Shown: positions 1 through 64,000 of the stretch, one piece after another
Layout of the letters: each line of letters starts with the position of its first letter
Position numbering within the stretch: the stretch's first letter is position 1
Assembly: GCF_000376945.1 (NCBI RefSeq)
Contig: NZ_AQXU01000022.1
Coordinates: forward strand, 186,001-250,000
Origin: Leeia oryzae DSM 17879
GTDB taxonomy: Bacteria > Pseudomonadota > Gammaproteobacteria > Burkholderiales > Leeiaceae
Reading direction: 5' to 3'
Length of the DNA stretch: 64,000 nt
Notes under the pieces: generated by a model
Told to the model about the DNA's origin: nothing
Database searches by the model: none
The model's input: the letters and a program-made list of their open reading frames with translations, nothing else
Position numbers and translations under genes: made by a program

Positions 1-24
1 TATCCTCACCGATAGGTGGTACGG

Positions 25-531
25 ATGCATGTCGTAAATGTAACCTCTCTCTCGGCGCCGCTCCAGCAGGGTCTGGCAGCCTTGCTGATGGATTCCGTCA
101 TGCATGGGGCATCCATCGGCTTTTTGTGGCCGCTGACACAAGCGGACGCAGAAGCTTACTGGGGATCTGTCGGGCAGGCGCTGGATAAGGATCAACTGTT
201 ATGGGTGATCGAAGAACAGGGTGAATATCTGGGTACGGTACAGCTGGCCCGTTGCCAAAAGCAGAATGGTCGCCACCGCGCAGAAGTCCAGAAGCTGATG
301 GTGCATAGTCAGGCCCGCGGAAGAGGACTGGCCAGCCGTTTGATGCAGCAGCTGGAGGTTCATGCCCTAACAGTTGGTATCTCTCTGCTGGTATTGGATA
401 CCCTGGCCGGGTCAGATGCCGAGCAGTTTTATCAGCAGCGGGGCTGGCACAGGGCAGGGCAGATTCCGGACTATGCGGCCGCCCCCGATGGGGCTTTGCA
501 CCCGACTGTCTATTTTTACAAGCATATCTAG
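25..531 (+). CDS. GNAT-family N-acetyltransferase
   Basis: A 168-residue protein of the GNAT fold, which transfers an acetyl group from acetyl-CoA to an amine; the substrate cannot be told from sequence. The acetyl-CoA pyrophosphate loop is visible as QARGRGLASRLM (the Q/RxxGxG/A motif A) near residue 95, followed by a helix and the usual C-terminal YxxxGW element (FYQQRGWHRAG). The ATG at 25 is chosen because AGGTGG lies five bases upstream; the alternative GTG at 16 would sit inside that ribosome site and directly after an in-frame stop. The gene is single and convergent with the chemoreceptor gene, separated by a bidirectional terminator. Confidence 0.85.
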   Translation: MHVVNVTSLSAPLQQGLAALLMDSVMHGASIGFLWPLTQADAEAYWGSVGQALDKDQLLWVIEEQGEYLGTVQLARCQKQNGRHRAEVQKLMVHSQARGRGLASRLMQQLEVHALTVGISLLVLDTLAGSDAEQFYQQRGWHRAGQIPDYAAAPDGALHPTVYFYKHI

Positions 532-564
532 TCAGCCAGAAATTGGCTGTGCCAGGCGGAAAAC

Positions 565-595
565 AAAAAACCAGCGCTTGCGACGCTGGTTTTTT
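565..595. terminator. Bidirectional intrinsic terminator
   Basis: A 6-bp GC stem (CCAGCG/CGCTGG) with a 7-base loop is flanked by six A on the left and six T on the right, so it can terminate the acetyltransferase gene and the converging chemoreceptor gene. Confidence 0.8.
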
Positions 596-621
596 GCTGG
601 GCCCGACAGCCGGTTATCTGT

Positions 622-2613
622 TTAACACTTGAAGCGGCTGATGGATTTTTGCATGTTTTCAGCCAGCGACTCCAGCATGTTGGCCGTCTTGTCATTAGAT
701 ACCGCCACTTCACGGCTCTGGTCGGTCATCTGTACGATCTTTTCCATATGCTCGGCTACTTGCTGAATCGCAATATCCTGCTCGGTAATCGAGTCGGTAA
801 TGCCTTGCACATGCTGGGCAATGTTACGTGTTTCAACGCCGATATTGCGCAGCACTTCTTCCATGCTGGAAGCCAGCTGGTGGCTCTGGCGCGCTTCATC
901 ATTGGCTTCTTGCATGATGCTGACCGTCCCGCCGACATCGGCCTGGATGGCAGAAATCAGGTTACGGATTTCTTCCGTCGCAGAAGAGCTTCTCTCTGCC
1001 AGCTTGCGAACTTCATCCGCTACCACGGCAAACCCGCGGCCTTGCTCGCCGGCACGCGCAGCCTCGATGGCGGCATTCAGTGCCAGCAGGTTGGTCTGGT
1101 CGGCAATTTCACGAATGGCCTGCACAATGCCGCCAATCTTTTGTGAACTGTGCTCCAGCGTACTGACTTTCACACTGGCATTGCTGATCAGGTCGGTAAT
1201 CTTGTTGACGTTCCTTACTGTATCCAGCGTGGCGTTCAGGGCATGCGCGCTTTCTTCGCAAGCCTTGTTGACCACATGCGTGACGGTTTTTGCACTGGTG
1301 GCGGTTTCACTGACACTCACGGAGACCTGTTCGATGGCTGCTGCAATGGCAGAAGCAGCATCGGCTTCGGTTGCGGTTGATTTGTTGACCTGATCGCTAG
1401 ATACCACCAGCGATACGGACGCATCGCTGATCTGTTTGCAAAAACCGTTCATGTCAGTGAGGATGTCGCGGAATTTATGCATCAGGTTATTGAAAGCCTG
1501 AGACGAGCGAACAACCTCGACAACACCTTCTTCCGGAACCGTACGGGTAAAATCATCCTTTTGCGCGGCAAACTCGGCAATCTCCACGGCCTTGTTCAGT
1601 GGGTGACGGATACTGCGGGCCACCCATGTGGCAACGGCAACGGTCAGGCCGATACCTGCAATAGCGGCCAGGCAAAATACCACCAGGGCCTGGAATGCCT
1701 TGTCCAGCTGAGCTTGTGCAACATCGTTTACATGCTTGGCCACTAAGGCCTCTACATCATGCAGGCCGTCAATCTTGGCCGTCATGGTTTTAAACCAGAC
1801 CGTCGCATCAATATCAAAACCGCCCGTGGCAGACTTGGCTGCCATGATGGCGCGCATCTTGTTGACTTCCTGGCTGCTGGCAGACTGCTGTACGGCGGCC
1901 AGTGCAGCTTTTTCACTATCGTCTGCATTGGCGGCAAACAGGTCGTAGTAGCCTTCTTGTTTGTAGATTTTTTGCAGGATGCCGCGGTAAGCAGCGGGCT
2001 CAATCTGGTTGCTGACAAAAGCCTGGGTGCTCAGGGCACGCTCACGTCCGGTGTACTCTTTGGCGTAAACCAGGGCCAGAAAGGTGTTGGTACGGCGCAC
2101 CAGTTCCGGGCTGGTATCCTGACGGGACAAGCCTTCGATCACGTGGGTCATCTCGGCAATGGTGGCGGTGTAATAAGCTGTCGTGTCTGTGGCCGCGATT
2201 TGCTGCTGGTCGACTTTGCCACGGATGTTACCCAGTTGATCGAGCTTCTGGCTGGCCTTGTCCATGACGGCGGCCATGCCTTTTAACTGACGGAATACCG
2301 GGTCCGCCATGGTATTTTTCAGCACTTCCAGATTACCATCTTCCGTTTTCCGAAGACCAGGTAGCACATCTGCAAATTTCTGCCCTTTGGACTGCACAAA
2401 TCCGGCCGTAGCCCCCCGTTCTGCCTGCATGCCGTGAATGGCCTCGCCGGTGACTACCGCGAGGTGGGTCAGTTGAACCGTATTTTTTGCATTCTGCCAG
2501 GATTGAAACGAGGTCCAGACCAGAGAAACAGACGCGATCAGCAATGCCGTCAGCGGGACAACCGCCAGTATGAATAGCCGCTTTGCCAGTGTTGTGTGAT
2601 GTTTTGTATTCAT
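622..2613 (-). CDS. Methyl-accepting chemotaxis protein with NIT sensor domain
   Basis: A 663-residue inner-membrane chemoreceptor. Order seen: TM1 (about 13-36), a periplasmic helical domain carrying the [11 protein letters not shown] signature of the NIT (nitrate/nitrite sensing type) family, TM2 (about 308-331), a HAMP linker, and a cytoplasmic signalling domain whose tip (about 500-545, [21 protein letters not shown]) is the highly conserved contact region for CheA/CheW. Members relay ligand binding to the flagellar or pilus chemotaxis kinase; the ligand here is unproven. The reading frame extends 47 codons upstream, but the ATG at 2613 has AAAGGGA at good spacing and begins with a normal basic N-terminus before TM1. 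No che genes are adjacent. Confidence 0.92.
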
Positions 2614-2764
2614 GTGAATCCCTTTTTTATGGCTGGATTTTAGCGTAGCTGTTTGCGGGGGGACTTTAATGTACATCAAGAATTGCACAGGATACACATT
2701 TTGGGGGACGACATAACCAGTACACCGGTGCAATATAGTACATATGCTCTGCATATCACAAAAA

Positions 2765-3634
2765 TTAACATGGCGGATGCTGAAGATAGTGCTTGCGGAA
2801 CTGGCTGGGCGTCATGCCCTTGATGCCTTTGAACTGCCGGTTAAAGTGTGCCAGCGATTCATATCCGGACTGGTTTGCAATCAGGGCAATGGGCTTGTCG
2901 GTCTGGATCAGCAACTGGCAGGCGTGTCCCAGTCTTAATCTGGCGATGTATTCGAGCACGGTACACCCCGTATGCCGCTTGAAAAACCGATGAAAAGCGC
3001 CGACTGAGAGGGCACTGACTTGTGCCAGTTCGGCGATGGCAGGCGGGTGCTGAAATTGCGCGTGCAGCAGGTCCAGTATGCGGTTAAGGCGATTTCTCCC
3101 ACCGGTATCGGTCACCGTTGGTACTGCCTCGCTGGCCAGCGGGTTGGCTGCCGTGTCTTTGGTGAGTTCGATCAGGATTTGCAGCAGGACAGGAATCCGC
3201 GCAGGTTCTGATAACTGGTTGAGAGAACGCATCAGCGGCACAACCTGCGCTTTGACGGCATCTGAAAAAACCAGCCCACGATGTGCCCTGGAAAAATACT
3301 GATACAGCGGGCGCAATTCCGGCAGGATGGCGGCCAGTTTTTCCAGCCATTCGGTGGTAAACCAGATCACGATGGCCAGCATGGGCCGGGTGTCATCAAA
3401 GCGATGGCTGGCAGACCAGGTATGTGGCTGGTCTGGCCCGACCAGCACCAGATCCTGATCGGTAAAGTTATCCAGATGATCCCCGATGTACCGTTGACCC
3501 TGTGCATTGAGCGTCAGCGTCAGCTCAAACTCCGGATGGTAGTGCCAGATAAACGGAATCTCCGGCAGTTCCCGCCACAGTAGCGACCAGGAATGCCCTT
3601 GTTCGATGGTGACATGTTCTAAAAGTGGACGCAT
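2765..3634 (-). CDS. AraC-family transcriptional regulator
   Basis: A 289-residue regulator with an N-terminal cupin-like sensing half ([12 protein letters not shown] motif near residue 32) and a C-terminal pair of helix-turn-helix units (about residues 190-285) ending in the AraC signature [24 protein letters not shown]. It is transcribed away from the dioxygenase gene at 3760 and probably controls it. The ATG at 3634 is preferred over an upstream TTG at 3655; neither has a strong ribosome site. Two direct TCGTATCA repeats in the shared promoter region are candidate operators. Confidence 0.9.
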
Positions 3635-3646
3635 TGTTATCTTTTG

Positions 3647-3673
3647 TCGTATCAATACGTTAGTATCGTATCA
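3647..3673. promoter_or_regulatory. Direct TCGTATCA repeats between araC-type gene and dioxygenase gene
   Basis: TCGTATCA occurs at 3647-3654 and again at 3666-3673, 19 bp apart, close to two helical turns. Tandem direct repeats on one DNA face are the usual binding mode of AraC-type proteins, so these are plausible half-sites for the adjacent regulator. The first repeat overlaps the upstream alternative start of that gene, consistent with autoregulation. Function is inferred. Confidence 0.45.
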
Positions 3674-3759
3674 TTTTTGATGAGTCTGGTAGCACTCTGC
3701 TGCATGGTTTGGCATCAGAATGCGTTCATGGATGTTCAGCACAACGAGGAGACACCACC

Positions 3760-4764
3760 ATGAATGACCGATACCATTATGGCGACCAGCGCCCCGGTAA
3801 CCCGACCGTTGCCTATACCGATCAGGTCCAGTTGAGAGACCTGCAAAAAACCTTGCCCCTGCGGGTACTGTCTGATGCCGATTTTGCCCACTGGCAGCGT
3901 TATGGCTTTGTGGTGATCAAGCAGGCAGTCTCTCCGGAGCAAGTGGCAAAAACCACGCAGTTTTTGTGGGAGTTTCAGGAGCTGGACCCGACAAAGCCCG
4001 CTAGCTGGGACCAGCCGGAGCTAAGAAGTCACGAGATGAAAGAACTGAATGGTTCTGGCATGGTAGAGGCGTATCATCATCAGACCATGTGGGATAACCG
4101 CCAGACCCAACGGGTGTACGACGCGTTTGTCGATATCTGGGACCGTGAGTCGCTGTGGGTGACCATCGACCGCGCCAACCTGAATACGCCAAACCGTGGC
4201 AAGCGCAGTTTCAGCGGGTTTATTCACTGGGATGCGGATACCACGCTGGACCCGCTTCCCGTGAATGTCCAGGGGGTGTTGGCCTTATCGGATACCCATG
4301 AGCATTCTGGCGGGTTTCAATGCATTCCGGAACTATTCGAACATTTTATCGAATGGCGAAAAACGGCGCCTGCTGACAGAAACCCATGGCAACCCGACCT
4401 GGAGACTGTACCGTGGTCACCCAAGTTCGTACCCATGCAGGCGGGCGATTTGCTGATCTTTAACAGCCTGTTGGCTCATGGTATCCGCCCGAACCTGTCA
4501 GAACAGGATGTCCGTCTGGCGCAATACATTTCATTTACCCCGGCCGATGCCGGTAACATCCGTTTGCGGGATGAGCGAATCCGCTCATGGTATTTGCGCG
4601 AGCCTGCCAAGGGGTATGCCTTTCCGGGGGACCCGCGGCATTGGGAGCAAACCAGGTATCCGCGTGCGACGTTGACACCACTGGGGGAGCAGATTCTGGG
4701 ACTGCGGGAGACACAGGATGGTCCCAGGGTAGTGGCACCGGAAAATCTGGCTCAAGGTACATAA
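3760..4764 (+). CDS. Phytanoyl-CoA dioxygenase (PhyH) family Fe(II)/2-oxoglutarate oxygenase
   Basis: A 334-residue cytoplasmic protein of the PhyH family, which hydroxylates small molecules using Fe(II), O2 and 2-oxoglutarate. The metal triad is readable: H156 and D158 in GFIHWDAD and the distal H240 in NSLLAHGIRPN, with R243 or R252 as candidates for binding the 2-oxoglutarate carboxylate. The ATG at 3760 follows GAGGAG with eight bases spacing, so the upstream extension of the frame is not used. It is divergent from an AraC regulator. The substrate is unknown; the short PhyH branch also includes ectoine and secondary-metabolite hydroxylases, and no such pathway genes are next to it. Confidence 0.85.
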   Translation: MNDRYHYGDQRPGNPTVAYTDQVQLRDLQKTLPLRVLSDADFAHWQRYGFVVIKQAVSPEQVAKTTQFLWEFQELDPTKPASWDQPELRSHEMKELNGSGMVEAYHHQTMWDNRQTQRVYDAFVDIWDRESLWVTIDRANLNTPNRGKRSFSGFIHWDADTTLDPLPVNVQGVLALSDTHEHSGGFQCIPELFEHFIEWRKTAPADRNPWQPDLETVPWSPKFVPMQAGDLLIFNSLLAHGIRPNLSEQDVRLAQYISFTPADAGNIRLRDERIRSWYLREPAKGYAFPGDPRHWEQTRYPRATLTPLGEQILGLRETQDGPRVVAPENLAQGT

Positions 4765-4835
4765 GCCAGAGGGCCGCGAGTAACAGTCACAAGACATGCG
4801 GCACTTGCCCTGAAGGCCGGTGCCGCCATCGTCGT

Positions 4836-5444
4836 TTACAGCACAGGCCTGGCCAGGCTGAAACGGTCTTGGGTGGTGGTGTAGTCATCTCCTCCCATTT
4901 TACCAACGGCTTGCAGCAAGTCTGGCTGAATTTTGCCATCCAGCAGAATATCGTCCTTGACACTGATGTGGACCAGATCCAGTAACACCAGCTGTCCACC
5001 CATGGGCTCTGTGCCAATCGAGATGACCTCGCGCAGGGTGCATTCAAACCGGACCGGGGCACCCGCCACACCCGGCGCTTGTACGCACTGGCTCTTCACC
5101 TCCGGGATGCCGACCGCAGAAAATTCGCTGACGCCAGGCGGATAATTGGCGCAACTGGCATTCATGACATCCGCCAAAGACTGGCTGACGATATTCACCA
5201 CGCATTGCCTGGTGGCTTTCAGGTTACGCAGGGTGTCTTTTTCGGTTTGGGTTCTTGGGGTCACATGGTTAAACGCCAATACAGGCGGGTTAACACTGGC
5301 TACTGTAAAGAAAGAGAACGGCGACAAATTGGTAACGCCATGCGCATCAATGGTGCTAATCCATGCAATGGGGCGGGGCACAATGGCACCCACCATCAGT
5401 TGGTAACAGTTTTGCGGCGGGAGTGTACTTGGGTCAAATTCCAT
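4836..5444 (-). CDS. Flavin reductase-like domain protein
   Basis: A 202-residue FMN-binding split-barrel protein of the flavin reductase-like family. The typical N-terminal block PRPIAWISTIDAHGVTNLSPFSFF and the following NPPVLAF are present. Relatives reduce flavin with NAD(P)H to supply a partner monooxygenase, but this broad DIM6/NTAB-like branch has few characterised members and no oxygenase gene lies next to it on the same strand. It converges on the PhyH-type gene and I see no clear terminator between them. Confidence 0.82.
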   Translation of the reverse strand: MEFDPSTLPPQNCYQLMVGAIVPRPIAWISTIDAHGVTNLSPFSFFTVASVNPPVLAFNHVTPRTQTEKDTLRNLKATRQCVVNIVSQSLADVMNASCANYPPGVSEFSAVGIPEVKSQCVQAPGVAGAPVRFECTLREVISIGTEPMGGQLVLLDLVHISVKDDILLDGKIQPDLLQAVGKMGGDDYTTTQDRFSLARPVL

Positions 5445-5532
5445 GATGTAGATCGTCAGGGTATGAGATTGAAATGAGATAGCGGGAGATTGTGCACCAG
5501 ATCAAGCAAGCTGAGAAATACGCGTCGTCAAA

Positions 5533-6105
5533 TCAGGAGTGATCCGTTTTGGGATTTGCCGCCAGCATTTTGCGTTTTCTGGACTGGATACGGAAATACA
5601 CATGCAGCCGCCAGATGATTTGAACCAGGCAATAACCGGTAACGCCAATCACGCTGGCAATACAGAAGAGGCCAATCACAAATGGCCAGCCCATATGGCT
5701 GAGCCAGGTTGTAATGGCATCGCTCCATTGATGAAATGACAAATGATGCAGGTCAGGGAAATCAACCGGCTGTTTGCTGACGTCGTGCGTTATCCAGCTG
5801 CCAATGGTCAGTGCCGCCAGGTAGATCGGGATAATGGTGATCGGGTTGCTGTAAAAGGTAAACGCCACCGCCACCGGCATATTTACGCGGAAGATCACCG
5901 ACAGCACAATCGCAGACACAATCTGCAACGGGCCGGGGATCAGCCCCGCAAACGCACCTGCTACAATGCCGCCGCCAATGCTGTGCGGGGTCAGGCGCCA
6001 GAGCTTGTCATGGGATAACACCGGACTCAGCGGTTTCAGAAACCGGTTATGGGCAATGAAGTCACGTGTGGGTTGTAACCACCGGCGAAGCTGTTTTCTG
6101 GGCAC
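5533..6105 (-). CDS. DUF2062 membrane protein
   Basis: A 190-residue protein matching the DUF2062 family: a short basic N-terminus, then a hydrophobic core with the conserved small-residue segment SIGGGIVAGAFAGLIPGP and a second conserved region FTFYSNPITIIPIYLAALTIG, with about three to four membrane segments. The family is widespread in proteobacteria and sometimes fused to glycosyltransferases; its function is unknown. It lies upstream of the flavin reductase gene on the same strand with an 88-base gap, so co-transcription is possible. Confidence 0.85.
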   Translation of the reverse strand: MPRKQLRRWLQPTRDFIAHNRFLKPLSPVLSHDKLWRLTPHSIGGGIVAGAFAGLIPGPLQIVSAIVLSVIFRVNMPVAVAFTFYSNPITIIPIYLAALTIGSWITHDVSKQPVDFPDLHHLSFHQWSDAITTWLSHMGWPFVIGLFCIASVIGVTGYCLVQIIWRLHVYFRIQSRKRKMLAANPKTDHS

Positions 6106-6178
6106 GATATTACTGCCATTCCTGTCTGTGTGGGTAATCGCTTAGAGCTATCCGGGTGCGGACTGGTTCCCGCCACCT

Positions 6179-7123
6179 TCAGGTGGGCGGCAGAGCATGC
6201 TGTGTGGTCTGGTTCCACATCCAGGCATCCCATGGGGGTGTCTCGCCTATTTCGTCACTCAGATAATCCACAAAAGCCCGCGCTTTGGCGGGCAAGTGCC
6301 GCCTGCTTGTGTACACCGCGTACAGGTTCAGGCTGGCCGTCGGGTAGGGGATCAGCAAGGGAACCAGCGCACCGCTTTTCAGCGCATCACCTACCGAGAA
6401 GGTTGGCTCCATGATAATGCCTTCCCCGCGAATGGCTGCCTGTTTTAGCAAGTCACCGTTATTGGTCATTAACGTACCGCTGACTTTTATCTCTTTGCGG
6501 TTTTCACCGGACCCAAACGACCAGACATCCGGATTGTGCCCGTTGGTATACACCAGGCAGTTGTGCTGTTGCAGCGCATCTGGTGTCGTTGGGGTGCCAT
6601 GCGTTGCCAGATAGTCCGGAGATGCACACACGCACAAGTGAATGGTGGTAATGCGTCTGGCAATCAACGTGGGCGACAGCTGGTTGCTGATGCGCAAGGC
6701 CAGGTCGCAGCCTTCTTCGATCAGGTCGACTATCCGGTCTGCCAGCGAAACATCCAGTTTCAGGTTTGGATGTGTGGCCTGGAACCCGGAGATGAGCGGC
6801 GACAAATGCAAAATGCCAAACGTCACCGGGGCATTGATGCGCAGGGTGCCGGTCAATTGCCGTGTTTCGCAACGGATGCTGGATTCGGCTTCTTCTATAT
6901 CGGCCAGTATCTGGTAGCAGCGTTCCAGATAGCTTCTGCCAGCCTCGGTCAGGCTCAGCCGCCGGGTGGTCCGCTGCAGTAATCGGGTGCCAAGGTGCTC
7001 TTCCAGCTCGGCCACCATCCGGGATGTCGCCGTGTTGGAGATATCCATCTGCTGTGCCGCTTTCACAAAACTGCCGGCTTCTACCACCCGTACAAACACA
7101 CGCATAGATGCAAGCATATCCAT
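6179..7123 (-). CDS. LysR-type transcriptional regulator
   Basis: A 314-residue LysR regulator. The N-terminal winged helix (residues 1-60, MDMLASMRVFVRVVEAGSF, with the recognition helix near SNTATSRMVAELE) is followed by a substrate-binding effector domain of the CrgA/DsdA-like branch. The ATG at 7123 is preceded by AAAGGG; the frame is open 30 codons further but without a ribosome site. It is divergent from the doxX/dioxygenase pair, a common arrangement for a LysR protein and its target, so it probably regulates those genes. Confidence 0.9.
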   Translation of the reverse strand: MDMLASMRVFVRVVEAGSFVKAAQQMDISNTATSRMVAELEEHLGTRLLQRTTRRLSLTEAGRSYLERCYQILADIEEAESSIRCETRQLTGTLRINAPVTFGILHLSPLISGFQATHPNLKLDVSLADRIVDLIEEGCDLALRISNQLSPTLIARRITTIHLCVCASPDYLATHGTPTTPDALQQHNCLVYTNGHNPDVWSFGSGENRKEIKVSGTLMTNNGDLLKQAAIRGEGIIMEPTFSVGDALKSGALVPLLIPYPTASLNLYAVYTSRRHLPAKARAFVDYLSDEIGETPPWDAWMWNQTTQHALPPT

Positions 7124-7299
7124 GGCAGACCCTTTGCACATCGTCATGACGAGAATGAATCTTATTGTGCCATATATCGGGATAAATAATTCCGGTTTGC
7201 AATATTTATCCAAATATTCAAAACAATCATACTTCGTTCATCAAAGTTTGTCGGAATAACTTACCGGTAAACGCCAAACAACCCGCTAAAGGAACGAAA

Positions 7300-7704
7300 A
7301 TGATTGATAACAAAACTGCCCCATACGCTGCTCTGGTTCTGCGCCTTGCCCTGGGTAGCATGTTTATTGCCCACGGTCTACTGAAGGTGATGGTCTTTAC
7401 CTTGCCGGGTACGGCCCAGTTCTTTGCGACGGTCGGCTTCCCCGGCTGGCTGGCATACCCGACTGCTTTTGCAGAGCTTGCCGGTGGCGCCGCCTTGATT
7501 CTGGGCGTGTATCCGCGCCTGGTAGCCGCTGGCCTGATCCCGCTACTGATTGGCGCAAGCACGGTACATCTGGGGAATGGCTGGTCATTCACCAACCCGA
7601 ATGGCGGCTGGGAATATCCGGTGTTTCTGGTCGCTGCGGCACTGACATTGGCCTTGCTGGGGGATGGTGCATTTGCGCTGAAAACCTTCACACGCAAAGG
7701 CTGA
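7300..7704 (+). CDS. DoxX-family membrane protein
   Basis: A 134-residue four-helix inner-membrane protein of the DoxX family. The family signature ALVLRLALGSMFIAHGLLKV is at the N-terminus, followed by FPGWLAYPTAFAELAGGAAL. DoxX-like proteins are tied to thiosulfate:quinone oxidoreduction or thiol redox stress, but most stand-alone bacterial members are uncharacterised. It is followed 72 bases later by an extradiol dioxygenase gene and is divergent from a LysR gene, suggesting a two-gene unit. Confidence 0.88.
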   Translation: MIDNKTAPYAALVLRLALGSMFIAHGLLKVMVFTLPGTAQFFATVGFPGWLAYPTAFAELAGGAALILGVYPRLVAAGLIPLLIGASTVHLGNGWSFTNPNGGWEYPVFLVAAALTLALLGDGAFALKTFTRKG

Positions 7705-7776
7705 ACCCGGAACATACATTGAACAGACATGCCCGGAACCAATCCCGGGCATGAACATCACGAAAAGAGAAACATC

Positions 7777-8565
7777 ATGAACACCCGTTTGCCCACTTAC
7801 TTTGTGTCTCACGGCTCTCCCATGCTGGCGCTAGGTGCTGGCAGATTCGGGAAAGCATGGCAAGATATCACCCAGGAAATCACGCCACCCAAGGCCATAT
7901 TGATGGTGTCTGCGCACTGGGGCACGCTGGCACCGGTTGCCAGCGCGGCGGAAAAACCAGAAACCATTCACGACTTTGGCGGCTTCCCGCGTGCCCTGTT
8001 TGAAATTCAGTACCCGGTGCCAGGCGCACCGTGGCTGGCAGAGCGGGTGGCGGAACTATTACAGGCAGAAAACTGGCCCGTCACGATTCATCCGGATCGC
8101 GGTCTGGATCATGGTGCCTGGGTGCCCCTGCAGGAAATGTATCCCATGGGGGAGGTGCCGGTCACACAGTTGTCCATCCAGCCTCGGCAAGACCCTGAGT
8201 ATCATTACCGTTTGGGGCAACTACTGGCGCCGCTGCGGGACGAAGGCGTGCTGATCATTTCTTCCGGCAGCATGACGCATAATCTCGGTGACATTGACTG
8301 GCATCTGGGGGAAGAAGACCCAAGCATCGCCCCCTGGGCTGAGGCTTTCCAAAGCTGGATGCACGAACGTCTGGATAACAAAGACATCCCGGCACTGATG
8401 GATTACCGTAAACAGGCGCCATACGCCGTGCATGCCCATCCATCTGATGAGCATTTGCTGCCCTTGTATGTCACGCTGGGGGCCGCGAGTGATGCACCCG
8501 CAACCCGCACCTTTGCCGGTGCCATGCTGGGTACACTGGCGATGGATGTGTACCGGTTTGGGTAA
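7777..8565 (+). CDS. Class III extradiol ring-cleavage dioxygenase (LigB/YgiD type)
   Basis: A 262-residue member of the LigB superfamily most like E. coli YgiD, a 4,5-DOPA extradiol dioxygenase. Metal-binding histidines are visible in YFVSHGSPMLAL (H12), in the HDFGGFP segment, in GLDHGAWVPL and in GSMTHNL. It cleaves an aromatic diol ring next to the hydroxyls; the physiological substrate in bacteria is usually unknown. The ATG at 7777 follows AAGAGA; the frame opens 16 codons earlier without support. It sits behind doxX and probably shares its promoter. Confidence 0.88.
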   Translation: MNTRLPTYFVSHGSPMLALGAGRFGKAWQDITQEITPPKAILMVSAHWGTLAPVASAAEKPETIHDFGGFPRALFEIQYPVPGAPWLAERVAELLQAENWPVTIHPDRGLDHGAWVPLQEMYPMGEVPVTQLSIQPRQDPEYHYRLGQLLAPLRDEGVLIISSGSMTHNLGDIDWHLGEEDPSIAPWAEAFQSWMHERLDNKDIPALMDYRKQAPYAVHAHPSDEHLLPLYVTLGAASDAPATRTFAGAMLGTLAMDVYRFG

Positions 8566-8585
8566 TGGTGATACGAAACAGAACC

Positions 8586-8612
8586 CCTCAGCAAAACCGT
8601 GTTTTGTTGAGG
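8586..8612 (+). terminator. Hairpin after the dioxygenase gene
   Basis: A 12-bp stem (CCTCAGCAAAAC pairing with GTTTTGTTGAGG, one G-T pair) with a 3-base loop lies 21 bases after the stop. There is no T-run, so it may be a weak terminator or an mRNA end-protecting structure. Confidence 0.5.
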
Positions 8613-8703
8613 GATCCGCATGAAGTCCCCGATACCTGTCAGACCGGCTATTCAAATATCTGATTCTTGGTGCTTTTCTCGGAATCTGTCCATTGCCTAA
8701 TCA

Positions 8704-10362
8704 TTAAAATTCGATTGCAAAAGATTCGTATGGTGCGAGTCTTGTCTTATTCTCCAGATCGTGACGAATGGTGTAGTTACTGATGATCCCTTTGCCTTTG
8801 ATCGTGTTCAATTCACGCGGCAGGTTTAGCTCTATGGGCTGTGCACTGAAGCTGTTGACGACCAGCAAACGCTGCTCACCAAGGTGCCTGAGGTAGGCGA
8901 ATATCTGCGGGTGATCTTCCAGCAAAGGCTGATAGTCCCCATAAGTGAGTAGCGCGGAAGTTTTGCGCAGCCGGATGAGTTGCTGGTAGTGGTAAAAGAT
9001 GGAGTCAGGATCTGCCAGGGCGGCTTCTGCATTGATTTGCGGGTAGTTGGGGTTGAGCTTTAGCCAGGGAGTGCCGGTGGTAAAGCCTGCGTTGGCCTGG
9101 TGATTCCATTGCATCGGAGTACGTGCGTTGTCCCTGCCGTTGGCGTAAATGCCTTCCATCATCTCTTCGTGCGGTACGCCGGCGGCGATGCGTTCGTGAT
9201 AGTGGTTGAGCGATTCGATGTCCTGATAGTCGTCAATGCTATCAAAGCGGACATTGGTCATGCCGATTTCTTCGCCCTGATAAATATAGGGCGTGCCTTT
9301 AAGGCAATGAAGTGCCGTTGCCAGCATCTTGGCGGAGGCTACACGGTATTTGCCCGGGTCACCATATTTGGAGACGGCACGTGGCAAGTCGTGATTGTTC
9401 CAGAACAGCGAGTTCCAGCCGCAGTCTGCCAGTTCTGTTTGCCATTTACCGATAATGCGCTTGAATTCGACCAGATCGAAGGGACGCGGTTTCCATTTGC
9501 CATGAACCGGGTCCCATGTCTGCGTGATGTGTTCGAACTGGAAGATCATCGATAGTTCTTTGCGGGCCGGGTCGGAGTACAGTTTGGCGATTTCGGGTGT
9601 GGCGCTCCAGGTTTCTCCGACGGTGAGCACGTTGCGTGACCCGAAGCTTGCCTGATGCATGTCTTGCAGCAGCGGGTGCAGGCGCGGGCCATTGGTGATT
9701 ATTTTTTGGTCTACCTGTTTGCCGATCAGGTCGATCACGTCCATGCGGAAGCCACCAATGCCTTTGTCGAGCCACCAGTTCATCATCTGGTGTACTTCTT
9801 GCTGTACGGCCGGATTTTCCCAGTTAAGGTCTGGCTGGCGTTTTGAAAACAGGTGATAGTAGTACGCCTCGGTTGTCGGGTCCCATTCCCATGCACTACC
9901 GCCAAAGAAGGAACGCTGGTCATCCGGTGGAGACCCGTCTGCCAGGGGGGCGCGCCAGATATAGTAGTCCCGGTACGGGTTGTCTCTGGATGATCTGGCG
10001 GCGATGAACCAAGGGTGTTCGTCAGACGTATGGTTGACGACCAGATCCATCAGGATGCGGATGTTGCGTTTGGCGGCTTCTGAGATCAAGGTTTCCATGT
10101 CAGCCAGCGTACCAAACTCGCTGGCGATGTCTTGATAGTCTGAAATATCGTAGCCGTTGTCATCCATGGGGGATTTGTAGACGGGCGACAGCCAGATCAG
10201 GTCGATACCGAGTTTTTGCAGGTAATCGAGCTTGTGGATGATGCCGGTCAGATCGCCAATGCCATCGCCATTGGCATCGCAAAAGCTGCGCGGGTAGATT
10301 TGGTATACCACGCTGTTGTGCCACCACTGCGTGTTTGTATCCGGATAAGTTTGGTCAGGCAT
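8704..10362 (-). CDS. GH13 alpha-glucosidase (oligo-1,6-glucosidase / glucan 1,6-alpha-glucosidase type)
   Basis: A 552-residue cytoplasmic enzyme with no signal peptide. It matches the GH13_31 group of oligo-1,6-glucosidases and DexB-type glucan 1,6-alpha-glucosidases along its whole length. The catalytic nucleophile is D208 (GGFRMDVID), the acid/base E250 (VGETW) and the transition-state stabiliser D325 (NNHDLPR); V at DLVVNHTSDEH is typical of alpha-1,6 specificity. It would release glucose from isomaltose-type oligosaccharides, or from trehalose-like sugars if it is a TreC relative, though DexB similarity is stronger. It is divergent from the porin gene and clearly part of the alpha-glucoside locus to its right. 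Confidence 0.92.
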   Translation of the reverse strand: MPDQTYPDTNTQWWHNSVVYQIYPRSFCDANGDGIGDLTGIIHKLDYLQKLGIDLIWLSPVYKSPMDDNGYDISDYQDIASEFGTLADMETLISEAAKRNIRILMDLVVNHTSDEHPWFIAARSSRDNPYRDYYIWRAPLADGSPPDDQRSFFGGSAWEWDPTTEAYYYHLFSKRQPDLNWENPAVQQEVHQMMNWWLDKGIGGFRMDVIDLIGKQVDQKIITNGPRLHPLLQDMHQASFGSRNVLTVGETWSATPEIAKLYSDPARKELSMIFQFEHITQTWDPVHGKWKPRPFDLVEFKRIIGKWQTELADCGWNSLFWNNHDLPRAVSKYGDPGKYRVASAKMLATALHCLKGTPYIYQGEEIGMTNVRFDSIDDYQDIESLNHYHERIAAGVPHEEMMEGIYANGRDNARTPMQWNHQANAGFTTGTPWLKLNPNYPQINAEAALADPDSIFYHYQQLIRLRKTSALLTYGDYQPLLEDHPQIFAYLRHLGEQRLLVVNSFSAQPIELNLPRELNTIKGKGIISNYTIRHDLENKTRLAPYESFAIEF

Positions 10363-10678
10363 GACGAAGTGACTCCATGTTTGAACGTGTGCTGATGGTG
10401 CGCTGCCCGGGTTAATGGTGCATTACAGTTTTCGGCTTGCCGGTTCATGTTTGAAACAGGTCCGCTGGTCTGGTTTTGCGTACCCCTCTCTCTCCTGTTT
10501 GTCTTTTCCATTATTTCGATTGTTAACGCTTGGGCTGATTTTCGTCATTAGGGGTTAACAGGCGAGCGTTTTGATGTTGATGCCGGACAAGGTGCAGGCC
10601 TTGCCGTGCCGGATGGCCCTGCTTTTTGCCGGGTCATCACGACAAAACATCAAGATTGCATGTACATGGAGAGAGAGA
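10363..10678. promoter_or_regulatory. Divergent promoter region, glucosidase / porin, with GTTAAC dyad
   Basis: This 316-base gap must hold promoters for both genes. TGTTAAC (10521-10527) and GTTAACA (10554-10560) form an inverted repeat, and another GTTAAC lies at 15426-15431 before the ABC operon of the same locus. The motif may mark response-regulator or catabolite control, but this is inference from three sites; GTTAAC also occurs elsewhere in the window. No coding frame in the gap is convincing. Confidence 0.4.
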
Positions 10679-11704
10679 ATGAATGTGAAGTTGGTTTGTG
10701 TTGCATTAGTCGGGTTGTACTCTTGCGCGGCGTTTGCCGAAGTGTCGATCAGCGGCAAGATTTCTGGTGCCTATGCATGGCGCCAGAGTGTGGATGCCCC
10801 TTCACAATACGGAGTGAAAGATGCCGGTTCTGAAATCGACTTTTCGGGCAGCGAAGACCTTGGTAATGGCATGACGGCCATCTGGCGGATGAATAACAAT
10901 ATTCACGTGGCGGCTTCTCCGCTGGGGACGACACCTGCCGGTGATACGTTTGCATCCGGCGATACCTGGCTGGGATTATCGGGGCCGGCAGGGACCATCA
11001 AGCTAGGGCATGGCATCAATGCGTATGGTGATGGGTATTGGAACGGTAACTTTTATGATCTGGGGGACCATGGCCCAGACAAAGGGGTGGGTGGCGTCAT
11101 CGGCAAGGGGGATGCAGGTGGTCAGAAGGGGGCCATCAAGTATGAAACGCCTGTTTGGGGGCATGTCAGCGGGGCTGTCAGCTATGCATTTGCCGAGCGT
11201 GCCGGGGCCGGTAATGGCAATGCCTGGGCTGCCAGTGCAAACTGGGAGGATACGGCGTTTGGGGTGCATGTCGGCTACACCCGTCAGGCGCTGGTGGACA
11301 GCAACCAGAATGATGCCGGGCACGTGGCAGACTGGCTGCTGGCCGGCAAGTTCATGCCGATTGCGGGGCTGACCCTGAGTGTCGAAGATAACCATTCCCG
11401 ATTGTCTGCCAATGCACTGACTGGCTCGGTGCTGTCGTTTGCCGTGCCGTCAGGCAATGCAGCCCAAAACAGTGTGTCATTAAGGGCGGAATACAAGCCG
11501 CAGCGTCTGGCCCTGCGTGCCGGTTATATCCATACCAGCAACTACCGGTATGACCCGGGCGTGAAGCGTGACGAATATCTGCTCGGTGTGGGATACAGTT
11601 TGTCCAAACGCAGCAGCATGTTTGCCGAATACCTCCACAGCAAGGTCAGTAGTGATGCCCGTGCCAGTAAAGGGCTGGAGTTTGGTTTGCGGATCAACTT
11701 TTAA
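10679..11704 (+). CDS. Gram-negative general porin
   Basis: A 341-residue outer-membrane beta-barrel of the betaproteobacterial general porin family (Neisseria/Bordetella type). It has a signal peptide ending AFA before EVSISGKISGAYAW, alternating amphipathic strands throughout, and a terminal phenylalanine in GLEFGLRINF, the outer-membrane assembly signal. The ATG at 10679 follows GGAGAGAGAG; the 36-codon upstream extension lacks a signal-peptide logic. Flanked by two alpha-glucoside gene blocks, it most likely lets oligosaccharides across the outer membrane for this locus. Confidence 0.92.
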   Translation: MNVKLVCVALVGLYSCAAFAEVSISGKISGAYAWRQSVDAPSQYGVKDAGSEIDFSGSEDLGNGMTAIWRMNNNIHVAASPLGTTPAGDTFASGDTWLGLSGPAGTIKLGHGINAYGDGYWNGNFYDLGDHGPDKGVGGVIGKGDAGGQKGAIKYETPVWGHVSGAVSYAFAERAGAGNGNAWAASANWEDTAFGVHVGYTRQALVDSNQNDAGHVADWLLAGKFMPIAGLTLSVEDNHSRLSANALTGSVLSFAVPSGNAAQNSVSLRAEYKPQRLALRAGYIHTSNYRYDPGVKRDEYLLGVGYSLSKRSSMFAEYLHSKVSSDARASKGLEFGLRINF

Positions 11705-12038
11705 AGCAGGAAGTGCTTCTGATATTGGCTGCTGACGTGTTGGCAGAGCAAGTGGGGAATGGACGGCAGATGTCCATTCCCCGCCTGTGCTGGTGCAATC
11801 AGGAGCGCAATGAGTGGTTTTTTGCCTGTTGACCCCTTTGAAATATGCGGTTCACACAGGCGTGGTGATATCTGTGGCCAAGTCAGAGGTAATGATGGAA
11901 TATCCCGCATACTTGCTGCTCATGTGGCGGCGGCTGGCAGAGTAGGGGGCGCAACCGGTATGATCTGCCATCAACTATAATGATGCTACATATAAAAAAA
12001 TGACGCCATGTACGTCAATACAAAGGAGAGACACAGAC
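11705..12038 (+). promoter_or_regulatory. Intergenic region with hairpin and consensus -10 box before the two-component genes
   Basis: An 11-bp perfect stem (11754-11764 with 11772-11782, loop of seven) follows the porin gene but has no T-run, so it is only a possible terminator. A consensus TATAAT at 11976-11981 is the likely -10 box for the response regulator gene, whose ribosome site AAAGGAGAG is at 12022-12030. I see no gene in between. Confidence 0.55.
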
Positions 12039-12767
12039 GTGGAGGAGAAACATCGTATTCTGATTCTGGATGATGATCCGGATGTGCGAGAGTGGCTGCA
12101 AGGTGTGTTTGAATCGGCCGGTTTTGCAGTGTCTGCCGTGGAGGATAGCAAAGCGATGCAGGAGCGGCTGAATGCGGCTCCTCATTCTTTGGCGGTGGTT
12201 GATCTTAAGCTCAAGGGTGAGGATGGCCTGGCGGTTGCACGCATGCTGCGAAAGGGCTCTCCGATACCGATCATCATGATCAGTGGCCAGGGTGACGAGA
12301 CAGACAGGGTGCTCGGGCTGGAGCTGGCGGCGGATGACTTCATCAATAAGCCTTTTTCTGCACGCGAGTTGCTGGCCCGGGTACGTGCCCAACTGCGCCG
12401 AACAACGGAATTGTCGATTCCCCGCCCGGCAGCCATGGCCGGTAGCGGCCCGCGTTTTAGTTTTGATGACTGGGTGCTGGACATGGGCACCAGAACCCTG
12501 ACGCGTGGCGAGGGAGAGCCCTGTATTCTGACGCAGGGAGAATTTGCTTTGCTGGCGGCCATGGTACAGCATCCTTCCCGCATCTGGTCGCGAGACCAGC
12601 TGTTGGAGCAAACCCGCGGTTTTGATGCCGATGTATACGACCGAACCATTGATGTGCTGATCCTGCGTTTGCGCCGCAAGATCGAACCAAACCCGCAGCA
12701 ACCTTCTTATATTCGTACCGAGCGCGGCATGGGGTACGTTTTCTCTGCTCCGGTTACCCGGCTGTGA
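12039..12767 (+). CDS. OmpR-family response regulator
   Basis: A 242-residue two-domain regulator. The receiver (residues 1-120) shows the acidic pair D11/D12, the phosphorylation site D55 (AVVDLKLKGEDG) and the conserved lysine in NKPFSARELLARVRA. The C-terminal winged helix carries the OmpR signature DRTIDVLILRLRRKIE and RTERGMGYVF. The start is the GTG at 12039 because AAAGGAGAG precedes it by eight bases; the ATG at 12000 has no ribosome site. It overlaps the kinase gene by four bases (GTGA), so the pair is translationally coupled. Placed inside the alpha-glucoside locus it probably controls porin, glucosidase and transporter transcription. Confidence 0.93.
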   Translation: MEEKHRILILDDDPDVREWLQGVFESAGFAVSAVEDSKAMQERLNAAPHSLAVVDLKLKGEDGLAVARMLRKGSPIPIIMISGQGDETDRVLGLELAADDFINKPFSARELLARVRAQLRRTTELSIPRPAAMAGSGPRFSFDDWVLDMGTRTLTRGEGEPCILTQGEFALLAAMVQHPSRIWSRDQLLEQTRGFDADVYDRTIDVLILRLRRKIEPNPQQPSYIRTERGMGYVFSAPVTRL

Positions 12768-15358
12768 CACGCCTGCCGCGCCTGTTCTATTTGCCCGGTC
12801 TGGCCAGTGTACGCGGCCGGCTGATCGCGACTTTTCTGCTGCTGTTCTGCATTACGCTGGGGGTGGTGGCCGTTGGCGTGCTGGGTTTGCGAGCCAACCA
12901 GAAGGCGCTGGACGAGTATGAGGCGTATGTGATTCCGGAAATTGCCCGCGTGCTTGAGCTGTCGGAAAAAGTGGCGCGGTTGGCGGCAGTAGAACCCGGA
13001 ATGACATTAACCGAAAACTCGGCCTTGTTGCATGATGATACGGCATTGCTAAAGGGCCTGCTGGGCGATATCCGCCGCTTGTCACTGGACCTGACCGGCA
13101 AGGGAGGCGAACGTCTGGCCATTTCTGAAGAGCTGGATGGTATCGACACGGATCTGACCCGCTTTCTGGTGTTGTCCGGCAAGCAGCGCCAGCTCAGAAT
13201 CAAGTTGGGTGAGATGGGACGAACGGTGGACCGGATTGGCGGTAGCATCTACCGGCATCGTGCTGAAATTGCGCAAACGGCGCCGACGCTGCTGAACATC
13301 TGGGTGAATACGACGCTAGGGCTGCAGGCGGCCGAGCACGCGGCGCTGGGGATGGCAGAGAGTGATAACGAGGCACTCTGGTTGCAGGTGATGGTCAGAG
13401 GAGAACAATTGCGCCAGCCGCAATTGGCGGATGCACTCCGGCAGCTTGATGAAGGGCCGCGCAATGTGTTTGACCTGAGAAGGGATTATCTGGCGACCGA
13501 GGATCAGATCAGCTATCTGGTGGCGCTGATGCGCAGCCATGCCGAGCACCTGAGCAGTAACGCCACCCGATATGTGGAAGAATTGCGCAGCGTGGCACGG
13601 CAACGCCGAGACGCCATGCGCAAGGTGGCGCTTTCCAGCCAGTCCGGCTTATGGGTTCTGGCAATGGCGGGCGTGCTGCTGGCCGTGGCGGGCATTATTT
13701 ATGTCGGACGGGTGTTGCAAAAAATCCAGTCGATGACGCGCATCATGGCGCGGCTTGCTTCGGGTGATACATCACACCGGATTCCGTCGACCGACCGCCC
13801 GGATGAAATAGGCGAGCTAGCACGTGCGTTTGAGGTGTTTCGCAGTAATCTACTGGAAAAGCAGCGATTGGCTCAAGGGTTGGAGGCGCAGCGCCGGCAG
13901 CAGGAAACCGTGTTCAATTCGATGAATGACGGGGTCTCTGTGCATGATGCGCAGGGGGGGCTTGTGACGTGGAACCCGACCTTTGTCAAATTACTGGGTT
14001 TACCGGCGTCTGCCTTGTATGTTGGCATGACGCTGGCTGAACTGCGCAGGGCGGTGCCGGAGCCCGTGCGTTGGCGTGCAGTATCCCGACAGACGGCGAC
14101 CCGCATTGCTGGCGGTGGTACGCGCATTGCCAGTTCTGCCGAGCTGCATTTGGCGGATCAGCGCATTCTGGAGTTTCATAGCCAGGCTTTGCCCGGCGGC
14201 GGCTGGGTAGCGGTGTCCCGTGACCTGACCAGCCGCCGGGCGGTGGAGGCTGAGCTGCGCCAAGCCCAGAAAATGGATGTGCTGGGTCAGCTTACCGGTG
14301 GTGTGGCGCATGACTTCAATAATTTTCTGGTGGCGATTCTGGGGAATCTGGAGCTGCTGCAACCCCGGCTGAATGACCATCCGGAACTGCAGGTCATGGC
14401 CGAGCGCGCGCGCAGGGCGGCGGAGCGCGCCAGCAGGCTGACCCGGCGGTTGCTGGCGTTTGCCAGACGCCAGCCATTGCAGGCCGAGAATATTTCGGTG
14501 CCAGAGATGCTGGCCGAGATGCTGGATTTGATCGAGTACGCTGCCGGTGCCAATATCGAGGTTGTACTTGCGCCTTGTGATGTGGCCCTGTGGGTTCATG
14601 TTGACCGGGGGCAACTGGAAAACGCCATACTCAATCTGTCTCTCAACAGTGCAGCCGCAATGCCAAATGGCGGGAGGCTGCTGCTGGCGGCAGAGGCTGT
14701 TGTGGCGCCTGCGTGCCTGCCCGAGGTTGCACAGGCGGTTGTCCTGCGGGTAAGCGATAGCGGGACCGGGATTCCGCCCATGCTGATCGACAAGGTGATG
14801 GAGCCATTCTTTACCACCAAAGCGCCTGGCGAGGGTAGCGGGCTTGGTCTTAGCAGTGTCTATGGTTTTGTACGCCAGAGCGGTGGCGACATGCAGATTC
14901 ATAGCGTCTTGGGGCAGGGGACCCAGGTAGAGTTATGGCTGCCGGCTGTTAATCGGCCTGTCGTACCGACTGCGTTACCCCAGACGCCGCTGCTATTGCC
15001 AGCCAAGCAGGGCCGCGTGCTGGTGGTGGAGGATGACGCAGAGGTGCGTGAGACCACATTGAGCCAGCTAGTAGCGCTGGGCATGGTGGCCGATGCGGTT
15101 GACAGTAGTGTTGCTGCGCTTGACTGGCTGACCACAAATGGTCCGGTGGACCTGATATTGTCGGATATTTCGCTGGGCGCAGGCGGGAATGGTATTGCGC
15201 TGTCCGCCGAGATCCGTCGCCGTTGGCCTGGGCAGCGTATCGTACTGACCTCCGGTTTGCCGCAAGAGGTACACCAGCGTCATCCTGACTGGTGTGCAGA
15301 CCTGCCTTTTCTGGCCAAGCCGTTCGATCTGGCTGCGCTGGCCACCTTGTTCAACTGA
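12764..15358 (+). CDS. Hybrid sensor histidine kinase
   Basis: An 864-residue inner-membrane kinase. Visible order: TM1 (about 20-42), a helical periplasmic domain of roughly 250 residues resembling TorS-type sensors, TM2 (about 296-316), HAMP (to about 368), a PAS domain (about 378-490), HisKA with H516 in [10 protein letters not shown], an ATPase domain with N, G1 (DSGTGIPP) and G2 ([11 protein letters not shown]) boxes, and a C-terminal receiver with phosphorylation site D801 (LILSDISLG). There is no Hpt domain, so the attached receiver may gate rather than relay phosphate. It starts at the GTG overlapping the regulator stop. The stimulus is unknown; a sugar, or a sugar-loaded binding protein as in TorT-TorS, is an attractive guess. 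Confidence 0.92.
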
Positions 15359-15536
15359 ATGCCTCCGATGATTGTCGGTCAAATATTTCAAATGTTAATC
15401 CAGCCCCGGGTTTTCGAAATTACCAGTTAACTCGTCTGCAGTGTAATGAAGTTGCCTGATTAGACAATTTCAACCGTTCGTGCCGGTCGCGCCCCCGGGT
15501 GCACCTGCGTTAGCGAGACAAGAGGAGAAACAAGGT

Positions 15537-16802
15537 ATGAAGATCAAGACTGGTATCCTGGCGGTGATCGCCACCCTGGCAGCAGGACACGCTTCAGCAG
15601 CGGTGCTGAGACTGGAATGCGGTGCACCCGGCCCCGGACAAGACGTCTGCATGACCTCGGCCAAGGAATGGGCTAAGAAAACCGGTAACGAGATTCAGTT
15701 TGTCGCGACACCCAATGACTCGAACGAACAGCTGGCACTCTTGCAGCAATTGCTGGGCAGCGGCTCGGACAAAATTGATGTCTTGCAGATTGACGTAGTC
15801 TGGCCCGGTATTCTGGCCAATCAGTTGCTGGATCTGAAAGGCTATAGCAAAGGGGCCGAAAAGCAGCATTTTGCCAGCATCATTGCCAATGACACCGTGG
15901 GTGGCAAGCTGGTGGCAATGCCTTGGTATATTGATACCGGTATGATGTATTACCGCAAGGACCTGCTGGAAAAATATAACCAGAAACCCCCTGTCACCTG
16001 GGATGAAATGACCGCAACGGCCAAGAAAATCCAGGATGCGGAGCGTGCGGCCGGTAATGACAAGCTTTGGGGTTTTGTGTGGCAGGGCCGTGCTTATGAA
16101 GGCCTGACCTGTGATGCCTTGGAGTGGTTGAGCAGCTTTAATGCGGGCACCATCGTAGACCCGTCGGGCAAAATCTCGGTTAATAATGCCAATGCAGCCA
16201 AGGCACTGGATACCGCTGCCAAGTGGGTAGGGAGCATTTCACCCAAGGCTGTGCTGAACTTTGCCGAAGAAGAGGCGCGCGGCGTGTTCCAGTCTGGCAA
16301 TGCCGTGTTCATGCGCAATTGGCCTTATGCCTGGTCGGTCATGAGCCAGGATGGCAGCGTGGTCAAGGGCAAGATTGGCGTGATGATGCTGCCAAAAGGC
16401 GGTGCCGCCGGCCGTCATGCTGCCACACTGGGCGGCTGGCAACTGGCTGTTTCCCGTTATTCTAAAAATCCGGCACTGGCGGCCGATCTGGTCATGTACC
16501 TGACCAGTGCGCAGGTGCAAAAATTCCGTGCCATCAAGGGGTCGTTTAACCCTACCATGCCTGCCCTGTATCAGGATAAGGACATCATCAAGGCCAGTCC
16601 GTTCATGGCCGAACTTTACCCCACCTTTGCCAGCGCAGTACCGCGTCCTTCTACCGTGACGGCGACCAAGTACAACCAGGTCAGCAATCAGTTCTGGAAT
16701 GCGGTTCACGATGTGCTCTCTGGCAATGCCAAGCCGACTGACGCCTTGGCGCAGCTGGACGGGTCGCTCAAGCGGCTATCGGCAAACGGCACCTGGAAAT
16801 AA
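15537..16802 (+). CDS. ABC transporter sugar-binding protein (ThuE/AglE-like)
   Basis: A 421-residue periplasmic solute-binding protein. The signal peptide ends ASA before AVLRLECG. The segment near NEQLALLQQLLG and IDVLQIDVVWPGILANQLLDL is characteristic of trehalose/maltose and alpha-glucoside binding proteins such as ThuE. The ATG at 15537 follows GAGGAG; the upstream 19 codons are not needed. It opens an operon with two permeases, an alpha-glucosidase and an ATPase, in the same order as aglEFGAK of rhizobia. Likely ligands are trehalose, maltose, sucrose or isomaltose-type sugars. Confidence 0.92.
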   Translation: MKIKTGILAVIATLAAGHASAAVLRLECGAPGPGQDVCMTSAKEWAKKTGNEIQFVATPNDSNEQLALLQQLLGSGSDKIDVLQIDVVWPGILANQLLDLKGYSKGAEKQHFASIIANDTVGGKLVAMPWYIDTGMMYYRKDLLEKYNQKPPVTWDEMTATAKKIQDAERAAGNDKLWGFVWQGRAYEGLTCDALEWLSSFNAGTIVDPSGKISVNNANAAKALDTAAKWVGSISPKAVLNFAEEEARGVFQSGNAVFMRNWPYAWSVMSQDGSVVKGKIGVMMLPKGGAAGRHAATLGGWQLAVSRYSKNPALAADLVMYLTSAQVQKFRAIKGSFNPTMPALYQDKDIIKASPFMAELYPTFASAVPRPSTVTATKYNQVSNQFWNAVHDVLSGNAKPTDALAQLDGSLKRLSANGTWK

Positions 16803-16859
16803 TTCCCTGTTGAACTGAGCGCTGGCCATCTGTGATGGCTAGCGCTGTGGAGAACTCAT

Positions 16860-17819
16860 ATGTCAAGCGAATCCCTCTCTCTGGACGGGCGCGCTAGCCA
16901 GCGGCCGTCCGTAGCGGTCAGACGCGCGTCCCCGCTGGCGCAGCAGCGCCGTCGGCAAGCCTGGTTGCTGGTGCTACCTGCCATGCTGATGCTGGTGGTG
17001 ATTGCAGGCTGGCCACTGCTCAGGACTGTCTGGTTCAGTCTGACCAGTGCGCAATTGTCGGACCTGACACAACACCCGTTTGTCGGGCTGGACAATTACA
17101 TTGGCGAAAACGGTGTACTGCGTGATGGTGAATGGTGGCATGCAGTGGGCAATACGCTGATCTTTGCCGTTATTTCCGTGTCGCTGGAAACTGTCCTGGG
17201 ACTGGGAGTCGCGCTCTTGCTCAATACACCTTCACGGGTACGTAGCCTGCTGCGTGCGGCTGTGTTGGTGCCATGGGCCATCCCGACCATTGTATCTGCC
17301 AAGATCTGGAGCTGGATGCTGAACGACCAGTACGGGGTAATCAATGCCATCTTGCTGCATCTGGGCGTGATCGATCATCCGCTGGCGTTCATTGCCGATC
17401 CGGATCTGGCTTTTCCGACCATTATCCTGGTGGATGTCTGGAAAACCACACCTTTCATGGCCTTGCTGATGCTGGCGGCCTTACAGATGGTGCCTTCTGA
17501 CTGTTATGAGGCGGCCCGGCTGGATGGTGTGCCACGCTGGCGGGTATTCCGGCATATTACGCTGCCGCTGATTCTGCCAGGCGTGCTGGTGGCCATGGTG
17601 TTCCGCATGCTGGATGCGCTGCGCGTTTTTGACCTGATCTACGTGATGACGTCAAACAGCCGACTGACCAAGAGCATGTCCATCTACGTACGCGAACAAC
17701 TGGTCGATTTCCAGCAGGTGGGTTTTGGATCAGCCTCTGCCATTGTGCTTTTCCTGCTGATTTCGACTTTCACCATCGCGTACATGGTGTTTACGCGTCG
17801 TCGCATGCAAGGAGTGTGA
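16860..17819 (+). CDS. ABC sugar transporter permease (MalF/AglF-like)
   Basis: A 319-residue inner-membrane permease with six predicted helices after a basic N-terminus. The EAA loop that docks on the ATPase is visible as CYEAARLDGVPRWRVFRHITLPLILPG (about residues 218-245). It pairs with the next permease as a heterodimeric sugar channel. GGAGA precedes the ATG. It lies 57 bases after the binding-protein gene. Confidence 0.93.
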   Translation: MSSESLSLDGRASQRPSVAVRRASPLAQQRRRQAWLLVLPAMLMLVVIAGWPLLRTVWFSLTSAQLSDLTQHPFVGLDNYIGENGVLRDGEWWHAVGNTLIFAVISVSLETVLGLGVALLLNTPSRVRSLLRAAVLVPWAIPTIVSAKIWSWMLNDQYGVINAILLHLGVIDHPLAFIADPDLAFPTIILVDVWKTTPFMALLMLAALQMVPSDCYEAARLDGVPRWRVFRHITLPLILPGVLVAMVFRMLDALRVFDLIYVMTSNSRLTKSMSIYVREQLVDFQQVGFGSASAIVLFLLISTFTIAYMVFTRRRMQGV

Positions 17820-17820
17820 G

Positions 17821-18651
17821 ATGAAAAAACTGACTCTAGGTACCTTGCTGTATTACGTGCTGGTCTCGATTGTACTGGTGGCCTGTCTGTTCCCCTTCCT
17901 GTACACGATCGGCTCTTCGCTCAAGCGCGGCAACGAACTTTTTGCCACTTCGCTGTGGCCCGCACATCCGTCATTGAGCAATTATGCAACGCTGTTTCAT
18001 GACCAGCCGTTTGGTGCATATCTGCTGAATTCGGTACTGGTTTCCGGTGGGGCTGTCGTGTTGTCGCTGCTGGTCTCTGTGCTGGCGGCCTATGCCTTGG
18101 GCCGTGTGAGTTTCCGCGGCCGTGGGGTACTGATGATGTGCATTCTTGGCGTATCGATGTTCCCGCAGGTGGCCATTTTGTCCGGCCTGTTTGAGCTGGT
18201 GCGCTGGCTGGGCCTGTACGACCGTCTGGGTGCGCTGGTGTTGACTGACCTGATATTTACGCTGCCATTCACCATCTGGGTGCTGGTCACCTTCATGCGT
18301 GAATTGCCCAAAGAGCTGGAAGAAGCCGCATTGATGGACGGTGTTGGCGTCTTTACGCTGATCTTCCGCATCTTCATGCCGCTGTTGTTACCGGCGCTGG
18401 CCGCGACATCGCTGCTGGCATTTATCGGTGCATGGAACGAATTCCTTTTTGCCCTCACGTTCACGATCTCTCCAGAACAGCGGACAGTACCGGTGGCCAT
18501 GTCCATGATCGCCGGTGCGTCCAGTTTTGAATTGCCTTGGGGCACCATCATGGCCGCCTCGGTCATTGTGACGGTTCCGTTAATCTTGCTGGTGCTTGCT
18601 TGCCAGCGCCAAATCGTTTCCGGCCTGACGGCTGGCGCAGTCAAAGGATGA
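17821..18651 (+). CDS. ABC sugar transporter permease (MalG/AglG-like)
   Basis: A 276-residue permease of the MalG branch with six helices and the EAA loop ELEEAALMDGVGVFTLIFRIFMPLLLPAL near residues 163-190. It begins one base after the stop of the preceding permease, with AAGGAG at the end of that gene serving as ribosome site, so the two are made in equal amounts. Its stop overlaps the alternative start of the following glucosidase gene. Confidence 0.93.
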   Translation: MKKLTLGTLLYYVLVSIVLVACLFPFLYTIGSSLKRGNELFATSLWPAHPSLSNYATLFHDQPFGAYLLNSVLVSGGAVVLSLLVSVLAAYALGRVSFRGRGVLMMCILGVSMFPQVAILSGLFELVRWLGLYDRLGALVLTDLIFTLPFTIWVLVTFMRELPKELEEAALMDGVGVFTLIFRIFMPLLLPALAATSLLAFIGAWNEFLFALTFTISPEQRTVPVAMSMIAGASSFELPWGTIMAASVIVTVPLILLVLACQRQIVSGLTAGAVKG

Positions 18652-18656
18652 ATATT

Positions 18657-20288
18657 ATGGATAAGCAGCAAAATGAATGGTGGCGCGGTGCGCTGATTTA
18701 TCAGGTGTATCCGCGCAGTTTTCAGGATACCAATGGCGACGGGATTGGCGATTTACCCGGTATCACCGGGCGGCTGGAGCATATCGCCCGTTTGGGGGCT
18801 GAGGCTGTTTGGATTTCTCCGTTTTTCAAGAGCCCGATGGCTGATTTCGGGTACGACGTATCCGATTATCGCAGTGTTGACCCGATGTTTGGTGATCTGG
18901 CCGACTTTGATGCGCTGGTGGCGCGTGCCCATGCACTGGGTTTGAAAGTGCTGATTGATCTGGTCTTAAGCCATACATCCGACCAGCACGCCTGGTTTCA
19001 GGAGAGCCGCGCCAGCCGCGATAACCCGCGCAGTGACTGGTATGTGTGGGCTGATGCCCAAGCGGATGGGAGTCCACCTAACAACTGGCTGAGCGTGTTT
19101 GGCGGTTCATCCTGGCAATGGGATACCCGGCGCCTGCAATATTATCTGCACAATTTTCTGGCCAGCCAGCCTGACCTGAACTTTCACAATAAAGACGTGC
19201 AGGATGCATTGCTGGATGTCGCACGGTTCTGGCTAGACCGTGGCGTAGACGGCTTTCGTCTGGATGCGATCAATTTCGGTACCCATGACCCTGAGTTGCG
19301 CAATAACCCGCCACTGCCAAGAGAAATGGAAAGCCCGGGCGCGCCACGCAGCAACCCGTATACCTACCAGCGCCACCTGTATGACAAGACCCAACCTCAG
19401 AATCTGGTGTTTCTGGCCCGTTTGCGGGAGTTGATCAATCAGTATCCGGGCGCCATGACGGTTGGGGAAATCGGTGATGACCTGCAGTACCCAACGCTGG
19501 CAGCTTATACCCGCGGTGACCAGCACCTGCATATGGCCTATGTGTTTACGCTGCTGACCGAGGAATGTAGTGCACCTTACCTGCACCGCGTCATGACCGA
19601 TTTTCTGGCAGAAGCAGGAGATGCCTACGCCTGCTGGTCGCTCGGCAACCATGATGTACCGCGTGTGGTGAGTCGCTGGGAACAGCTTGGCGGATCGACA
19701 GAAGAACGGGCACGTTTGCTGTTGGCCTTCCTGCTGGCCTTACCAGGTGCCGTATGCCTGTATCAGGGAGAGGAATTGGCGCTACCAGAGGCTGACGTAC
19801 CGTTCGAATTACTGCAGGACCCTTATGGAAAAGTCATGTGGCCAGAATATAAAGGACGCGATGGCTGCCGAACACCCATGGCATGGGATGCCAGTACCAA
19901 TGGCGGTTTCAGTGAGGGAGACCCCTGGTTACCAGTCGCGGCAGAGCATATCGAACGGGCCGTGGCCAACCAGGAAATGCAGGCCGGCTCGACCCTGGCA
20001 TTTTACAGGCATCTGATCGAATGGCGGCGTGCTTACCCGGCACTGCGCTTTGGCGGATTACGCTTGCTACCGGCACACGAGCAGGTTTTTGCATTTGAAC
20101 GTGAGTATCAGGGCGAGCGCATCCTGTGTGCATTCAACTTTTCTGATCGTCCTGCCCGTTACGAGCTGCCTTATGATCTGAACCTGGAAACGCTCAGCCA
20201 GACCAGTTTCCAGTCTCATGCTGGTCACAGTGTGGTTGGGCTACCCCCATTGCAGGCATGCTTTGCCCGCATCAAGGAAGGAGTATAA
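18657..20288 (+). CDS. GH13 alpha-glucosidase (AglA type)
   Basis: A 543-residue cytoplasmic glucosidase resembling GH13_23 enzymes such as rhizobial AglA. Catalytic residues are D203 (DGFRLDAINFG), E271 (TVGEIGDD) and D333 (GNHDVPR). LIDLVLSHTSDQH, rather than the DLVVNHTSDEH of the first glucosidase, suggests broader alpha-1,4/1,2-linked disaccharide activity. The ATG at 18657 has AAAGGA eight bases upstream; an ATG at 18648 lies within that site. Encoded inside the transport operon, it would hydrolyse the imported sugar directly. Confidence 0.92.
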   Translation: MDKQQNEWWRGALIYQVYPRSFQDTNGDGIGDLPGITGRLEHIARLGAEAVWISPFFKSPMADFGYDVSDYRSVDPMFGDLADFDALVARAHALGLKVLIDLVLSHTSDQHAWFQESRASRDNPRSDWYVWADAQADGSPPNNWLSVFGGSSWQWDTRRLQYYLHNFLASQPDLNFHNKDVQDALLDVARFWLDRGVDGFRLDAINFGTHDPELRNNPPLPREMESPGAPRSNPYTYQRHLYDKTQPQNLVFLARLRELINQYPGAMTVGEIGDDLQYPTLAAYTRGDQHLHMAYVFTLLTEECSAPYLHRVMTDFLAEAGDAYACWSLGNHDVPRVVSRWEQLGGSTEERARLLLAFLLALPGAVCLYQGEELALPEADVPFELLQDPYGKVMWPEYKGRDGCRTPMAWDASTNGGFSEGDPWLPVAAEHIERAVANQEMQAGSTLAFYRHLIEWRRAYPALRFGGLRLLPAHEQVFAFEREYQGERILCAFNFSDRPARYELPYDLNLETLSQTSFQSHAGHSVVGLPPLQACFARIKEGV

Positions 20289-20290
20289 AC

Positions 20291-21415
20291 ATGTGTGCGA
20301 TCCAGTTATCCGGTATCCAGAAAGGATTTGGCAGTACATCGGTGCTTTCAGGAGTAGACCTGAGCATCGAGCAGGGGGAGTTTTGCGTTTTCATTGGACC
20401 ATCGGGTTGTGGAAAATCAACCTTGCTACGCATCATTGCAGGCCTGGAAGACCCAAGTGAAGGGGATATCCGTATCGATGGCGTCCGCGTCAATCATCTG
20501 GAGCCGGCCAAGCGGGATGTGGCCATGGTCTTCCAGAGCTATGCCCTCTATCCACACATGACAGTGAAGCAAAACCTGGAATTTGGCCTGAAACATCAGA
20601 AACTGCTAACGGCCGAAATCGACAAACGGGTGGCTGCCGCCGCAGAAACACTGCACCTGACACCACTGCTGGAACGCAAGCCTGGCGCGCTCTCTGGTGG
20701 TCAGCGCCAGCGAGTGGCGATTGGTCGTGCGATTGTGCGCAAGCCCAAAGTTTTTTTGTTTGACGAACCGTTGTCCAACCTGGATGCCACCCTACGGGTG
20801 AAGACCCGGGTAGAGATCGCCAAGCTGCACCGCGCGCTCAACACCACCAGCATGATCTACGTGACCCATGATCAGGTAGAAGCGATGACGCTGGCCGATA
20901 AGATCGTCCTTTTACGTCCGCTTGCCGGACAGGAGCACATGGTCAGTATCGCCCAGGTTGGAACGCCACTTGAGCTTTATCACCATCCTGCCAACCGGTT
21001 TGTCGCCAGTTTTATCGGTTCACCTTCGATGAATTTTATTGCAGGAGAGGTGGCGGCGCTGGCCAGTGATGGCATCGTCACGGCAGTGGCTGAACACCAG
21101 ATCAATGCTGCTGTCGCCCCTGGGGCACTGAAGGCAGGGGACAAGGTCACGCTAGGGATTCGTCCCGAGCATATCGAGCTTGGCAGCGGTTCGCTCACGG
21201 GGAACGTGGCCCATGTAGAGTATTTGGGCGAGCATGCCTATGTGTACCTGGAAACTGAACTCTCCCGTCAGCCGCTTGTTGCCAAGAGCGCGCACCAGGA
21301 CATTGAGATTGGCTCGCTGCTACGCTTCAACCTTCCCGCCACCAGCCTGCATCTGTTTGATGGTAATGATGTGGCACTGCCAAGGTTATTGGGGAGTGTA
21401 CGCCAGGCAGCCTGA
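20291..21415 (+). CDS. ABC sugar transporter ATP-binding protein (MalK/UgpC/AglK-like)
   Basis: A 374-residue ATPase powering the transporter. Walker A GPSGCGKST (36-44), the signature LSGGQRQRVAIGRAIVRKP, and Walker B VFLFDEPLSNLD are all intact, followed by a C-terminal TOBE/OB regulatory domain (LGIRPEHIELG onward). It begins three bases after the glucosidase with GGAG upstream. MalK-type ATPases often also bind regulators; no LacI-type partner is nearby. It ends the operon before a clear terminator. Confidence 0.93.
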   Translation: MCAIQLSGIQKGFGSTSVLSGVDLSIEQGEFCVFIGPSGCGKSTLLRIIAGLEDPSEGDIRIDGVRVNHLEPAKRDVAMVFQSYALYPHMTVKQNLEFGLKHQKLLTAEIDKRVAAAAETLHLTPLLERKPGALSGGQRQRVAIGRAIVRKPKVFLFDEPLSNLDATLRVKTRVEIAKLHRALNTTSMIYVTHDQVEAMTLADKIVLLRPLAGQEHMVSIAQVGTPLELYHHPANRFVASFIGSPSMNFIAGEVAALASDGIVTAVAEHQINAAVAPGALKAGDKVTLGIRPEHIELGSGSLTGNVAHVEYLGEHAYVYLETELSRQPLVAKSAHQDIEIGSLLRFNLPATSLHLFDGNDVALPRLLGSVRQAA

Positions 21416-21435
21416 CCAACGGATGTGCTTGCCAG

Positions 21436-21469
21436 AAAACCGGCCCGCCTCAAAGTCGGGCTGGTTTTT
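21436..21469 (+). terminator. Intrinsic terminator of the alpha-glucoside transport operon
   Basis: A 12-bp stem (AAAACCGGCCCG with CGGGCTGGTTTT, one G-T pair) and a 9-base loop end in a T-run, 20 bases after the ATPase stop codon. Confidence 0.82.
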
Positions 21470-21624
21470 CGGATATTTCACTGCTGATAATCATGCAGGG
21501 CATGGGTATCTAAAGAGAGAGGGGATTTGGTAAAGATGCGGCTGACGCGCCCGGATTCATCAGGGGCGCTTTCTGCTATCCCCAAACCCCAAGGCTGAAC
21601 TTTGCGGGGTTCATCACAGGCTGT

Positions 21625-22083
21625 CTAGCACGAAGAGGCCGGGTTCTCCGGCGAGCAGGCACTGCCGGTAATCTGGTCCAGCAAGCGCTTTAGCTCGGTA
21701 ATTTCTTCTAGCGTAATCCCGAAGTGTTCAAACATCTGTGCCGGGATCGGTTTGGCTTTTTCTTTCAGGTTGCGGCCGGTACTGGTCAACAAGATGCGAA
21801 CTTCGCGTTCGTTCTCTGCCCGGCGCTGGCGGATGATAAACCCGGAGTGCTCCAGGCGTTTCAGCAGCGGGGTAAGGGTGCCGGAATCCAGCGCCAGCTT
21901 CTCGCCAATCTGCTTGACGGTAATATCGTCTTTCTCCCACAGCACCAGCATCACCAGATATTGCGGGTAGGTCAGGTCCAGACCCGCCAGCAGGGGCTGG
22001 TACGTACGTGTCATTGCCCGAGACGCCGCATAGAGGCGAAAGCACAGCTGGGCATCCAGTTTTAACAGATCATCAGGGTTCAT
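21625..22083 (-). CDS. ohrR: Organic-hydroperoxide-sensing MarR-family repressor OhrR
   Basis: A 152-residue winged-helix repressor with the OhrR N-terminal signature LDAQLCFRLYAASRAMTRTY. The cysteine there (C14) is the peroxide-reactive residue of the family; two further cysteines near the C-terminus (C143, C152) could act as resolving thiols, as in two-Cys OhrR proteins, though their positions are unusual. The recognition region is SGTLTPLLKRLEHSGFIIRQR. It lies downstream of ohr on the same strand, behind a strong hairpin that ends 17 bases before its ATG; no good ribosome site is visible there. Confidence 0.93.
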   Translation of the reverse strand: MNPDDLLKLDAQLCFRLYAASRAMTRTYQPLLAGLDLTYPQYLVMLVLWEKDDITVKQIGEKLALDSGTLTPLLKRLEHSGFIIRQRRAENEREVRILLTSTGRNLKEKAKPIPAQMFEHFGITLEEITELKRLLDQITGSACSPENPASSC

Positions 22084-22100
22084 GAATGGCTTGCAATAAA

Positions 22101-22131
22101 GGGCAAGCGTCCATTTTACGGATGCTTGCCC
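22101..22131 (-). terminator. Hairpin between ohr and ohrR
   Basis: A 12-bp stem with one G-T pair and a 7-base loop, followed on the minus strand by TTTATT. It can terminate ohr transcripts, giving more Ohr than OhrR, and its position just before the ohrR start could also limit ohrR translation. Confidence 0.7.
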
Positions 22132-22186
22132 CAGGCTGGCAACCCGGGTTGCCACATTAAAGAATCAGCTTGAACCGGCAATGTGC

Positions 22187-22612
22187 TTAGATGACTTCAA
22201 TCTTGACATCGACATTGCCACGGGTAGCGTGAGAGTAAGGGCAAATATCCTGATGAGCCCGGTCTGCCAGGGCTTGGGCCACGGATTTTTCCAGGCCTGG
22301 CAAAGACACCGTCAGTGCGGCCGTAATGCCAAAACCACCCGCTGCACGCGGACCAACGCCAACCGTGGCGGTGACAGAAGAAGCGGTGATGGCGATTTTC
22401 TGTTCTCTGGCCACAAAGCGGATGGCTGATTCAAAACACGCGGCATAACCAGCGGCAAACAGTTGTTCCGGATTGGTGGCTTCTCCGCCTGGCCCGCCCA
22501 ATGCTTTTGGCAAGGCCAATGCAACGTCCAGTTTGCCATCATCTGCAACAACCCGGCCTTCACGGCCACCGGTTGCGGTTACGTTTGCGGTGTAAAGTGT
22601 CTGAATGCTCAT
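22187..22612 (-). CDS. ohr: Organic hydroperoxide resistance protein Ohr
   Basis: A 141-residue OsmC/Ohr-fold thiol peroxidase that reduces organic and fatty-acid hydroperoxides, usually with lipoylated partners. Both catalytic cysteines are present: C59 in GYAACFESA and C124 in QDICPYSHATRGN. The ATG at 22612 has AGGA upstream and replaces a TTG two codons earlier. It is transcribed just ahead of ohrR, and a perfect OhrR-type operator lies upstream at 22692. Confidence 0.95.
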   Translation of the reverse strand: MSIQTLYTANVTATGGREGRVVADDGKLDVALALPKALGGPGGEATNPEQLFAAGYAACFESAIRFVAREQKIAITASSVTATVGVGPRAAGGFGITAALTVSLPGLEKSVAQALADRAHQDICPYSHATRGNVDVKIEVI

Positions 22613-22691
22613 GGTCAATATCCTGTCTGTGTAAGTGAGTGAGGCTAACGGTTTGCCCGAAGTCGCGGTTGCGATGGATGAAATATATCAA

Positions 22692-22704
22692 ACAATTAAA
22701 TTGT
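22692..22704. promoter_or_regulatory. Candidate OhrR operator
   Basis: ACAATT-A-AATTGT is a perfect inverted repeat 80 bases upstream of ohr, matching the TACAATT/AATTGTA palindrome known for OhrR binding. It sits in an AT-rich stretch that must contain the ohr promoter, so OhrR bound here would repress ohr until oxidised. Confidence 0.75.
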
Positions 22705-22751
22705 ACACAATACAAATATCAACAAATAAATTGTGTAATGTTAGAAGAGGT

Positions 22752-22779
22752 AAAAAATACCCCGGCATGGGCCGGGGTA
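22752..22779 (-). terminator. Intrinsic terminator of the RND operon
   Basis: A 9-bp GC-rich stem (22758-22766 with 22771-22779, loop ATGG) is followed on the minus strand by six T, 12 bases after the RND stop codon. Confidence 0.85.
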
Positions 22780-22790
22780 GAAGAGGGGGG

Positions 22791-25700
22791 TCAGACTGCA
22801 GGAACTGGCTTGACCCGGAACCAGACTGCATACAGGGCCGGCAGGAACAAGAGCGTCAGAATGGTGGCTACCAGTAGTCCGCCCATGATGGCATACGCCA
22901 TCGGACCCCAGAAAATGCTGTGGGTGAGCGGGATCATGGCCAGAATGGCCGCCAGTGCTGTCAGCATGATGGGCCGGAAGCGCCGCACGGTCGATTCGAT
23001 AATGGCCGTCCAGGGGGCCATTCCTTCATGGATGTCATGCTCTATCTGGTCAACCAGAATCACCGAGTTACGCATGATCATCCCCGCCAGGGCAATGACG
23101 CCAAGGTTGGCGACAAAACCGAATGGCTGCTGGAAAACCAGCAACACCAGCGTGACACCAATCAGGCCGAGCGGTGCCGTCAGCAGCACCAGGAACATGC
23201 GCGAGAAGCTCCTGAGCTGCAGCATTAGCAGGGTGACAACGGCAAACAGCATCAAGGGCATGACGGCTGCAATCGAGTCTTGGGATTCTCCGCTACTTTC
23301 CTTGCTGCCGCCCAAGTCGATTTTGTAACCGGCCGGGAGTGTTTTTTCCAGTTCACGCAGCTTTGGTTCAATCTGGTCAGACACATCAGGTGCTTGCAGG
23401 CCATCTGCAATATCGGCACGTACGCTGATTTCCGGAATCCGGTTTCTGCGCCAGATGGTGCCTTCTTCATACCCTAATGTCACGCTGGCAATCTGCGATA
23501 AAGGCACGGTTTTGCCACTGGCGGTACTGATGGGCAGATCCGCCAGCCGTGCTGTATCCGGCGATTCCTGCTTGTCCAGGCGCGCCACAATATCGATACT
23601 CTGGTCGCCTTCACGGTAATGGGAGAGGGTTTCCCCGGCCAGCATCATGTTCAATGTCTGAGACACCCCCGCAGTAGACACACCCAAGGCACGTGCTTTG
23701 TCCTGATCCACCTTGATGTTCAGGATTTTAGCCTGACCATTGATATCCAGATTCACATGGCGCGTATTGGGGTTGGCGCGCATGATGCTGGCTATCTGGT
23801 AGGCAATGCGTCTTACCTTGTTTTCATCCGGCCCGTTGATGCGGAACTGCACGGGATACCCCACTGGCGGGCCGTTTTCCAGCCGGATGGCGCGCCCGCG
23901 TACCGCTGGCATGCGCTTTTCAAACAGTTCATTCAGCTGTGCCAGCAGTGCCTCACGGTCTTCCAGCGATTTGGTCATGATCATGAGCTGGGCATAGTTG
24001 GCGCTAAACAGCTCCTGATTGAGCGGCAGGTAAAAACGCGGACTGCCCTGGCCGATATACGCCGTCACATTTTCGATGTGCGGGTTGTTTTTCAGGTGCT
24101 CTTGCAACAAGCGGGCTTGCTGTTCTGTGGCCGTCTGAGAGCTGCCTTCCGGGAGCCACAGATCTACCATCAGCTCCAGGCGGTTAGAACTGGGGAAGAA
24201 CTGTTTGGGCACGTACTTGAACCCCATGATGCTGGCCACAAAAATCAGCAAGGTGATCGAGATCACGGTTTTGCGATGCGTCAGACACCATGCCAGCAGT
24301 ACCCGGAAGCGGCGATAAAATGGCTTCTGATAGACGTCGGCATGGTGATCATTCGCTTTGCGTTCCGGCAGCAACTTGTAACCGAGGTACGGTGTAAAAA
24401 TGACCGCAACAATCCAGGAGATCACCAGCGCAATGCCTACCACGGCAAAAATACTGAAGGTGTATTCACCCGCGGCCGATTTGGCGAGCCCGACCGGTAA
24501 AAAGCCGGCCACGGTAATGAGGGTACCGGTGAGCATCGGGAATGCCGTTGCTGTATAGGCGAAGGTGGCGGCCGTGATCCGGTCGTAGCCTTGTTCCAGC
24601 TTGGCGGCCATCATTTCTACCGCAATGATGGCATCATCCACCAGCAGGCCCAGGGCAATAATCAGCGCCCCCAGCGAAATCCGTTGCAGGTCAATATCAA
24701 AGATATACATGCCGACAAACGTCATGGCCAGCACCAGCGGGATAGACAGCGCAACCACAATGCCTTCTCTGAGCCCCAATGCAACAAAACTGACCACCAG
24801 CACAATGGCTACCGCTTCTCCGAGCGATTTCATGAATTCATGCACGGCATTCTGTACCACCAGCGGCTGGTTGGAGACCTGATGCACCTCTACCCCAAGC
24901 GGGAGTTGCTGGCTGATATGCGCCAATGTTTGCTGCAAGGATTCCCCCAGCTTGATGACATCGCCCCCTTTGGCCATGGCCACTGCCAGCGCAATGCCAG
25001 GCTGGCCCTGATATTGAAACTCATAGGTTTTAGGGTTCTGGTAGCCGCGATGCACCGTTGCAATATCCCCAAGCCGTAAAGTCCGGCCTGCAACCGTCAG
25101 GGGGGTATTGGCTACGCTATCGACACTGGTCAGGCTGCCAGATACCCGCAGGTTCAGTCTGTCCATGCCTTCTTCGATAAAGCCGGCAGGCTGCACCCCG
25201 TTTTGCCGGGTCAGCACGCTGGCCACCAATTGCGGGTCTATCCCCAGCGTGGCCAGCTTGCTGCTGCTTAAATCCACGTAAATGGTTTCAGGCTGGATGC
25301 CAATCATTTCGACTTTCTTGACCGCAGGAATACCCAGAATCTCCTGTCGGGAGCGGTCTGCATATTTACGCAGCTCTTCCATGCTGTAACCTTTACCAGT
25401 AAACGCATAGATAGAGCCAAAGGTATCGCCGAATTCATCGTTAAAGAACGGCCCTTGCACACCTTCTGGCAGGGTGTGCCGGATATCACCCACGTTGCGC
25501 CGGACCTTGTACCAGATATCCGCCACCTCTTTGGGCGGGGTGTCCCCGCGCACTTCAATGAACGACAGGCTCTCCCCTGGTTTGGCAAAAGAGCGGACCG
25601 ATTTCAGATAGGGCGTTTCCTGAAGTTTGCGCTCGATCTTGTCGAGCACCTGATTCTGCATTTCATCCGCTGTGGCACCAGGCCAGATGGCACGGACAAT

Positions 25701-25844
25701 CATCAGCCGAAAGGTAAACTCCGGGTCTTCTTTCTGACCCAGTTTGCCAAACGTGATCGCCCCGGCCAGCATGAACACCAGCATGAAATACAGCACCAGC
25801 GTCTTGTTGCGCAGCGCGATCGCCGACAGGTTGAAGTTTTTCAT
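22791..25844 (-). CDS. RND-family efflux transporter, inner-membrane pump
   Basis: A 1017-residue proton-driven pump of the AcrB/CusA superfamily, closest in feel to the short VexF/YdjK-like hydrophobe/amphiphile branch. Two repeats of one N-terminal helix, a large periplasmic loop and a bundle of membrane helices can be followed; GLLVDDAIIAVEMM and the related NSVILVDQIEHDI mark helix 4 and its repeat. The ATG at 25844 is one base after the adaptor stop and has AGAGGA upstream. With the adaptor it would expel toxic compounds through an outer-membrane channel encoded elsewhere, since none is in this operon. Substrates are unknown. Confidence 0.93.
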   Translation of the reverse strand: MKNFNLSAIALRNKTLVLYFMLVFMLAGAITFGKLGQKEDPEFTFRLMIVRAIWPGATADEMQNQVLDKIERKLQETPYLKSVRSFAKPGESLSFIEVRGDTPPKEVADIWYKVRRNVGDIRHTLPEGVQGPFFNDEFGDTFGSIYAFTGKGYSMEELRKYADRSRQEILGIPAVKKVEMIGIQPETIYVDLSSSKLATLGIDPQLVASVLTRQNGVQPAGFIEEGMDRLNLRVSGSLTSVDSVANTPLTVAGRTLRLGDIATVHRGYQNPKTYEFQYQGQPGIALAVAMAKGGDVIKLGESLQQTLAHISQQLPLGVEVHQVSNQPLVVQNAVHEFMKSLGEAVAIVLVVSFVALGLREGIVVALSIPLVLAMTFVGMYIFDIDLQRISLGALIIALGLLVDDAIIAVEMMAAKLEQGYDRITAATFAYTATAFPMLTGTLITVAGFLPVGLAKSAAGEYTFSIFAVVGIALVISWIVAVIFTPYLGYKLLPERKANDHHADVYQKPFYRRFRVLLAWCLTHRKTVISITLLIFVASIMGFKYVPKQFFPSSNRLELMVDLWLPEGSSQTATEQQARLLQEHLKNNPHIENVTAYIGQGSPRFYLPLNQELFSANYAQLMIMTKSLEDREALLAQLNELFEKRMPAVRGRAIRLENGPPVGYPVQFRINGPDENKVRRIAYQIASIMRANPNTRHVNLDINGQAKILNIKVDQDKARALGVSTAGVSQTLNMMLAGETLSHYREGDQSIDIVARLDKQESPDTARLADLPISTASGKTVPLSQIASVTLGYEEGTIWRRNRIPEISVRADIADGLQAPDVSDQIEPKLRELEKTLPAGYKIDLGGSKESSGESQDSIAAVMPLMLFAVVTLLMLQLRSFSRMFLVLLTAPLGLIGVTLVLLVFQQPFGFVANLGVIALAGMIMRNSVILVDQIEHDIHEGMAPWTAIIESTVRRFRPIMLTALAAILAMIPLTHSIFWGPMAYAIMGGLLVATILTLLFLPALYAVWFRVKPVPAV

Positions 25845-25845
25845 G

Positions 25846-26955
25846 TCAGATGTCCTCTGCCGGACGCACTTTTTGCCCCTCATGCAGCAGGTTGGCGCCT
25901 GCTACCACAATCAGCTGGCCATTCTGCAAGCCAGACTGGACCTGTACCATGTCTTTGTTTACGCCAGCTGTCTTGATGCTGACAAAATGCACCTGCCGGG
26001 TCTGGGTGTTGTAGGTCCATACCCCTTGCCCATTACCGCCATTAAACAGTGCCGTGAGTGGGATAACCGGCAAACTGCCAGGCTGACGTGCTTGAATGCG
26101 TACTTCTCCCGTCATGCCGGCCTCGGCAGGCGCCGCATCTGGCAGGCGGACTTTGGCCGTAAAGGTGCGGGTAGTGCTATCCGCTTCTGGCGACACCTCG
26201 CTGAGTACACCCGCCCAAGCTGTATTGCCCAAGGCATTGATTTTGATGGTCAGACCCGGTGCTGTCTTTACGTCAGCCAACCGGTTTTCCGGGATGCTGA
26301 TCCACAAGGTTTTTGCCCCTGTGGCAGACAATTTGCCAATGACCTGACCCGCCGCCACCACCTGCCCGGGCTCCAGGTTCAGCTGGCTGATTACCCCGTC
26401 GTATTCTGCTTTCAGACTGGTATAGCCAGCCTGGTTCTGGCTCGTTCTGGCATTGGCCATGGTTTGGTCCAGCTGCGCATTGCTGGTGTCGAGCAGGGTT
26501 TTACGGCGCTCAAATTCGGCAGGGCTGATAAACCCCTTGTCCAGCAGCGCTTTATAACGCACCAGATCTTTACCGTTCTGGCTACGTTCTGCCGCAGCTG
26601 CCGTCACCTGAGCGTTGGCAGCGCTGCTGCCGGCTTGGTAATCACTGGCATCCAGTCTGGCAATTAATTGGCCCGCCTTGACCGCATCACCCAGCCTGAC
26701 AGATTTTTCACTCACCTTACCGCTTACCCGGAAGGCAAGCGGGGTTTCTGTTGCCGCATGTACTTCGCCGGGCAACACCAGCAGATTCTCTGCCGGCGCA
26801 GTTTGTACTGCCATCAGTTTGACTTGCCGTATATCTTGCCAGGCCGCTTGCGGGGTTTCTTTGGTACAAGCTGCCAACCCAAGAACAGTCATGCCAGCCA
26901 CAACGAGACTGGAAAAAGGAACGGGCAGGGGATGAGTTATGGCAGACGGCTTCAT
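25846..26955 (-). CDS. RND efflux periplasmic adaptor (membrane fusion) lipoprotein
   Basis: A 369-residue adaptor with a lipoprotein signal (lipobox LAAC, C30). The lipoyl/hairpin arrangement is visible: PLAFRVSGKVSEKSVRLGDAVKAGQLIARLD, a coiled-coil hairpin, and the second half YDGVISQLNLEPGQVVAAGQVIGKL, then beta-barrel and membrane-proximal domains. It links the RND pump to an outer-membrane channel. The ATG at 26955 overlaps the tetR stop (ATGA) and has AAGGAA upstream. Confidence 0.92.
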   Translation of the reverse strand: MKPSAITHPLPVPFSSLVVAGMTVLGLAACTKETPQAAWQDIRQVKLMAVQTAPAENLLVLPGEVHAATETPLAFRVSGKVSEKSVRLGDAVKAGQLIARLDASDYQAGSSAANAQVTAAAAERSQNGKDLVRYKALLDKGFISPAEFERRKTLLDTSNAQLDQTMANARTSQNQAGYTSLKAEYDGVISQLNLEPGQVVAAGQVIGKLSATGAKTLWISIPENRLADVKTAPGLTIKINALGNTAWAGVLSEVSPEADSTTRTFTAKVRLPDAAPAEAGMTGEVRIQARQPGSLPVIPLTALFNGGNGQGVWTYNTQTRQVHFVSIKTAGVNKDMVQVQSGLQNGQLIVVAGANLLHEGQKVRPAEDI

Positions 26956-27632
26956 GGGGTGTTTCCTTCGGTTGGCAAGGGCTGGGGTTCCACAGGCTTT
27001 TTTAGTCCCTCGGTCATGATATCCAGCATGGTATTGATGTATTGCTTGTAATCGATCTGGAAAACATCCGAAAAGCAATGCTTCTTGACCACCGCATAGA
27101 CCATCGGCGACATCAGCAAATGCGTCGCATCTTGCGGATCGACCTCCCTGATCTCCCCACGGGCAATACCCGTGCGGATCAGCGATTCCAGGTATTGCGT
27201 AATGGGGATCAACACTTTGGTTTCATAGTAGTTGGCCACATCCGGGAAGTTGCCGCCTTCCGCAATCATCAGCTTCATGATGGCCGAGCTTCTGGTTTCC
27301 AGCACGGTAATCCGCCAGTGGTGCGCAATTTGTGCCAGTAGCCCGAGAACAGGCATGTTCGGGGCACTTTCAGACAGGCTCAGCAATTCTTGCAGGCGCG
27401 GTTCAATATCCGTTTTGATGATTTCGCAAAACAAGTCTTCCTTGCTGGCAAAATACCGGTAGGTGGTCCCCTTGGTGACCCCGGCTTTTTGGGCAATATC
27501 TTCCATCCGCGTGGCAGCAAAGCCTTTCTCAGAAAATAGCGCCAGCGCAGCCTCCATCAATTCAGAAGGCCTGGCATCTTTGCGGCGTACCCAGCGGCTA
27601 GGGCACAGGGAGGATAATCCGTCACTTGTCAT
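26952..27632 (-). CDS. TetR-family repressor of the adjacent efflux operon
   Basis: A 226-residue TetR regulator. The N-terminal helix-turn-helix reads RPSELMEAALALFSEKGF through the TetR motif KAGVTKGTTYRYFASKEDLF. The C-terminal ligand domain is typical in length. The ATG at 27632 has AGGAAG upstream and is preferred to an ATG six codons earlier. It is the first gene of the tetR-adaptor-pump operon and is most likely a ligand-released repressor acting at the 32-bp palindrome 89 bases upstream. Confidence 0.92.
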   Translation of the reverse strand: MTSDGLSSLCPSRWVRRKDARPSELMEAALALFSEKGFAATRMEDIAQKAGVTKGTTYRYFASKEDLFCEIIKTDIEPRLQELLSLSESAPNMPVLGLLAQIAHHWRITVLETRSSAIMKLMIAEGGNFPDVANYYETKVLIPITQYLESLIRTGIARGEIREVDPQDATHLLMSPMVYAVVKKHCFSDVFQIDYKQYINTMLDIMTEGLKKPVEPQPLPTEGNTP

Positions 27633-28005
27633 TGTTCTTCCTGAGTTCATTCAATGCCGGTACATGATGTTTTGGCTGGTTAAGTGCTTGTGTATGCCCG
27701 CACTGTCACACCAGAATCATCAATAAATAAATAACCGGTTATTTATTTATTGCACTTTAAGGGATACCTCTACAAGAGTCAAGCCAAGTTATATGTCATG
27801 AAGTGGCAGGCAAAGCCTGTCAGCCGCATGGGAAATGGAACCAGAAAATAAAACCAGCAAGGCAGGGCAATGAATGGAGCGTAGCAATATCTGCCAAAGC
27901 AACACCCTAAAGGTACACATACAAGACTCTTCACACAGGTTCACACATGAAGTATCCGGTTAATCTTGGTACACTCCACGCTCACCCCAAAATGCCAAGA
28001 TCAGA
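27633..28005. promoter_or_regulatory. Divergent promoter region, tetR efflux operon / metallopeptidase-like gene
   Basis: This 373-base gap holds the 32-bp palindrome described separately plus the promoter of the plus-strand gene at 28006. Apart from the palindrome I recognise no gene or repeat in it. Confidence 0.5.
27721..27752. promoter_or_regulatory. Perfect 32-bp palindrome, probable TetR operator
   Basis: CAATAAATAAATAACC is followed at once by its exact reverse complement, giving a 32-bp dyad with no spacer and no mismatch, centred on CCGG. TetR-type dimers bind such dyads, and it lies 89 bases upstream of the tetR start, so it is the likely operator. It could also extrude as a cruciform. 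Confidence 0.75.
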
Positions 28006-28494
28006 ATGTCTCATTTAAAATACCTGACCGGATACCCGCCACACCTGCTGCAGCAAGTGCAGAAACTGGTCGAAGAGGACAAACTAAAGCCATACCTCGC
28101 GCAACGCTATCCGGCAACGCACCAAATTCAGAGCGACCGCGCCCTGTATGATTACGCCAATAACCTGAAACAAACCTACCTGAAAAATGCACCACCCATC
28201 GACAAAGTCTATTTTGACAGCACCCTGGGTCTGACACATCACGCCCTCGGGTTGCATACCACTGCGTCGCGCGTGCAGGGCAGCCGGCTGAAAACCAAAA
28301 AAGAAATCCGCATTGCTTCGCTGTTTCGGCAAGCCGCGCCAGAGTTTCTGGAAATGATTGTGGTGCACGAACTGGCCCACTTCAAAGAAAAGGAGCATGG
28401 CAAAGCCTTTTACAAGCTTTGCGAGCACATGCTGCCCGGCTATCACCAGATCGAGTTTGATCTGCGGTTGTATTTGACTTTGCTGGATGCTTAG
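28006..28494 (+). CDS. YgjP-like zinc metallopeptidase-fold protein
   Basis: A 162-residue protein of the YgjP/DUF45 metal-dependent family. The zinc motif HELAHFKEKEHG is complete (H121, E122, H125, with H131 as a probable third ligand). E. coli YgjP has been described as a UTP pyrophosphatase, whereas the fold resembles M48/SprT peptidases, so the true reaction is uncertain. It stands alone, divergent from the tetR operon. Confidence 0.82.
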   Translation: MSHLKYLTGYPPHLLQQVQKLVEEDKLKPYLAQRYPATHQIQSDRALYDYANNLKQTYLKNAPPIDKVYFDSTLGLTHHALGLHTTASRVQGSRLKTKKEIRIASLFRQAAPEFLEMIVVHELAHFKEKEHGKAFYKLCEHMLPGYHQIEFDLRLYLTLLDA

Positions 28495-28581
28495 CTGGGG
28501 CGGGTTGATAGCCGATTAGCGCGTTGAAAGGTGGTCAATTCTGCATAAATAAACCGCAGGAAAGAGCTTTGATTGACGTCT

Positions 28582-28941
28582 TTAGTCCAGAAACGTCCAT
28601 GTATCTGCACCATCAAAGCGCCGGACCCGGACTGAGGCAATCAGTGCAGGGTCAAAGTTCCCCAGATTGATACCATGTTTGACCCCTGGGGTCGGATTCA
28701 ATGGCTCCCAATGCGTGACACACCCGCATAGCTTGCAATGAATCGTCCGTAGCGTCTTGTCACCCCAAATGTACTCGGCTGTGTGTTCGGGATGCCCCTC
28801 AATCTTGACCGTGCCGAACTCAAAATACACCCAAGGCCCGCCAATCCGCCGGCAAAGCGAGCAGTTGCAATCCGTAGCCACTTCCGGCGTAGACGGTAGT
28901 GTCAAACGTACTGCGCCACAGTGGCATGAGCCTTGATGCAT
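28582..28941 (-). CDS. GFA/CENP-V domain zinc protein
   Basis: A 119-residue single-domain protein of the glutathione-dependent formaldehyde-activating (GFA) family. The zinc-binding cysteines are all visible: GSCHCGAV, CNCSLCRR and HCKLCGCVTHW. Most members do not act on formaldehyde and have no proven role; the fold may bind glutathione adducts. It is a lone gene converging on the YgjP-like gene. Confidence 0.88.
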   Translation of the reverse strand: MHQGSCHCGAVRLTLPSTPEVATDCNCSLCRRIGGPWVYFEFGTVKIEGHPEHTAEYIWGDKTLRTIHCKLCGCVTHWEPLNPTPGVKHGINLGNFDPALIASVRVRRFDGADTWTFLD

Positions 28942-29026
28942 TTGGTCTCCTCGGTGTCGATCACATGATTGCTATTAGCAAAGAGCTGAATGGCTGCATT
29001 TGCTTATGCTAAAAGTCGCAATACGT

Positions 29027-29494
29027 TTATTCAGTCTTGAGTTGGCTGACGATCTTTTCCCAATTGTTTTCAAAGGGTTCTGCCTGCGAACGAGTAAGAT
29101 TAATTACACCAGGCCTATCACCATATTCTACCCCGTGCTTTTCCTTATAGCGCTGATCATAAGCAGCATCTAATGGTGCAAGTATGTTGTGCAATTCTGT
29201 TTGGGTGAGAATGAAGAATCTTGGAGGCGCATCATTCAGCTCAGGAATCAACACAAAAACCCAAGGTTTGTCTGCAGGATGAGGCACTCTTCCGCCAACA
29301 ACCCATTTCGGTTTTGACGTGCTTTTGACTTCGATAAGAACAGCACGTTCGGATGAACTAGAGAATGCAACTACATCCGCACTTTTTGCATTTCCATAGG
29401 TAACAGAGGCCGCAATATTCAAACGCTGTAGTTGGGCGGCAACAAAATACTCTCCCGCCATTGCCAAATGATACTTCTCTGCCTGTGTAGCCAT
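29027..29494 (-). CDS. Putative PD-(D/E)XK nuclease-fold protein, unknown function
   Basis: A 155-residue protein I cannot assign to a named family. The segment from AGEYFVAAQLQRLN through SADVVAF to LIEVKSTSKPKW has the layout of a PD-(D/E)XK nuclease core: a glutamate helix, an aspartate (ADVV) and an E-x-K strand (EVK). The rest is polar with no membrane segment. The gene is visibly more AT-rich than its neighbours and no ribosome site precedes the ATG at 29494; a TTG at 29557 is possible. It could be an orphan remnant of a restriction or defence locus, or a housekeeping-like DUF; no methylase or toxin partner is nearby. Confidence 0.6.
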   Translation of the reverse strand: MATQAEKYHLAMAGEYFVAAQLQRLNIAASVTYGNAKSADVVAFSSSSERAVLIEVKSTSKPKWVVGGRVPHPADKPWVFVLIPELNDAPPRFFILTQTELHNILAPLDAAYDQRYKEKHGVEYGDRPGVINLTRSQAEPFENNWEKIVSQLKTE

Positions 29495-29589
29495 CGATTT
29501 AGAAAATAATTGAGTTAATTTGAAATGATTATACTGAAACGTATTTACTGCTCCCAATCTTTAATGTCAAAAGCCGTTTTGTATCTTCA

Positions 29590-30489
29590 CTACTTTTCAT
29601 TCTCAACCTGCGCCTCTATCTCTGCCAAAAAATGCTGCAAATGGGCGGCGCTGGATTTTTCCCATGTGGCCAGGCCCATGGCCAGATAGGCATCCGGATT
29701 GTCTATCGGTATATAGCAGACATGCGGTATCTGCACACAGGATAGCGGGGAAGGCAGCAGGGAGACGCCGACACCGGCGGCGACCAGGCCGATCTGGGTG
29801 GTGGCTTCGCGGGCTTCCTGGGTGATGCGGGGCTCGAAGCCGGCTTGCAGGCACAGGCGGCGGATGAGGTTTCTTAGCCCGGAGCCAGTGCCGGGCGGGT
29901 AGCAAATAAAGGGTTCATCTTGCAGGTCTGCCATGCGGATACTGGCTTGGCGGGCCAGCGGGTGGCTGTCGTGTACCACCAGCCTTAACTGGTCGCGGCC
30001 AATTTCCTTGAGCGAGATACCCGTCGGAGCATCAAGGCCGGTAAAGCGGACAAAGCCTACATCCAGCTTGTCTTGCTGCAATGCTTGGTATTGGTCCAGC
30101 GTAAACATCTCCCGTAGTGTCAGGCGTACATCCGCAAATTGCTGCCGGTAGGCGTGGATAACCCGCGGTAGCAGGTTGCTAAAGGGGAGCGAAGACGTAA
30201 AGCCGATCCGCAGTTCTCCAGCTTCCCCCAGACCAATCCGCCTGGCTTCCTGGCTGGCGGATTCTGCGTTGGCGAGTATTTGCCGGGCCTGGGCAAGAAA
30301 GTGCTTACCCGCGGGTGTTAGTGCGACATGCCGCTTGCTGCGTTCAAACAGCGGGGTACCGATTTCCTGCTCTAGTGCCTGTATTTGCTGGCTAAGCGGT
30401 GGCTGGCCAATGTGCAGCTTTTCTGCTGCCCGGCTAAAGTGCAGTTCTTCTGCCACTGCCACAAAGTAGCGCAAGTGTCTTAGTTCCAT
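29590..30489 (-). CDS. LysR-type transcriptional regulator (BenM/CatM-like branch)
   Basis: A 299-residue LysR protein beginning MELRHLRYFVAVAEELHFSRAAEKL, the start typical of the BenM/CatM/AlsR branch, with recognition helix PPLSQQIQALEQEIG. The effector domain shows LRIGFTSSLPFSNLLP and the conserved GVSLLPS. It is divergent from an MFS transporter gene with a 120-base AT-rich gap, so it probably controls that transporter in response to its substrate. Confidence 0.92.
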   Translation of the reverse strand: MELRHLRYFVAVAEELHFSRAAEKLHIGQPPLSQQIQALEQEIGTPLFERSKRHVALTPAGKHFLAQARQILANAESASQEARRIGLGEAGELRIGFTSSLPFSNLLPRVIHAYRQQFADVRLTLREMFTLDQYQALQQDKLDVGFVRFTGLDAPTGISLKEIGRDQLRLVVHDSHPLARQASIRMADLQDEPFICYPPGTGSGLRNLIRRLCLQAGFEPRITQEAREATTQIGLVAAGVGVSLLPSPLSCVQIPHVCYIPIDNPDAYLAMGLATWEKSSAAHLQHFLAEIEAQVENEK

Positions 30490-30609
30490 GGCGATTTGCC
30501 TTATTAATACTTTAAAAATATAAATAATGACTTAAATATATATTGGACGACTAATAAACGCGAGCCTAATATCATCTCATCCACACAAGATACAGAAAGC
30601 AGGTTTGCC
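30490..30609. promoter_or_regulatory. Divergent promoter region, lysR / MFS transporter
   Basis: A 120-base AT-rich gap that must contain both promoters and the LysR binding site; several TTAAT/ATTAT stretches are present but I cannot single out one T-N11-A box. Confidence 0.4.
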
Positions 30610-31869
30610 ATGCCATCCAGTTCTTGTACCCTTAATGCAATGATTATCCATGCTCCAACACCATCGTCCGACATTGCCGGCAAGCATCAGGCAGGTACCG
30701 CTGCGTACCGGCGCGCCAATGGCGCCATGTTTTTTGGCGGGTTTTCGACTTTTGCCTTGTTGTACGGTTTTCAGCCGCTGATGCTGGTGTTCTCGCAAGC
30801 GTTTGATCTGTCTCCCGCCCAAGCCAGCGGTGTGGTGTCTGCTTCTACCGGGGCACTGGCGCTGTCACTGATTCCTGCCAGTCTGGCGGCAGACCGGTTT
30901 GGCCGTAAACCCTTGATGAACGCCGCGCTGGCGTTGTCTGCCATCCTGACCTTGCTGGCGGCTTTTGCTGATTCGTTTGGCCAGTTACTGGTTCTGCGGG
31001 CTTTGCTGGGCATCGCCATGGCCGGCTTGCCTGCCGCAGCCATGGCCTATCTGAGTGAAGAAATCGAGCCTCAATCTCTTGGCCAGTCCATGGGGCTGTA
31101 TATTGCCGGGAGTGCGCTGGGTGGCATGGGGGCACGCTTCTTGTCTTCTGCCCTGGCCGGCATGTATGGCTGGCAGGTGGCCGTCGGGGTGCTGGGCGGC
31201 ATCGGCATGGTGGCTGCGGTGCTGTTCTGGAAATTCCTGCCGCCTTCCCGTCATTTCAAACCGGCAGCCATTGATGCACGACAGTTTGTGCAGGACGTGC
31301 AGATGCACTTTAAAGACCCCGGACTGCGCTGGCTGTTTGCCGTGTCTTTTACCCTGATGGGTTGTTTTGTCAGTCTGTACAACTATCTGGCGTATCGTCT
31401 GGCGGCTGCACCGTTCGGGCTGTCGCACGGGCAGATTGGCTTGGTGTTTACCTTATACATTCTGGGCATGGTGGGTTCTACCTGGTCTGGCCGCTGGGCG
31501 GACCGTGTCGGGCGCCGCAATGTACTATGGCTGATGCCTTTATTGATGGTGGCCGGCTTGTTGCTGACGCTGTCAGATCAACTGGCCTGGGTGATGGTCG
31601 GGGTAGGGGTATTTACGTTTGGCTTCTTTGGTGCACATTCGGTAGCCAGCAGCTGGGTTGGGCGCCGCGTCGTCAAGGCGCGAGCCCTGGCGTCGGCCAT
31701 GTACCTGTTCTTCTACTATCTGGGTTCCAGTAGTCTGGGCACAGTCTCCGGCATGATGTGGGGCGTGGGCCACTGGACAGCGGTGGTTAGCCTGTTGCTG
31801 GTGATTTTGCTGGCAGCAACCGGCATTGCCTTGCACTTGCGCCGTTTGCAGCCGTTGCCAGTGGCGTGA
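30610..31869 (+). CDS. MFS transporter (YnfM/AraJ-like efflux permease)
   Basis: A 419-residue major facilitator protein with twelve predicted helices. The helix 2-3 loop motif AADRFGRKPLM and its repeat GRWADRVGRRNVLW in the second half are clear. A roughly 35-residue polar N-terminus precedes helix 1, so the ATG at 30640 is a possible alternative start. The YnfM/AraJ-like branch mostly exports small compounds. It is divergent from a LysR regulator. Confidence 0.9.
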   Translation: MPSSSCTLNAMIIHAPTPSSDIAGKHQAGTAAYRRANGAMFFGGFSTFALLYGFQPLMLVFSQAFDLSPAQASGVVSASTGALALSLIPASLAADRFGRKPLMNAALALSAILTLLAAFADSFGQLLVLRALLGIAMAGLPAAAMAYLSEEIEPQSLGQSMGLYIAGSALGGMGARFLSSALAGMYGWQVAVGVLGGIGMVAAVLFWKFLPPSRHFKPAAIDARQFVQDVQMHFKDPGLRWLFAVSFTLMGCFVSLYNYLAYRLAAAPFGLSHGQIGLVFTLYILGMVGSTWSGRWADRVGRRNVLWLMPLLMVAGLLLTLSDQLAWVMVGVGVFTFGFFGAHSVASSWVGRRVVKARALASAMYLFFYYLGSSSLGTVSGMMWGVGHWTAVVSLLLVILLAATGIALHLRRLQPLPVA

Positions 31870-31870
31870 G

Positions 31871-32101
31871 TTATTGCCAGCCCTGAAGCCAGATGTTTTG
31901 ATCCAGCAGTGCCTGCCATGGCATGGTATAGCGCTTGCCGGAGTAGATGGCTTCCAGCTCGATCATATCGGGCGGTGAGTCCGGATTCTCTGGCTCTACC
32001 AGCGTTACCACCAGAAAGTGTTTTTCCTTGTGTTGGGGGGTAACGGCAGTCCATTTGCTCATCAGCAATTTTTTGGGGTTCAGGCGACGGGTATCCGGCA
32101 T
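31871..32101 (-). CDS. Small Trp-rich conserved protein (TIGR02450 family)
   Basis: A 76-residue protein with the family layout LNPKKLLMSKWTAVTPQHKEKHFLVV at the front and a C-terminus ending NIWLQGWQ. The TIGR02450 family is common in aquatic proteobacteria and cyanobacteria; its function is unknown. The start at 32101 puts the conserved block near the N-terminus as in relatives. It converges on the MFS gene with one base between stops. Confidence 0.8.
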   Translation of the reverse strand: MPDTRRLNPKKLLMSKWTAVTPQHKEKHFLVVTLVEPENPDSPPDMIELEAIYSGKRYTMPWQALLDQNIWLQGWQ

Positions 32102-32202
32102 AGAGGTCTCGCTGGCAAAATGTGGGTTCAGCATAAGCCGGAATGCGGCCGATGGCTAGCGGGAGAAGGGTTGTATGCCCAGTCCATCATCGGTCACCAA
32201 AC

Positions 32203-32231
32203 AAAAAGCCGACCACACTGGTCGGCTTTTT
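32203..32231. terminator. Intrinsic terminator after prmB
   Basis: A 12-bp stem AAAAAGCCGACC/GGTCGGCTTTTT with a 5-base loop. A-run and T-run on opposite sides allow termination in both directions, chiefly of the minus-strand arsC-like/dapE/prmB unit. Confidence 0.85.
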
Positions 32232-32266
32232 GTTTGCAGCTTGTGGCGTATCTTGCAGATCAGAGA

Positions 32267-33172
32267 TCAATAGCCGGCGTTAATCAGGTCTTCACGGGTC
32301 AGCAAGAAGACAAACTGGTCACCACTGGCCGTGTCCAGCCAGGTAAAGGGTAGTTCCGGGTAACTGGCTTCCAGATCTTCGCGATTAAAGCCGATTTCCA
32401 CCACCAGCAAACCACCCGGGATCAGATAGCTACTGGCTGTTTCCAGAATCACCCGTGTTGCATCCAGCCCGTCTTCACCACTGCCCAAGGCCAGTTCTGG
32501 CTCGTGCAGGTATTCTGGCGGGAGAGCATCTACAGACTCAGCATTGACATACGGCGGGTTGCTGATGATCAGGTCGTACAGTTTGTGCGGTACATCGGTA
32601 AACAAGTCAGACTGGATCAACTGCAAGCGGTTTTCCAGACCATAGTCGGTCACGTTCTTTTCTGCCACTGCCAACGCATCTTCCGATAAATCCACCGCAT
32701 CGACTTCTGCATTCGGGAACACTTCTGCCGCCACAATCGCCAGACAGCCAGAGCCGGTACACATGTCCAGCACGCTGACGACTTCGTCCGGGTTTTCAAT
32801 CCAGGGGTTTAACTGGTCTTGCAGCAGTTCTGCAATGAAAGAACGCGGTACGATTACCCGTTCGTCCACATAAAAGCGGAAGTTGCCCAGCCATGCCTCG
32901 TTGGTGAGGTAGGCCGCTGGCTGGCGGGTTTCTACCCGTTTCTGGATCACATCCAGTACGGTACGGATTTCGGTTGGAGTCAGGCGTGCGTCAATGTACG
33001 GTGCCAGGTCATGAATCGGCAAATGCAGGGTATGCAAGACCAGATAACTGGCTTCGTCATGTGCATTGGTGGTGCCATGCCCGAAAACCAGCCCGGCTTC
33101 TTGAAAACGGCTGACAGAGAAACGAATCAGGTCTCTGATGGTACGCAGGTGCAAGCTGGCTTCGGTAAACAT
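32267..33172 (-). CDS. prmB: Ribosomal protein L3 N5-glutamine methyltransferase PrmB
   Basis: A 301-residue SAM-dependent methyltransferase that methylates a glutamine of ribosomal protein L3. The catalytic NPPY motif (205-208), the SAM loop VLDMCTGSGCLAI and the PrmB-specific N-terminal FGHGTTNAHDEA (distinguishing it from PrmC) are present. The ATG at 33172 has AGAAAG upstream; the 34-codon upstream extension overlaps dapE and is rejected. It follows dapE by 14 bases. Confidence 0.93.
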   Translation of the reverse strand: MFTEASLHLRTIRDLIRFSVSRFQEAGLVFGHGTTNAHDEASYLVLHTLHLPIHDLAPYIDARLTPTEIRTVLDVIQKRVETRQPAAYLTNEAWLGNFRFYVDERVIVPRSFIAELLQDQLNPWIENPDEVVSVLDMCTGSGCLAIVAAEVFPNAEVDAVDLSEDALAVAEKNVTDYGLENRLQLIQSDLFTDVPHKLYDLIISNPPYVNAESVDALPPEYLHEPELALGSGEDGLDATRVILETASSYLIPGGLLVVEIGFNREDLEASYPELPFTWLDTASGDQFVFLLTREDLINAGY

Positions 33173-33186
33173 GTTGGCTTTCTGAC

Positions 33187-34739
<1,553 letters not shown>

Positions 34740-34967
34740 GATGGGTTCCGTATCTGGGGGCGGCCAGTCGTCCGCATCAGGCGTACTGGCTAAATGCTAA
34801 TCGTTACTAATGATAAGACACAAATTGGGGCGCATCATAATGTGATACGCCATTTCGCTCAAGCACAAATAATAAGCACAAACAGGGCAGACCAGATGCA
34901 GTGTGGTTCCGTAACAAATGTCTGCTCAATATTGTGTGGCATTGTCCTCTGGACTGTTTCTTGACAA

Positions 34968-36170
34968 TCAGTCTGGTTCATCGTTATTGACGTGCAAATC
35001 AAAGTCAAACGTGACCTCCTCATCCCGGGAGGATTTGGGTTGCTCGGCTGAATGTGTAGCTGGCGTACTGCCACCGCCGCCGCCACGTTCGTCTTCCATC
35101 TTCTGGTAGGCTTTGTCATCGTTATTGATGCGCCATGCCAGGTTGGTCGGACTGTCGGCGTTAGACAATGCTTCCTGCAGGCTGATTTTGCCGTCTTTGT
35201 ACAGACGGAACAGTGCTTGCTCGAAGGTTTGCGACCCTTCCGAGACGCTGTTTTCCATCGCTTCCTTGATCAGGTCGATCTGGCCTGTCCGGATCAGTTC
35301 TGCAATCCGGTTGGTGTTTAGCAGTACTTCTACCGCCGGCACCAGTTTTCCGTCCACCCCTTTGATCAGACGCTGCGAAATCACCGCCTTGAGCGAGACA
35401 GACAAATCCAGCAACAGGCTGCTTCTGGCCTCGTGCGGGAAGAAGTTGATGATCCGGTTCATCACGTGATAACTGTTGTTGGCATGCAGCGTAGACAGAA
35501 TCAGGTGGCCCGCCTGTGCGTAATTCAGCGCATGCTGCATGGTTTCCCGGTCGCGGATTTCGCCAATCATCATCACATCGGGTGCTTCACGCATGGCGTT
35601 TTTCAAGGCATGGCTATAGCTGTGGGTATCAATGCCCACCTCGCGCTGGTTGACCATGGACTTGTTGTGCTTGAACACATACTCGATCGGGTCTTCTACC
35701 GTCAGGATATGCCCCGGCCTGCTCTGGTTGCGGGATTCCAGCATGGAAGACAGGGTGGTAGACTTGCCGCTCCCCGTAGAACCCACTACCAGAATCATCC
35801 CCAGACGAGAGCTGATCAGCTCTTCCAGCACGGGTGGCAGATTCAGGTCAGCGATGGTGCTGGCTTTTTCCTTGATGTAACGGATCACAATGGCCACATC
35901 GCCACGCTGTCGGAAGACGTTAACCCGGAAATTACCGGTACCTTCCAGATAATGACCAAAGTTCATTTCCAGATCGGTTTCGAAGCGGGCGATGCGTTCG
36001 GCATCCATCAGTCGGTAGGCCACCCGTTTGACCTGATCACCGCTTAGCACCTGCTGGCTGACAGGGTGAAGCACACCTTCAATCTTGATCTGGATGGTGG
36101 TATTGGCCGAAAAGAAAACATCCGATGCCTTGCGCTCGGCCATGAGTTTCAGAATGGGTGTAATGTCCAT
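34968..36170 (-). CDS. pilU: Type IV pilus retraction ATPase PilU
   Basis: A 400-residue hexameric ATPase of the PilT/PilU family that assists pilus retraction in twitching motility. Walker A GSTGSGKST is at 130-138, the Asp box near TVEDPIEYVF, Walker B region DVMMIGEIRD and the His box AGHLILSTLHAN follow. The long acidic/glycine C-tail (GGGGGS, then EEVTFDFDLHVNNDEPD) is a PilU trait absent from PilT. The ATG at 36170 follows AAGG; the upstream 57 codons are not needed. pilT is not adjacent, although the two usually lie side by side. Confidence 0.93.
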   Translation of the reverse strand: MDITPILKLMAERKASDVFFSANTTIQIKIEGVLHPVSQQVLSGDQVKRVAYRLMDAERIARFETDLEMNFGHYLEGTGNFRVNVFRQRGDVAIVIRYIKEKASTIADLNLPPVLEELISSRLGMILVVGSTGSGKSTTLSSMLESRNQSRPGHILTVEDPIEYVFKHNKSMVNQREVGIDTHSYSHALKNAMREAPDVMMIGEIRDRETMQHALNYAQAGHLILSTLHANNSYHVMNRIINFFPHEARSSLLLDLSVSLKAVISQRLIKGVDGKLVPAVEVLLNTNRIAELIRTGQIDLIKEAMENSVSEGSQTFEQALFRLYKDGKISLQEALSNADSPTNLAWRINNDDKAYQKMEDERGGGGGSTPATHSAEQPKSSRDEEVTFDFDLHVNNDEPD

Positions 36171-36446
36171 GTCAGCCTTGAAAAATCCCGAAATAAAAGC
36201 AGGTAGGCAAGCGCATGGCGATTCTGTTGCCGCGCTTGCAGAGTCTGTGAGCCACTGTATCACAGCAGCATGACGCAATAAATCGCCAGACCAGAAAAAG
36301 CATCGGCCATTTGCGCAGCTAAACCGGTGAAACTGATACAATAGGCCTGCCGCAATGCAGCAATTCCGGGTGGTTGATGCCCGTTTGCCATGATATTGCC
36401 AGTTCCAAATACAGCTTGATGTTTCGCGCTTTCTGATGAGGTTTCC

Positions 36447-36830
36447 ATGCCTAAGGCAATGGCCATTCTGTTACTGATGCAACTGCTGGGCGAATGTGCC
36501 GTCCGACTGCTGCATATGCCTGTGCCCGGCCCGGTCGTCGGCATGATGCTGATGTTCTTCTGGCTGGTCTGGATGCAAGGCCCTGACAAAGAAGTTGCGG
36601 GTACCGTCCATGTATTACTGCAAAACCTGACCTTGCTGTTTGTGCCTGCCGGTGTCGGCATCATGGAGCACGGTGCCCGTTTGCAAAAAGAAGGGTGGGG
36701 TATCATTCTGGTGTTGGTCGTCAGTACCCTCCTGACCATGATGGTCACCGTGGTGTCTTACCATTATTTGTCCAGATGGGTAAAACGCATGAACCCGTCA
36801 TCTGGCGACGGTTCCGGAGCACGTTCATGA
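36447..36830 (+). CDS. lrgA: CidA/LrgA family holin-like membrane protein
   Basis: A 127-residue protein with four predicted helices and the CidA/LrgA signature PVPGPVVGMMLMF near residue 26 followed by FVPAGVGIMEH. The family resembles phage holins and is linked to murein hydrolase control or to transport of small overflow metabolites. Its stop overlaps the lrgB start (ATGA), so the two are coupled, as in most genomes. Confidence 0.9.
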   Translation: MPKAMAILLLMQLLGECAVRLLHMPVPGPVVGMMLMFFWLVWMQGPDKEVAGTVHVLLQNLTLLFVPAGVGIMEHGARLQKEGWGIILVLVVSTLLTMMVTVVSYHYLSRWVKRMNPSSGDGSGARS

Positions 36831-37546
36831 GCGGCATCTACGCATGGATTCCCGGCATTTCACCGTACCTGATTACGCTGACCCTGACTTTGCTGGTGTA
36901 TATTTTTGCCTGTTATTTCCATCAGTTAAACAAAAAGGCCATGTGGAGCTACCCGATCATCATCTCGGTGGTGTTATTGGTGAGCATTCTGACCTTGACC
37001 GGCACACCTTACAAAGCCTACTTTGAAGGGGCCAGGTACATTCACTTTCTGTTAGGTCCGGCCACGGTGGCGCTGGCGATTCCGCTGTATGCGCAGCTGC
37101 CGAATTTGCGCAAAATGTGGCTGCCGATCATCGGCAGTATTTTGCTGGGTGGGATTGTGGCCATTCTCTCGGTTGTGTTTCTGGGGCGCTGGGTCGGGCT
37201 GACGCATGAAACGCTCATGTCCATGGTGCCAAAATCCGCCACCACCCCCATTGCCATGGCACTTGCCGAACAGTTGGGGGGCTCTGGCTCGCTGGCTGCA
37301 GCCATGGTGCTGCTGACCGGTACGTTTGGTGCCTTGGCGGCCAGACCCATGTTCAAATTGTTGCGGCTGGATGAAGACCACGGCGCGGGTCTCGCCATGG
37401 GGACGGCATCCCATGGTTTTGCAACGGCCAAGGCCTTGCAAGAGAGCATGGAGCGGGGTGCCTATGCCGGGCTGGCCATGGGGGTCAACGGGGCGCTGAC
37501 CGCCTGGATTGCGGCGCCCTTATTGCATTGGATAGGCGTTGTATGA
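36827..37546 (+). CDS. lrgB: LrgB-family membrane protein
   Basis: A 239-residue membrane protein of the CidB/LrgB family, the usual partner of LrgA. Conserved elements are LGPATVALAIPLY, PKSATTPIAMALAEQLGG and GTASHGFATAKALQ. The ATG at 36827 overlaps the lrgA stop and its own stop overlaps the start of the next gene in the same ATGA fashion. It may export glycolate- or pyruvate-like compounds or tune autolysis; which is unproven here. Confidence 0.92.
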   Translation: MSGIYAWIPGISPYLITLTLTLLVYIFACYFHQLNKKAMWSYPIIISVVLLVSILTLTGTPYKAYFEGARYIHFLLGPATVALAIPLYAQLPNLRKMWLPIIGSILLGGIVAILSVVFLGRWVGLTHETLMSMVPKSATTPIAMALAEQLGGSGSLAAAMVLLTGTFGALAARPMFKLLRLDEDHGAGLAMGTASHGFATAKALQESMERGAYAGLAMGVNGALTAWIAAPLLHWIGVV

Positions 37547-38433
37547 ACCAATATGATTTTCACTGCCATTCATCCATCTCCGATGGCCTGCTGCTGCCGC
37601 AGGACGTCGTCCAGCGGGCCTTTGACCGTGGCGTCAAGGTACTGGCGCTGACGGATCACGACGAGCTAAGCGGCCTGGCTGTTGCCCGTGAGAAAGCAGA
37701 ATCCCTGGGCATGACCTTCGTGAACGGGGTCGAGATATCAGTGAACTGGGGCAAGCACACGCTTCACATCGTCGGGTTGGGGGTGAATCCGGATACGCCA
37801 CTTTTGTGTGACGGCCTGGCGCATATTCGTAGTGGCCGCACCGATCGTGCCCGCAAGATGGCGGAAGGCTTGGCCAAGGTTGGCATCACCGGGGCTTTTG
37901 AAGGCGCCTTGCCGTATGCCGAAAATGCAGACATGATCGGGCGGGCGCATTTTGCCCGTTTTCTGGTCGATAAAGGCCACGCCCGCAGCATGCAGGCCGT
38001 GTTCAAGAAATTTCTGGTACCCGGCAAACCCGGCTATGTGCCACATATATGGGCCAGTCTGCCCGAGTCGATCGAATGGATACATGCCGCGGGTGGCTTG
38101 GCTGTGCTCGCGCATCCCGGCCGTTACGAGATGGGCAAAAAGCAGATGCATGAACTGATCGAAATCTTCACCCGCTTTGGTGGGGACGGTATTGAAGTCG
38201 CCACCAGTAACCATACGCTGGATCTGGTGGGACGGTTTGCCCGGCTGGCAGAAGAGTTCGGCCTTTGGGCTTCGGTTGGGTCGGATTTCCACGGTACCGG
38301 GCATTATGGGGACTTGGGAACTTTCCCTGCATTGCCATCCTATTGCAGGCCGATCTGGGAGGCACTGCATGTGGGCTTGCCAGATGAAGTCGTCGATGAG
38401 ACTGATGAGATGCCTCAGGATTTGCTAAACTAG
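37543..38433 (+). CDS. rnm: PHP-domain 5'-3' exonuclease RNase AM (YciV/TrpH-like)
   Basis: A 296-residue metal-dependent phosphoesterase. The PHP motifs are visible: FHCHSSISDG, ALTDHDELSG, GVEISVNW, and later VLAHPGRY and GSDFHGTGHYG. E. coli YciV trims 5' ends of 5S and other rRNAs and degrades short oligonucleotides. The ATG at 37543 overlaps the lrgB stop. The following yciO gene makes the same pair as in E. coli, where rnm and yciO lie beside trp. Confidence 0.9.
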   Translation: MNQYDFHCHSSISDGLLLPQDVVQRAFDRGVKVLALTDHDELSGLAVAREKAESLGMTFVNGVEISVNWGKHTLHIVGLGVNPDTPLLCDGLAHIRSGRTDRARKMAEGLAKVGITGAFEGALPYAENADMIGRAHFARFLVDKGHARSMQAVFKKFLVPGKPGYVPHIWASLPESIEWIHAAGGLAVLAHPGRYEMGKKQMHELIEIFTRFGGDGIEVATSNHTLDLVGRFARLAEEFGLWASVGSDFHGTGHYGDLGTFPALPSYCRPIWEALHVGLPDEVVDETDEMPQDLLN

Positions 38434-38644
38434 TCGTCTGTTTCGTGAAGTGATTGAATAACGCGCCGGTTTAGTACGCAGCTGCCGGTCGATATACTGG
38501 TGAGACAGACCATTAACCCTTGTTGCTAACCCATTGAAAGACATGCAGGCAGTTGATCGCACGGTTTATCCGCCAGTCACAAAAAGACCGGCAGGGCAAA
38601 CATAAGAACGGCGAGACAGCAAACCCTCATGTAACCAACGACCC

Positions 38645-39277
38645 ATGTCACAGTTTTTTCAGATACATCCCGATAATCCGCAAGCACGGCTGATCAAGCA
38701 GGCTGTTGATATTGTGCGCAATGGCGGCGTGATCGTCTACCCGACGGATTCCTGCTACGCGCTGGGTTGCCATATGGGCGACAAGAGTGCGCTGGAGCGC
38801 ATTCGCCGTATCCGCCAGCTGGATGACAAACATCACTTCACGCTGGTGTGTCCGGACCTGTCGGCCATTGCAAACTATGCCAAGGTGGATAACCAGCAAT
38901 ATCGCCTGTTAAAGTCGATTTTGCCCGGTAGCTACACCTTGTTGCTGCAAGCGACCAAAGAAGTGCCCAAGCGCTTGATGCACCCAAAGAAAAGTACCAT
39001 CGGCCTGCGCGTACCAGACCATCCCGTCACCCTGGCGCTGCTGGAAGAACTGGGTGAGCCGATGTTGTCCGTCACCTTGCTGCTCCCTGGCGAAGAAGAT
39101 CCGCCTTTTGATCCCTATGAAATCCGCGGTACATTAGAGCATCAGGTCGACCTGATTATTGATGGCGGTTTCTGCGGTATGGAACCAACCACCGTTGTAG
39201 ACCTCACAGAAGGTACGCCAGAGCTGATTCGTGCCGGCAAGGGGCCGCTCGAACCGCTTGGCTTGTCAGTCGACTAA
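38645..39277 (+). CDS. yciO: YciO, Sua5/YrdC-family protein
   Basis: A 210-residue YrdC-fold protein. It has the nucleotide and threonylcarbamate pocket residues GGVIVYPTDSCYALGC and KHHFTLVC, then ATIGLRVPDHP-like STIGLRVPDHPVTLALL. True Sua5/TsaC makes threonylcarbamoyl-AMP for t6A37 of tRNA; YciO is a paralogue with weak or different activity. It follows rnm after 211 bases and sits nine bases before a site-2 protease gene. Its own ribosome site is weak. Confidence 0.9.
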   Translation: MSQFFQIHPDNPQARLIKQAVDIVRNGGVIVYPTDSCYALGCHMGDKSALERIRRIRQLDDKHHFTLVCPDLSAIANYAKVDNQQYRLLKSILPGSYTLLLQATKEVPKRLMHPKKSTIGLRVPDHPVTLALLEELGEPMLSVTLLLPGEEDPPFDPYEIRGTLEHQVDLIIDGGFCGMEPTTVVDLTEGTPELIRAGKGPLEPLGLSVD

Positions 39278-39285
39278 GGAAAAAT

Positions 39286-39927
39286 ATGGACCAGGATTTT
39301 TTGACGCTCGTTACGCTGTATGCATTGCCGGTCATTCTTGCCATCACCCTGCACGAAGCCGCTCATGGCTGGGCTGCCATGAAACTAGGCGACAAAACCG
39401 CCCTCATGATGGGGCGTATCACGGCCAACCCGCTAAAACATATTGACCCGATCGGTACCATTCTGGTGCCGCTGATCTGTCTTATCTTGCCTGGCAGTTT
39501 CATGTTTGGCTGGGCTAAGCCGGTGCCAATCAATACCCGCAATTTCAAGAAACTTCGCCGTGACATGCTGCTGGTGGCTGCAGCCGGCCCCATGGCCAAT
39601 ATTCTGATGATGATGGCGTGGCTGCTCATCTTCAAACTTAGCGCGACAAGCGATCTGGGTATTTATAGCGAGCCACTGCAACGCATGGCATTGATGGGCG
39701 TCATCTTCAATACCGTACTGGCTGCCTTTAACCTGATCCCGATTCCGCCGCTGGATGGCGGGCGCATCCTGACCAGTCTGCTGCCTTATCCGTGGGATGT
39801 CCGCTTGAACGGGCTAGAGCGCTATGGCTTCATCATTCTGATCGTGCTCATGACGACACATTTGCTCGATTTCATCCTCGGGCCGATTTATGCCGCCGTC
39901 GGAGCATTGCAGCATCTCATTCTTTAA
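39286..39927 (+). CDS. Site-2 protease (M50) family membrane metalloprotease
   Basis: A 213-residue intramembrane zinc protease of the short S2P branch. The motif HEAAH (H23, E24, H27) lies in the first helix and the third ligand motif PPLDGGRIL near residue 154. About five helices are predicted and there is no PDZ domain. The family is regularly found next to yciO, trpS and scpA in beta- and gammaproteobacteria; its substrate is unknown. Confidence 0.92.
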   Translation: MDQDFLTLVTLYALPVILAITLHEAAHGWAAMKLGDKTALMMGRITANPLKHIDPIGTILVPLICLILPGSFMFGWAKPVPINTRNFKKLRRDMLLVAAAGPMANILMMMAWLLIFKLSATSDLGIYSEPLQRMALMGVIFNTVLAAFNLIPIPPLDGGRILTSLLPYPWDVRLNGLERYGFIILIVLMTTHLLDFILGPIYAAVGALQHLIL

Positions 39928-39999
39928 CGTAACCTCTTAAGTCGTTTTGAGTTCAACGCATCATTATCAAAGTTTCACACCAACAGGGAAAAACGTAAC

Positions 40000-41202
40000 A
40001 TGTTCGCAGATCGCGTACTTTCGGGCATGCGCCCGACAGGCAGTCTTCATTTGGGCCACTATCATGGCGTGCTGAAAAACTGGGTTAAACTCCAGAGTGA
40101 GCACGATTGCTTCTTTATGGTGGCAGACTGGCATGCGTTGACAACCAATTACGACAATGTACAGATCATCCAGGACAGCGTCTGGGACATGGTCATCGAC
40201 TGGCTGGCTGCAGGGGTAGACCCGGCCCAGGCCACCATCTTTATCCAGAGCCATATTCCGGAACACGCAGAACTGCATCTTCTGCTGTCCATGATTACGC
40301 CAAACGGCTGGCTGGAACGCATGCCAACCTACAAAGACCAGATGGAAAAACTGTCGCACAAAGACTTGAATACCTATGGTTTCCTGGGTTACCCGTTATT
40401 GCAAAGTGCCGATATTCTGGTGTACCGCAGCAATATGGTGCCGGTGGGCGAAGATCAGGTACCGCACATCGAATTTACACGGGAAATTGCGCGCCGCTTT
40501 AACCACCTGTACGGCAAAGAGCCTGGCTATCAGGAAAAAGCCGAAGCCGCGGTGAAAAAACTGGGTGGCAAAAAAGGCAAGCTGTACGATGAGCTGCGTA
40601 CCCGCTATCAGCAGGACGGCGATGTAGAAGCGCTGGATGCAGGCCGTGCGCTGCTGGAAGACGCACAGAACCTGAGTCTGGGTGACCGCGAGCGTCTGTA
40701 CGGTTTTCTGGAAGGCGGCGGCAAGATGATTCTGCCAGAATCACAGCCATTGCTGACTGAAGCCTCCCGCATGCCGGGCCTGGACGGACAGAAAATGTCC
40801 AAGAGCTACCATAACACCATCACCCTGCGTGAAGATGCCGATTCTGTGGCCAAAAAGGTCAAGCAAATGCCAACCGACCCGGCGCGTATCCGTCGTACCG
40901 ACCCGGGCGATCCGGAAAAATGCCCGGTCTGGAAACTGCACGAAGTCTACAGCAACGATGAAGTCAAAACCTGGGTACAACAAGGTTGCAAGAGCGCCGG
41001 CATTGGCTGTATCGAATGCAAGCAACCAGTGATTGACGGCGTGCTGGCAGAACAGCGTCCGATGCAAGAGCGCGCCAAGATGTATCTGGAAGACCCGACA
41101 CTGGTACGCAATATCGTGGCCGATGGTTGCGAGCGCGCCCGTGAAGTCGCCCGCGAAACCATGCGCGATGTGCGTGAAGCCATGGGTCTGGGTTATAGCT
41201 GA
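40000..41202 (+). CDS. trpS: Tryptophanyl-tRNA synthetase
   Basis: A 400-residue class I aminoacyl-tRNA synthetase that charges tRNA-Trp. HLGH (17-20) and KMSKS (265-269) are intact. It is longer than the about 334-residue E. coli enzyme because of an internal segment (about 175-245, rich in Lys and Glu) before KMSKS; this longer form is known in other betaproteobacteria. C-terminal cysteines in the GIGCIECKQ segment may bind a metal. It lies between the S2P gene and scpA. Confidence 0.96.
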   Translation: MFADRVLSGMRPTGSLHLGHYHGVLKNWVKLQSEHDCFFMVADWHALTTNYDNVQIIQDSVWDMVIDWLAAGVDPAQATIFIQSHIPEHAELHLLLSMITPNGWLERMPTYKDQMEKLSHKDLNTYGFLGYPLLQSADILVYRSNMVPVGEDQVPHIEFTREIARRFNHLYGKEPGYQEKAEAAVKKLGGKKGKLYDELRTRYQQDGDVEALDAGRALLEDAQNLSLGDRERLYGFLEGGGKMILPESQPLLTEASRMPGLDGQKMSKSYHNTITLREDADSVAKKVKQMPTDPARIRRTDPGDPEKCPVWKLHEVYSNDEVKTWVQQGCKSAGIGCIECKQPVIDGVLAEQRPMQERAKMYLEDPTLVRNIVADGCERAREVARETMRDVREAMGLGYS

Positions 41203-41252
41203 TCAACCCGCTGTTGATGTCTCCTGTCATCATGACCAGACATGCCGGCAGT

Positions 41253-41275
41253 TATCTGCGTGAAATGCGCAGATA
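41253..41275. repeat. Inverted repeat between trpS and scpA
   Basis: TATCTGCG and CGCAGATA form an 8-bp perfect stem with a 7-base loop inside a looser GCCGG/CCGGC dyad. There is no T-run; it may be an attenuating or stabilising mRNA hairpin. Confidence 0.45.
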
Positions 41276-41317
41276 CGTGTCCGGCTATCTGGCCACCGCT
41301 TGCAGGATGTAACCCGC

Positions 41318-42124
41318 ATGTCTCAAATTGAACTGTCTGTCCCCATTGTCACGCCGCTGGCGCAGGTATTGGGGCAGCCATTCACTGAACTTCCCGCAGA
41401 CCTCTATATCCCCCCCGATGCGCTGCAAATCTTTCTGGAAACCTTTGAAGGCCCGCTGGATTTACTGTTGTATCTGATCCGCCGGCAGAATCTGGATGTG
41501 CTGGATATCCCGATGGCTACGCTCACGGCACAGTACATGCAATATGTAGACCTGATGCAGGCACACCAGTTTGAGCTGGCCGCCGAATACCTGCTGATGG
41601 CCGCCGTGCTGATCGAGATCAAGTCCCGATTGCTACTGCCAAGGCCCGTGGTGGTGGATGAAGATGGTTTTGATGACGACCCCAGAGCCGCGCTGGTGCA
41701 ACGGCTGCTGGAGTACGAGCAGATCAAGGCCGCAGCTTATCAGCTGGATGCCATGCCGGTTGTTGACCGGGACTTTGCCTGGGTATCCGTATGGGTAGAG
41801 CAGCAAATTGCCCCGCGCTTGCCGGATATCGAGGTAGGGGATCTCCTGAATGCCTGGCATAGCCTGTTGCGCCGTACCCGCCTGAACCAGCACCACCATG
41901 TCACAGCGGAAGGGATTACGGTCCGGCAGCGGATGAGTGACATCCTCAGGCGTCTGCAAGAAGGCGCCAGCTTGCCTTTCGAATCTCTTTTTGAAGTGAA
42001 CGCCGGCCGCCTTGATCTGGTGCTCAGTTTTCTTGCCATGCTGGAATTGACCAAAGAAGGTTTGGTCAGCCTGATACAGACCCAACCTTACGAGAGTATC
42101 TTTGTCCGGCTGGCCGAACGCTAA
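41318..42124 (+). CDS. scpA: Segregation and condensation protein A
   Basis: A 268-residue kleisin that bridges SMC heads in bacterial chromosome condensation. The hallmark FLETFEGPLDLLLYLIRRQNLDVLDIPM opens the protein, then AAEYLLMAAVLIEIKSRLLLP. The ATG at 41318 has AGGA ten bases upstream and is preferred over a TTG six codons earlier. Its usual partner scpB follows after an intervening lipoprotein gene. Confidence 0.95.
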   Translation: MSQIELSVPIVTPLAQVLGQPFTELPADLYIPPDALQIFLETFEGPLDLLLYLIRRQNLDVLDIPMATLTAQYMQYVDLMQAHQFELAAEYLLMAAVLIEIKSRLLLPRPVVVDEDGFDDDPRAALVQRLLEYEQIKAAAYQLDAMPVVDRDFAWVSVWVEQQIAPRLPDIEVGDLLNAWHSLLRRTRLNQHHHVTAEGITVRQRMSDILRRLQEGASLPFESLFEVNAGRLDLVLSFLAMLELTKEGLVSLIQTQPYESIFVRLAER

Positions 42125-42221
42125 AAAGATGAGCATCCTGCTCGCATTCGGCTAGTCTGTCTGCTAATACTATTCATAGTGGTACCTGCTGCATAAAACC
42201 ACGCATCTTTGATAGATTCGA

Positions 42222-42254
42222 ATGACATGACGTCTGCATGCTGTATCATGTCAT
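42222..42254 (+). repeat. 9-bp inverted repeat in the lipoprotein gene leader
   Basis: ATGACATGA and TCATGTCAT are exact reverse complements separated by 15 bases, starting 127 bases before the lipoprotein start. It may be an operator for a dimeric regulator or an mRNA hairpin; no T-run follows. Confidence 0.5.
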
Positions 42255-42348
42255 CTGTTGCTGGCCTGTTTTCGTCTCTCGCCTTTGCGGGTTTCAATCA
42301 ATTAAGGCTGTTGCCAAAATCTTTTCCATTACCCAAAAGGCAATCTGT

Positions 42349-43029
42349 ATGTTGAATATTTTTTCGGGAAAACCTGTCCGTCTTCTGGCCGCTGGTCTGC
42401 TGGCCATTTCATTGTCAGGCTGTGTTGAAGTCAAAACCAAAGCGACAGTCGAGCGCGATGGTGCAGTCAGCTTTGTGACCGAGTATGACTTCAGCAAAAT
42501 GATGGACATGATGAAAGGCCTTGGCGGTTCTAACCAGAACGCACCCAAGGAAATGAACTGTGCCGAGATGGGCAAGGAAAAACCCGAAAACGTGAATTGC
42601 AAGGATATTGCCCCTAACAAGGTAGAGTTCTCGGGCACCTTGCCCAAAGAACAGGCCAAAGGCGTGACGGTGGATGGCAGCAAATATAAAGTCGATGCCG
42701 TGGCCTTGTTCAGTGAAATTGCCAGCATGGGCAAGGGTAGCGGTGCAAATGCACCCAAGTCTCTGCCTAACGGCGCAGAAGCACAGCAAATGAAATCTAT
42801 CGGCATGGTGTTTGAGATGGAGTTAAATATGCCGGGTTCTGTTAAAATGGTCGATGGTAAAGCACCAGCCGAGTCTGGCCCGGTCAAGATCGACATGCTC
42901 TCTTTGCCGTCTGGCCAGACAAGTTATATCGTAGAGTCCAGTGCATTCCCATGGCTATGGGTTGCTGTGGGTGCCGGTATTGTGGTGATTCTCGGAGGTT
43001 TTGTATTCATGCGTCGTCGTTCTGCTTAA
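42349..43029 (+). CDS. Lipoprotein with C-terminal membrane anchor, unknown function
   Basis: A 226-residue protein. A lipoprotein signal with lipobox LSGC (C25) is followed by VEVKTKATVERDGAVSF and a soluble domain vaguely like the LppM-type domain of surface lipoproteins, with CAEM and NCKD cysteines that could form a disulfide. The C-terminus has one strong membrane helix (about 202-221) and ends FMRRRSA, so the tail would face the cytoplasm. A lipid at one end and a helix at the other means two anchors in the inner membrane. The start at 42349 follows AAAAGG. It separates scpA from scpB, an odd place, with only three bases before scpB. Confidence 0.8.
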   Translation: MLNIFSGKPVRLLAAGLLAISLSGCVEVKTKATVERDGAVSFVTEYDFSKMMDMMKGLGGSNQNAPKEMNCAEMGKEKPENVNCKDIAPNKVEFSGTLPKEQAKGVTVDGSKYKVDAVALFSEIASMGKGSGANAPKSLPNGAEAQQMKSIGMVFEMELNMPGSVKMVDGKAPAESGPVKIDMLSLPSGQTSYIVESSAFPWLWVAVGAGIVVILGGFVFMRRRSA

Positions 43030-43032
43030 GCC

Positions 43033-43587
43033 ATGCTGACAACGCCAGAAACAGCCAAACTGATTCTGGAAGCGGCTCTACTCTCTGCAGTAGAGCCGCT
43101 GTCTTTTGCCCAGCTGAAAATGGTGCTGGGGGAAGAATGGCAGAATGACCAGATCCGCAAATTGCTGCAAGAGTTGCAAGGCGAGTGGGCGAACCGGTCG
43201 GCAGAGCTGGTACAGCTGGCATCTGGCTGGCGGTTTCGTACCCGGCCGGAGTTTCAGCCCTGGCTTGCCCGGCTGACCACCGAAAAGCCGCCAAAATACT
43301 CGCGTGCCACTCTGGAGACGCTGGCAGTCATTGTGTACCGCCAACCGGTCACCCGGGGTGAAATAGAAGAAATTCGCGGCGTAACCGTCGCAAGTAGTAT
43401 CATTCAGACATTGATGGCCAGAGGGTGGATTGAAACCGTTGGCCATCGGGAAGTACCGGGTCGTCCTGCGTTACTGGCCACCACGCACCAGTTTCTGGAT
43501 GATCTGAATTTGAGAAGTTTAAACGAGCTCCCGCCGTTGTCGGAGCTAGTGCAAGTGATGAGTCAGGAAAGTTTACCTAATGTCTAA
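43033..43587 (+). CDS. scpB: Segregation and condensation protein B
   Basis: A 184-residue tandem winged-helix protein that binds ScpA and completes the SMC condensin. Typical segments are [18 protein letters not shown], then [28 protein letters not shown] and [15 protein letters not shown]. It overlaps the rluB start by eight bases, consistent with coupling; scpB-rluB is a widespread pair. Confidence 0.95.
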
Positions 43588-44728
43588 GCGAAGTTCGTCC
43601 CAAGGTCCGCGTCAGCCCGTTGCCAAGGTGGGTAGCCGCCAGCAGCAACGCACTCAGGCGCCACAGTCGCCGGGTTATCAGGGGAAAAAGAGTGGGGCTG
43701 GTTTTGAAAAGCCGGCACCATCAGCACGCCCCTATGGCGCCAAACCCAAGCCGGCAGACCGTGCCGGACAGGGCGAGGGCGGTTCGCCTGACAACAAGCT
43801 AAAGCGGGACACAACGGGCAAAAAGCGGCCGCCACGCAGTGCCGATATCGAGATTATTGGTAAAAAGGCGCCTACCGGCTTCCGCGCCCCGGGCACCAAG
43901 GGTGCACAGACCAATAAAGCGCGGCATGTGACGCTGGTCAAGCGGGAAGACCGCGACAAACATATTCCAAAGCACAAGGTAGAGGTTTCTACCGAGCCAC
44001 AACGCTTGCAAAAGGTTCTGGCTCAGAGCGGGCTGGGTTCTCGCCGCGACATGGATGCCATGATCGAAGCGGGTCGAGTGACGGTGAATGGCGAGCCTGC
44101 GACACCGGGGACCAAGATCGTACCTACCGATGTCGTGAAAGTAGACGGAAAACCAGTGCGCTTGCGTATCCAGAACCGCTTGCCGCGTATCCTGATTTAC
44201 CACAAGCAGGAAGGCGAACTGGTTACCCGTGATGACCCGCAAGGGCGTACAACCGTATTTGAGCGCTTGCCGCGCGTACAGGGCAGTTACTGGACCGTGG
44301 TTGGTCGTCTGGATTACAACACCAGTGGCCTGTTACTGTTCACCACCTCCGGTGACCTTGCCAACCGTCTGACGCACCCGCGTTTTGAGGTGGAGCGTGA
44401 ATATGCCGTGCGTGTGATGGGCGAGCTGACCCAGGAGCAGATGCAAGAGCTGAAAAAAGGCGTTGAGCTGGAAGATGGCCCGGCCAAGTTCGAGTCGCTG
44501 GTTGATCAGGGCGGTGAAGGCTTGAATCACTGGTATCGCGTGATCCTGAAAGAAGGCCGTAACCGTGAAGTTCGCCGCATGTTTGAACATTTTGGCCTGA
44601 CCGTCAGCCGTCTGATGCGCGTTCGTTTTGGTACGCTGCATTTGCCGCCGCGCCTGAAGCGTGGCACCTGGACCGAGCTGGAAGAATCCGAAGTGCTGGC
44701 CGTGCTGCAATGGGCTGACCTGGCATAA
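43580..44728 (+). CDS. rluB: 23S rRNA pseudouridine(2605) synthase RluB
   Basis: A 382-residue pseudouridine synthase of the RsuA/RluB family. A basic, low-complexity N-terminal extension of about 135 residues (rich in K, R, P, G, Q) precedes an S4 RNA-binding domain ([21 protein letters not shown]) and the catalytic domain with the aspartate in [14 protein letters not shown]. The final [24 protein letters not shown] is family-typical. It isomerises U2605 of 23S rRNA. E. coli RluB has its tail at the C-terminus, so the extension here is at the opposite end. Confidence 0.93.
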
Positions 44729-44757
44729 TACCGGTTGGCAACTCGGGAGCCTGACGC

Positions 44758-45927
44758 ATGATTGAAGACAGCCAGCAAGCCTTGACCCCCCAGCAACTGC
44801 AGGCTGCTTTTCTGCAGTTTAATGAGGCATCCCTGCAGCTGTCTGCCCAGTTTGACAGTCTGCAGCAGCAAGTGGCTCACCTGAGTAGCGAGCTTGCCGC
44901 CAGCAATGCCGCGTTGCAGGCGCAACTGCAAGAGAAAGAAGCACTTGCCCAGCGGGTGTCTTCGCTGTTGGCCGTACTGCCCGCCGGTGTACTGGAGCTG
45001 GATGCAACAGATGTCATTACTGCCACCAACTGGGCTGCAGAGCATCTGCTGGGTGCAGATTTGCCAGGGCAGCAATGGCAGCATGTGGCAGACCGGATGC
45101 TGAAAGATACATCGGTACCGCAAGAGTACGAACTGGTAGGGCATTCGCAGTTGCATGGTTTGCGATTATCACTGCAGACCACCGCTTTGCCGGATGGTCG
45201 TGGGCGTCTCATTCTGCTGACAGACCTGTCAGAGCATTACCGTTTGCAGCAACAACTGGCGCAACACCGCAAGCTGGCGGCCATGGGAGAAATGGCTGCA
45301 GGTCTGGCACATCAGCTGCGTACGCCGCTTGCCACCGCCATTTTGTATGTCGGGCATCTGAACAAACCGCAATTGCAAGACCAGCAACGCCTTAAATTTG
45401 CAGACAAGGCCAGAAGCCGGCTTTTGTATCTGGAAGGTCTGATTGCGGACATGCTGCTGTTTGTCAGAGGCGACAATAGCGAGAAAGAAACCTTCCTGAT
45501 TGGCGACTGGCTATTTGAAGCGGTACATACCATCCAGCCGGTGGCAGAAGAGAAGCAGGTTGATATCAAGCTAGCCATGCAGCTGGATCACCAGACGTTG
45601 TTTGGCGACCGCAAGAGCCTGCTGGGTGCGCTGGTCAATGTGCTGGAGAACGCATTGGCATTTTCGCCGGCGGGTAGCCATATAGGCATTGAGGCCCATC
45701 TTCAGGGACAGCGCTTGCTGGTGACGGTGCTGGATGCCGGGCCTGGCATTGCAGATGAGATTCTGGAGAAAGTCTTCACGCCGTTTTTCACCACTAGGCA
45801 AGAGGGTACCGGCTTGGGGTTGGCGATTGTCAAAAGTGTGCTGGAGGCGCATGGTGGAGACATTACGTTGCAAAACCAGCCCGCAGGTGGTTGCGAGGCC
45901 TGTATTGAGCTGCCGCTGAAATCGTAA
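44758..45927 (+). CDS. Soluble PAS histidine kinase (FleS/FlrB-like)
   Basis: A 389-residue kinase with no membrane segment. A glutamine-rich coiled coil (about 12-65) leads into a PAS-like domain (about 66-160), a HisKA domain with H185 in [22 protein letters not shown], and an ATPase domain with G boxes DAGPGIAD and GTGLGLAIV. The HisKA block is the one seen in FleS/FlrB, the kinases that control polar flagellar genes with FleR/FlrC. No response regulator or flagellar gene is adjacent; it sits 29 bases after rluB. The flagellar role is inferred from the motif alone. Confidence 0.85.
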
Positions 45928-45961
45928 TTTGGCATGGGCAGCGATGGCACGCAATAAACAC

Positions 45962-46010
45962 GCATAAAACAAAACCCGGCAACCAAGGTTAGCCGGGTTT
46001 TGTTTTATGC
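45962..46010. terminator. Strong bidirectional terminator
   Basis: A perfect 19-bp stem (45962-45980 with 45992-46010, loop of 11 bases) rich in A on one side and T on the other. It separates the plus-strand kinase gene from the converging BMP-family gene. Confidence 0.9.
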
Positions 46011-46027
46011 AGAACGTCCAGGCAAGA

Positions 46028-47110
46028 TTACTTCGGAATCGCGCCGTCAACACCTTCTACATACCAGTTAAAGCCGTGCAGTTCGTCATCAGACATGGTT
46101 TTACCGGCTGCCACTTTCATGGCACCGGTATTGTCTTTCAGCGGACCTTTGAAAATGGCTGACTTGCCTGATACCAGCTCGGCCTTGCGTGCGGCCAGTT
46201 TTTTCTTCACATCGTCAGACAGGTTCTTGTTCAGAGCGCCAAGGTCGATCATGCCTTCTTTCAGACCCCACCAGATCTGGCCGGATTTGTACTGGCCAGC
46301 CATCACGTCTTTGGTGACTTTGGTGTAATAAACGCCCCAGTTGATCTGACTGGCTGCCAGGTGGGCATCTGCACCAAATTTGCTCATGTCAGAGTCCCAG
46401 CCAAATGCATGCACTTTTTTATCCTGTGCAGTTTGTACCACGGCCGCAGAGTCCGTGTTTTGCATCAGGGTATCTGCACCTTGAGAAATCAGGGTTTCGG
46501 CTGCCTGACGCTCTTTGCCCGGATCATACCAGCTGTTGATCCAGATCACTTTTACAGTGGCTTTCGGGTTGTTGGCACGCGCACCCAGCGTAAAGGCGTT
46601 GATGTTGCGGATTACTTCCGGAATAGGCACGGATGCAACCACCCCCATTTTGCCGGTCTTGGAGGTCAAGCCTGCCACGTAACCAGCCAGGTAGGCGCCT
46701 TCATAGGTACGTACATCGTATGTACCCATGTTTTTCTCGGTTTTGAAGCCGGTCGCATGCAGAAAGGTGACTTTAGGGAACTGTTTTGCCACTTTCTGGG
46801 TGGCGTTCATGTAACCGAATGAGGTGGTGAAAATCAGCTGGTTACCATCTTGTACCAGTTTGCGGATCACGCGCTCGGCATCTGCACCTTCCGGTACGCT
46901 TTCCACATATGTGGTTTTTACTTTGCCTGGCAGCGCCTTTTCGATGGCCTGACGGCCCTGGTCATGTGCAAAAGACCAGCCGGCATCGCCAACCGGACCC
47001 ACATAGACAAAACCAACCTTGAATGGCTCGGCAGCATATGCCGAAACACCAACACCCAGCGCCATGCAAGCAGCAACGGCCGATTTGATAACGAGTCTGC
47101 GAGAAATCAC
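46028..47110 (-). CDS. BMP-family (PnrA-like) periplasmic binding protein
   Basis: A 360-residue substrate-binding protein of the Bmp/PnrA family, whose members bind nucleosides or purines. A signal peptide ending AYA precedes AEPFKVGFVYVGPVGDAGWSFAHDQGR, the family hallmark. It starts with GTG at 47110 behind AAGGAG. Permease and ATPase genes that normally accompany this family are absent from both sides, so they must be elsewhere or the protein has another partner. Two TGGTWACCC boxes lie upstream. Confidence 0.9.
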   Translation of the reverse strand: MISRRLVIKSAVAACMALGVGVSAYAAEPFKVGFVYVGPVGDAGWSFAHDQGRQAIEKALPGKVKTTYVESVPEGADAERVIRKLVQDGNQLIFTTSFGYMNATQKVAKQFPKVTFLHATGFKTEKNMGTYDVRTYEGAYLAGYVAGLTSKTGKMGVVASVPIPEVIRNINAFTLGARANNPKATVKVIWINSWYDPGKERQAAETLISQGADTLMQNTDSAAVVQTAQDKKVHAFGWDSDMSKFGADAHLAASQINWGVYYTKVTKDVMAGQYKSGQIWWGLKEGMIDLGALNKNLSDDVKKKLAARKAELVSGKSAIFKGPLKDNTGAMKVAAGKTMSDDELHGFNWYVEGVDGAIPK

Positions 47111-47136
47111 GGAATACTCCTTTTTTGATAATTATT

Positions 47137-47179
47137 TGGTAACCCCATCAATCTCTTGTGGATCATGACATGGTTACCC
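47137..47179 (-). promoter_or_regulatory. Repeated TGGTWACCC boxes before the BMP-family gene
   Basis: TGGTAACCC (from 47137) and TGGTTACCC (from 47171) are near-identical direct repeats 34 bases apart, each nearly palindromic, so they also form an inverted GGTAACC/GGTTACC pair. They sit 27-70 bases upstream of the gene and are plausible regulator sites. Confidence 0.45.
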
Positions 47180-47250
47180 ACCCAATTTTTCAATCATGAA
47201 GCTTGCTTGCTTCTTTTAAAAACCGCAAGTGTAGCGGACAGAAATCGTGA

Positions 47251-48183
47251 TCAATATGGCTGATTTAATTGTGCACAAGATTCCATGATCCGGGTCAATA
47301 ATGCCTGGTCAGCCAGCGTATCCAGCCACCACTGTAATGCCTTGCCGGAGTGGCTGCTGCGCCATGCCAGGTGGAAGTTCGCTGCAGAACGGGTTTCATT
47401 GACGTCTTTCTTGATCAGGCGGCCACTCTGCAAATAGGGCTCCGCCAGTGCCTTCGGCAAGTAGCCGCATGCCAGTCCGGCAAGTTGCGCCGTCAGCTTG
47501 GCTCGCATGTCCGGCACCACCAGTGCTTCCTGCCCTGACAAAATACCCGAGGTACGAGGCGGCAGGCTGCGGGAGCTGTCTGCGGCGGCCACTGCCCGAT
47601 GCCACTGTATATCACTGGCCATCAAAGGTTCTGGAAGCTGCGCCAGCGGATGTTGCGGAGAAATACAGAAAATGAACGGTTGCTGTCCCATGGGGCGCGT
47701 GATGATGCCGCTGCTGGCAGGCGGGTCCCCGGGGGCACCGATGACCAGATCGGCACGCTCGTCCACCAATGCGTCCCAGGTGCCGCCAAAAACTTCATGA
47801 GAAATGCTGATTCTGGTGCCGCTTGCCTGTTCGTAAAAGGATGTCAGTAACGGGTAAAGGACAGATACCGGGAAGAGGGTGTCCAGTGCAATGGTCAGTT
47901 GGGTTTCCCAGCCGGTAGCTGCACGTTTGACTCTGGATTCCAGTGCATTGGCTGCCCTGAGCAAATGCCGGCCTTCATGGAGCAGTTCCAGACCTGCCGT
48001 TGTCAGGCGTGCCCGATGACCTGCGCGATCAAAGATCTGCACATTCAGGTCTTGTTCCAGCTTCTGGACAATATAGGTAATGGCGGAGGGGACTCGGTGC
48101 AAGGCTTCTGCGGCGGCAGAGAAACTGCCTTCGCGGTCAATGGCGTCAAGTACTTCGAGTGCATCCAGACTAAGACGAAGCAT
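47251..48183 (-). CDS. LysR-type transcriptional regulator
   Basis: A 310-residue LysR regulator. The winged helix (LSLDALEVLDAIDREGSFSAAAEALHRVPSAITYIVQKLE) and the effector domain are intact. It resembles the YhaJ-like branch with SAITY in the recognition helix. The ATG at 48183 follows AGGAAA. It lies between the BMP-family gene and fnr on the same strand; its target is not evident, as there is no divergent partner. Confidence 0.9.
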   Translation of the reverse strand: MLRLSLDALEVLDAIDREGSFSAAAEALHRVPSAITYIVQKLEQDLNVQIFDRAGHRARLTTAGLELLHEGRHLLRAANALESRVKRAATGWETQLTIALDTLFPVSVLYPLLTSFYEQASGTRISISHEVFGGTWDALVDERADLVIGAPGDPPASSGIITRPMGQQPFIFCISPQHPLAQLPEPLMASDIQWHRAVAAADSSRSLPPRTSGILSGQEALVVPDMRAKLTAQLAGLACGYLPKALAEPYLQSGRLIKKDVNETRSAANFHLAWRSSHSGKALQWWLDTLADQALLTRIMESCAQLNQPY

Positions 48184-48287
48184 GAATTTCCTGTCGCAAA
48201 TCATGCAGAATCAACCCTGTCCGTTTTACGGCTATGCCTGGCCAAACAGGAGTTGAGGGGGGTAAATACAATGTCAGGCAGAAAACT

Positions 48288-48331
48288 GGCAGATAAACAC
48301 GGGTATCAGAAACCTGTAATGCTTATCTGCC
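48288..48331 (-). terminator. Possible terminator of fnr
   Basis: GGCAGATAA and TTATCTGCC form a 9-bp outer stem around an imperfect inner ACGGGT/ACCTGT stem, just after the fnr stop; only TTTT follows, so it may be weak. Confidence 0.4.
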
Positions 48332-48341
48332 GCATGGCTGT

Positions 48342-49094
48342 TTATTTTTCAGGGCAACCTGACAAGATGGCTTTCAAGGCTGGCAGGTCGGTAATTTCGA
48401 CCTCTTTGTTGCTGACCCGGATAAAGCCCTGATCCTGGAACTTGGAGAAGCTCCGGCTAATCGTTTCCAGCTTCAGCCCCAGATAGCTGCCAATCTCTTC
48501 ACGTGTCATCCGCAAAATGAAATTTTTGGATGAGTAACCACGCAAGGCAAAACGCTGGGAAAGGTTGATCAGGAAGGCAGCCAGACGTTCTTCCGCTTTC
48601 ATGTTACCCAGCAGCATCATTACGCCATGGTCACGGACGATTTCACGTGACAACACTTTGTAGAAATTATGCTGCAAAGATGGAATATTGCGACTGAGCT
48701 GTTCGAGCTCGGTAAACGGAATTTCGCAGACTTCGCTGTCTTCCAGTGCGATGGCACTGCACGTATGCGAGTCACTGCTGATGGCATCCATGCCCAGCAG
48801 TTCACCTGCCATCTGGAAACCCGTTACCTGTTCGCGGCCGTCTTCCGAGACAACGCTCATTTTGAAGAAGCCAAGGCGAACGGCGTAGAGCGATGACATC
48901 GGGTCACCTGCACTATAGAGCTGTTCACCTTTTTTGATACGGGTGCGCTGACTGATCAGTGTTTCCAGCTGGATCATTTCTTCTGAAGATAAACCCAGTG
49001 GCAGGCAAAGTTCTCTCAAGCTACAGCTAGAACATGCTACCCGAAGATTTTTCAGGGATACTTCTTGGATCGGAATGGTACCGGTTGTGGTCAT
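48342..49094 (-). CDS. fnr: FNR-type oxygen-sensing transcriptional regulator
   Basis: A 250-residue CRP/FNR-family regulator. All four [4Fe-4S] ligands are present: C21, C24, C30 (VACSSCSLRELC) and C112 (DSHTCSAI). The cNMP-like barrel is followed by the recognition helix EEIGSYLGLKLETISRSFSKFQ, whose E..SR set recognises TTGAT half-sites. It activates anaerobic genes when the cluster is intact without oxygen. Two perfect FNR boxes lie in the divergent gap upstream. Confidence 0.96.
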   Translation of the reverse strand: MTTTGTIPIQEVSLKNLRVACSSCSLRELCLPLGLSSEEMIQLETLISQRTRIKKGEQLYSAGDPMSSLYAVRLGFFKMSVVSEDGREQVTGFQMAGELLGMDAISSDSHTCSAIALEDSEVCEIPFTELEQLSRNIPSLQHNFYKVLSREIVRDHGVMMLLGNMKAEERLAAFLINLSQRFALRGYSSKNFILRMTREEIGSYLGLKLETISRSFSKFQDQGFIRVSNKEVEITDLPALKAILSGCPEK

Positions 49095-49341
49095 TACAGC
49101 TCAGCCTGTTACGAGTCTTGCTAATTCTACTCAAATTTTGACTTTACTTATACATTATCCAATCTTTTTTTTGCTGAATACGTCTTTGGGTACTTGTTTA
49201 TTTGTGCAATTCTCCACTAATCACTTTTGTAATCATTTATCTTGATTGTTGAAATCAATTATTTTGATGTCTATCGTGAGTGGCGGGGCGGTTAAACTGC
49301 ATCCTGACGAAGATGCTCACCAAGAGGGGTGCGGGTTCCCA

Positions 49342-49355
49342 TTGATACGGATCAA
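49342..49355. promoter_or_regulatory. FNR box 1
   Basis: TTGATACGGATCAA matches the FNR consensus TTGAT-N4-ATCAA exactly. Its centre is 33 bp upstream of the second box, about -74.5 relative to the start site proposed from box 2. Confidence 0.85.
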
Positions 49356-49374
49356 GCGCCAACCCTCAGCAGGG

Positions 49375-49388
49375 TTGATGCATATCAA
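49375..49388 (+). promoter_or_regulatory. FNR box 2 with -10 element (class II promoter)
   Basis: TTGATGCATATCAA is a second exact FNR consensus. A CATAGT hexamer at 49411-49416 lies at the distance expected for a -10 element when FNR is centred at -41.5, so transcription would begin near 49423 and run into the hemN-like gene. Confidence 0.85.
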
Positions 49389-49448
49389 CACCTGAAAGGA
49401 CTTAAAGCGTCATAGTTCAGCCACGATATTAAGAGATTCATTGTAGCT

Positions 49449-50717
49449 ATGACGCCACTTCGCCTTGATCAATACGATAGCGTAAATGTTGATTTCCCCT
49501 CTGTGGTTGTACCCAGAGCCTGGAATCATCCATTGATCCTGTCGCTTGATGATATTGCGGTTTTTCCTACCGCCAAACAGTACCGCCAGCCCCGGTTGAA
49601 TGATGCTGCACTATCCCGTGCGTGGCATAAGCCGGCTGTTGGCCGTTTGGCCTTGCCGCTCAGTCTGACGGAAGTCTGGCCTGACCAGGTGGTGGACGAG
49701 GCCGGGTTGACGGCTGCCATTGCGGCGGAATGGCAAATGCGACATGACACGCTTGATGGCCGCAAAGTGAGATCGACCACGTTGCAACTGCCGGTTGCCG
49801 GGCTGGATGCAGAGGCCATTATCGCGCGCTGGTGGCAAAGTTCCGGCAAGGCAGTCACCGAACTGGGCGGGCAACGCCAGATTCGTTTGCGTTTTTATGG
49901 CGAAACAGGCCGACAGCTGGTGGATTTGCCTGAGGGTGTGGATGTTTATCTGCAGGCGATCAACCCGCAGGATATTCATTACCATGCGACGCAATTGTCG
50001 GCCCTATGGCGTTTAAGAAGCAATACGACAGGTCGTTTGTCGGTGGATATCCTGATCGGGGCGGGTGAGGCGGTTGGCGTGCCAGCCATCGAATATGTCC
50101 GCAGCCTGATGGATTTGTCGCCCGAGCGGGTTTGCCTGAGGCTGCCGCCGCTAAATACCTTGAGTGCAACCCGTCTTGGGCAGCAGAAAGATGCGCTTTA
50201 CCATGTGATCCAGCTGCTGGAAGACAAAGGCTATGGTCATCTGGCGGGGGGCTGGTTCGTTAAGCATGGTGATCCGTGGTTGTCTGCCCAGCGGATTGGC
50301 CGGTTGATTCTGAACACGACCGGTAACTGGGAAACCATGAATGTTGACTGGATTTCGGTCGGGCCGTCCGCGTGCTCCATTATCGGGACGGTACAGTCCT
50401 GGAACAGCGAAGAGGCACGGTATATCGAGCAAATCCAGGAAGGGCGTTTGCCTTTGGTGACGGCCAGAAAGTTGCCTCTGGACATGCTGGTCCGTCGCGC
50501 GGTCGTGGAGCAGTTGCTGTGCCTGGGGTATCTGGATTTCCTGACGTTTGAGCTGGCGTATTTCATCCAGTTTGACCAGTACTTCGCGGCCGAGCTAAAA
50601 CGCCTGCAACCACTGATTCAGGCCGGGTTGCTAGAGAAACGCCAGCGAACCCTGTGGTTGACCGAATCTGGCCGGTTACTGGCTGACCATATTGCCAGAC
50701 AGTTCTTCTCTGCCTGA
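49449..50717 (+). CDS. HemN-like protein lacking the radical-SAM cysteine motif
   Basis: A 422-residue intact protein aligned by eye with oxygen-independent coproporphyrinogen dehydrogenase HemN over most of its length. The middle shows SVDILIGAGEAVGVPAIEYVRSL (HemN: NIDLIYGLP...), then NVDWISVGPSACSIIGTVQSWNS and a C-terminal winged domain LRRAVVEQLLCLGYLDF-like block ending WLTESGRLL. The N-terminal CxxxCxxC that binds the [4Fe-4S] cluster and SAM in HemN (Cys62/66/69 in E. coli) is missing; only three scattered cysteines remain. It therefore should not perform radical-SAM decarboxylation. A role as a heme-binding or heme-delivery protein, or in anaerobic regulation, is conceivable. Two FNR boxes drive it and fnr is divergent. 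Confidence 0.85.
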   Translation: MTPLRLDQYDSVNVDFPSVVVPRAWNHPLILSLDDIAVFPTAKQYRQPRLNDAALSRAWHKPAVGRLALPLSLTEVWPDQVVDEAGLTAAIAAEWQMRHDTLDGRKVRSTTLQLPVAGLDAEAIIARWWQSSGKAVTELGGQRQIRLRFYGETGRQLVDLPEGVDVYLQAINPQDIHYHATQLSALWRLRSNTTGRLSVDILIGAGEAVGVPAIEYVRSLMDLSPERVCLRLPPLNTLSATRLGQQKDALYHVIQLLEDKGYGHLAGGWFVKHGDPWLSAQRIGRLILNTTGNWETMNVDWISVGPSACSIIGTVQSWNSEEARYIEQIQEGRLPLVTARKLPLDMLVRRAVVEQLLCLGYLDFLTFELAYFIQFDQYFAAELKRLQPLIQAGLLEKRQRTLWLTESGRLLADHIARQFFSA

Positions 50718-50887
50718 AATTGATAACCTGCTTGTACATGGTTCAAACCTGATTCATCAAGGATGGTTTGAACCATGAAATCCCCGTTTGCCGTGATCGT
50801 GTCATCCCTGTCTTTATCTGGTACTGCATAAGCCTGTCGCTTGCGGTAAAATCCCATCTGTCTGTCATGTACTGATCGGAATTTCTG

Positions 50888-52729
50888 ATGTACCAGGTCG
50901 CCTACCGTTTATCGTTGTCCCAGCCTCACGCCCACCTGATTGATGTTGAACTCGACATTCAGCATCCGGCATCCGAAGGCCAAAAACTGTTTTTGCCAAC
51001 CTGGATTCCAGGTTCTTATCTGGTTCGCGAGTTTTCACGACAGATCGTGACTATTTCTGCAACGTGCGGGCAAGTGCCGGTTGCGATCCGCAAACTGGAT
51101 AAAGCAAGCTGGCAACTGTCTGCGGTGTCCGGCCCGGTGACTGTCCGTTATCAGGTTTATGCGTTTGACGAGTCTGTGCGTACCGCTTACTTTGATGCCG
51201 ACCGCGCGTTTCTGAATCCGGCAGCACTTTGCCTCGGTGTTGAAGGGCAGACAGACGTGCCAGCGAGCCTGGAGATTATCCCGCCAGCTGGTGATGCCTA
51301 TCAGCAATGGGAAGTGGCTACCGGCTTGCCAAGAGAGAATGCTGATCAGCTGGATGACTGGAGTTTTGCACCTTTTGTGGCAAGCAATTATGACCATCTG
51401 ATTGATTGTCCGCTTGAATGTGGTGTTTTGGAGCGCTACCGCTTTGATGTTTGCGGTACACCGCACGACATGGTGATTTCGGGTGGTCATTATGGGGACG
51501 CCAAACGCCTTTTGGCAGATACGGCCAGTATCTGTGAAACCCAGATCCGCTTTTTTGCAGAGGATGCCGCCAAGCCTGCGGCACCCTATGCACGTTATGT
51601 GTTTTTGCTGAATCTGGTGGCAGATGGCTATGGTGGACTGGAGCATCGTAACTCGACTGCGTTGATTGCCAACCGGGCGGACATGCCGGGCAAGGATGAA
51701 CCCGTAGAACCGACGAGTGGCTACCAACAGTTACTGGGGTTGATCAGCCACGAGTACTTCCATAACTGGAACGTGAAACGGCTGAAACCTGCTGCCTATG
51801 CGCCATATGATTTGTCTCGGGAGGCGTACTCCCGGTTGTTGTGGGCCTTTGAAGGGATCACCAGTTATTACGATGATTTGATGCTGGTTCGTGCCGGGGT
51901 GATTTCCGAATCGCAGTATCTGGAGACGCTGGCCCGCAATATCACCAATACCTTGCGCAGCCCCGGGGCGCTGAAGCAGAGTCTGGAAGATGCCAGTTTT
52001 GATGCATGGATCAAATATTATCGCCAAGACGAGAATAGCCCCAATGCATTGGCCAGTTATTATGTCAAAGGCGGGTTGTTTGCCTGTCTGCTGGATCTGA
52101 CGTTACGCAAGCAAGGAAAGTCATTAGACGGTATCATGCTGGCGCTATGGCACCGGGTGGGCAAATTGTTCGACCAGACCGGGCAGGGGCTGGACGAGTC
52201 GGCTTGGGAACAAATGGCCATTGAGGTGACCGGGCTGCCGTTGCAATCTTTCTTTGATACGCATTTGCGTACCGCGAGTGATGTGGTTTCTCCGCTGCTG
52301 GCATTGTTGCCCGAATTTGGCGTGGCTGTGCAAAAGCGCATAGCAGAAGGCAGTACAGACAAGGGTGGCAAATATCTGGCCAAAGTGCCAAAGGCCAAAC
52401 CGGTACTGGGTGCGCGGTTGGGTGCAGACGCGCTTGGCATTCGGGTGCAGACCGTCTATAACCAGAGTGCCACTGAAAAAGCCGGGCTGCATGTGGGCGA
52501 TATCCTGATTGCGCTGGATCATGTGAAATTGACGCATGGCAGTCTGGATGCCACGCTGGGACGCTACCAGCCAGGCCAGACCGTGACCGTGCATGCTTTC
52601 CGCAAAGATGCGCTACGCAGTTTCGCACTGACACTGGATGCACCAGCCGAAGATACGGTTGGACTGCAAGTGAACCAAGATTTACCTGTAACATCTAATT
52701 TACGTCAGGCCTGGTTAAAGCCGGCCTGA
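50888..52729 (+). CDS. M61-family peptidase with PDZ domain (glycyl aminopeptidase type)
   Basis: A 613-residue zinc peptidase. The motif HEYFHNWN gives H288, E289 and H292, with E322 in WAFEGITSYYDD as third ligand. A beta-rich N-terminal domain precedes it and a PDZ domain (about 500-590, TEKAGLHVGDILIALDHVKL) follows. Family members cleave N-terminal glycine or alanine or act as broader aminopeptidases. No signal peptide, so cytoplasmic. It is followed 95 bases later by pepN. Confidence 0.9.
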   Translation: MYQVAYRLSLSQPHAHLIDVELDIQHPASEGQKLFLPTWIPGSYLVREFSRQIVTISATCGQVPVAIRKLDKASWQLSAVSGPVTVRYQVYAFDESVRTAYFDADRAFLNPAALCLGVEGQTDVPASLEIIPPAGDAYQQWEVATGLPRENADQLDDWSFAPFVASNYDHLIDCPLECGVLERYRFDVCGTPHDMVISGGHYGDAKRLLADTASICETQIRFFAEDAAKPAAPYARYVFLLNLVADGYGGLEHRNSTALIANRADMPGKDEPVEPTSGYQQLLGLISHEYFHNWNVKRLKPAAYAPYDLSREAYSRLLWAFEGITSYYDDLMLVRAGVISESQYLETLARNITNTLRSPGALKQSLEDASFDAWIKYYRQDENSPNALASYYVKGGLFACLLDLTLRKQGKSLDGIMLALWHRVGKLFDQTGQGLDESAWEQMAIEVTGLPLQSFFDTHLRTASDVVSPLLALLPEFGVAVQKRIAEGSTDKGGKYLAKVPKAKPVLGARLGADALGIRVQTVYNQSATEKAGLHVGDILIALDHVKLTHGSLDATLGRYQPGQTVTVHAFRKDALRSFALTLDAPAEDTVGLQVNQDLPVTSNLRQAWLKPA

Positions 52730-52824
52730 CAATGATTTGTCTGGCCGATCGTCAGACAAAATGACAACCCTGGCCGAACGAGCCGGGGTAGATAACAACC
52801 ATAAAACGAGATGCGAAGAGAAAT

Positions 52825-55470
52825 ATGCGTAACGACGCCCCACAAACCATTTTCCTGAAAGATTACCAGCCGTCTCCTTACCTGATAGACCGGGTGGATC
52901 TCAAATTTGATCTGCAGGATGACTACACGCTGGTCTCTGCGCGGATGATGATGTCCCGCAGCAAAGCCAGTATTGCCGACAATCAGTCTCTGGTGCTGGA
53001 TGGAGATGATCTGACGTTTGTGTCGCTGCGCATTGATGGCGAACCGTGGCCGGAAGACAAGGTGCATGTTTCTCCGGACCAGCTGGTGATCGATGATCTG
53101 CCAGAGAGTTTTTTCCTGGATATTGAAACCCGGATTCTGCCGCACAAGAACACGGCGCTCTCCGGTCTGTACAAGTCTGGCCATAACTATTACACCCAGT
53201 GCGAAGCACAGGGTTTCCGCCGGATCATGTATTACCTGGACCGACCCGATGTAATGGCCCGCTTTACGACTACCATCATTGCCGACAAGCAGCTGTACCC
53301 GGTACTGTTGTCTAACGGTAACCAGGTCGGCCAGGGTGACTCTGGCAAAGGGCGCCATTGGGTAAAGTGGGTAGACCCATTCCGTAAACCTGCGTATCTG
53401 TTTGCCTTGGTAGCGGGTCGTCTGGTGAAACTGGAAGACCGTTTTGTTACGCGTTCCGGCCGTGAAGTAACCTTGCAGATCTGGGTAGAGTCCGGCAATC
53501 TGGACCAGTGCCCGCACGCCATGCAATCCCTGAAAAATGCCATGCGCTGGGACGAAGAACGCTTCGGGCTAGAGTACGACCTGGATATCTACATGATCGT
53601 TGCCGTGAGCGATTTCACGATGGGCGCCATGGAGAATAAAGGCCTGAACATCTTTAACACCAAATACGTACTGGCCAAGCAAGAGACCGCGACTGACGTT
53701 GATTTCGCTGGCATCGAAGCGGTCATCGGGCATGAGTATTTCCATAACTGGACCGGCAACCGGGTGACCTGCCGCGATTGGTTTCAACTGAGCCTGAAAG
53801 AGGGGCTCACGGTATTCCGTGACCAGGAATTCAGCATGGACCTCGGGTCTCGTGCTGTCGAGCGTATCGACCAGGTGCGTACCTTGCGTACGCAACAGTT
53901 CCCGGAAGATGCCGGCCCGATGGCGCATCCGATCCGTCCGGACAGTTATATCGAGATCAATAACTTCTACACCGTGACCGTCTATGAAAAAGGCGCAGAA
54001 GTCATCCGCATGCAGCATACTTTGCTGGGCGAAGAGGGCTTCCAGAAAGGGATGGATCTGTACTTCCATCGTCACGATGGCCAGGCAGTGACGACCGATG
54101 ATTTTGTGGCAGCGATGGCGGATGCCAACGATGTGGACCTGAAGGTCTTCAAGCGCTGGTACTCGCAAGCAGGAACGCCCGTGCTGCACGTGACCGAACA
54201 CTATGATTCGGCCAAGGGTGAATACACACTGGTATTTAATCAATCTTGCCCGGCAACGCCTGGCCAGCCCGACAAACTGCCATTCCATATTCCGGTGAAA
54301 CTGGGGTTGCTGGATGCCGACGGGCAGGAAATTGCCTTGCAGCTCAAAGGTGAATCTGCCACAACAGAAACCGAACGTGTCATTTCCGTGAAGGATGCCA
54401 CGCATACCGTGACCTTTACCGGCGTGACTTGTCACCCTGTACCATCGCTGCTACGCGGGTTTTCTGCCCCGGTGAAACTGGTGTTTGATTACACCCCGGC
54501 GCAGTTGGCTTTCTTGCTGGCACATGATACCGATGCCTTTAACCGCTGGGATGCGGGGCAGAAACTGGCCCAGCAAACCTTGCTGGCGTTGGTGGCCGAT
54601 GTGCAAGCCGGCAAGCCGCTGACACTGGATGCCGAGCTGACCCGTGCGTTTGCCAAGGTGCTGGAAGACGATACGCTGGACCCTGCGTTGGCAGCAATGA
54701 TTCTGACCTTGCCAGCAGAAGCATGGCTGGCGGAAGTCATGGATGTGGCTGATCCGGATGCCATTCATGCCGCTCGCGAGTTTGTGCGCAAGGAGCTGGC
54801 AACCAAGCTGCAGGCGGACCTGTATCAGCGTTATGTACAGCTTGGTCAGGACAAATATGTCTGGAACGGTGAGGCATCAGCCAAACGTGCATTGCGAAAT
54901 GTGTGCCTGGCTTACTTGTCTGACCTTCAAGGCGAGAAGGCGCTTTATCTGGCCAAACAGCAGTTTGATATGGCCGATAACATGACCGACCAGCAAGCCG
55001 CGCTGGCCGTGCTGGCGCAGCATGATCATCCGCTGACGGAAGCCGCACTGAAAGACTTTGCCGAGCGCTGGAAAGCCTACCCGCTGGTGATGGACAAATG
55101 GTTTGCCTTGCAGGCGACCAGCAGCCGTCCCAATACGCTGGAGGTTGTGAAGTCGCTGCTGGTTCACCCGGCGTTTACGCTGACCAACCCTAACAAGGTG
55201 TATGCGTTGATTCGCAGTTTTGCGGCGGCTAACCCGCTGCATTTCCATGCCAAAGATGGGCAGGGCTACGAGTTTATCGCAGATCAGGTGATTGCCTTGA
55301 ACGCCATTAACCCGCAAGTCGCGTCCCGTGTGGTGAGTGCGTTTAATCGCTGGAAGAAATACGATGCGGCGCGTCAGGCGCAAATGAAAGCTGCACTTGC
55401 ACGCATTGCCAGCCACGAAGGCCTGTCTTCTGACGTCTTTGAAATCGTTACCAAGGCACTGGATGCTTAA
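52825..55470 (+). CDS. pepN: Aminopeptidase N
   Basis: An 881-residue M1-family zinc aminopeptidase releasing N-terminal residues from peptides. The exopeptidase motif GAMEN is at 267-271 and the zinc site HEYFHNWTGNRVTCRDWFQLSLKEG gives H303, E304, H307 and E326. A long alpha-helical C-terminal domain closes the active site as in E. coli PepN, and the length matches. It pairs with the preceding M61 peptidase and ends at a strong terminator. Confidence 0.97.
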   Translation: MRNDAPQTIFLKDYQPSPYLIDRVDLKFDLQDDYTLVSARMMMSRSKASIADNQSLVLDGDDLTFVSLRIDGEPWPEDKVHVSPDQLVIDDLPESFFLDIETRILPHKNTALSGLYKSGHNYYTQCEAQGFRRIMYYLDRPDVMARFTTTIIADKQLYPVLLSNGNQVGQGDSGKGRHWVKWVDPFRKPAYLFALVAGRLVKLEDRFVTRSGREVTLQIWVESGNLDQCPHAMQSLKNAMRWDEERFGLEYDLDIYMIVAVSDFTMGAMENKGLNIFNTKYVLAKQETATDVDFAGIEAVIGHEYFHNWTGNRVTCRDWFQLSLKEGLTVFRDQEFSMDLGSRAVERIDQVRTLRTQQFPEDAGPMAHPIRPDSYIEINNFYTVTVYEKGAEVIRMQHTLLGEEGFQKGMDLYFHRHDGQAVTTDDFVAAMADANDVDLKVFKRWYSQAGTPVLHVTEHYDSAKGEYTLVFNQSCPATPGQPDKLPFHIPVKLGLLDADGQEIALQLKGESATTETERVISVKDATHTVTFTGVTCHPVPSLLRGFSAPVKLVFDYTPAQLAFLLAHDTDAFNRWDAGQKLAQQTLLALVADVQAGKPLTLDAELTRAFAKVLEDDTLDPALAAMILTLPAEAWLAEVMDVADPDAIHAAREFVRKELATKLQADLYQRYVQLGQDKYVWNGEASAKRALRNVCLAYLSDLQGEKALYLAKQQFDMADNMTDQQAALAVLAQHDHPLTEAALKDFAERWKAYPLVMDKWFALQATSSRPNTLEVVKSLLVHPAFTLTNPNKVYALIRSFAAANPLHFHAKDGQGYEFIADQVIALNAINPQVASRVVSAFNRWKKYDAARQAQMKAALARIASHEGLSSDVFEIVTKALDA

Positions 55471-55492
55471 GCCGTGTTAGCGGCAGTTTGCT

Positions 55493-55530
55493 GATAAAAC
55501 AAAGGCAGCTTCGGCTGCCTTTGTTTTATC
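55493..55530. terminator. Bidirectional terminator with UUCG tetraloop
   Basis: A perfect 17-bp stem capped by TTCG, with A/T-rich outer ends, between pepN and the converging transporter gene. Confidence 0.92.
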
Positions 55531-55555
55531 CATCATATGACTCGCATCTTGCCGG

Positions 55556-56506
55556 TTATGCCACTTTTATGCTCATGAACACCTGCATGGCCCGCAGTAC
55601 GCCAAAGACAAAGCAGGCAATTGCCAGCAAGGCCATTTGTGCCGGCCAGGTCTGACTAAGCAAGGCCGCGTAGAGTAGTGCAAACAGCGTTTCAGAAATG
55701 ATGAGTTGGCCCGCCAGGCCAAGGGTCAGGTTTTGCGAGGCGATGTTCCATAGCCATGTGGCAACCCAGGTGCTACCTATGCCAAGCGTAATCCAGATGA
55801 TCAGCAACCGCGTGTCTGGATGCAGCAAATGCTGGATGGTTTGCCGGTCAAAGAGCGGCAGGAAAAACAATAGGCTGATGCCAGTGCCTAATCCGATCAG
55901 GGTTGACCAGTCGGCCCCGCTGATGTCAGGGTGCTTTTTCAGGAACCGGGTATTGAGAATGGCATAGGTACTCCAGCTGGTCACCGCGCCTACCGCAAAC
56001 AGTACACCAATCAGGAATGTCATTGCAGAACCTGCATGACCTGCATGCAAACCCTCCAGATTGATCAATACCAACCCGGTGATGATGGCCAGCAAAGGCA
56101 TCGCCAGTGTGCTTAATAAGCCATGGCCTTTATGTCTGAACGCATCAGTCAGTGCCAGCCAGATGGGGGCGGTACCCACCAGCAGGCTGGGAATGGCCGG
56201 GTTCGACCATTTTACTGACCAGACGACCAGCGAATAGTAGAGGCTATTACCGAGTAATCCGAACAGGATGGCGGTCTTGTAATGTTGTCTGAACAGGGGC
56301 CACAGAGATGTTTTCCGCTTGCCCAGCAGGATGAAAACGCAGAATAGGGCATAGACCGCATAGCGCCCCAGACTGATGGCGAGGCCAGGAGTATCTGTTG
56401 TCAGCATGGGAGCTGCAAATACCAGTCCCCAGAGCGCGCCTGTTGCCAGGCCCGCGAGAATGCCGGTCAGGGTTTTTGAATAAGCAGATGAAGCGGGAAA
56501 AGACAT
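55556..56506 (-). CDS. DMT-superfamily (EamA) transporter
   Basis: A 316-residue membrane protein with about ten helices arranged as two EamA repeats; the second repeat is recognisable at AVTSWSTYAILNTRF and ASQNLTLGLAGQLIISETLFALLY. Such carriers export amino acids or other metabolites; the substrate is not predictable. The ATG at 56506 is chosen over a TTG five codons earlier; neither ribosome site is strong. It converges on pepN. Confidence 0.88.
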   Translation of the reverse strand: MSFPASSAYSKTLTGILAGLATGALWGLVFAAPMLTTDTPGLAISLGRYAVYALFCVFILLGKRKTSLWPLFRQHYKTAILFGLLGNSLYYSLVVWSVKWSNPAIPSLLVGTAPIWLALTDAFRHKGHGLLSTLAMPLLAIITGLVLINLEGLHAGHAGSAMTFLIGVLFAVGAVTSWSTYAILNTRFLKKHPDISGADWSTLIGLGTGISLLFFLPLFDRQTIQHLLHPDTRLLIIWITLGIGSTWVATWLWNIASQNLTLGLAGQLIISETLFALLYAALLSQTWPAQMALLAIACFVFGVLRAMQVFMSIKVA

Positions 56507-56652
56507 GTCTTGTGACAGCAACTGGCAGGTGCGACAACGCCGGCCATGCTGAGGTATCCGGTTGCAAAGAGTTTGCCATTATAGGGGAATCGCGCCGCGA
56601 AGAATATCAGACGGCAAGCGTCACCAACTGGGTGAGGGGGATTGAGAGAGGA

Positions 56653-58374
56653 TTACTGGCCTGGCGCAGTTTTTTGCCAGTTTTCCAGCCAGTGGACCAA
56701 TGTGCCGGCCGGCATCGGGCGACCTATGCTGTAACCTTGCAGAATATGGCATCCGTTCTTTAGCAAAATGGGCCAGGCTTCTGCGTGCTCAACCCCTTCT
56801 GCAACCAGCCGGATACCCAATCCTTCGCAGAAAACTGCCAATCCTTTGACAAAATGGGCATCAAACGAATTTTCCGTGATATTTTCGATAAAGGCACGGT
56901 CCAGCTTGATTTCAGAGATGGGTAATGCTTTTAACAGATTGAAAGAGGTAAAACCTGCACCAAAATCATCCACGCTAAACAGGATGCCATTGTCTTTGAG
57001 GAAGTTGACCTTGTCCTTGACGGTTAGCGGATTAATGATCAGCGTGGTTTCTGTAATCTCGAAGGTGATCAGGTGATGCGGGATTTTGTACTGTGCCATC
57101 AGGTCCAGTATCCGGTGCTCCATGTCGGGAGATTCCAGCATTCTGGGGGACAGGTTGATGGCAATCGGCAAGACAATATTCTTGCTTTGCAACTGTTGGC
57201 TTTGGATGAGTGCCAGTTCCAGGGTGGTATAGGTAAAACGCTCTATCAACGGGCTGGATTCTGCGGTCGGGATAAAGTCTATCGGGTAGACGATAGTGCC
57301 GTCTGCGCGTTCCCAGCGTGCCAGGGCTTCAAGGCCAACGACTTCATGGGTGAGCAGATCGACTTTGGGTTGAAAATGCAGCAGGATTTCGTTGTTATTC
57401 AGCGCACGTTCGATCTGCGTGGTTTGTAAAAGGCTGTTGCTGACTTCCAGTTCTTTGGAGTCAAAGGCCAAGCCTTTCAGGGTACGCTTGGCATGATACA
57501 TGGCCCGGTCGGCCTTGCTCATTAGTTGGGACACATCTTCTATTTCATCCGTCACAATGACGGCGCCGATCGACACCCCGATCTTGAAGAAGTTATCGTC
57601 AATGCGAATCGGGTTGGCCAGTGAGGCGATCATTTTTTCGGCGATTTGCTGAATCTGGATTTCTGTATCTACCCCTTGAAGAATGGCGACAAACTCATCC
57701 CCGCCCAATCGGGCCAGGGTGTCCGTCTTGCGCATGACGAGCGCCAGCCGTTGGGCAACTTCCTTCAGGACAGTATCACCTGCCGCGTGCCCAAGACTGT
57801 CATTCACCTCCTTGAAGCGATTCAGGTCCATCATTAACAGCGAGTAGGGGTGCAGGTCCCGTTTGAACGCCAAATGGGTGTGTTCCAGCCGGTCAAAAAA
57901 CAGATTCCGGTTGGGTAACTGGGTGAGGGCGTCATACAGGCTTTGGCGTCTTAATTTGTCTTCCGCTTCCAGCAGGTCGCGCTGAATGCTGGACCACTGC
58001 AGGCTTCTTTCCAGGGCCGAATGCAGTTTTTTGCTGTCGAGTTCTGCTTTGGAGAGGTAGTCGTATACCCCGCTGTGCAGTGCTTCGACCGCGCCACTTT
58101 CACTGTTGAACCCGGTCACCATGATGATTGGACAGTGTTTGCCGGAACTGATGTGAATGGTGGGAATCAGGTCTTTACCTTCACCGTCACCCAGCCGAAA
58201 ATCGAGCAAAATGCAGTCAAAGGCAGCGGCATTCAACGCTTCCAGCGCCTCGTTAAACGAGACGGCTTCGGTGATCTGATTCGGCCGAGGTAACCGGCTG
58301 AGGATGCGGCGCATCTTCTCGCGGTCTACATCGTCGTCATCAACAATCAGTATCTTGACGGGTTCATCTGGCAT
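56653..58374 (-). CDS. Response regulator with GGDEF and EAL domains
   Basis: A 573-residue cytoplasmic protein. The receiver domain has phosphorylation site D58 (CILLDFRLGDGEG). The GGDEF domain keeps the intact catalytic motif at 224-228 and an RxxD inhibitory site (R215-D218) at the correct five-residue spacing, so it can make c-di-GMP with product inhibition. The EAL domain keeps E349-A350-L351 and DDFGAGFTSF, so it can also degrade it. Phosphorylation probably decides the balance. The start is the ATG at 58374 or a TTG at 58398. It is the last gene of a kinase/receiver operon. Confidence 0.92.
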   Translation of the reverse strand: MPDEPVKILIVDDDDVDREKMRRILSRLPRPNQITEAVSFNEALEALNAAAFDCILLDFRLGDGEGKDLIPTIHISSGKHCPIIMVTGFNSESGAVEALHSGVYDYLSKAELDSKKLHSALERSLQWSSIQRDLLEAEDKLRRQSLYDALTQLPNRNLFFDRLEHTHLAFKRDLHPYSLLMMDLNRFKEVNDSLGHAAGDTVLKEVAQRLALVMRKTDTLARLGGDEFVAILQGVDTEIQIQQIAEKMIASLANPIRIDDNFFKIGVSIGAVIVTDEIEDVSQLMSKADRAMYHAKRTLKGLAFDSKELEVSNSLLQTTQIERALNNNEILLHFQPKVDLLTHEVVGLEALARWERADGTIVYPIDFIPTAESSPLIERFTYTTLELALIQSQQLQSKNIVLPIAINLSPRMLESPDMEHRILDLMAQYKIPHHLITFEITETTLIINPLTVKDKVNFLKDNGILFSVDDFGAGFTSFNLLKALPISEIKLDRAFIENITENSFDAHFVKGLAVFCEGLGIRLVAEGVEHAEAWPILLKNGCHILQGYSIGRPMPAGTLVHWLENWQKTAPGQ

Positions 58375-58400
58375 GACTACGGCCCCATTCGGGAACAACC

Positions 58401-58832
58401 TTACTTGCTTGGAAGCGAGACAGCATCTCCATACGTTTTTAGCAGGTTCATCAGCTTGGAAAATTGTGGTCCGACAGCAGATTTCACCATATAGCCGGCA
58501 ATGCTTTCCTGATAGGCACGGTTCAGGTCGGCATCTGCGCTGGACGTAGTCAGTACAAAGACCACCAGATTCTGCAGGGCAGGGTCAGATCGGATGGTCG
58601 ACAGGAATTCAAAGCCGTCCATGCGGGGCATGTTCAGGTCCAGCAAGACCAGAAACGGGCTGGCAATATGCTTGTCCGGATGTTCCATCTTGAGGATATC
58701 CAAAGCCTCTACACCGTCTTCGGCATGTACCAGCATGCAATCAATGTCGTGCTTTTTCAAGCTACGCATCACGCCTTCTGCCGCAACATCATCATCATCC
58801 ACAAGCAATACATTGATGGGTTTTTTGTCCAT
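58401..58832 (-). CDS. Single-domain response regulator (Rcp1-like)
   Basis: A 143-residue CheY-like receiver with no output domain. Acidic pocket VDDDD, phosphorylation site D65 (LVLLDLNMPRMDGFEFL) and TTSSADAD follow the Rcp1 pattern seen with phytochrome-type and PAS kinases. It sits between the kinase gene and the GGDEF-EAL regulator, 47 bases after the former, and is likely a phosphate sink or shuttle. Confidence 0.92.
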   Translation of the reverse strand: MDKKPINVLLVDDDDVAAEGVMRSLKKHDIDCMLVHAEDGVEALDILKMEHPDKHIASPFLVLLDLNMPRMDGFEFLSTIRSDPALQNLVVFVLTTSSADADLNRAYQESIAGYMVKSAVGPQFSKLMNLLKTYGDAVSLPSK

Positions 58833-58879
58833 GTCGATTGTCCTGATACCATGTTGAAGGTGTAACTGCCTGCTTGAGC

Positions 58880-60334
58880 TTATTCTTCAATTTCCTTGAG
58901 CAAAACGCTTGGCCAATACAAGGCAAAATGCGCGCCAGCCAGGTCACGGCTGTCTTGCAGTTCGATTTTTCCGCCGTGGCAAGTCACAATGCGCTTGGTC
59001 ACCGCCAGCCCGATACCATGACCTTCCGATTTGGTTGTTGCCCTGTGGAACATCCTGAAAATGCGCGGTTTGGCATTGTCTGCGATGCCCGGCCCACTAT
59101 CTTCAATATGAAACACGCAATACCGGCCATCATTGCGTACCGATACCCGAATCTCGCCCGTGTCGCTGCCCATATGCTTGATGGCGTTATCCAGCAGATT
59201 TCGCAGACAGGTTTGTAGCGGAACTCTGGGGCTTTCAAAGACAGCCACGTCGGGTGATACGTCGAACGTAATATTGATGCCTTCAGGTGCATTCACCAGC
59301 AACAGCAAGCCTTCAAGGATTTCCAGCGGCTTGATGGTGGAGAGCTGTTTGTCGATCGTCCCGGCGCGGGCATAAATCAGCAAATCATCAATCATGCGTT
59401 CTGCACGCTCAACCCGTAACTGGATGCGGTCAAAATTCTTCTGAATGCTGTCTGGCAGGTCAATCGGTTCCAGATCCTCCCGAATCCAGACCAGCAGATC
59501 GGCAATGCCTCTTAGCGGAGAGCGCAAATCATGAGAGGCAACATAGGTAAATTCTTCCAGGTTGGCGTTGGTTTGGCGCAGCGTGTTTTCCAGATTCTTC
59601 CGCATGGAGATATCGGTGATGGCGGCCAGGGTGATATAGCTGTCTTCTTCACGGATGGGGGTGAGGGCAATTTCAACCGGAAATTCTTTGCCGTTTTTGT
59701 GCAATGCCAGCAAGTCACGCCCGGAGCCCATGGCACGGACGCTGGGGGCTTCCTGGAATTCATGACGATGGTTGACGTGGATTTTCCGGTTACGTTCTGG
59801 CAGCAGGATTTCGAGTTTCTGACCGATCAGGGCGCCAGGTTCATAGCCGAACATCAGGTTTAGCTGTTCGTTCACCATCATGATCTGGCCGTTCACATCG
59901 GACATCAGCACGCCAAACGGCATGGATTCAACTACATGCCGGAAACGGTGCTCCAGCTTTTTACGGACGGAAATATCGCTGACAAACGCCATGGCTTGTG
60001 CGGCGTCGCCTTCACCAATCACGCCAAGACCGATTTCGATCGGGAAGTTGTGTCCTCTGGCATGTTGTGCCTTGAGCTCTCTGCCAAGGCCCATGGCACG
60101 CGGGGTAGGTTGATCAAGATACTGGTTTCTGAACAGGATGTGACGGGCCTGAATGTCATCTGGCAATAACATTTCGACTGGTTTGCCGACCATATCTGCT
60201 TTTGAGTAGCCAAACATGTTCACCAAAGCATCATTGACATAGGTAATGAGGCCATCTTTGCTGATCACTAAGACCCCGATCGGTGCCGCATCTACAATGC
60301 TGGCAAGATTGAGGTTTCCGGTGTTGGCGGGCAT
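58880..60334 (-). CDS. Soluble PAS-PAS histidine kinase
   Basis: A 484-residue kinase with two PAS domains (about 10-120 and 135-245, each containing the GYS/GYEPG and LLPE blocks and FPIEI/FPVEI) then HisKA with H268 (TYVASHDLRSPLRG) and an ATPase domain (DSGPGIAD, GHGIGLAVTKRIV). There is no membrane segment, so it reads a cytoplasmic cue; residues for heme or flavin binding are not obvious. It is the first gene of the kinase/receiver/GGDEF-EAL operon. Confidence 0.93.
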   Translation of the reverse strand: MPANTGNLNLASIVDAAPIGVLVISKDGLITYVNDALVNMFGYSKADMVGKPVEMLLPDDIQARHILFRNQYLDQPTPRAMGLGRELKAQHARGHNFPIEIGLGVIGEGDAAQAMAFVSDISVRKKLEHRFRHVVESMPFGVLMSDVNGQIMMVNEQLNLMFGYEPGALIGQKLEILLPERNRKIHVNHRHEFQEAPSVRAMGSGRDLLALHKNGKEFPVEIALTPIREEDSYITLAAITDISMRKNLENTLRQTNANLEEFTYVASHDLRSPLRGIADLLVWIREDLEPIDLPDSIQKNFDRIQLRVERAERMIDDLLIYARAGTIDKQLSTIKPLEILEGLLLLVNAPEGINITFDVSPDVAVFESPRVPLQTCLRNLLDNAIKHMGSDTGEIRVSVRNDGRYCVFHIEDSGPGIADNAKPRIFRMFHRATTKSEGHGIGLAVTKRIVTCHGGKIELQDSRDLAGAHFALYWPSVLLKEIEE

Positions 60335-60443
60335 GTGTTACCTCCTCATGCACAGAGCGTGCAGGTGCGCAAACTTCCCTGTCTTAACTCTAGTGCCAGG
60401 CCGCGGATAATTCAAATTAAATATTTGTATTGATTTTTATTTG

Positions 60444-60460
60444 TTCGTCATTCTGACGAA
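60444..60460. promoter_or_regulatory. Dyad upstream of the c-di-GMP signalling operon
   Basis: TTCGTCA-TTC-TGACGAA is a perfect 7-bp inverted repeat 110 bases before the kinase start, in an AT-rich stretch likely to hold its promoter. It looks like an operator; the regulator is unknown. Confidence 0.5.
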
Positions 60461-60558
60461 TGAGGCAGCAGACAGTCGTAGCATTTCACGGAAAGGGCAG
60501 GAGCAGGAGATCCCCTTCCATGGCACCGGTATAACAGTTGTGACTGCTAATCAACCCG

Positions 60559-60867
60559 TTAGTTTCCAGCGTAAGACGAGATTAATTCGTCGATCACTTC
60601 TGCATATTCAGAAAAATGAGACTTCGCAGCAAGAGGCAGTAATGCAGAGAAATGGCGTAACTTGCCGTTAAAATCGTTGAGCGTCACGGATAAAAGGGAT
60701 GGGTTGTCTTCCAGGTGCTGAATCTCTTGCTGGAGCAGAGCGTGGATTTCTTCGGCAAGCAGCCTGGCCGGCGCATTGCTGGACGATGGCCATGTTTTGA
60801 TTGCACTTCGGATATCCTCTTTTAAGGAGGTCATCGTTGCCAGATAAACAGGAATCAGTGCATTCAT
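60559..60867 (-). CDS. Small hypothetical protein
   Basis: A 102-residue, largely helical cytoplasmic protein I do not recognise. Acidic and leucine-rich helices fill it (ARLLAEEIHALLQQEIQHL, YAEVIDELISSYAG). GGAAG precedes the ATG at 60867. It lies upstream of the kinase operon on the same strand with 224 bases between. It could be a small signalling partner or unrelated. Confidence 0.6.
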   Translation of the reverse strand: MNALIPVYLATMTSLKEDIRSAIKTWPSSSNAPARLLAEEIHALLQQEIQHLEDNPSLLSVTLNDFNGKLRHFSALLPLAAKSHFSEYAEVIDELISSYAGN

Positions 60868-61217
60868 GTGCGATGGGCTTCCAGCGGGAGGGCGTCTAGC
60901 GAAAGTGTTTCAGCAAGTATAGCGCTATCAGTCAGTCTGGATAAATCTGTCCTGTTGCTTCTGCTTTTACCCGCGCCATCCCGTATTTCTGCACAATATC
61001 TCGCATCATGAATCTGCCTGATCCTTTTTGGCATAGGCCAGCAGCGGAAGGTCATGCCAGAAGACACTACCAGATTAAATGGACAAAATATCGCTTTTGG
61101 ATGTGGTGCGCCTCGATGATGGATTAGGGCTACATGGCAAGCGGGGAGGCGTGTTGTCAAAAAAAAGGGCGAGGCGATGCCCGCCCCGCCCATGAGTACA
61201 AGTCTTGTTTGCGCAGA
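60868..61217. other. Intergenic region without a convincing gene
   Basis: A 350-base gap. A minus-strand frame at 60864-61193 is open but has unlike composition and no motif, so it is not called. The right end contains the terminator of the dehydrogenase gene; the left part must contain the promoter of the small gene at 60559. Confidence 0.5.
61159..61191 (-). terminator. Intrinsic terminator after the dehydrogenase operon
   Basis: A 10-bp GC-rich stem with one G-T pair (61167-61176 with 61182-61191, loop of five) followed on the minus strand by eight T. Confidence 0.88.
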
Positions 61218-62237
61218 TTAAAAGGTAACGGGTTGTCCGCTTTCCAGCGATTCCCGCATGGCGATCGCAATTTTGGCGGCTTCCCGGGCATCTTCCAGCG
61301 TCAACGGAGACGGTTTGCCCTGCTGGATGGCGTCGACAAATGCTTTGGCCTCGATCAGGAAAGCGTCGTTGAACCGGGCAAAAAAGTCGGGCAAGCCATT
61401 GATGCGTTGTTGCTGGTTACTTTCTTCAATCAGGGGGACGGCTTGCAGATTACGTCCAACACGCAAGGCACCTTCTGTCCCGGTCAGGTCCATGGTGGCT
61501 TCATAGCCACGGTAAGACGTGCGTGAAACAAAGAAGCTCGCCAGTACGCCATTGTCGAATTCTACTGTTGCGCTGGCGGTATCGACATCATTGCAACTTG
61601 CCAGACCGGGGTACTGCGTGCGGGTACCGTTGGCAAAGACCTTCACCGGTTTGGCGCCATCGACCATCCAGCGGACCAGATCAATATCGTGGATACAGCA
61701 ATCCAGAAAGAGACCGCCAGACGTCGGTGCAAATTTGACAAAGAATCCATCCGGATCAATCGGGTCGTGAGATTCGCAGTGAATACGGTACAGCGTACCG
61801 AGTTTGCCATCTGCCAGGCGGGATTTCGCGGCAGAATAACCAGCATCAAAACGGCGCATGAAACCAATCATGGCCACCTGGGCTGGGTGGTTTTGTGCCA
61901 GCGCCAGAACGCGGTCACAGGTGGTCAGATCCAGTGACAACGGTTTTTCGCAGAACACATGCTTGCCGGATTTCAGCACGGTTTCAATCTGCTCGGCATG
62001 CAGTGATGTTGGGGTAACCAGCCAAACTGCATCCAGCTCAGGATGGGCCAGCAGTTCTTCAAGTGTGGCATAAATGCTGGTCAGGCCCAGATGAGCTTGT
62101 GCCCATTCGCGCTCTGTTTCCACCGGGCTGACTGCCGCCACCAGTTTTGCGCCGGGCACCCGGCTGGCAAGGTTTTCGGCATGGCGTTTTCCCAAACGGC
62201 CCAAGCCGACAATACCAATATTAACCGTTGTTGACAT
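61218..62237 (-). CDS. Gfo/Idh/MocA-family sugar or inositol dehydrogenase
   Basis: A 339-residue NAD(P)-dependent oxidoreductase. The Rossmann motif GIVGLGRLGKRHAENL opens it, EKPLSLD (catalytic K) is near residue 96, and GGLFLDCCIHDIDLVRWMV carries the substrate-binding D and H of inositol dehydrogenases. It resembles IolG/IolX-type enzymes acting on myo- or scyllo-inositol or a related sugar. It follows a second dehydrogenase gene after an 81-base gap containing a hairpin. Confidence 0.9.
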   Translation of the reverse strand: MSTTVNIGIVGLGRLGKRHAENLASRVPGAKLVAAVSPVETEREWAQAHLGLTSIYATLEELLAHPELDAVWLVTPTSLHAEQIETVLKSGKHVFCEKPLSLDLTTCDRVLALAQNHPAQVAMIGFMRRFDAGYSAAKSRLADGKLGTLYRIHCESHDPIDPDGFFVKFAPTSGGLFLDCCIHDIDLVRWMVDGAKPVKVFANGTRTQYPGLASCNDVDTASATVEFDNGVLASFFVSRTSYRGYEATMDLTGTEGALRVGRNLQAVPLIEESNQQQRINGLPDFFARFNDAFLIEAKAFVDAIQQGKPSPLTLEDAREAAKIAIAMRESLESGQPVTF

Positions 62238-62258
62238 GTTGATCCTCTGTCATCGTGA

Positions 62259-62290
62259 AGGAGCCCCTGAGTGAGGGGCTCCTGTGCTTT
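62259..62290 (+). repeat. Hairpin between the two dehydrogenase genes
   Basis: AGGAGCCCCT and AGGGGCTCCT form a perfect 10-bp stem with a 5-base loop. The T-run lies on the plus-strand side although both flanking genes are on the minus strand, so as a terminator it faces the wrong way; an mRNA-stabilising role is more likely. Confidence 0.6.
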
Positions 62291-62318
62291 TTTATATATC
62301 ACCCATCATTGCCGGGCA

Positions 62319-63305
62319 TTACAGGTTGACGATGCGACCTTCTTTCCAGGACAAGGTCGCGGCCTCGGCCAGCTCCAGCGCTTTCATACCGTCTGCAACA
62401 GTCGTTTTTACCGGCGTGCCATTGGTGATGGCTTCTACAAAATGGGCCATTTCCAGGGCGTATGCATTACGGTAGCGTTCCAGGAAGAAATGTTCCGGCA
62501 AGTCTGTGGTAACGGTATTGGCGGTATAGGCGGTTACTTCGGATGGACGGTGGTTACCTGCTTGCAACATACCCAAATTACCCATCACTTCAAAACGCTG
62601 GTCATAGCCATAGGCTGCTCGGCGGCTGGTATTGATCTGGCACAAACGGCCTTTTTTGGTCCGGATCGTTACTGCTGTTGTGTCAACATCACCGGCTTCC
62701 GCAATCGCAGGGTCTACCAGGCAGGAACCTTCTGCATACACGCTGACGGCCTCGTCATCCAGAATCCAGCGGAAAATATCAAAATCGTGAATCAGCATGT
62801 CCTTGAAAATGCCACCAGAGCTTCTGATATAGTTAACCGGCGGTGCACCCGGGTCACGGCTGGTAATCACCAGCACTTCTGGCGTACCGATTTCACCCGC
62901 GTCAATGCGTGTCTTGACCGCCGCAAAGGTAGGGTCGTAACGGCGCTGAAAACCGATCAGTGCCGTTACGCCGGCTTTGGCCACGGCATCGGCACAGGCT
63001 TTGGCACGTACCACGTCAAGATCGACCGGTTTTTCACAGAAAATATGCTTGCCGGCTGCTGCTGCGCGCAAGATCAGGTCTGCATGGGTATCTGTTGATG
63101 ACCCGACAACCACGGCCTTGATGGAAGGATCTGCAAATGCGGCTTCTACGCTGGTCACGGTGGCACCATGCTGGGCTGCCAGTGCTTCTGCGCTAGGCGC
63201 ATGTACATCAACAACATATTTCAGTTTTACGCCTGGTTGTTTTACCAGGTTTCCGGCATGGATCTTGCCAATCCGGCCGGCGCCAAACAGTGCTACTTCA
63301 ATCAT
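62319..63305 (-). CDS. iolG: Inositol 2-dehydrogenase-like Gfo/Idh/MocA oxidoreductase
   Basis: A 328-residue NAD-dependent dehydrogenase. The N-terminal VALFGAGRIGKIHAGNL is the IolG-type nucleotide loop, EKPVDLD holds the catalytic lysine, and GGIFKDMLIHDFDIFRWIL holds the Asp/His pair. It probably oxidises myo-inositol or a related polyol. The ATG at 63305 has GGAGG five bases upstream; the ATG at 63308 is one codon earlier. Its start overlaps the stop of the RpiR gene, so the two are coupled. The gene symbol is inferred. Confidence 0.85.
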   Translation of the reverse strand: MIEVALFGAGRIGKIHAGNLVKQPGVKLKYVVDVHAPSAEALAAQHGATVTSVEAAFADPSIKAVVVGSSTDTHADLILRAAAAGKHIFCEKPVDLDVVRAKACADAVAKAGVTALIGFQRRYDPTFAAVKTRIDAGEIGTPEVLVITSRDPGAPPVNYIRSSGGIFKDMLIHDFDIFRWILDDEAVSVYAEGSCLVDPAIAEAGDVDTTAVTIRTKKGRLCQINTSRRAAYGYDQRFEVMGNLGMLQAGNHRPSEVTAYTANTVTTDLPEHFFLERYRNAYALEMAHFVEAITNGTPVKTTVADGMKALELAEAATLSWKEGRIVNL

Positions 63306-64000
63306 CATATCCTCCAAGGTCCTTGGTTTCTTCAATATCCAGTTCCAGCCGGTAAGCCAGGGCAATAAACAGTGCCTGGCAGATGCAGATGGTGCTGGTG
63401 AGTGATCGAAAGGCAAACGCTGTGCCTTCCTTGACTGTTAGCAATGCATCGGCATAACGCGACAAGGGGCTTAGCTGGCTGTCGGTAATGACCAGCGCTT
63501 TGGCCTTGTGCTGATGTGCTGCACGCACGCAGTAACGAGTTTCTTTGGCATATGGGGTAAAGCTGATCGCGATGATGACATCACCCTCCTTGAGAGAGCG
63601 TATCTGCTCGCGGTACATGCCGCCGAGGCCGCTGATCAGGTGTACTCGTTTGTGGGTATGCTGAAGTGCATACACAATATAACTGGCAATCGAGAACGTT
63701 CTTCTGACCCCAAGTACATATATGTTTTCTGCTTTTAATAGCAGGTCTACCGCTTTTTCCAGCTCTACATCATTAATACCGACAGACAGATCATCCAGAC
63801 CGGCCTGACAGGCAGCGATGAACTCCCGCGTCATGTCGCCTGCGCTCAATTCACCGGGTTGGGTAGAAATGATCTGGCGAATGCGTTGCCGATAGTTGTT
63901 GGCCGGCACGGCTTTTTTGGAAAAGTCACCGCGGAAAACAGCCTGCATTTCAGAAAAACCCGAAAATCCGAAGCGCTGCGAGAACCTGACAATGGCGGAG
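63298..64000 (-). CDS. RpiR-family transcriptional regulator, partial at the window edge
   Basis: The 3' 234 codons of a regulator whose 5' end lies beyond the window; the frame stays open to base 64000. The visible start of the fragment, SAIVRFSQRFGFSGFSEM, is the end of the RpiR helix-turn-helix, followed by a SIS sugar-phosphate-binding domain (about YVLGVRRTFSIASYIVYAL to VIIAISFTPYAKETRY). RpiR proteins commonly regulate inositol and sugar-phosphate genes, in keeping with the two dehydrogenases downstream. Confidence 0.9.
   Translation of the reverse strand, partial: SAIVRFSQRFGFSGFSEMQAVFRGDFSKKAVPANNYRQRIRQIISTQPGELSAGDMTREFIAACQAGLDDLSVGINDVELEKAVDLLLKAENIYVLGVRRTFSIASYIVYALQHTHKRVHLISGLGGMYREQIRSLKEGDVIIAISFTPYAKETRYCVRAAHQHKAKALVITDSQLSPLSRYADALLTVKEGTAFAFRSLTSTICICQALFIALAYRLELDIEETKDLGGYDD

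Follow-up and report, generated by a model that had tools for sequence, protein, structure and literature searches.

In Leeia oryzae DSM 17879, the position divergent from fnr is occupied by a relative of hemN whose product lacks the catalytic motifs of HemN. The protein is conserved in three species of the genus, its promoter has the same layout in all of them, and a HemN of the catalytic type is encoded elsewhere in the genome. The gene lies in a stretch of 64,000 nucleotides that was analysed as a whole (the window). A hemN that once stood beside fnr may have become an FNR-activated, non-catalytic accessory protein whose binding partner is a tetrapyrrole or HemN itself, and from the sequence evidence we give this reading about an even chance.

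The gene for the motif-less protein (49449..50717, + strand) is an uninterrupted open reading frame of 422 codons plus a stop, as clean as the initial annotation had described it, and its product matches TIGR00538 and the structure 1olt. The product contains three cysteines (229, 309, and 358), of which only 229 and 358 are common to all three orthologues of the genus. The absence of the radical-SAM motif CxxxCxxC, also claimed at the outset, was confirmed in the 422-codon frame, in all six frames of positions 49301–50900, and in both congeneric orthologues (3/3 motif-less proteins). The initial annotation had named a motif in another frame, displaced by a sequencing error, as grounds for refutation; the six-frame search rules out such a hidden motif. 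A sequencing artefact is also ruled out by the two congeneric genomes, G002 and G001, which encode the protein at 70% and 46% identity.

The loss extends well beyond the cysteines. The reference set consisted of 40 distinct canonical hemN loci obtained from searches with the motif-less protein and with TIGR00538, and is not a random sample; the duplicates L003, L039, L062, and L063 were left out, as was L031, which failed the start-motif pattern. L031, a HemN-like gene of genome G016, carries CxxxCxxC without the YP start pattern and may represent a divergent HemN type. The canonical HemNs carry CxxxCxxC, E.DPR, and YGLP (40/40 each), RYTSYPT (39/40), RNFQGY (38/40), and GGGTPT (36/40), counts that are partly built in because the set was selected for the cysteine motif and the YP motif. 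Relaxed patterns of these six motifs found none of them in the three motif-less proteins. The longer motifs GPRYTSYPTA and RNFQGYTT, as named in an excerpt of PMC10320005, match by these relaxed patterns in 39/40 and 38/40 canonical HemNs versus 0/3 motif-less proteins. Across 127 positions each kept in at least 95% of the canonical HemNs, the three motif-less proteins jointly keep 7 of the 78 before residue 300 of the Leeia oryzae HemN and 22 of the 49 after it. By residue range of that HemN, the counts are 1/11 (1–60) and 4/50 (60–235), where the alignment is forced, 2/17 (235–300), and 22/49 (300–480). The C-terminal part has also lost the GMDH residues and RNFQGYTT, and the C-terminal tail of HemN is missing. 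New blocks such as GYGHLAGGWF and RTLWLTESGRLLAD are conserved in the genus.

Homology to HemN is demonstrable only for about residues 180–419, and the initial description of a full-length relative was too strong. TIGR00538 matches the motif-less protein with 77.1 bits over residues 246–419 (67.4 and 60.9 bits for the two orthologues), and its cut-off is 324.95; by this model the protein falls outside HemN. HMMER detects similarity to HemN only in residues 245–419, the stretch also matched by a profile built from the three orthologues. The PDB search gave HemN as its sole strong match (1olt, E 1.8e-17, residues 245–417), the second, weak one being a ribosomal protein (E 0.0008). PF06969 (HemN_C) matches residues 345–411 with 30.1 bits against a gathering cut-off of 24; its scores for the orthologues are 25.0 (P0003) and 18.9 (P0002, below the cut-off). 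Profile-profile alignment with hhalign extends the similarity back to residue 180 (99.7%, residues 180–419), but residues 181–245 taken by themselves give a borderline score of 26.1 (100 shuffles: mean 13.1, maximum 26.6). Residues from about 181 to 419 (49989..50705, +) thus correspond to the end of the HemN barrel and the C-terminal domain, with RNFQGYTT and YGLP absent. No match at E ≤ 1 was found in PADLOC or PHROGs. A single-sequence AlphaFold model has a mean pLDDT of 33.8, too low to be usable.

The N-terminal 180 codons (49449..49988, +), which include the genus-conserved RQPRLNDAA..RAW, match nothing in the PDB at E ≤ 1 and nothing in Pfam above cut-off. Against HemN they score 17.3, a value reached by 39 of 200 column shuffles (mean 15.4, sd 2.9). 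In the same test, the first 180 residues of the HemW of this genome (362.7 bits against the TIGR00539 cut-off of 205.4) score 217 (99.88%) as a single sequence. A forced global alignment with HemN spans the whole length at 99.9%, which must rest on the C-terminal part because residues 1–180 score like shuffles. For the same reason, and given the HemW control, the cofactor barrel has either been worn beyond recognition or been replaced. Descent of residues 1–180 from HemN is without sequence support, the reversed segment scoring higher (20.8) than the forward one, and this counts against the preferred explanation. It is what would be expected if the protein were a chimera (a new fusion of the C-terminal part of HemN to another N-terminal domain) instead of an eroded HemN, as is the good conservation of the N-terminal 61 residues within the genus. 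The donor of such a domain did not appear, however, among 396 order genomes outside the genus (E ≤ 0.001), in the PDB (E ≤ 1), or in Pfam (cut-off), and the stretch before the matched region has nearly the length found in HemN (244 versus 263–264 residues). We regard a chimera as unlikely.

The pattern of conservation points to a protein under selection. Over the whole gene, identities at codon positions 1, 2, and 3 are 0.72/0.82/0.38 between the Leeia oryzae gene and that of G002, and 0.53/0.66/0.38 between it and that of G001. The non-synonymous distance to G002 is 0.25 for the motif-less gene, 0.20 for the HemN of the genus, and 0.055 for fnr; saturation of the synonymous sites prevented the calculation of dN/dS in most comparisons. 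Residues 1–61 are 84% (G002) and 56% (G001) identical, and residues 62–180 only 50% and 27%; residues 346–419 reach 92% and 70%, so the two ends are constrained and the former barrel region weakly so. In the C-terminal stretches that can be matched, the constraint is inverted relative to HemN: the HemN stretch equivalent to residues 346–419 is 60% and 51% identical, and residues 261–345 are 71% and 54% identical versus 81% and 84% for the equivalent HemN stretch.

These figures make it very unlikely that the gene is a functionless hemN relic in decay. Such a relic would have lost its catalytic motifs with a catalytic hemN elsewhere, as is seen here, and between Leeia oryzae and G001 the codon positions of the poorly conserved residues 62–180 barely differ (0.41/0.45/0.37). 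The frame is nonetheless free of stops in 3/3 species at 46–70% identity, codon positions 1 and 2 are more conserved than position 3 over the whole gene, the promoter layout is identical in the three species, and residues 346–419 are more conserved than the corresponding part of a real HemN. An active enzyme with a different chemistry and a different cofactor would account for the genus-wide conservation of GYGHLAGGWF and RTLWLTESGRLLAD, but the protein matches no other enzyme family above cut-off in Pfam or NCBIfam, nothing but HemN strongly in the PDB, and offers just two cysteines conserved in all three species; this is very improbable and the least likely of the readings weighed here. The description of a selected, FNR-boxed, motif-less relative of HemN is supported by the codon-position identities and by the promoter layout common to 3/3 species.

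The divergent neighbour is fnr, as first annotated (48342..49094, − strand; NF008365, 255 bits, cut-off 228). The initial annotation had considered this arrangement unusual, which did not hold. At 27 of the 40 canonical loci, hemN and fnr are transcribed divergently, 2 loci are arranged in another way, and 11, including the three of the genus itself, have no fnr in the examined flank. In the 400 bp preceding the YP landmark, 36/40 of these loci have an FNR-like box (≤1 mismatch) and 12/40 an exact one. The oddity is that the gene in the slot has lost its catalytic motifs, not the arrangement itself. No fnr match was found around the catalytic hemN of the genus in 16 kb (Leeia oryzae), 8.5 kb (G001), and 8.5 kb (G002). 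A LysR gene and fnr adjoin the motif-less gene in each of the three genomes. On the downstream side, only G002 has the same M61 peptidase gene and the same next large gene as Leeia oryzae, and G001 has a cation:proton antiporter gene there. When eight loci of other families were compared, only fnr and hemN were shared side by side, and two further weak hits were not such neighbours. Neither the Rfam scan nor the tRNA scan of the window gave a hit.

The two perfect FNR boxes reported upstream of the gene are the only exact TTGATNNNNATCAA sites of the window (shuffle mean 0.06; 0/100 shuffles with two). The 3.79-Mb genome has six such sites versus one for the pattern read backwards, and two of the six belong to this promoter. 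The proximal box TTGATGCATATCAA (49375..49388, +) ends 60 bp before the ATG in Leeia oryzae, 61 bp in G002, and 59 bp in G001, the start in G001 being taken at L008:1495, where it aligns with the other starts (an earlier ATG in frame lies at 1453). The distal box TTGATACGGATCAA (49342..49355, +) does not keep its position: the second box of G002 has one mismatch and a different location, and in the G001 region a single box was found. Of the two boxes, the proximal one recurs in 3/3 species. The intergenic region between fnr and the motif-less gene has shrunk to 89 bp in G001, with the box retained at one mismatch; this box (L008:1405–1495 region) is 16 bp away from the start of fnr, on its upstream side, and might affect fnr too.

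A -10-like hexamer, CATAGT (49411..49416, +), follows the proximal box after exactly 22 bp and is identical in the three species. If CATAGT is the -10 element, the proximal box is centred at -41.5. The same layout occurs at true hemN genes. Across 36 canonical loci (the three of the genus included), similarity to TATAAT peaks at a gap of 22 among the gaps of 14–33 tested, with a mean of 2.61 of 6 versus 1.86 at the next-best gap and at least four matches in 11/36. At this gap the catalytic hemN genes of the genus have TATGAT (Leeia oryzae), TAGTCT (G001), and TATGAT (G002); the FNR-like box of the Leeia oryzae catalytic hemN, with one mismatch, lies at L003:2995–3008. With CATAGT as the -10 element, these features would fit a class II FNR-activated promoter for the motif-less gene. 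A generic sigma-70 scan did not call the promoter of the motif-less gene, which is consistent with FNR taking the place of the -35 element.

The TIGR00538 search of the genome returned a catalytic HemN (601.6 bits), HemW, the motif-less protein, and, weakly (11.6 bits), one further match. HemF is also present. The motif-less gene occupies the fnr slot in 3/3 genomes of the family examined, all of one genus, and these genomes carry an intact hemN at another locus, likewise behind an FNR-like box. Both points that the initial annotation had proposed to check, a canonical hemN elsewhere and homologues sharing the missing motif together with the fnr neighbour, were found. Outside the genus, the searches returned other types of protein. 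In the order sample (399 genomes, E ≤ 1e-25), 11 genomes match, namely the three of the genus and eight others with 91–98 bits confined to the HemN-like part; the open frames of these eight contain CxxxCxxC. The class sample (E ≤ 1e-24) gave 5/369 matches, Leeia oryzae and four of the C-terminal type with CxxxCxxC, and the phylum sample (E ≤ 1e-28) gave 2/398, both of the genus. Searched for by itself at E ≤ 0.001, the N-terminal part was found in 3 of the 399 genomes of the order, all of them already known to have the protein. No motif-less protein was thus found above these thresholds in the other sampled genomes (396 of the order, 368 of the class, and 396 of the phylum); the samples overlap, and the thresholds could miss more distant relatives of this kind. 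Independent motif-less relatives are possible in order genomes for which three or four TIGR00538 matches are listed (e.g., G020 and G033). Genomes G020, G033, G066, and G109 have at least four matches each, and the extra ones could include odd HemN relatives. No relatives were found on viral contigs. On plasmids, 22 records match, none over more than 80% of the query, and the best 8 of the 22 cover 53%.

In a tree of the C-terminal part, the motif-less proteins form a single clade (100/100) whose stem is about 6 changes per column long; the tree does not place this clade beside any hemN. The HemNs of the genus form a separate clade in this tree, whose bootstrap had not settled, and group with L052, L053, and L060 (96/76, unstarred; L060 on a long branch), all without fnr in the examined flank. 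There is a hint, and no more, that the catalytic hemN of the genus is a copy of another line. L060, the HemN of G089, combines the top TIGR00538 score among the matches listed with the longest terminal branch of the C-terminal tree.

Descent of the motif-less gene from a hemN beside fnr is inferred from its position, its promoter, and its C-terminal homology. The ancestor would have been a hemN of the kind kept divergent from fnr in many genomes of the order. Once a catalytic hemN was established elsewhere, the copy beside fnr may have shed its radical-SAM machinery and become non-catalytic. At low oxygen, FNR would bind the box at -41.5 and activate transcription in the class II manner, with the layout seen at true hemN genes. 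The product would act as an anaerobic accessory factor. Its ligand would be a tetrapyrrole, either coproporphyrinogen or heme, or else the catalytic HemN, presumably bound by the N-terminal segment together with the C-terminal domain; both match the positions where HemN is thought to hold its substrate. Heme handling, as suggested in the initial annotation, would be a putative role. The accessory role is proposed because the ends of the protein are constrained; since RNFQGYTT and the GMDH residues are lost, tetrapyrrole binding does not follow from the sequence.

A perfect FNR box also lies at L048:1501–1514 (G000:C23:218147–218160), at the junction of the genes for a cytochrome D1-domain protein and a c-type cytochrome, and a second D1-domain protein is encoded near it. 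This suggests cd1-type denitrification in the organism and, because of the place of the box, makes a denitrifying context likely. A bolder version of the accessory-protein reading, offered tentatively and judged somewhat unlikely, is that of a genus-specific, neofunctionalised pseudo-HemN that abandoned catalysis, retained its substrate-holding ends, and is co-induced by FNR and either carries the tetrapyrrole of the catalytic HemN or controls HemN during anaerobic (denitrifying) growth.

The locus is an apparent natural case of a radical-SAM gene that has lost its catalytic motifs and kept its regulatory slot, with an active paralogue elsewhere under the same FNR layout. If it does bind a tetrapyrrole or HemN, the protein would make it easier to distinguish the parts of HemN that hold substrate from the barrel that holds the cofactor, and the proteins of heme trafficking, about which little is known, would gain an anaerobic member. 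No described case of a hemN beside fnr without catalytic motifs was found in the open-licence literature, searched mostly through titles and openings of abstracts. HemN relatives without iron are not new, because NCBIfam holds the PsgB family (TIGR04419, a HemN-related non-iron pseudo-SAM protein), for which the literature search returned no paper. By the name of its model, PsgB is also a HemN relative lacking the iron site; the motif-less protein, however, has no TIGR04419 match at E ≤ 1, and in this genome only the HemW and HemN loci match that model, both below its cut-off. The heme chaperones HemW and CgdH2 are HemN-type proteins as well. The CgdH2 of C. jejuni is described, in the same excerpt of PMC10320005, as a HemN-type protein that binds heme, has no HemN activity, and retains the LYxHxPFCxxxCxxCxF motif. 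The motif-less protein differs from these chaperones in lacking CxxxCxxC and any HemW (TIGR00539) match at E ≤ 1. HemN itself (TIGR00538, 1olt) resembles it over residues ~180–419 and, at many hemN loci, in the fnr neighbourhood and FNR promoter layout, and differs in that the motif-less protein stays below the TIGR00538 cut-off and lacks six catalytic patterns and the C-terminal tail. Burkholderia pseudomallei has been reported to carry two HemN paralogues per genome, one of them beside a CRP/FNR-family gene (BPSL2366/BPSL2365); an excerpt of that report describes the paralogue as an oxygen-independent coproporphyrinogen III oxidase in which a Tn5 insertion impairs anaerobic growth (PMC8191878). 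Compared by this description, it shares with the motif-less gene a HemN-type product and a CRP/FNR-family neighbour.
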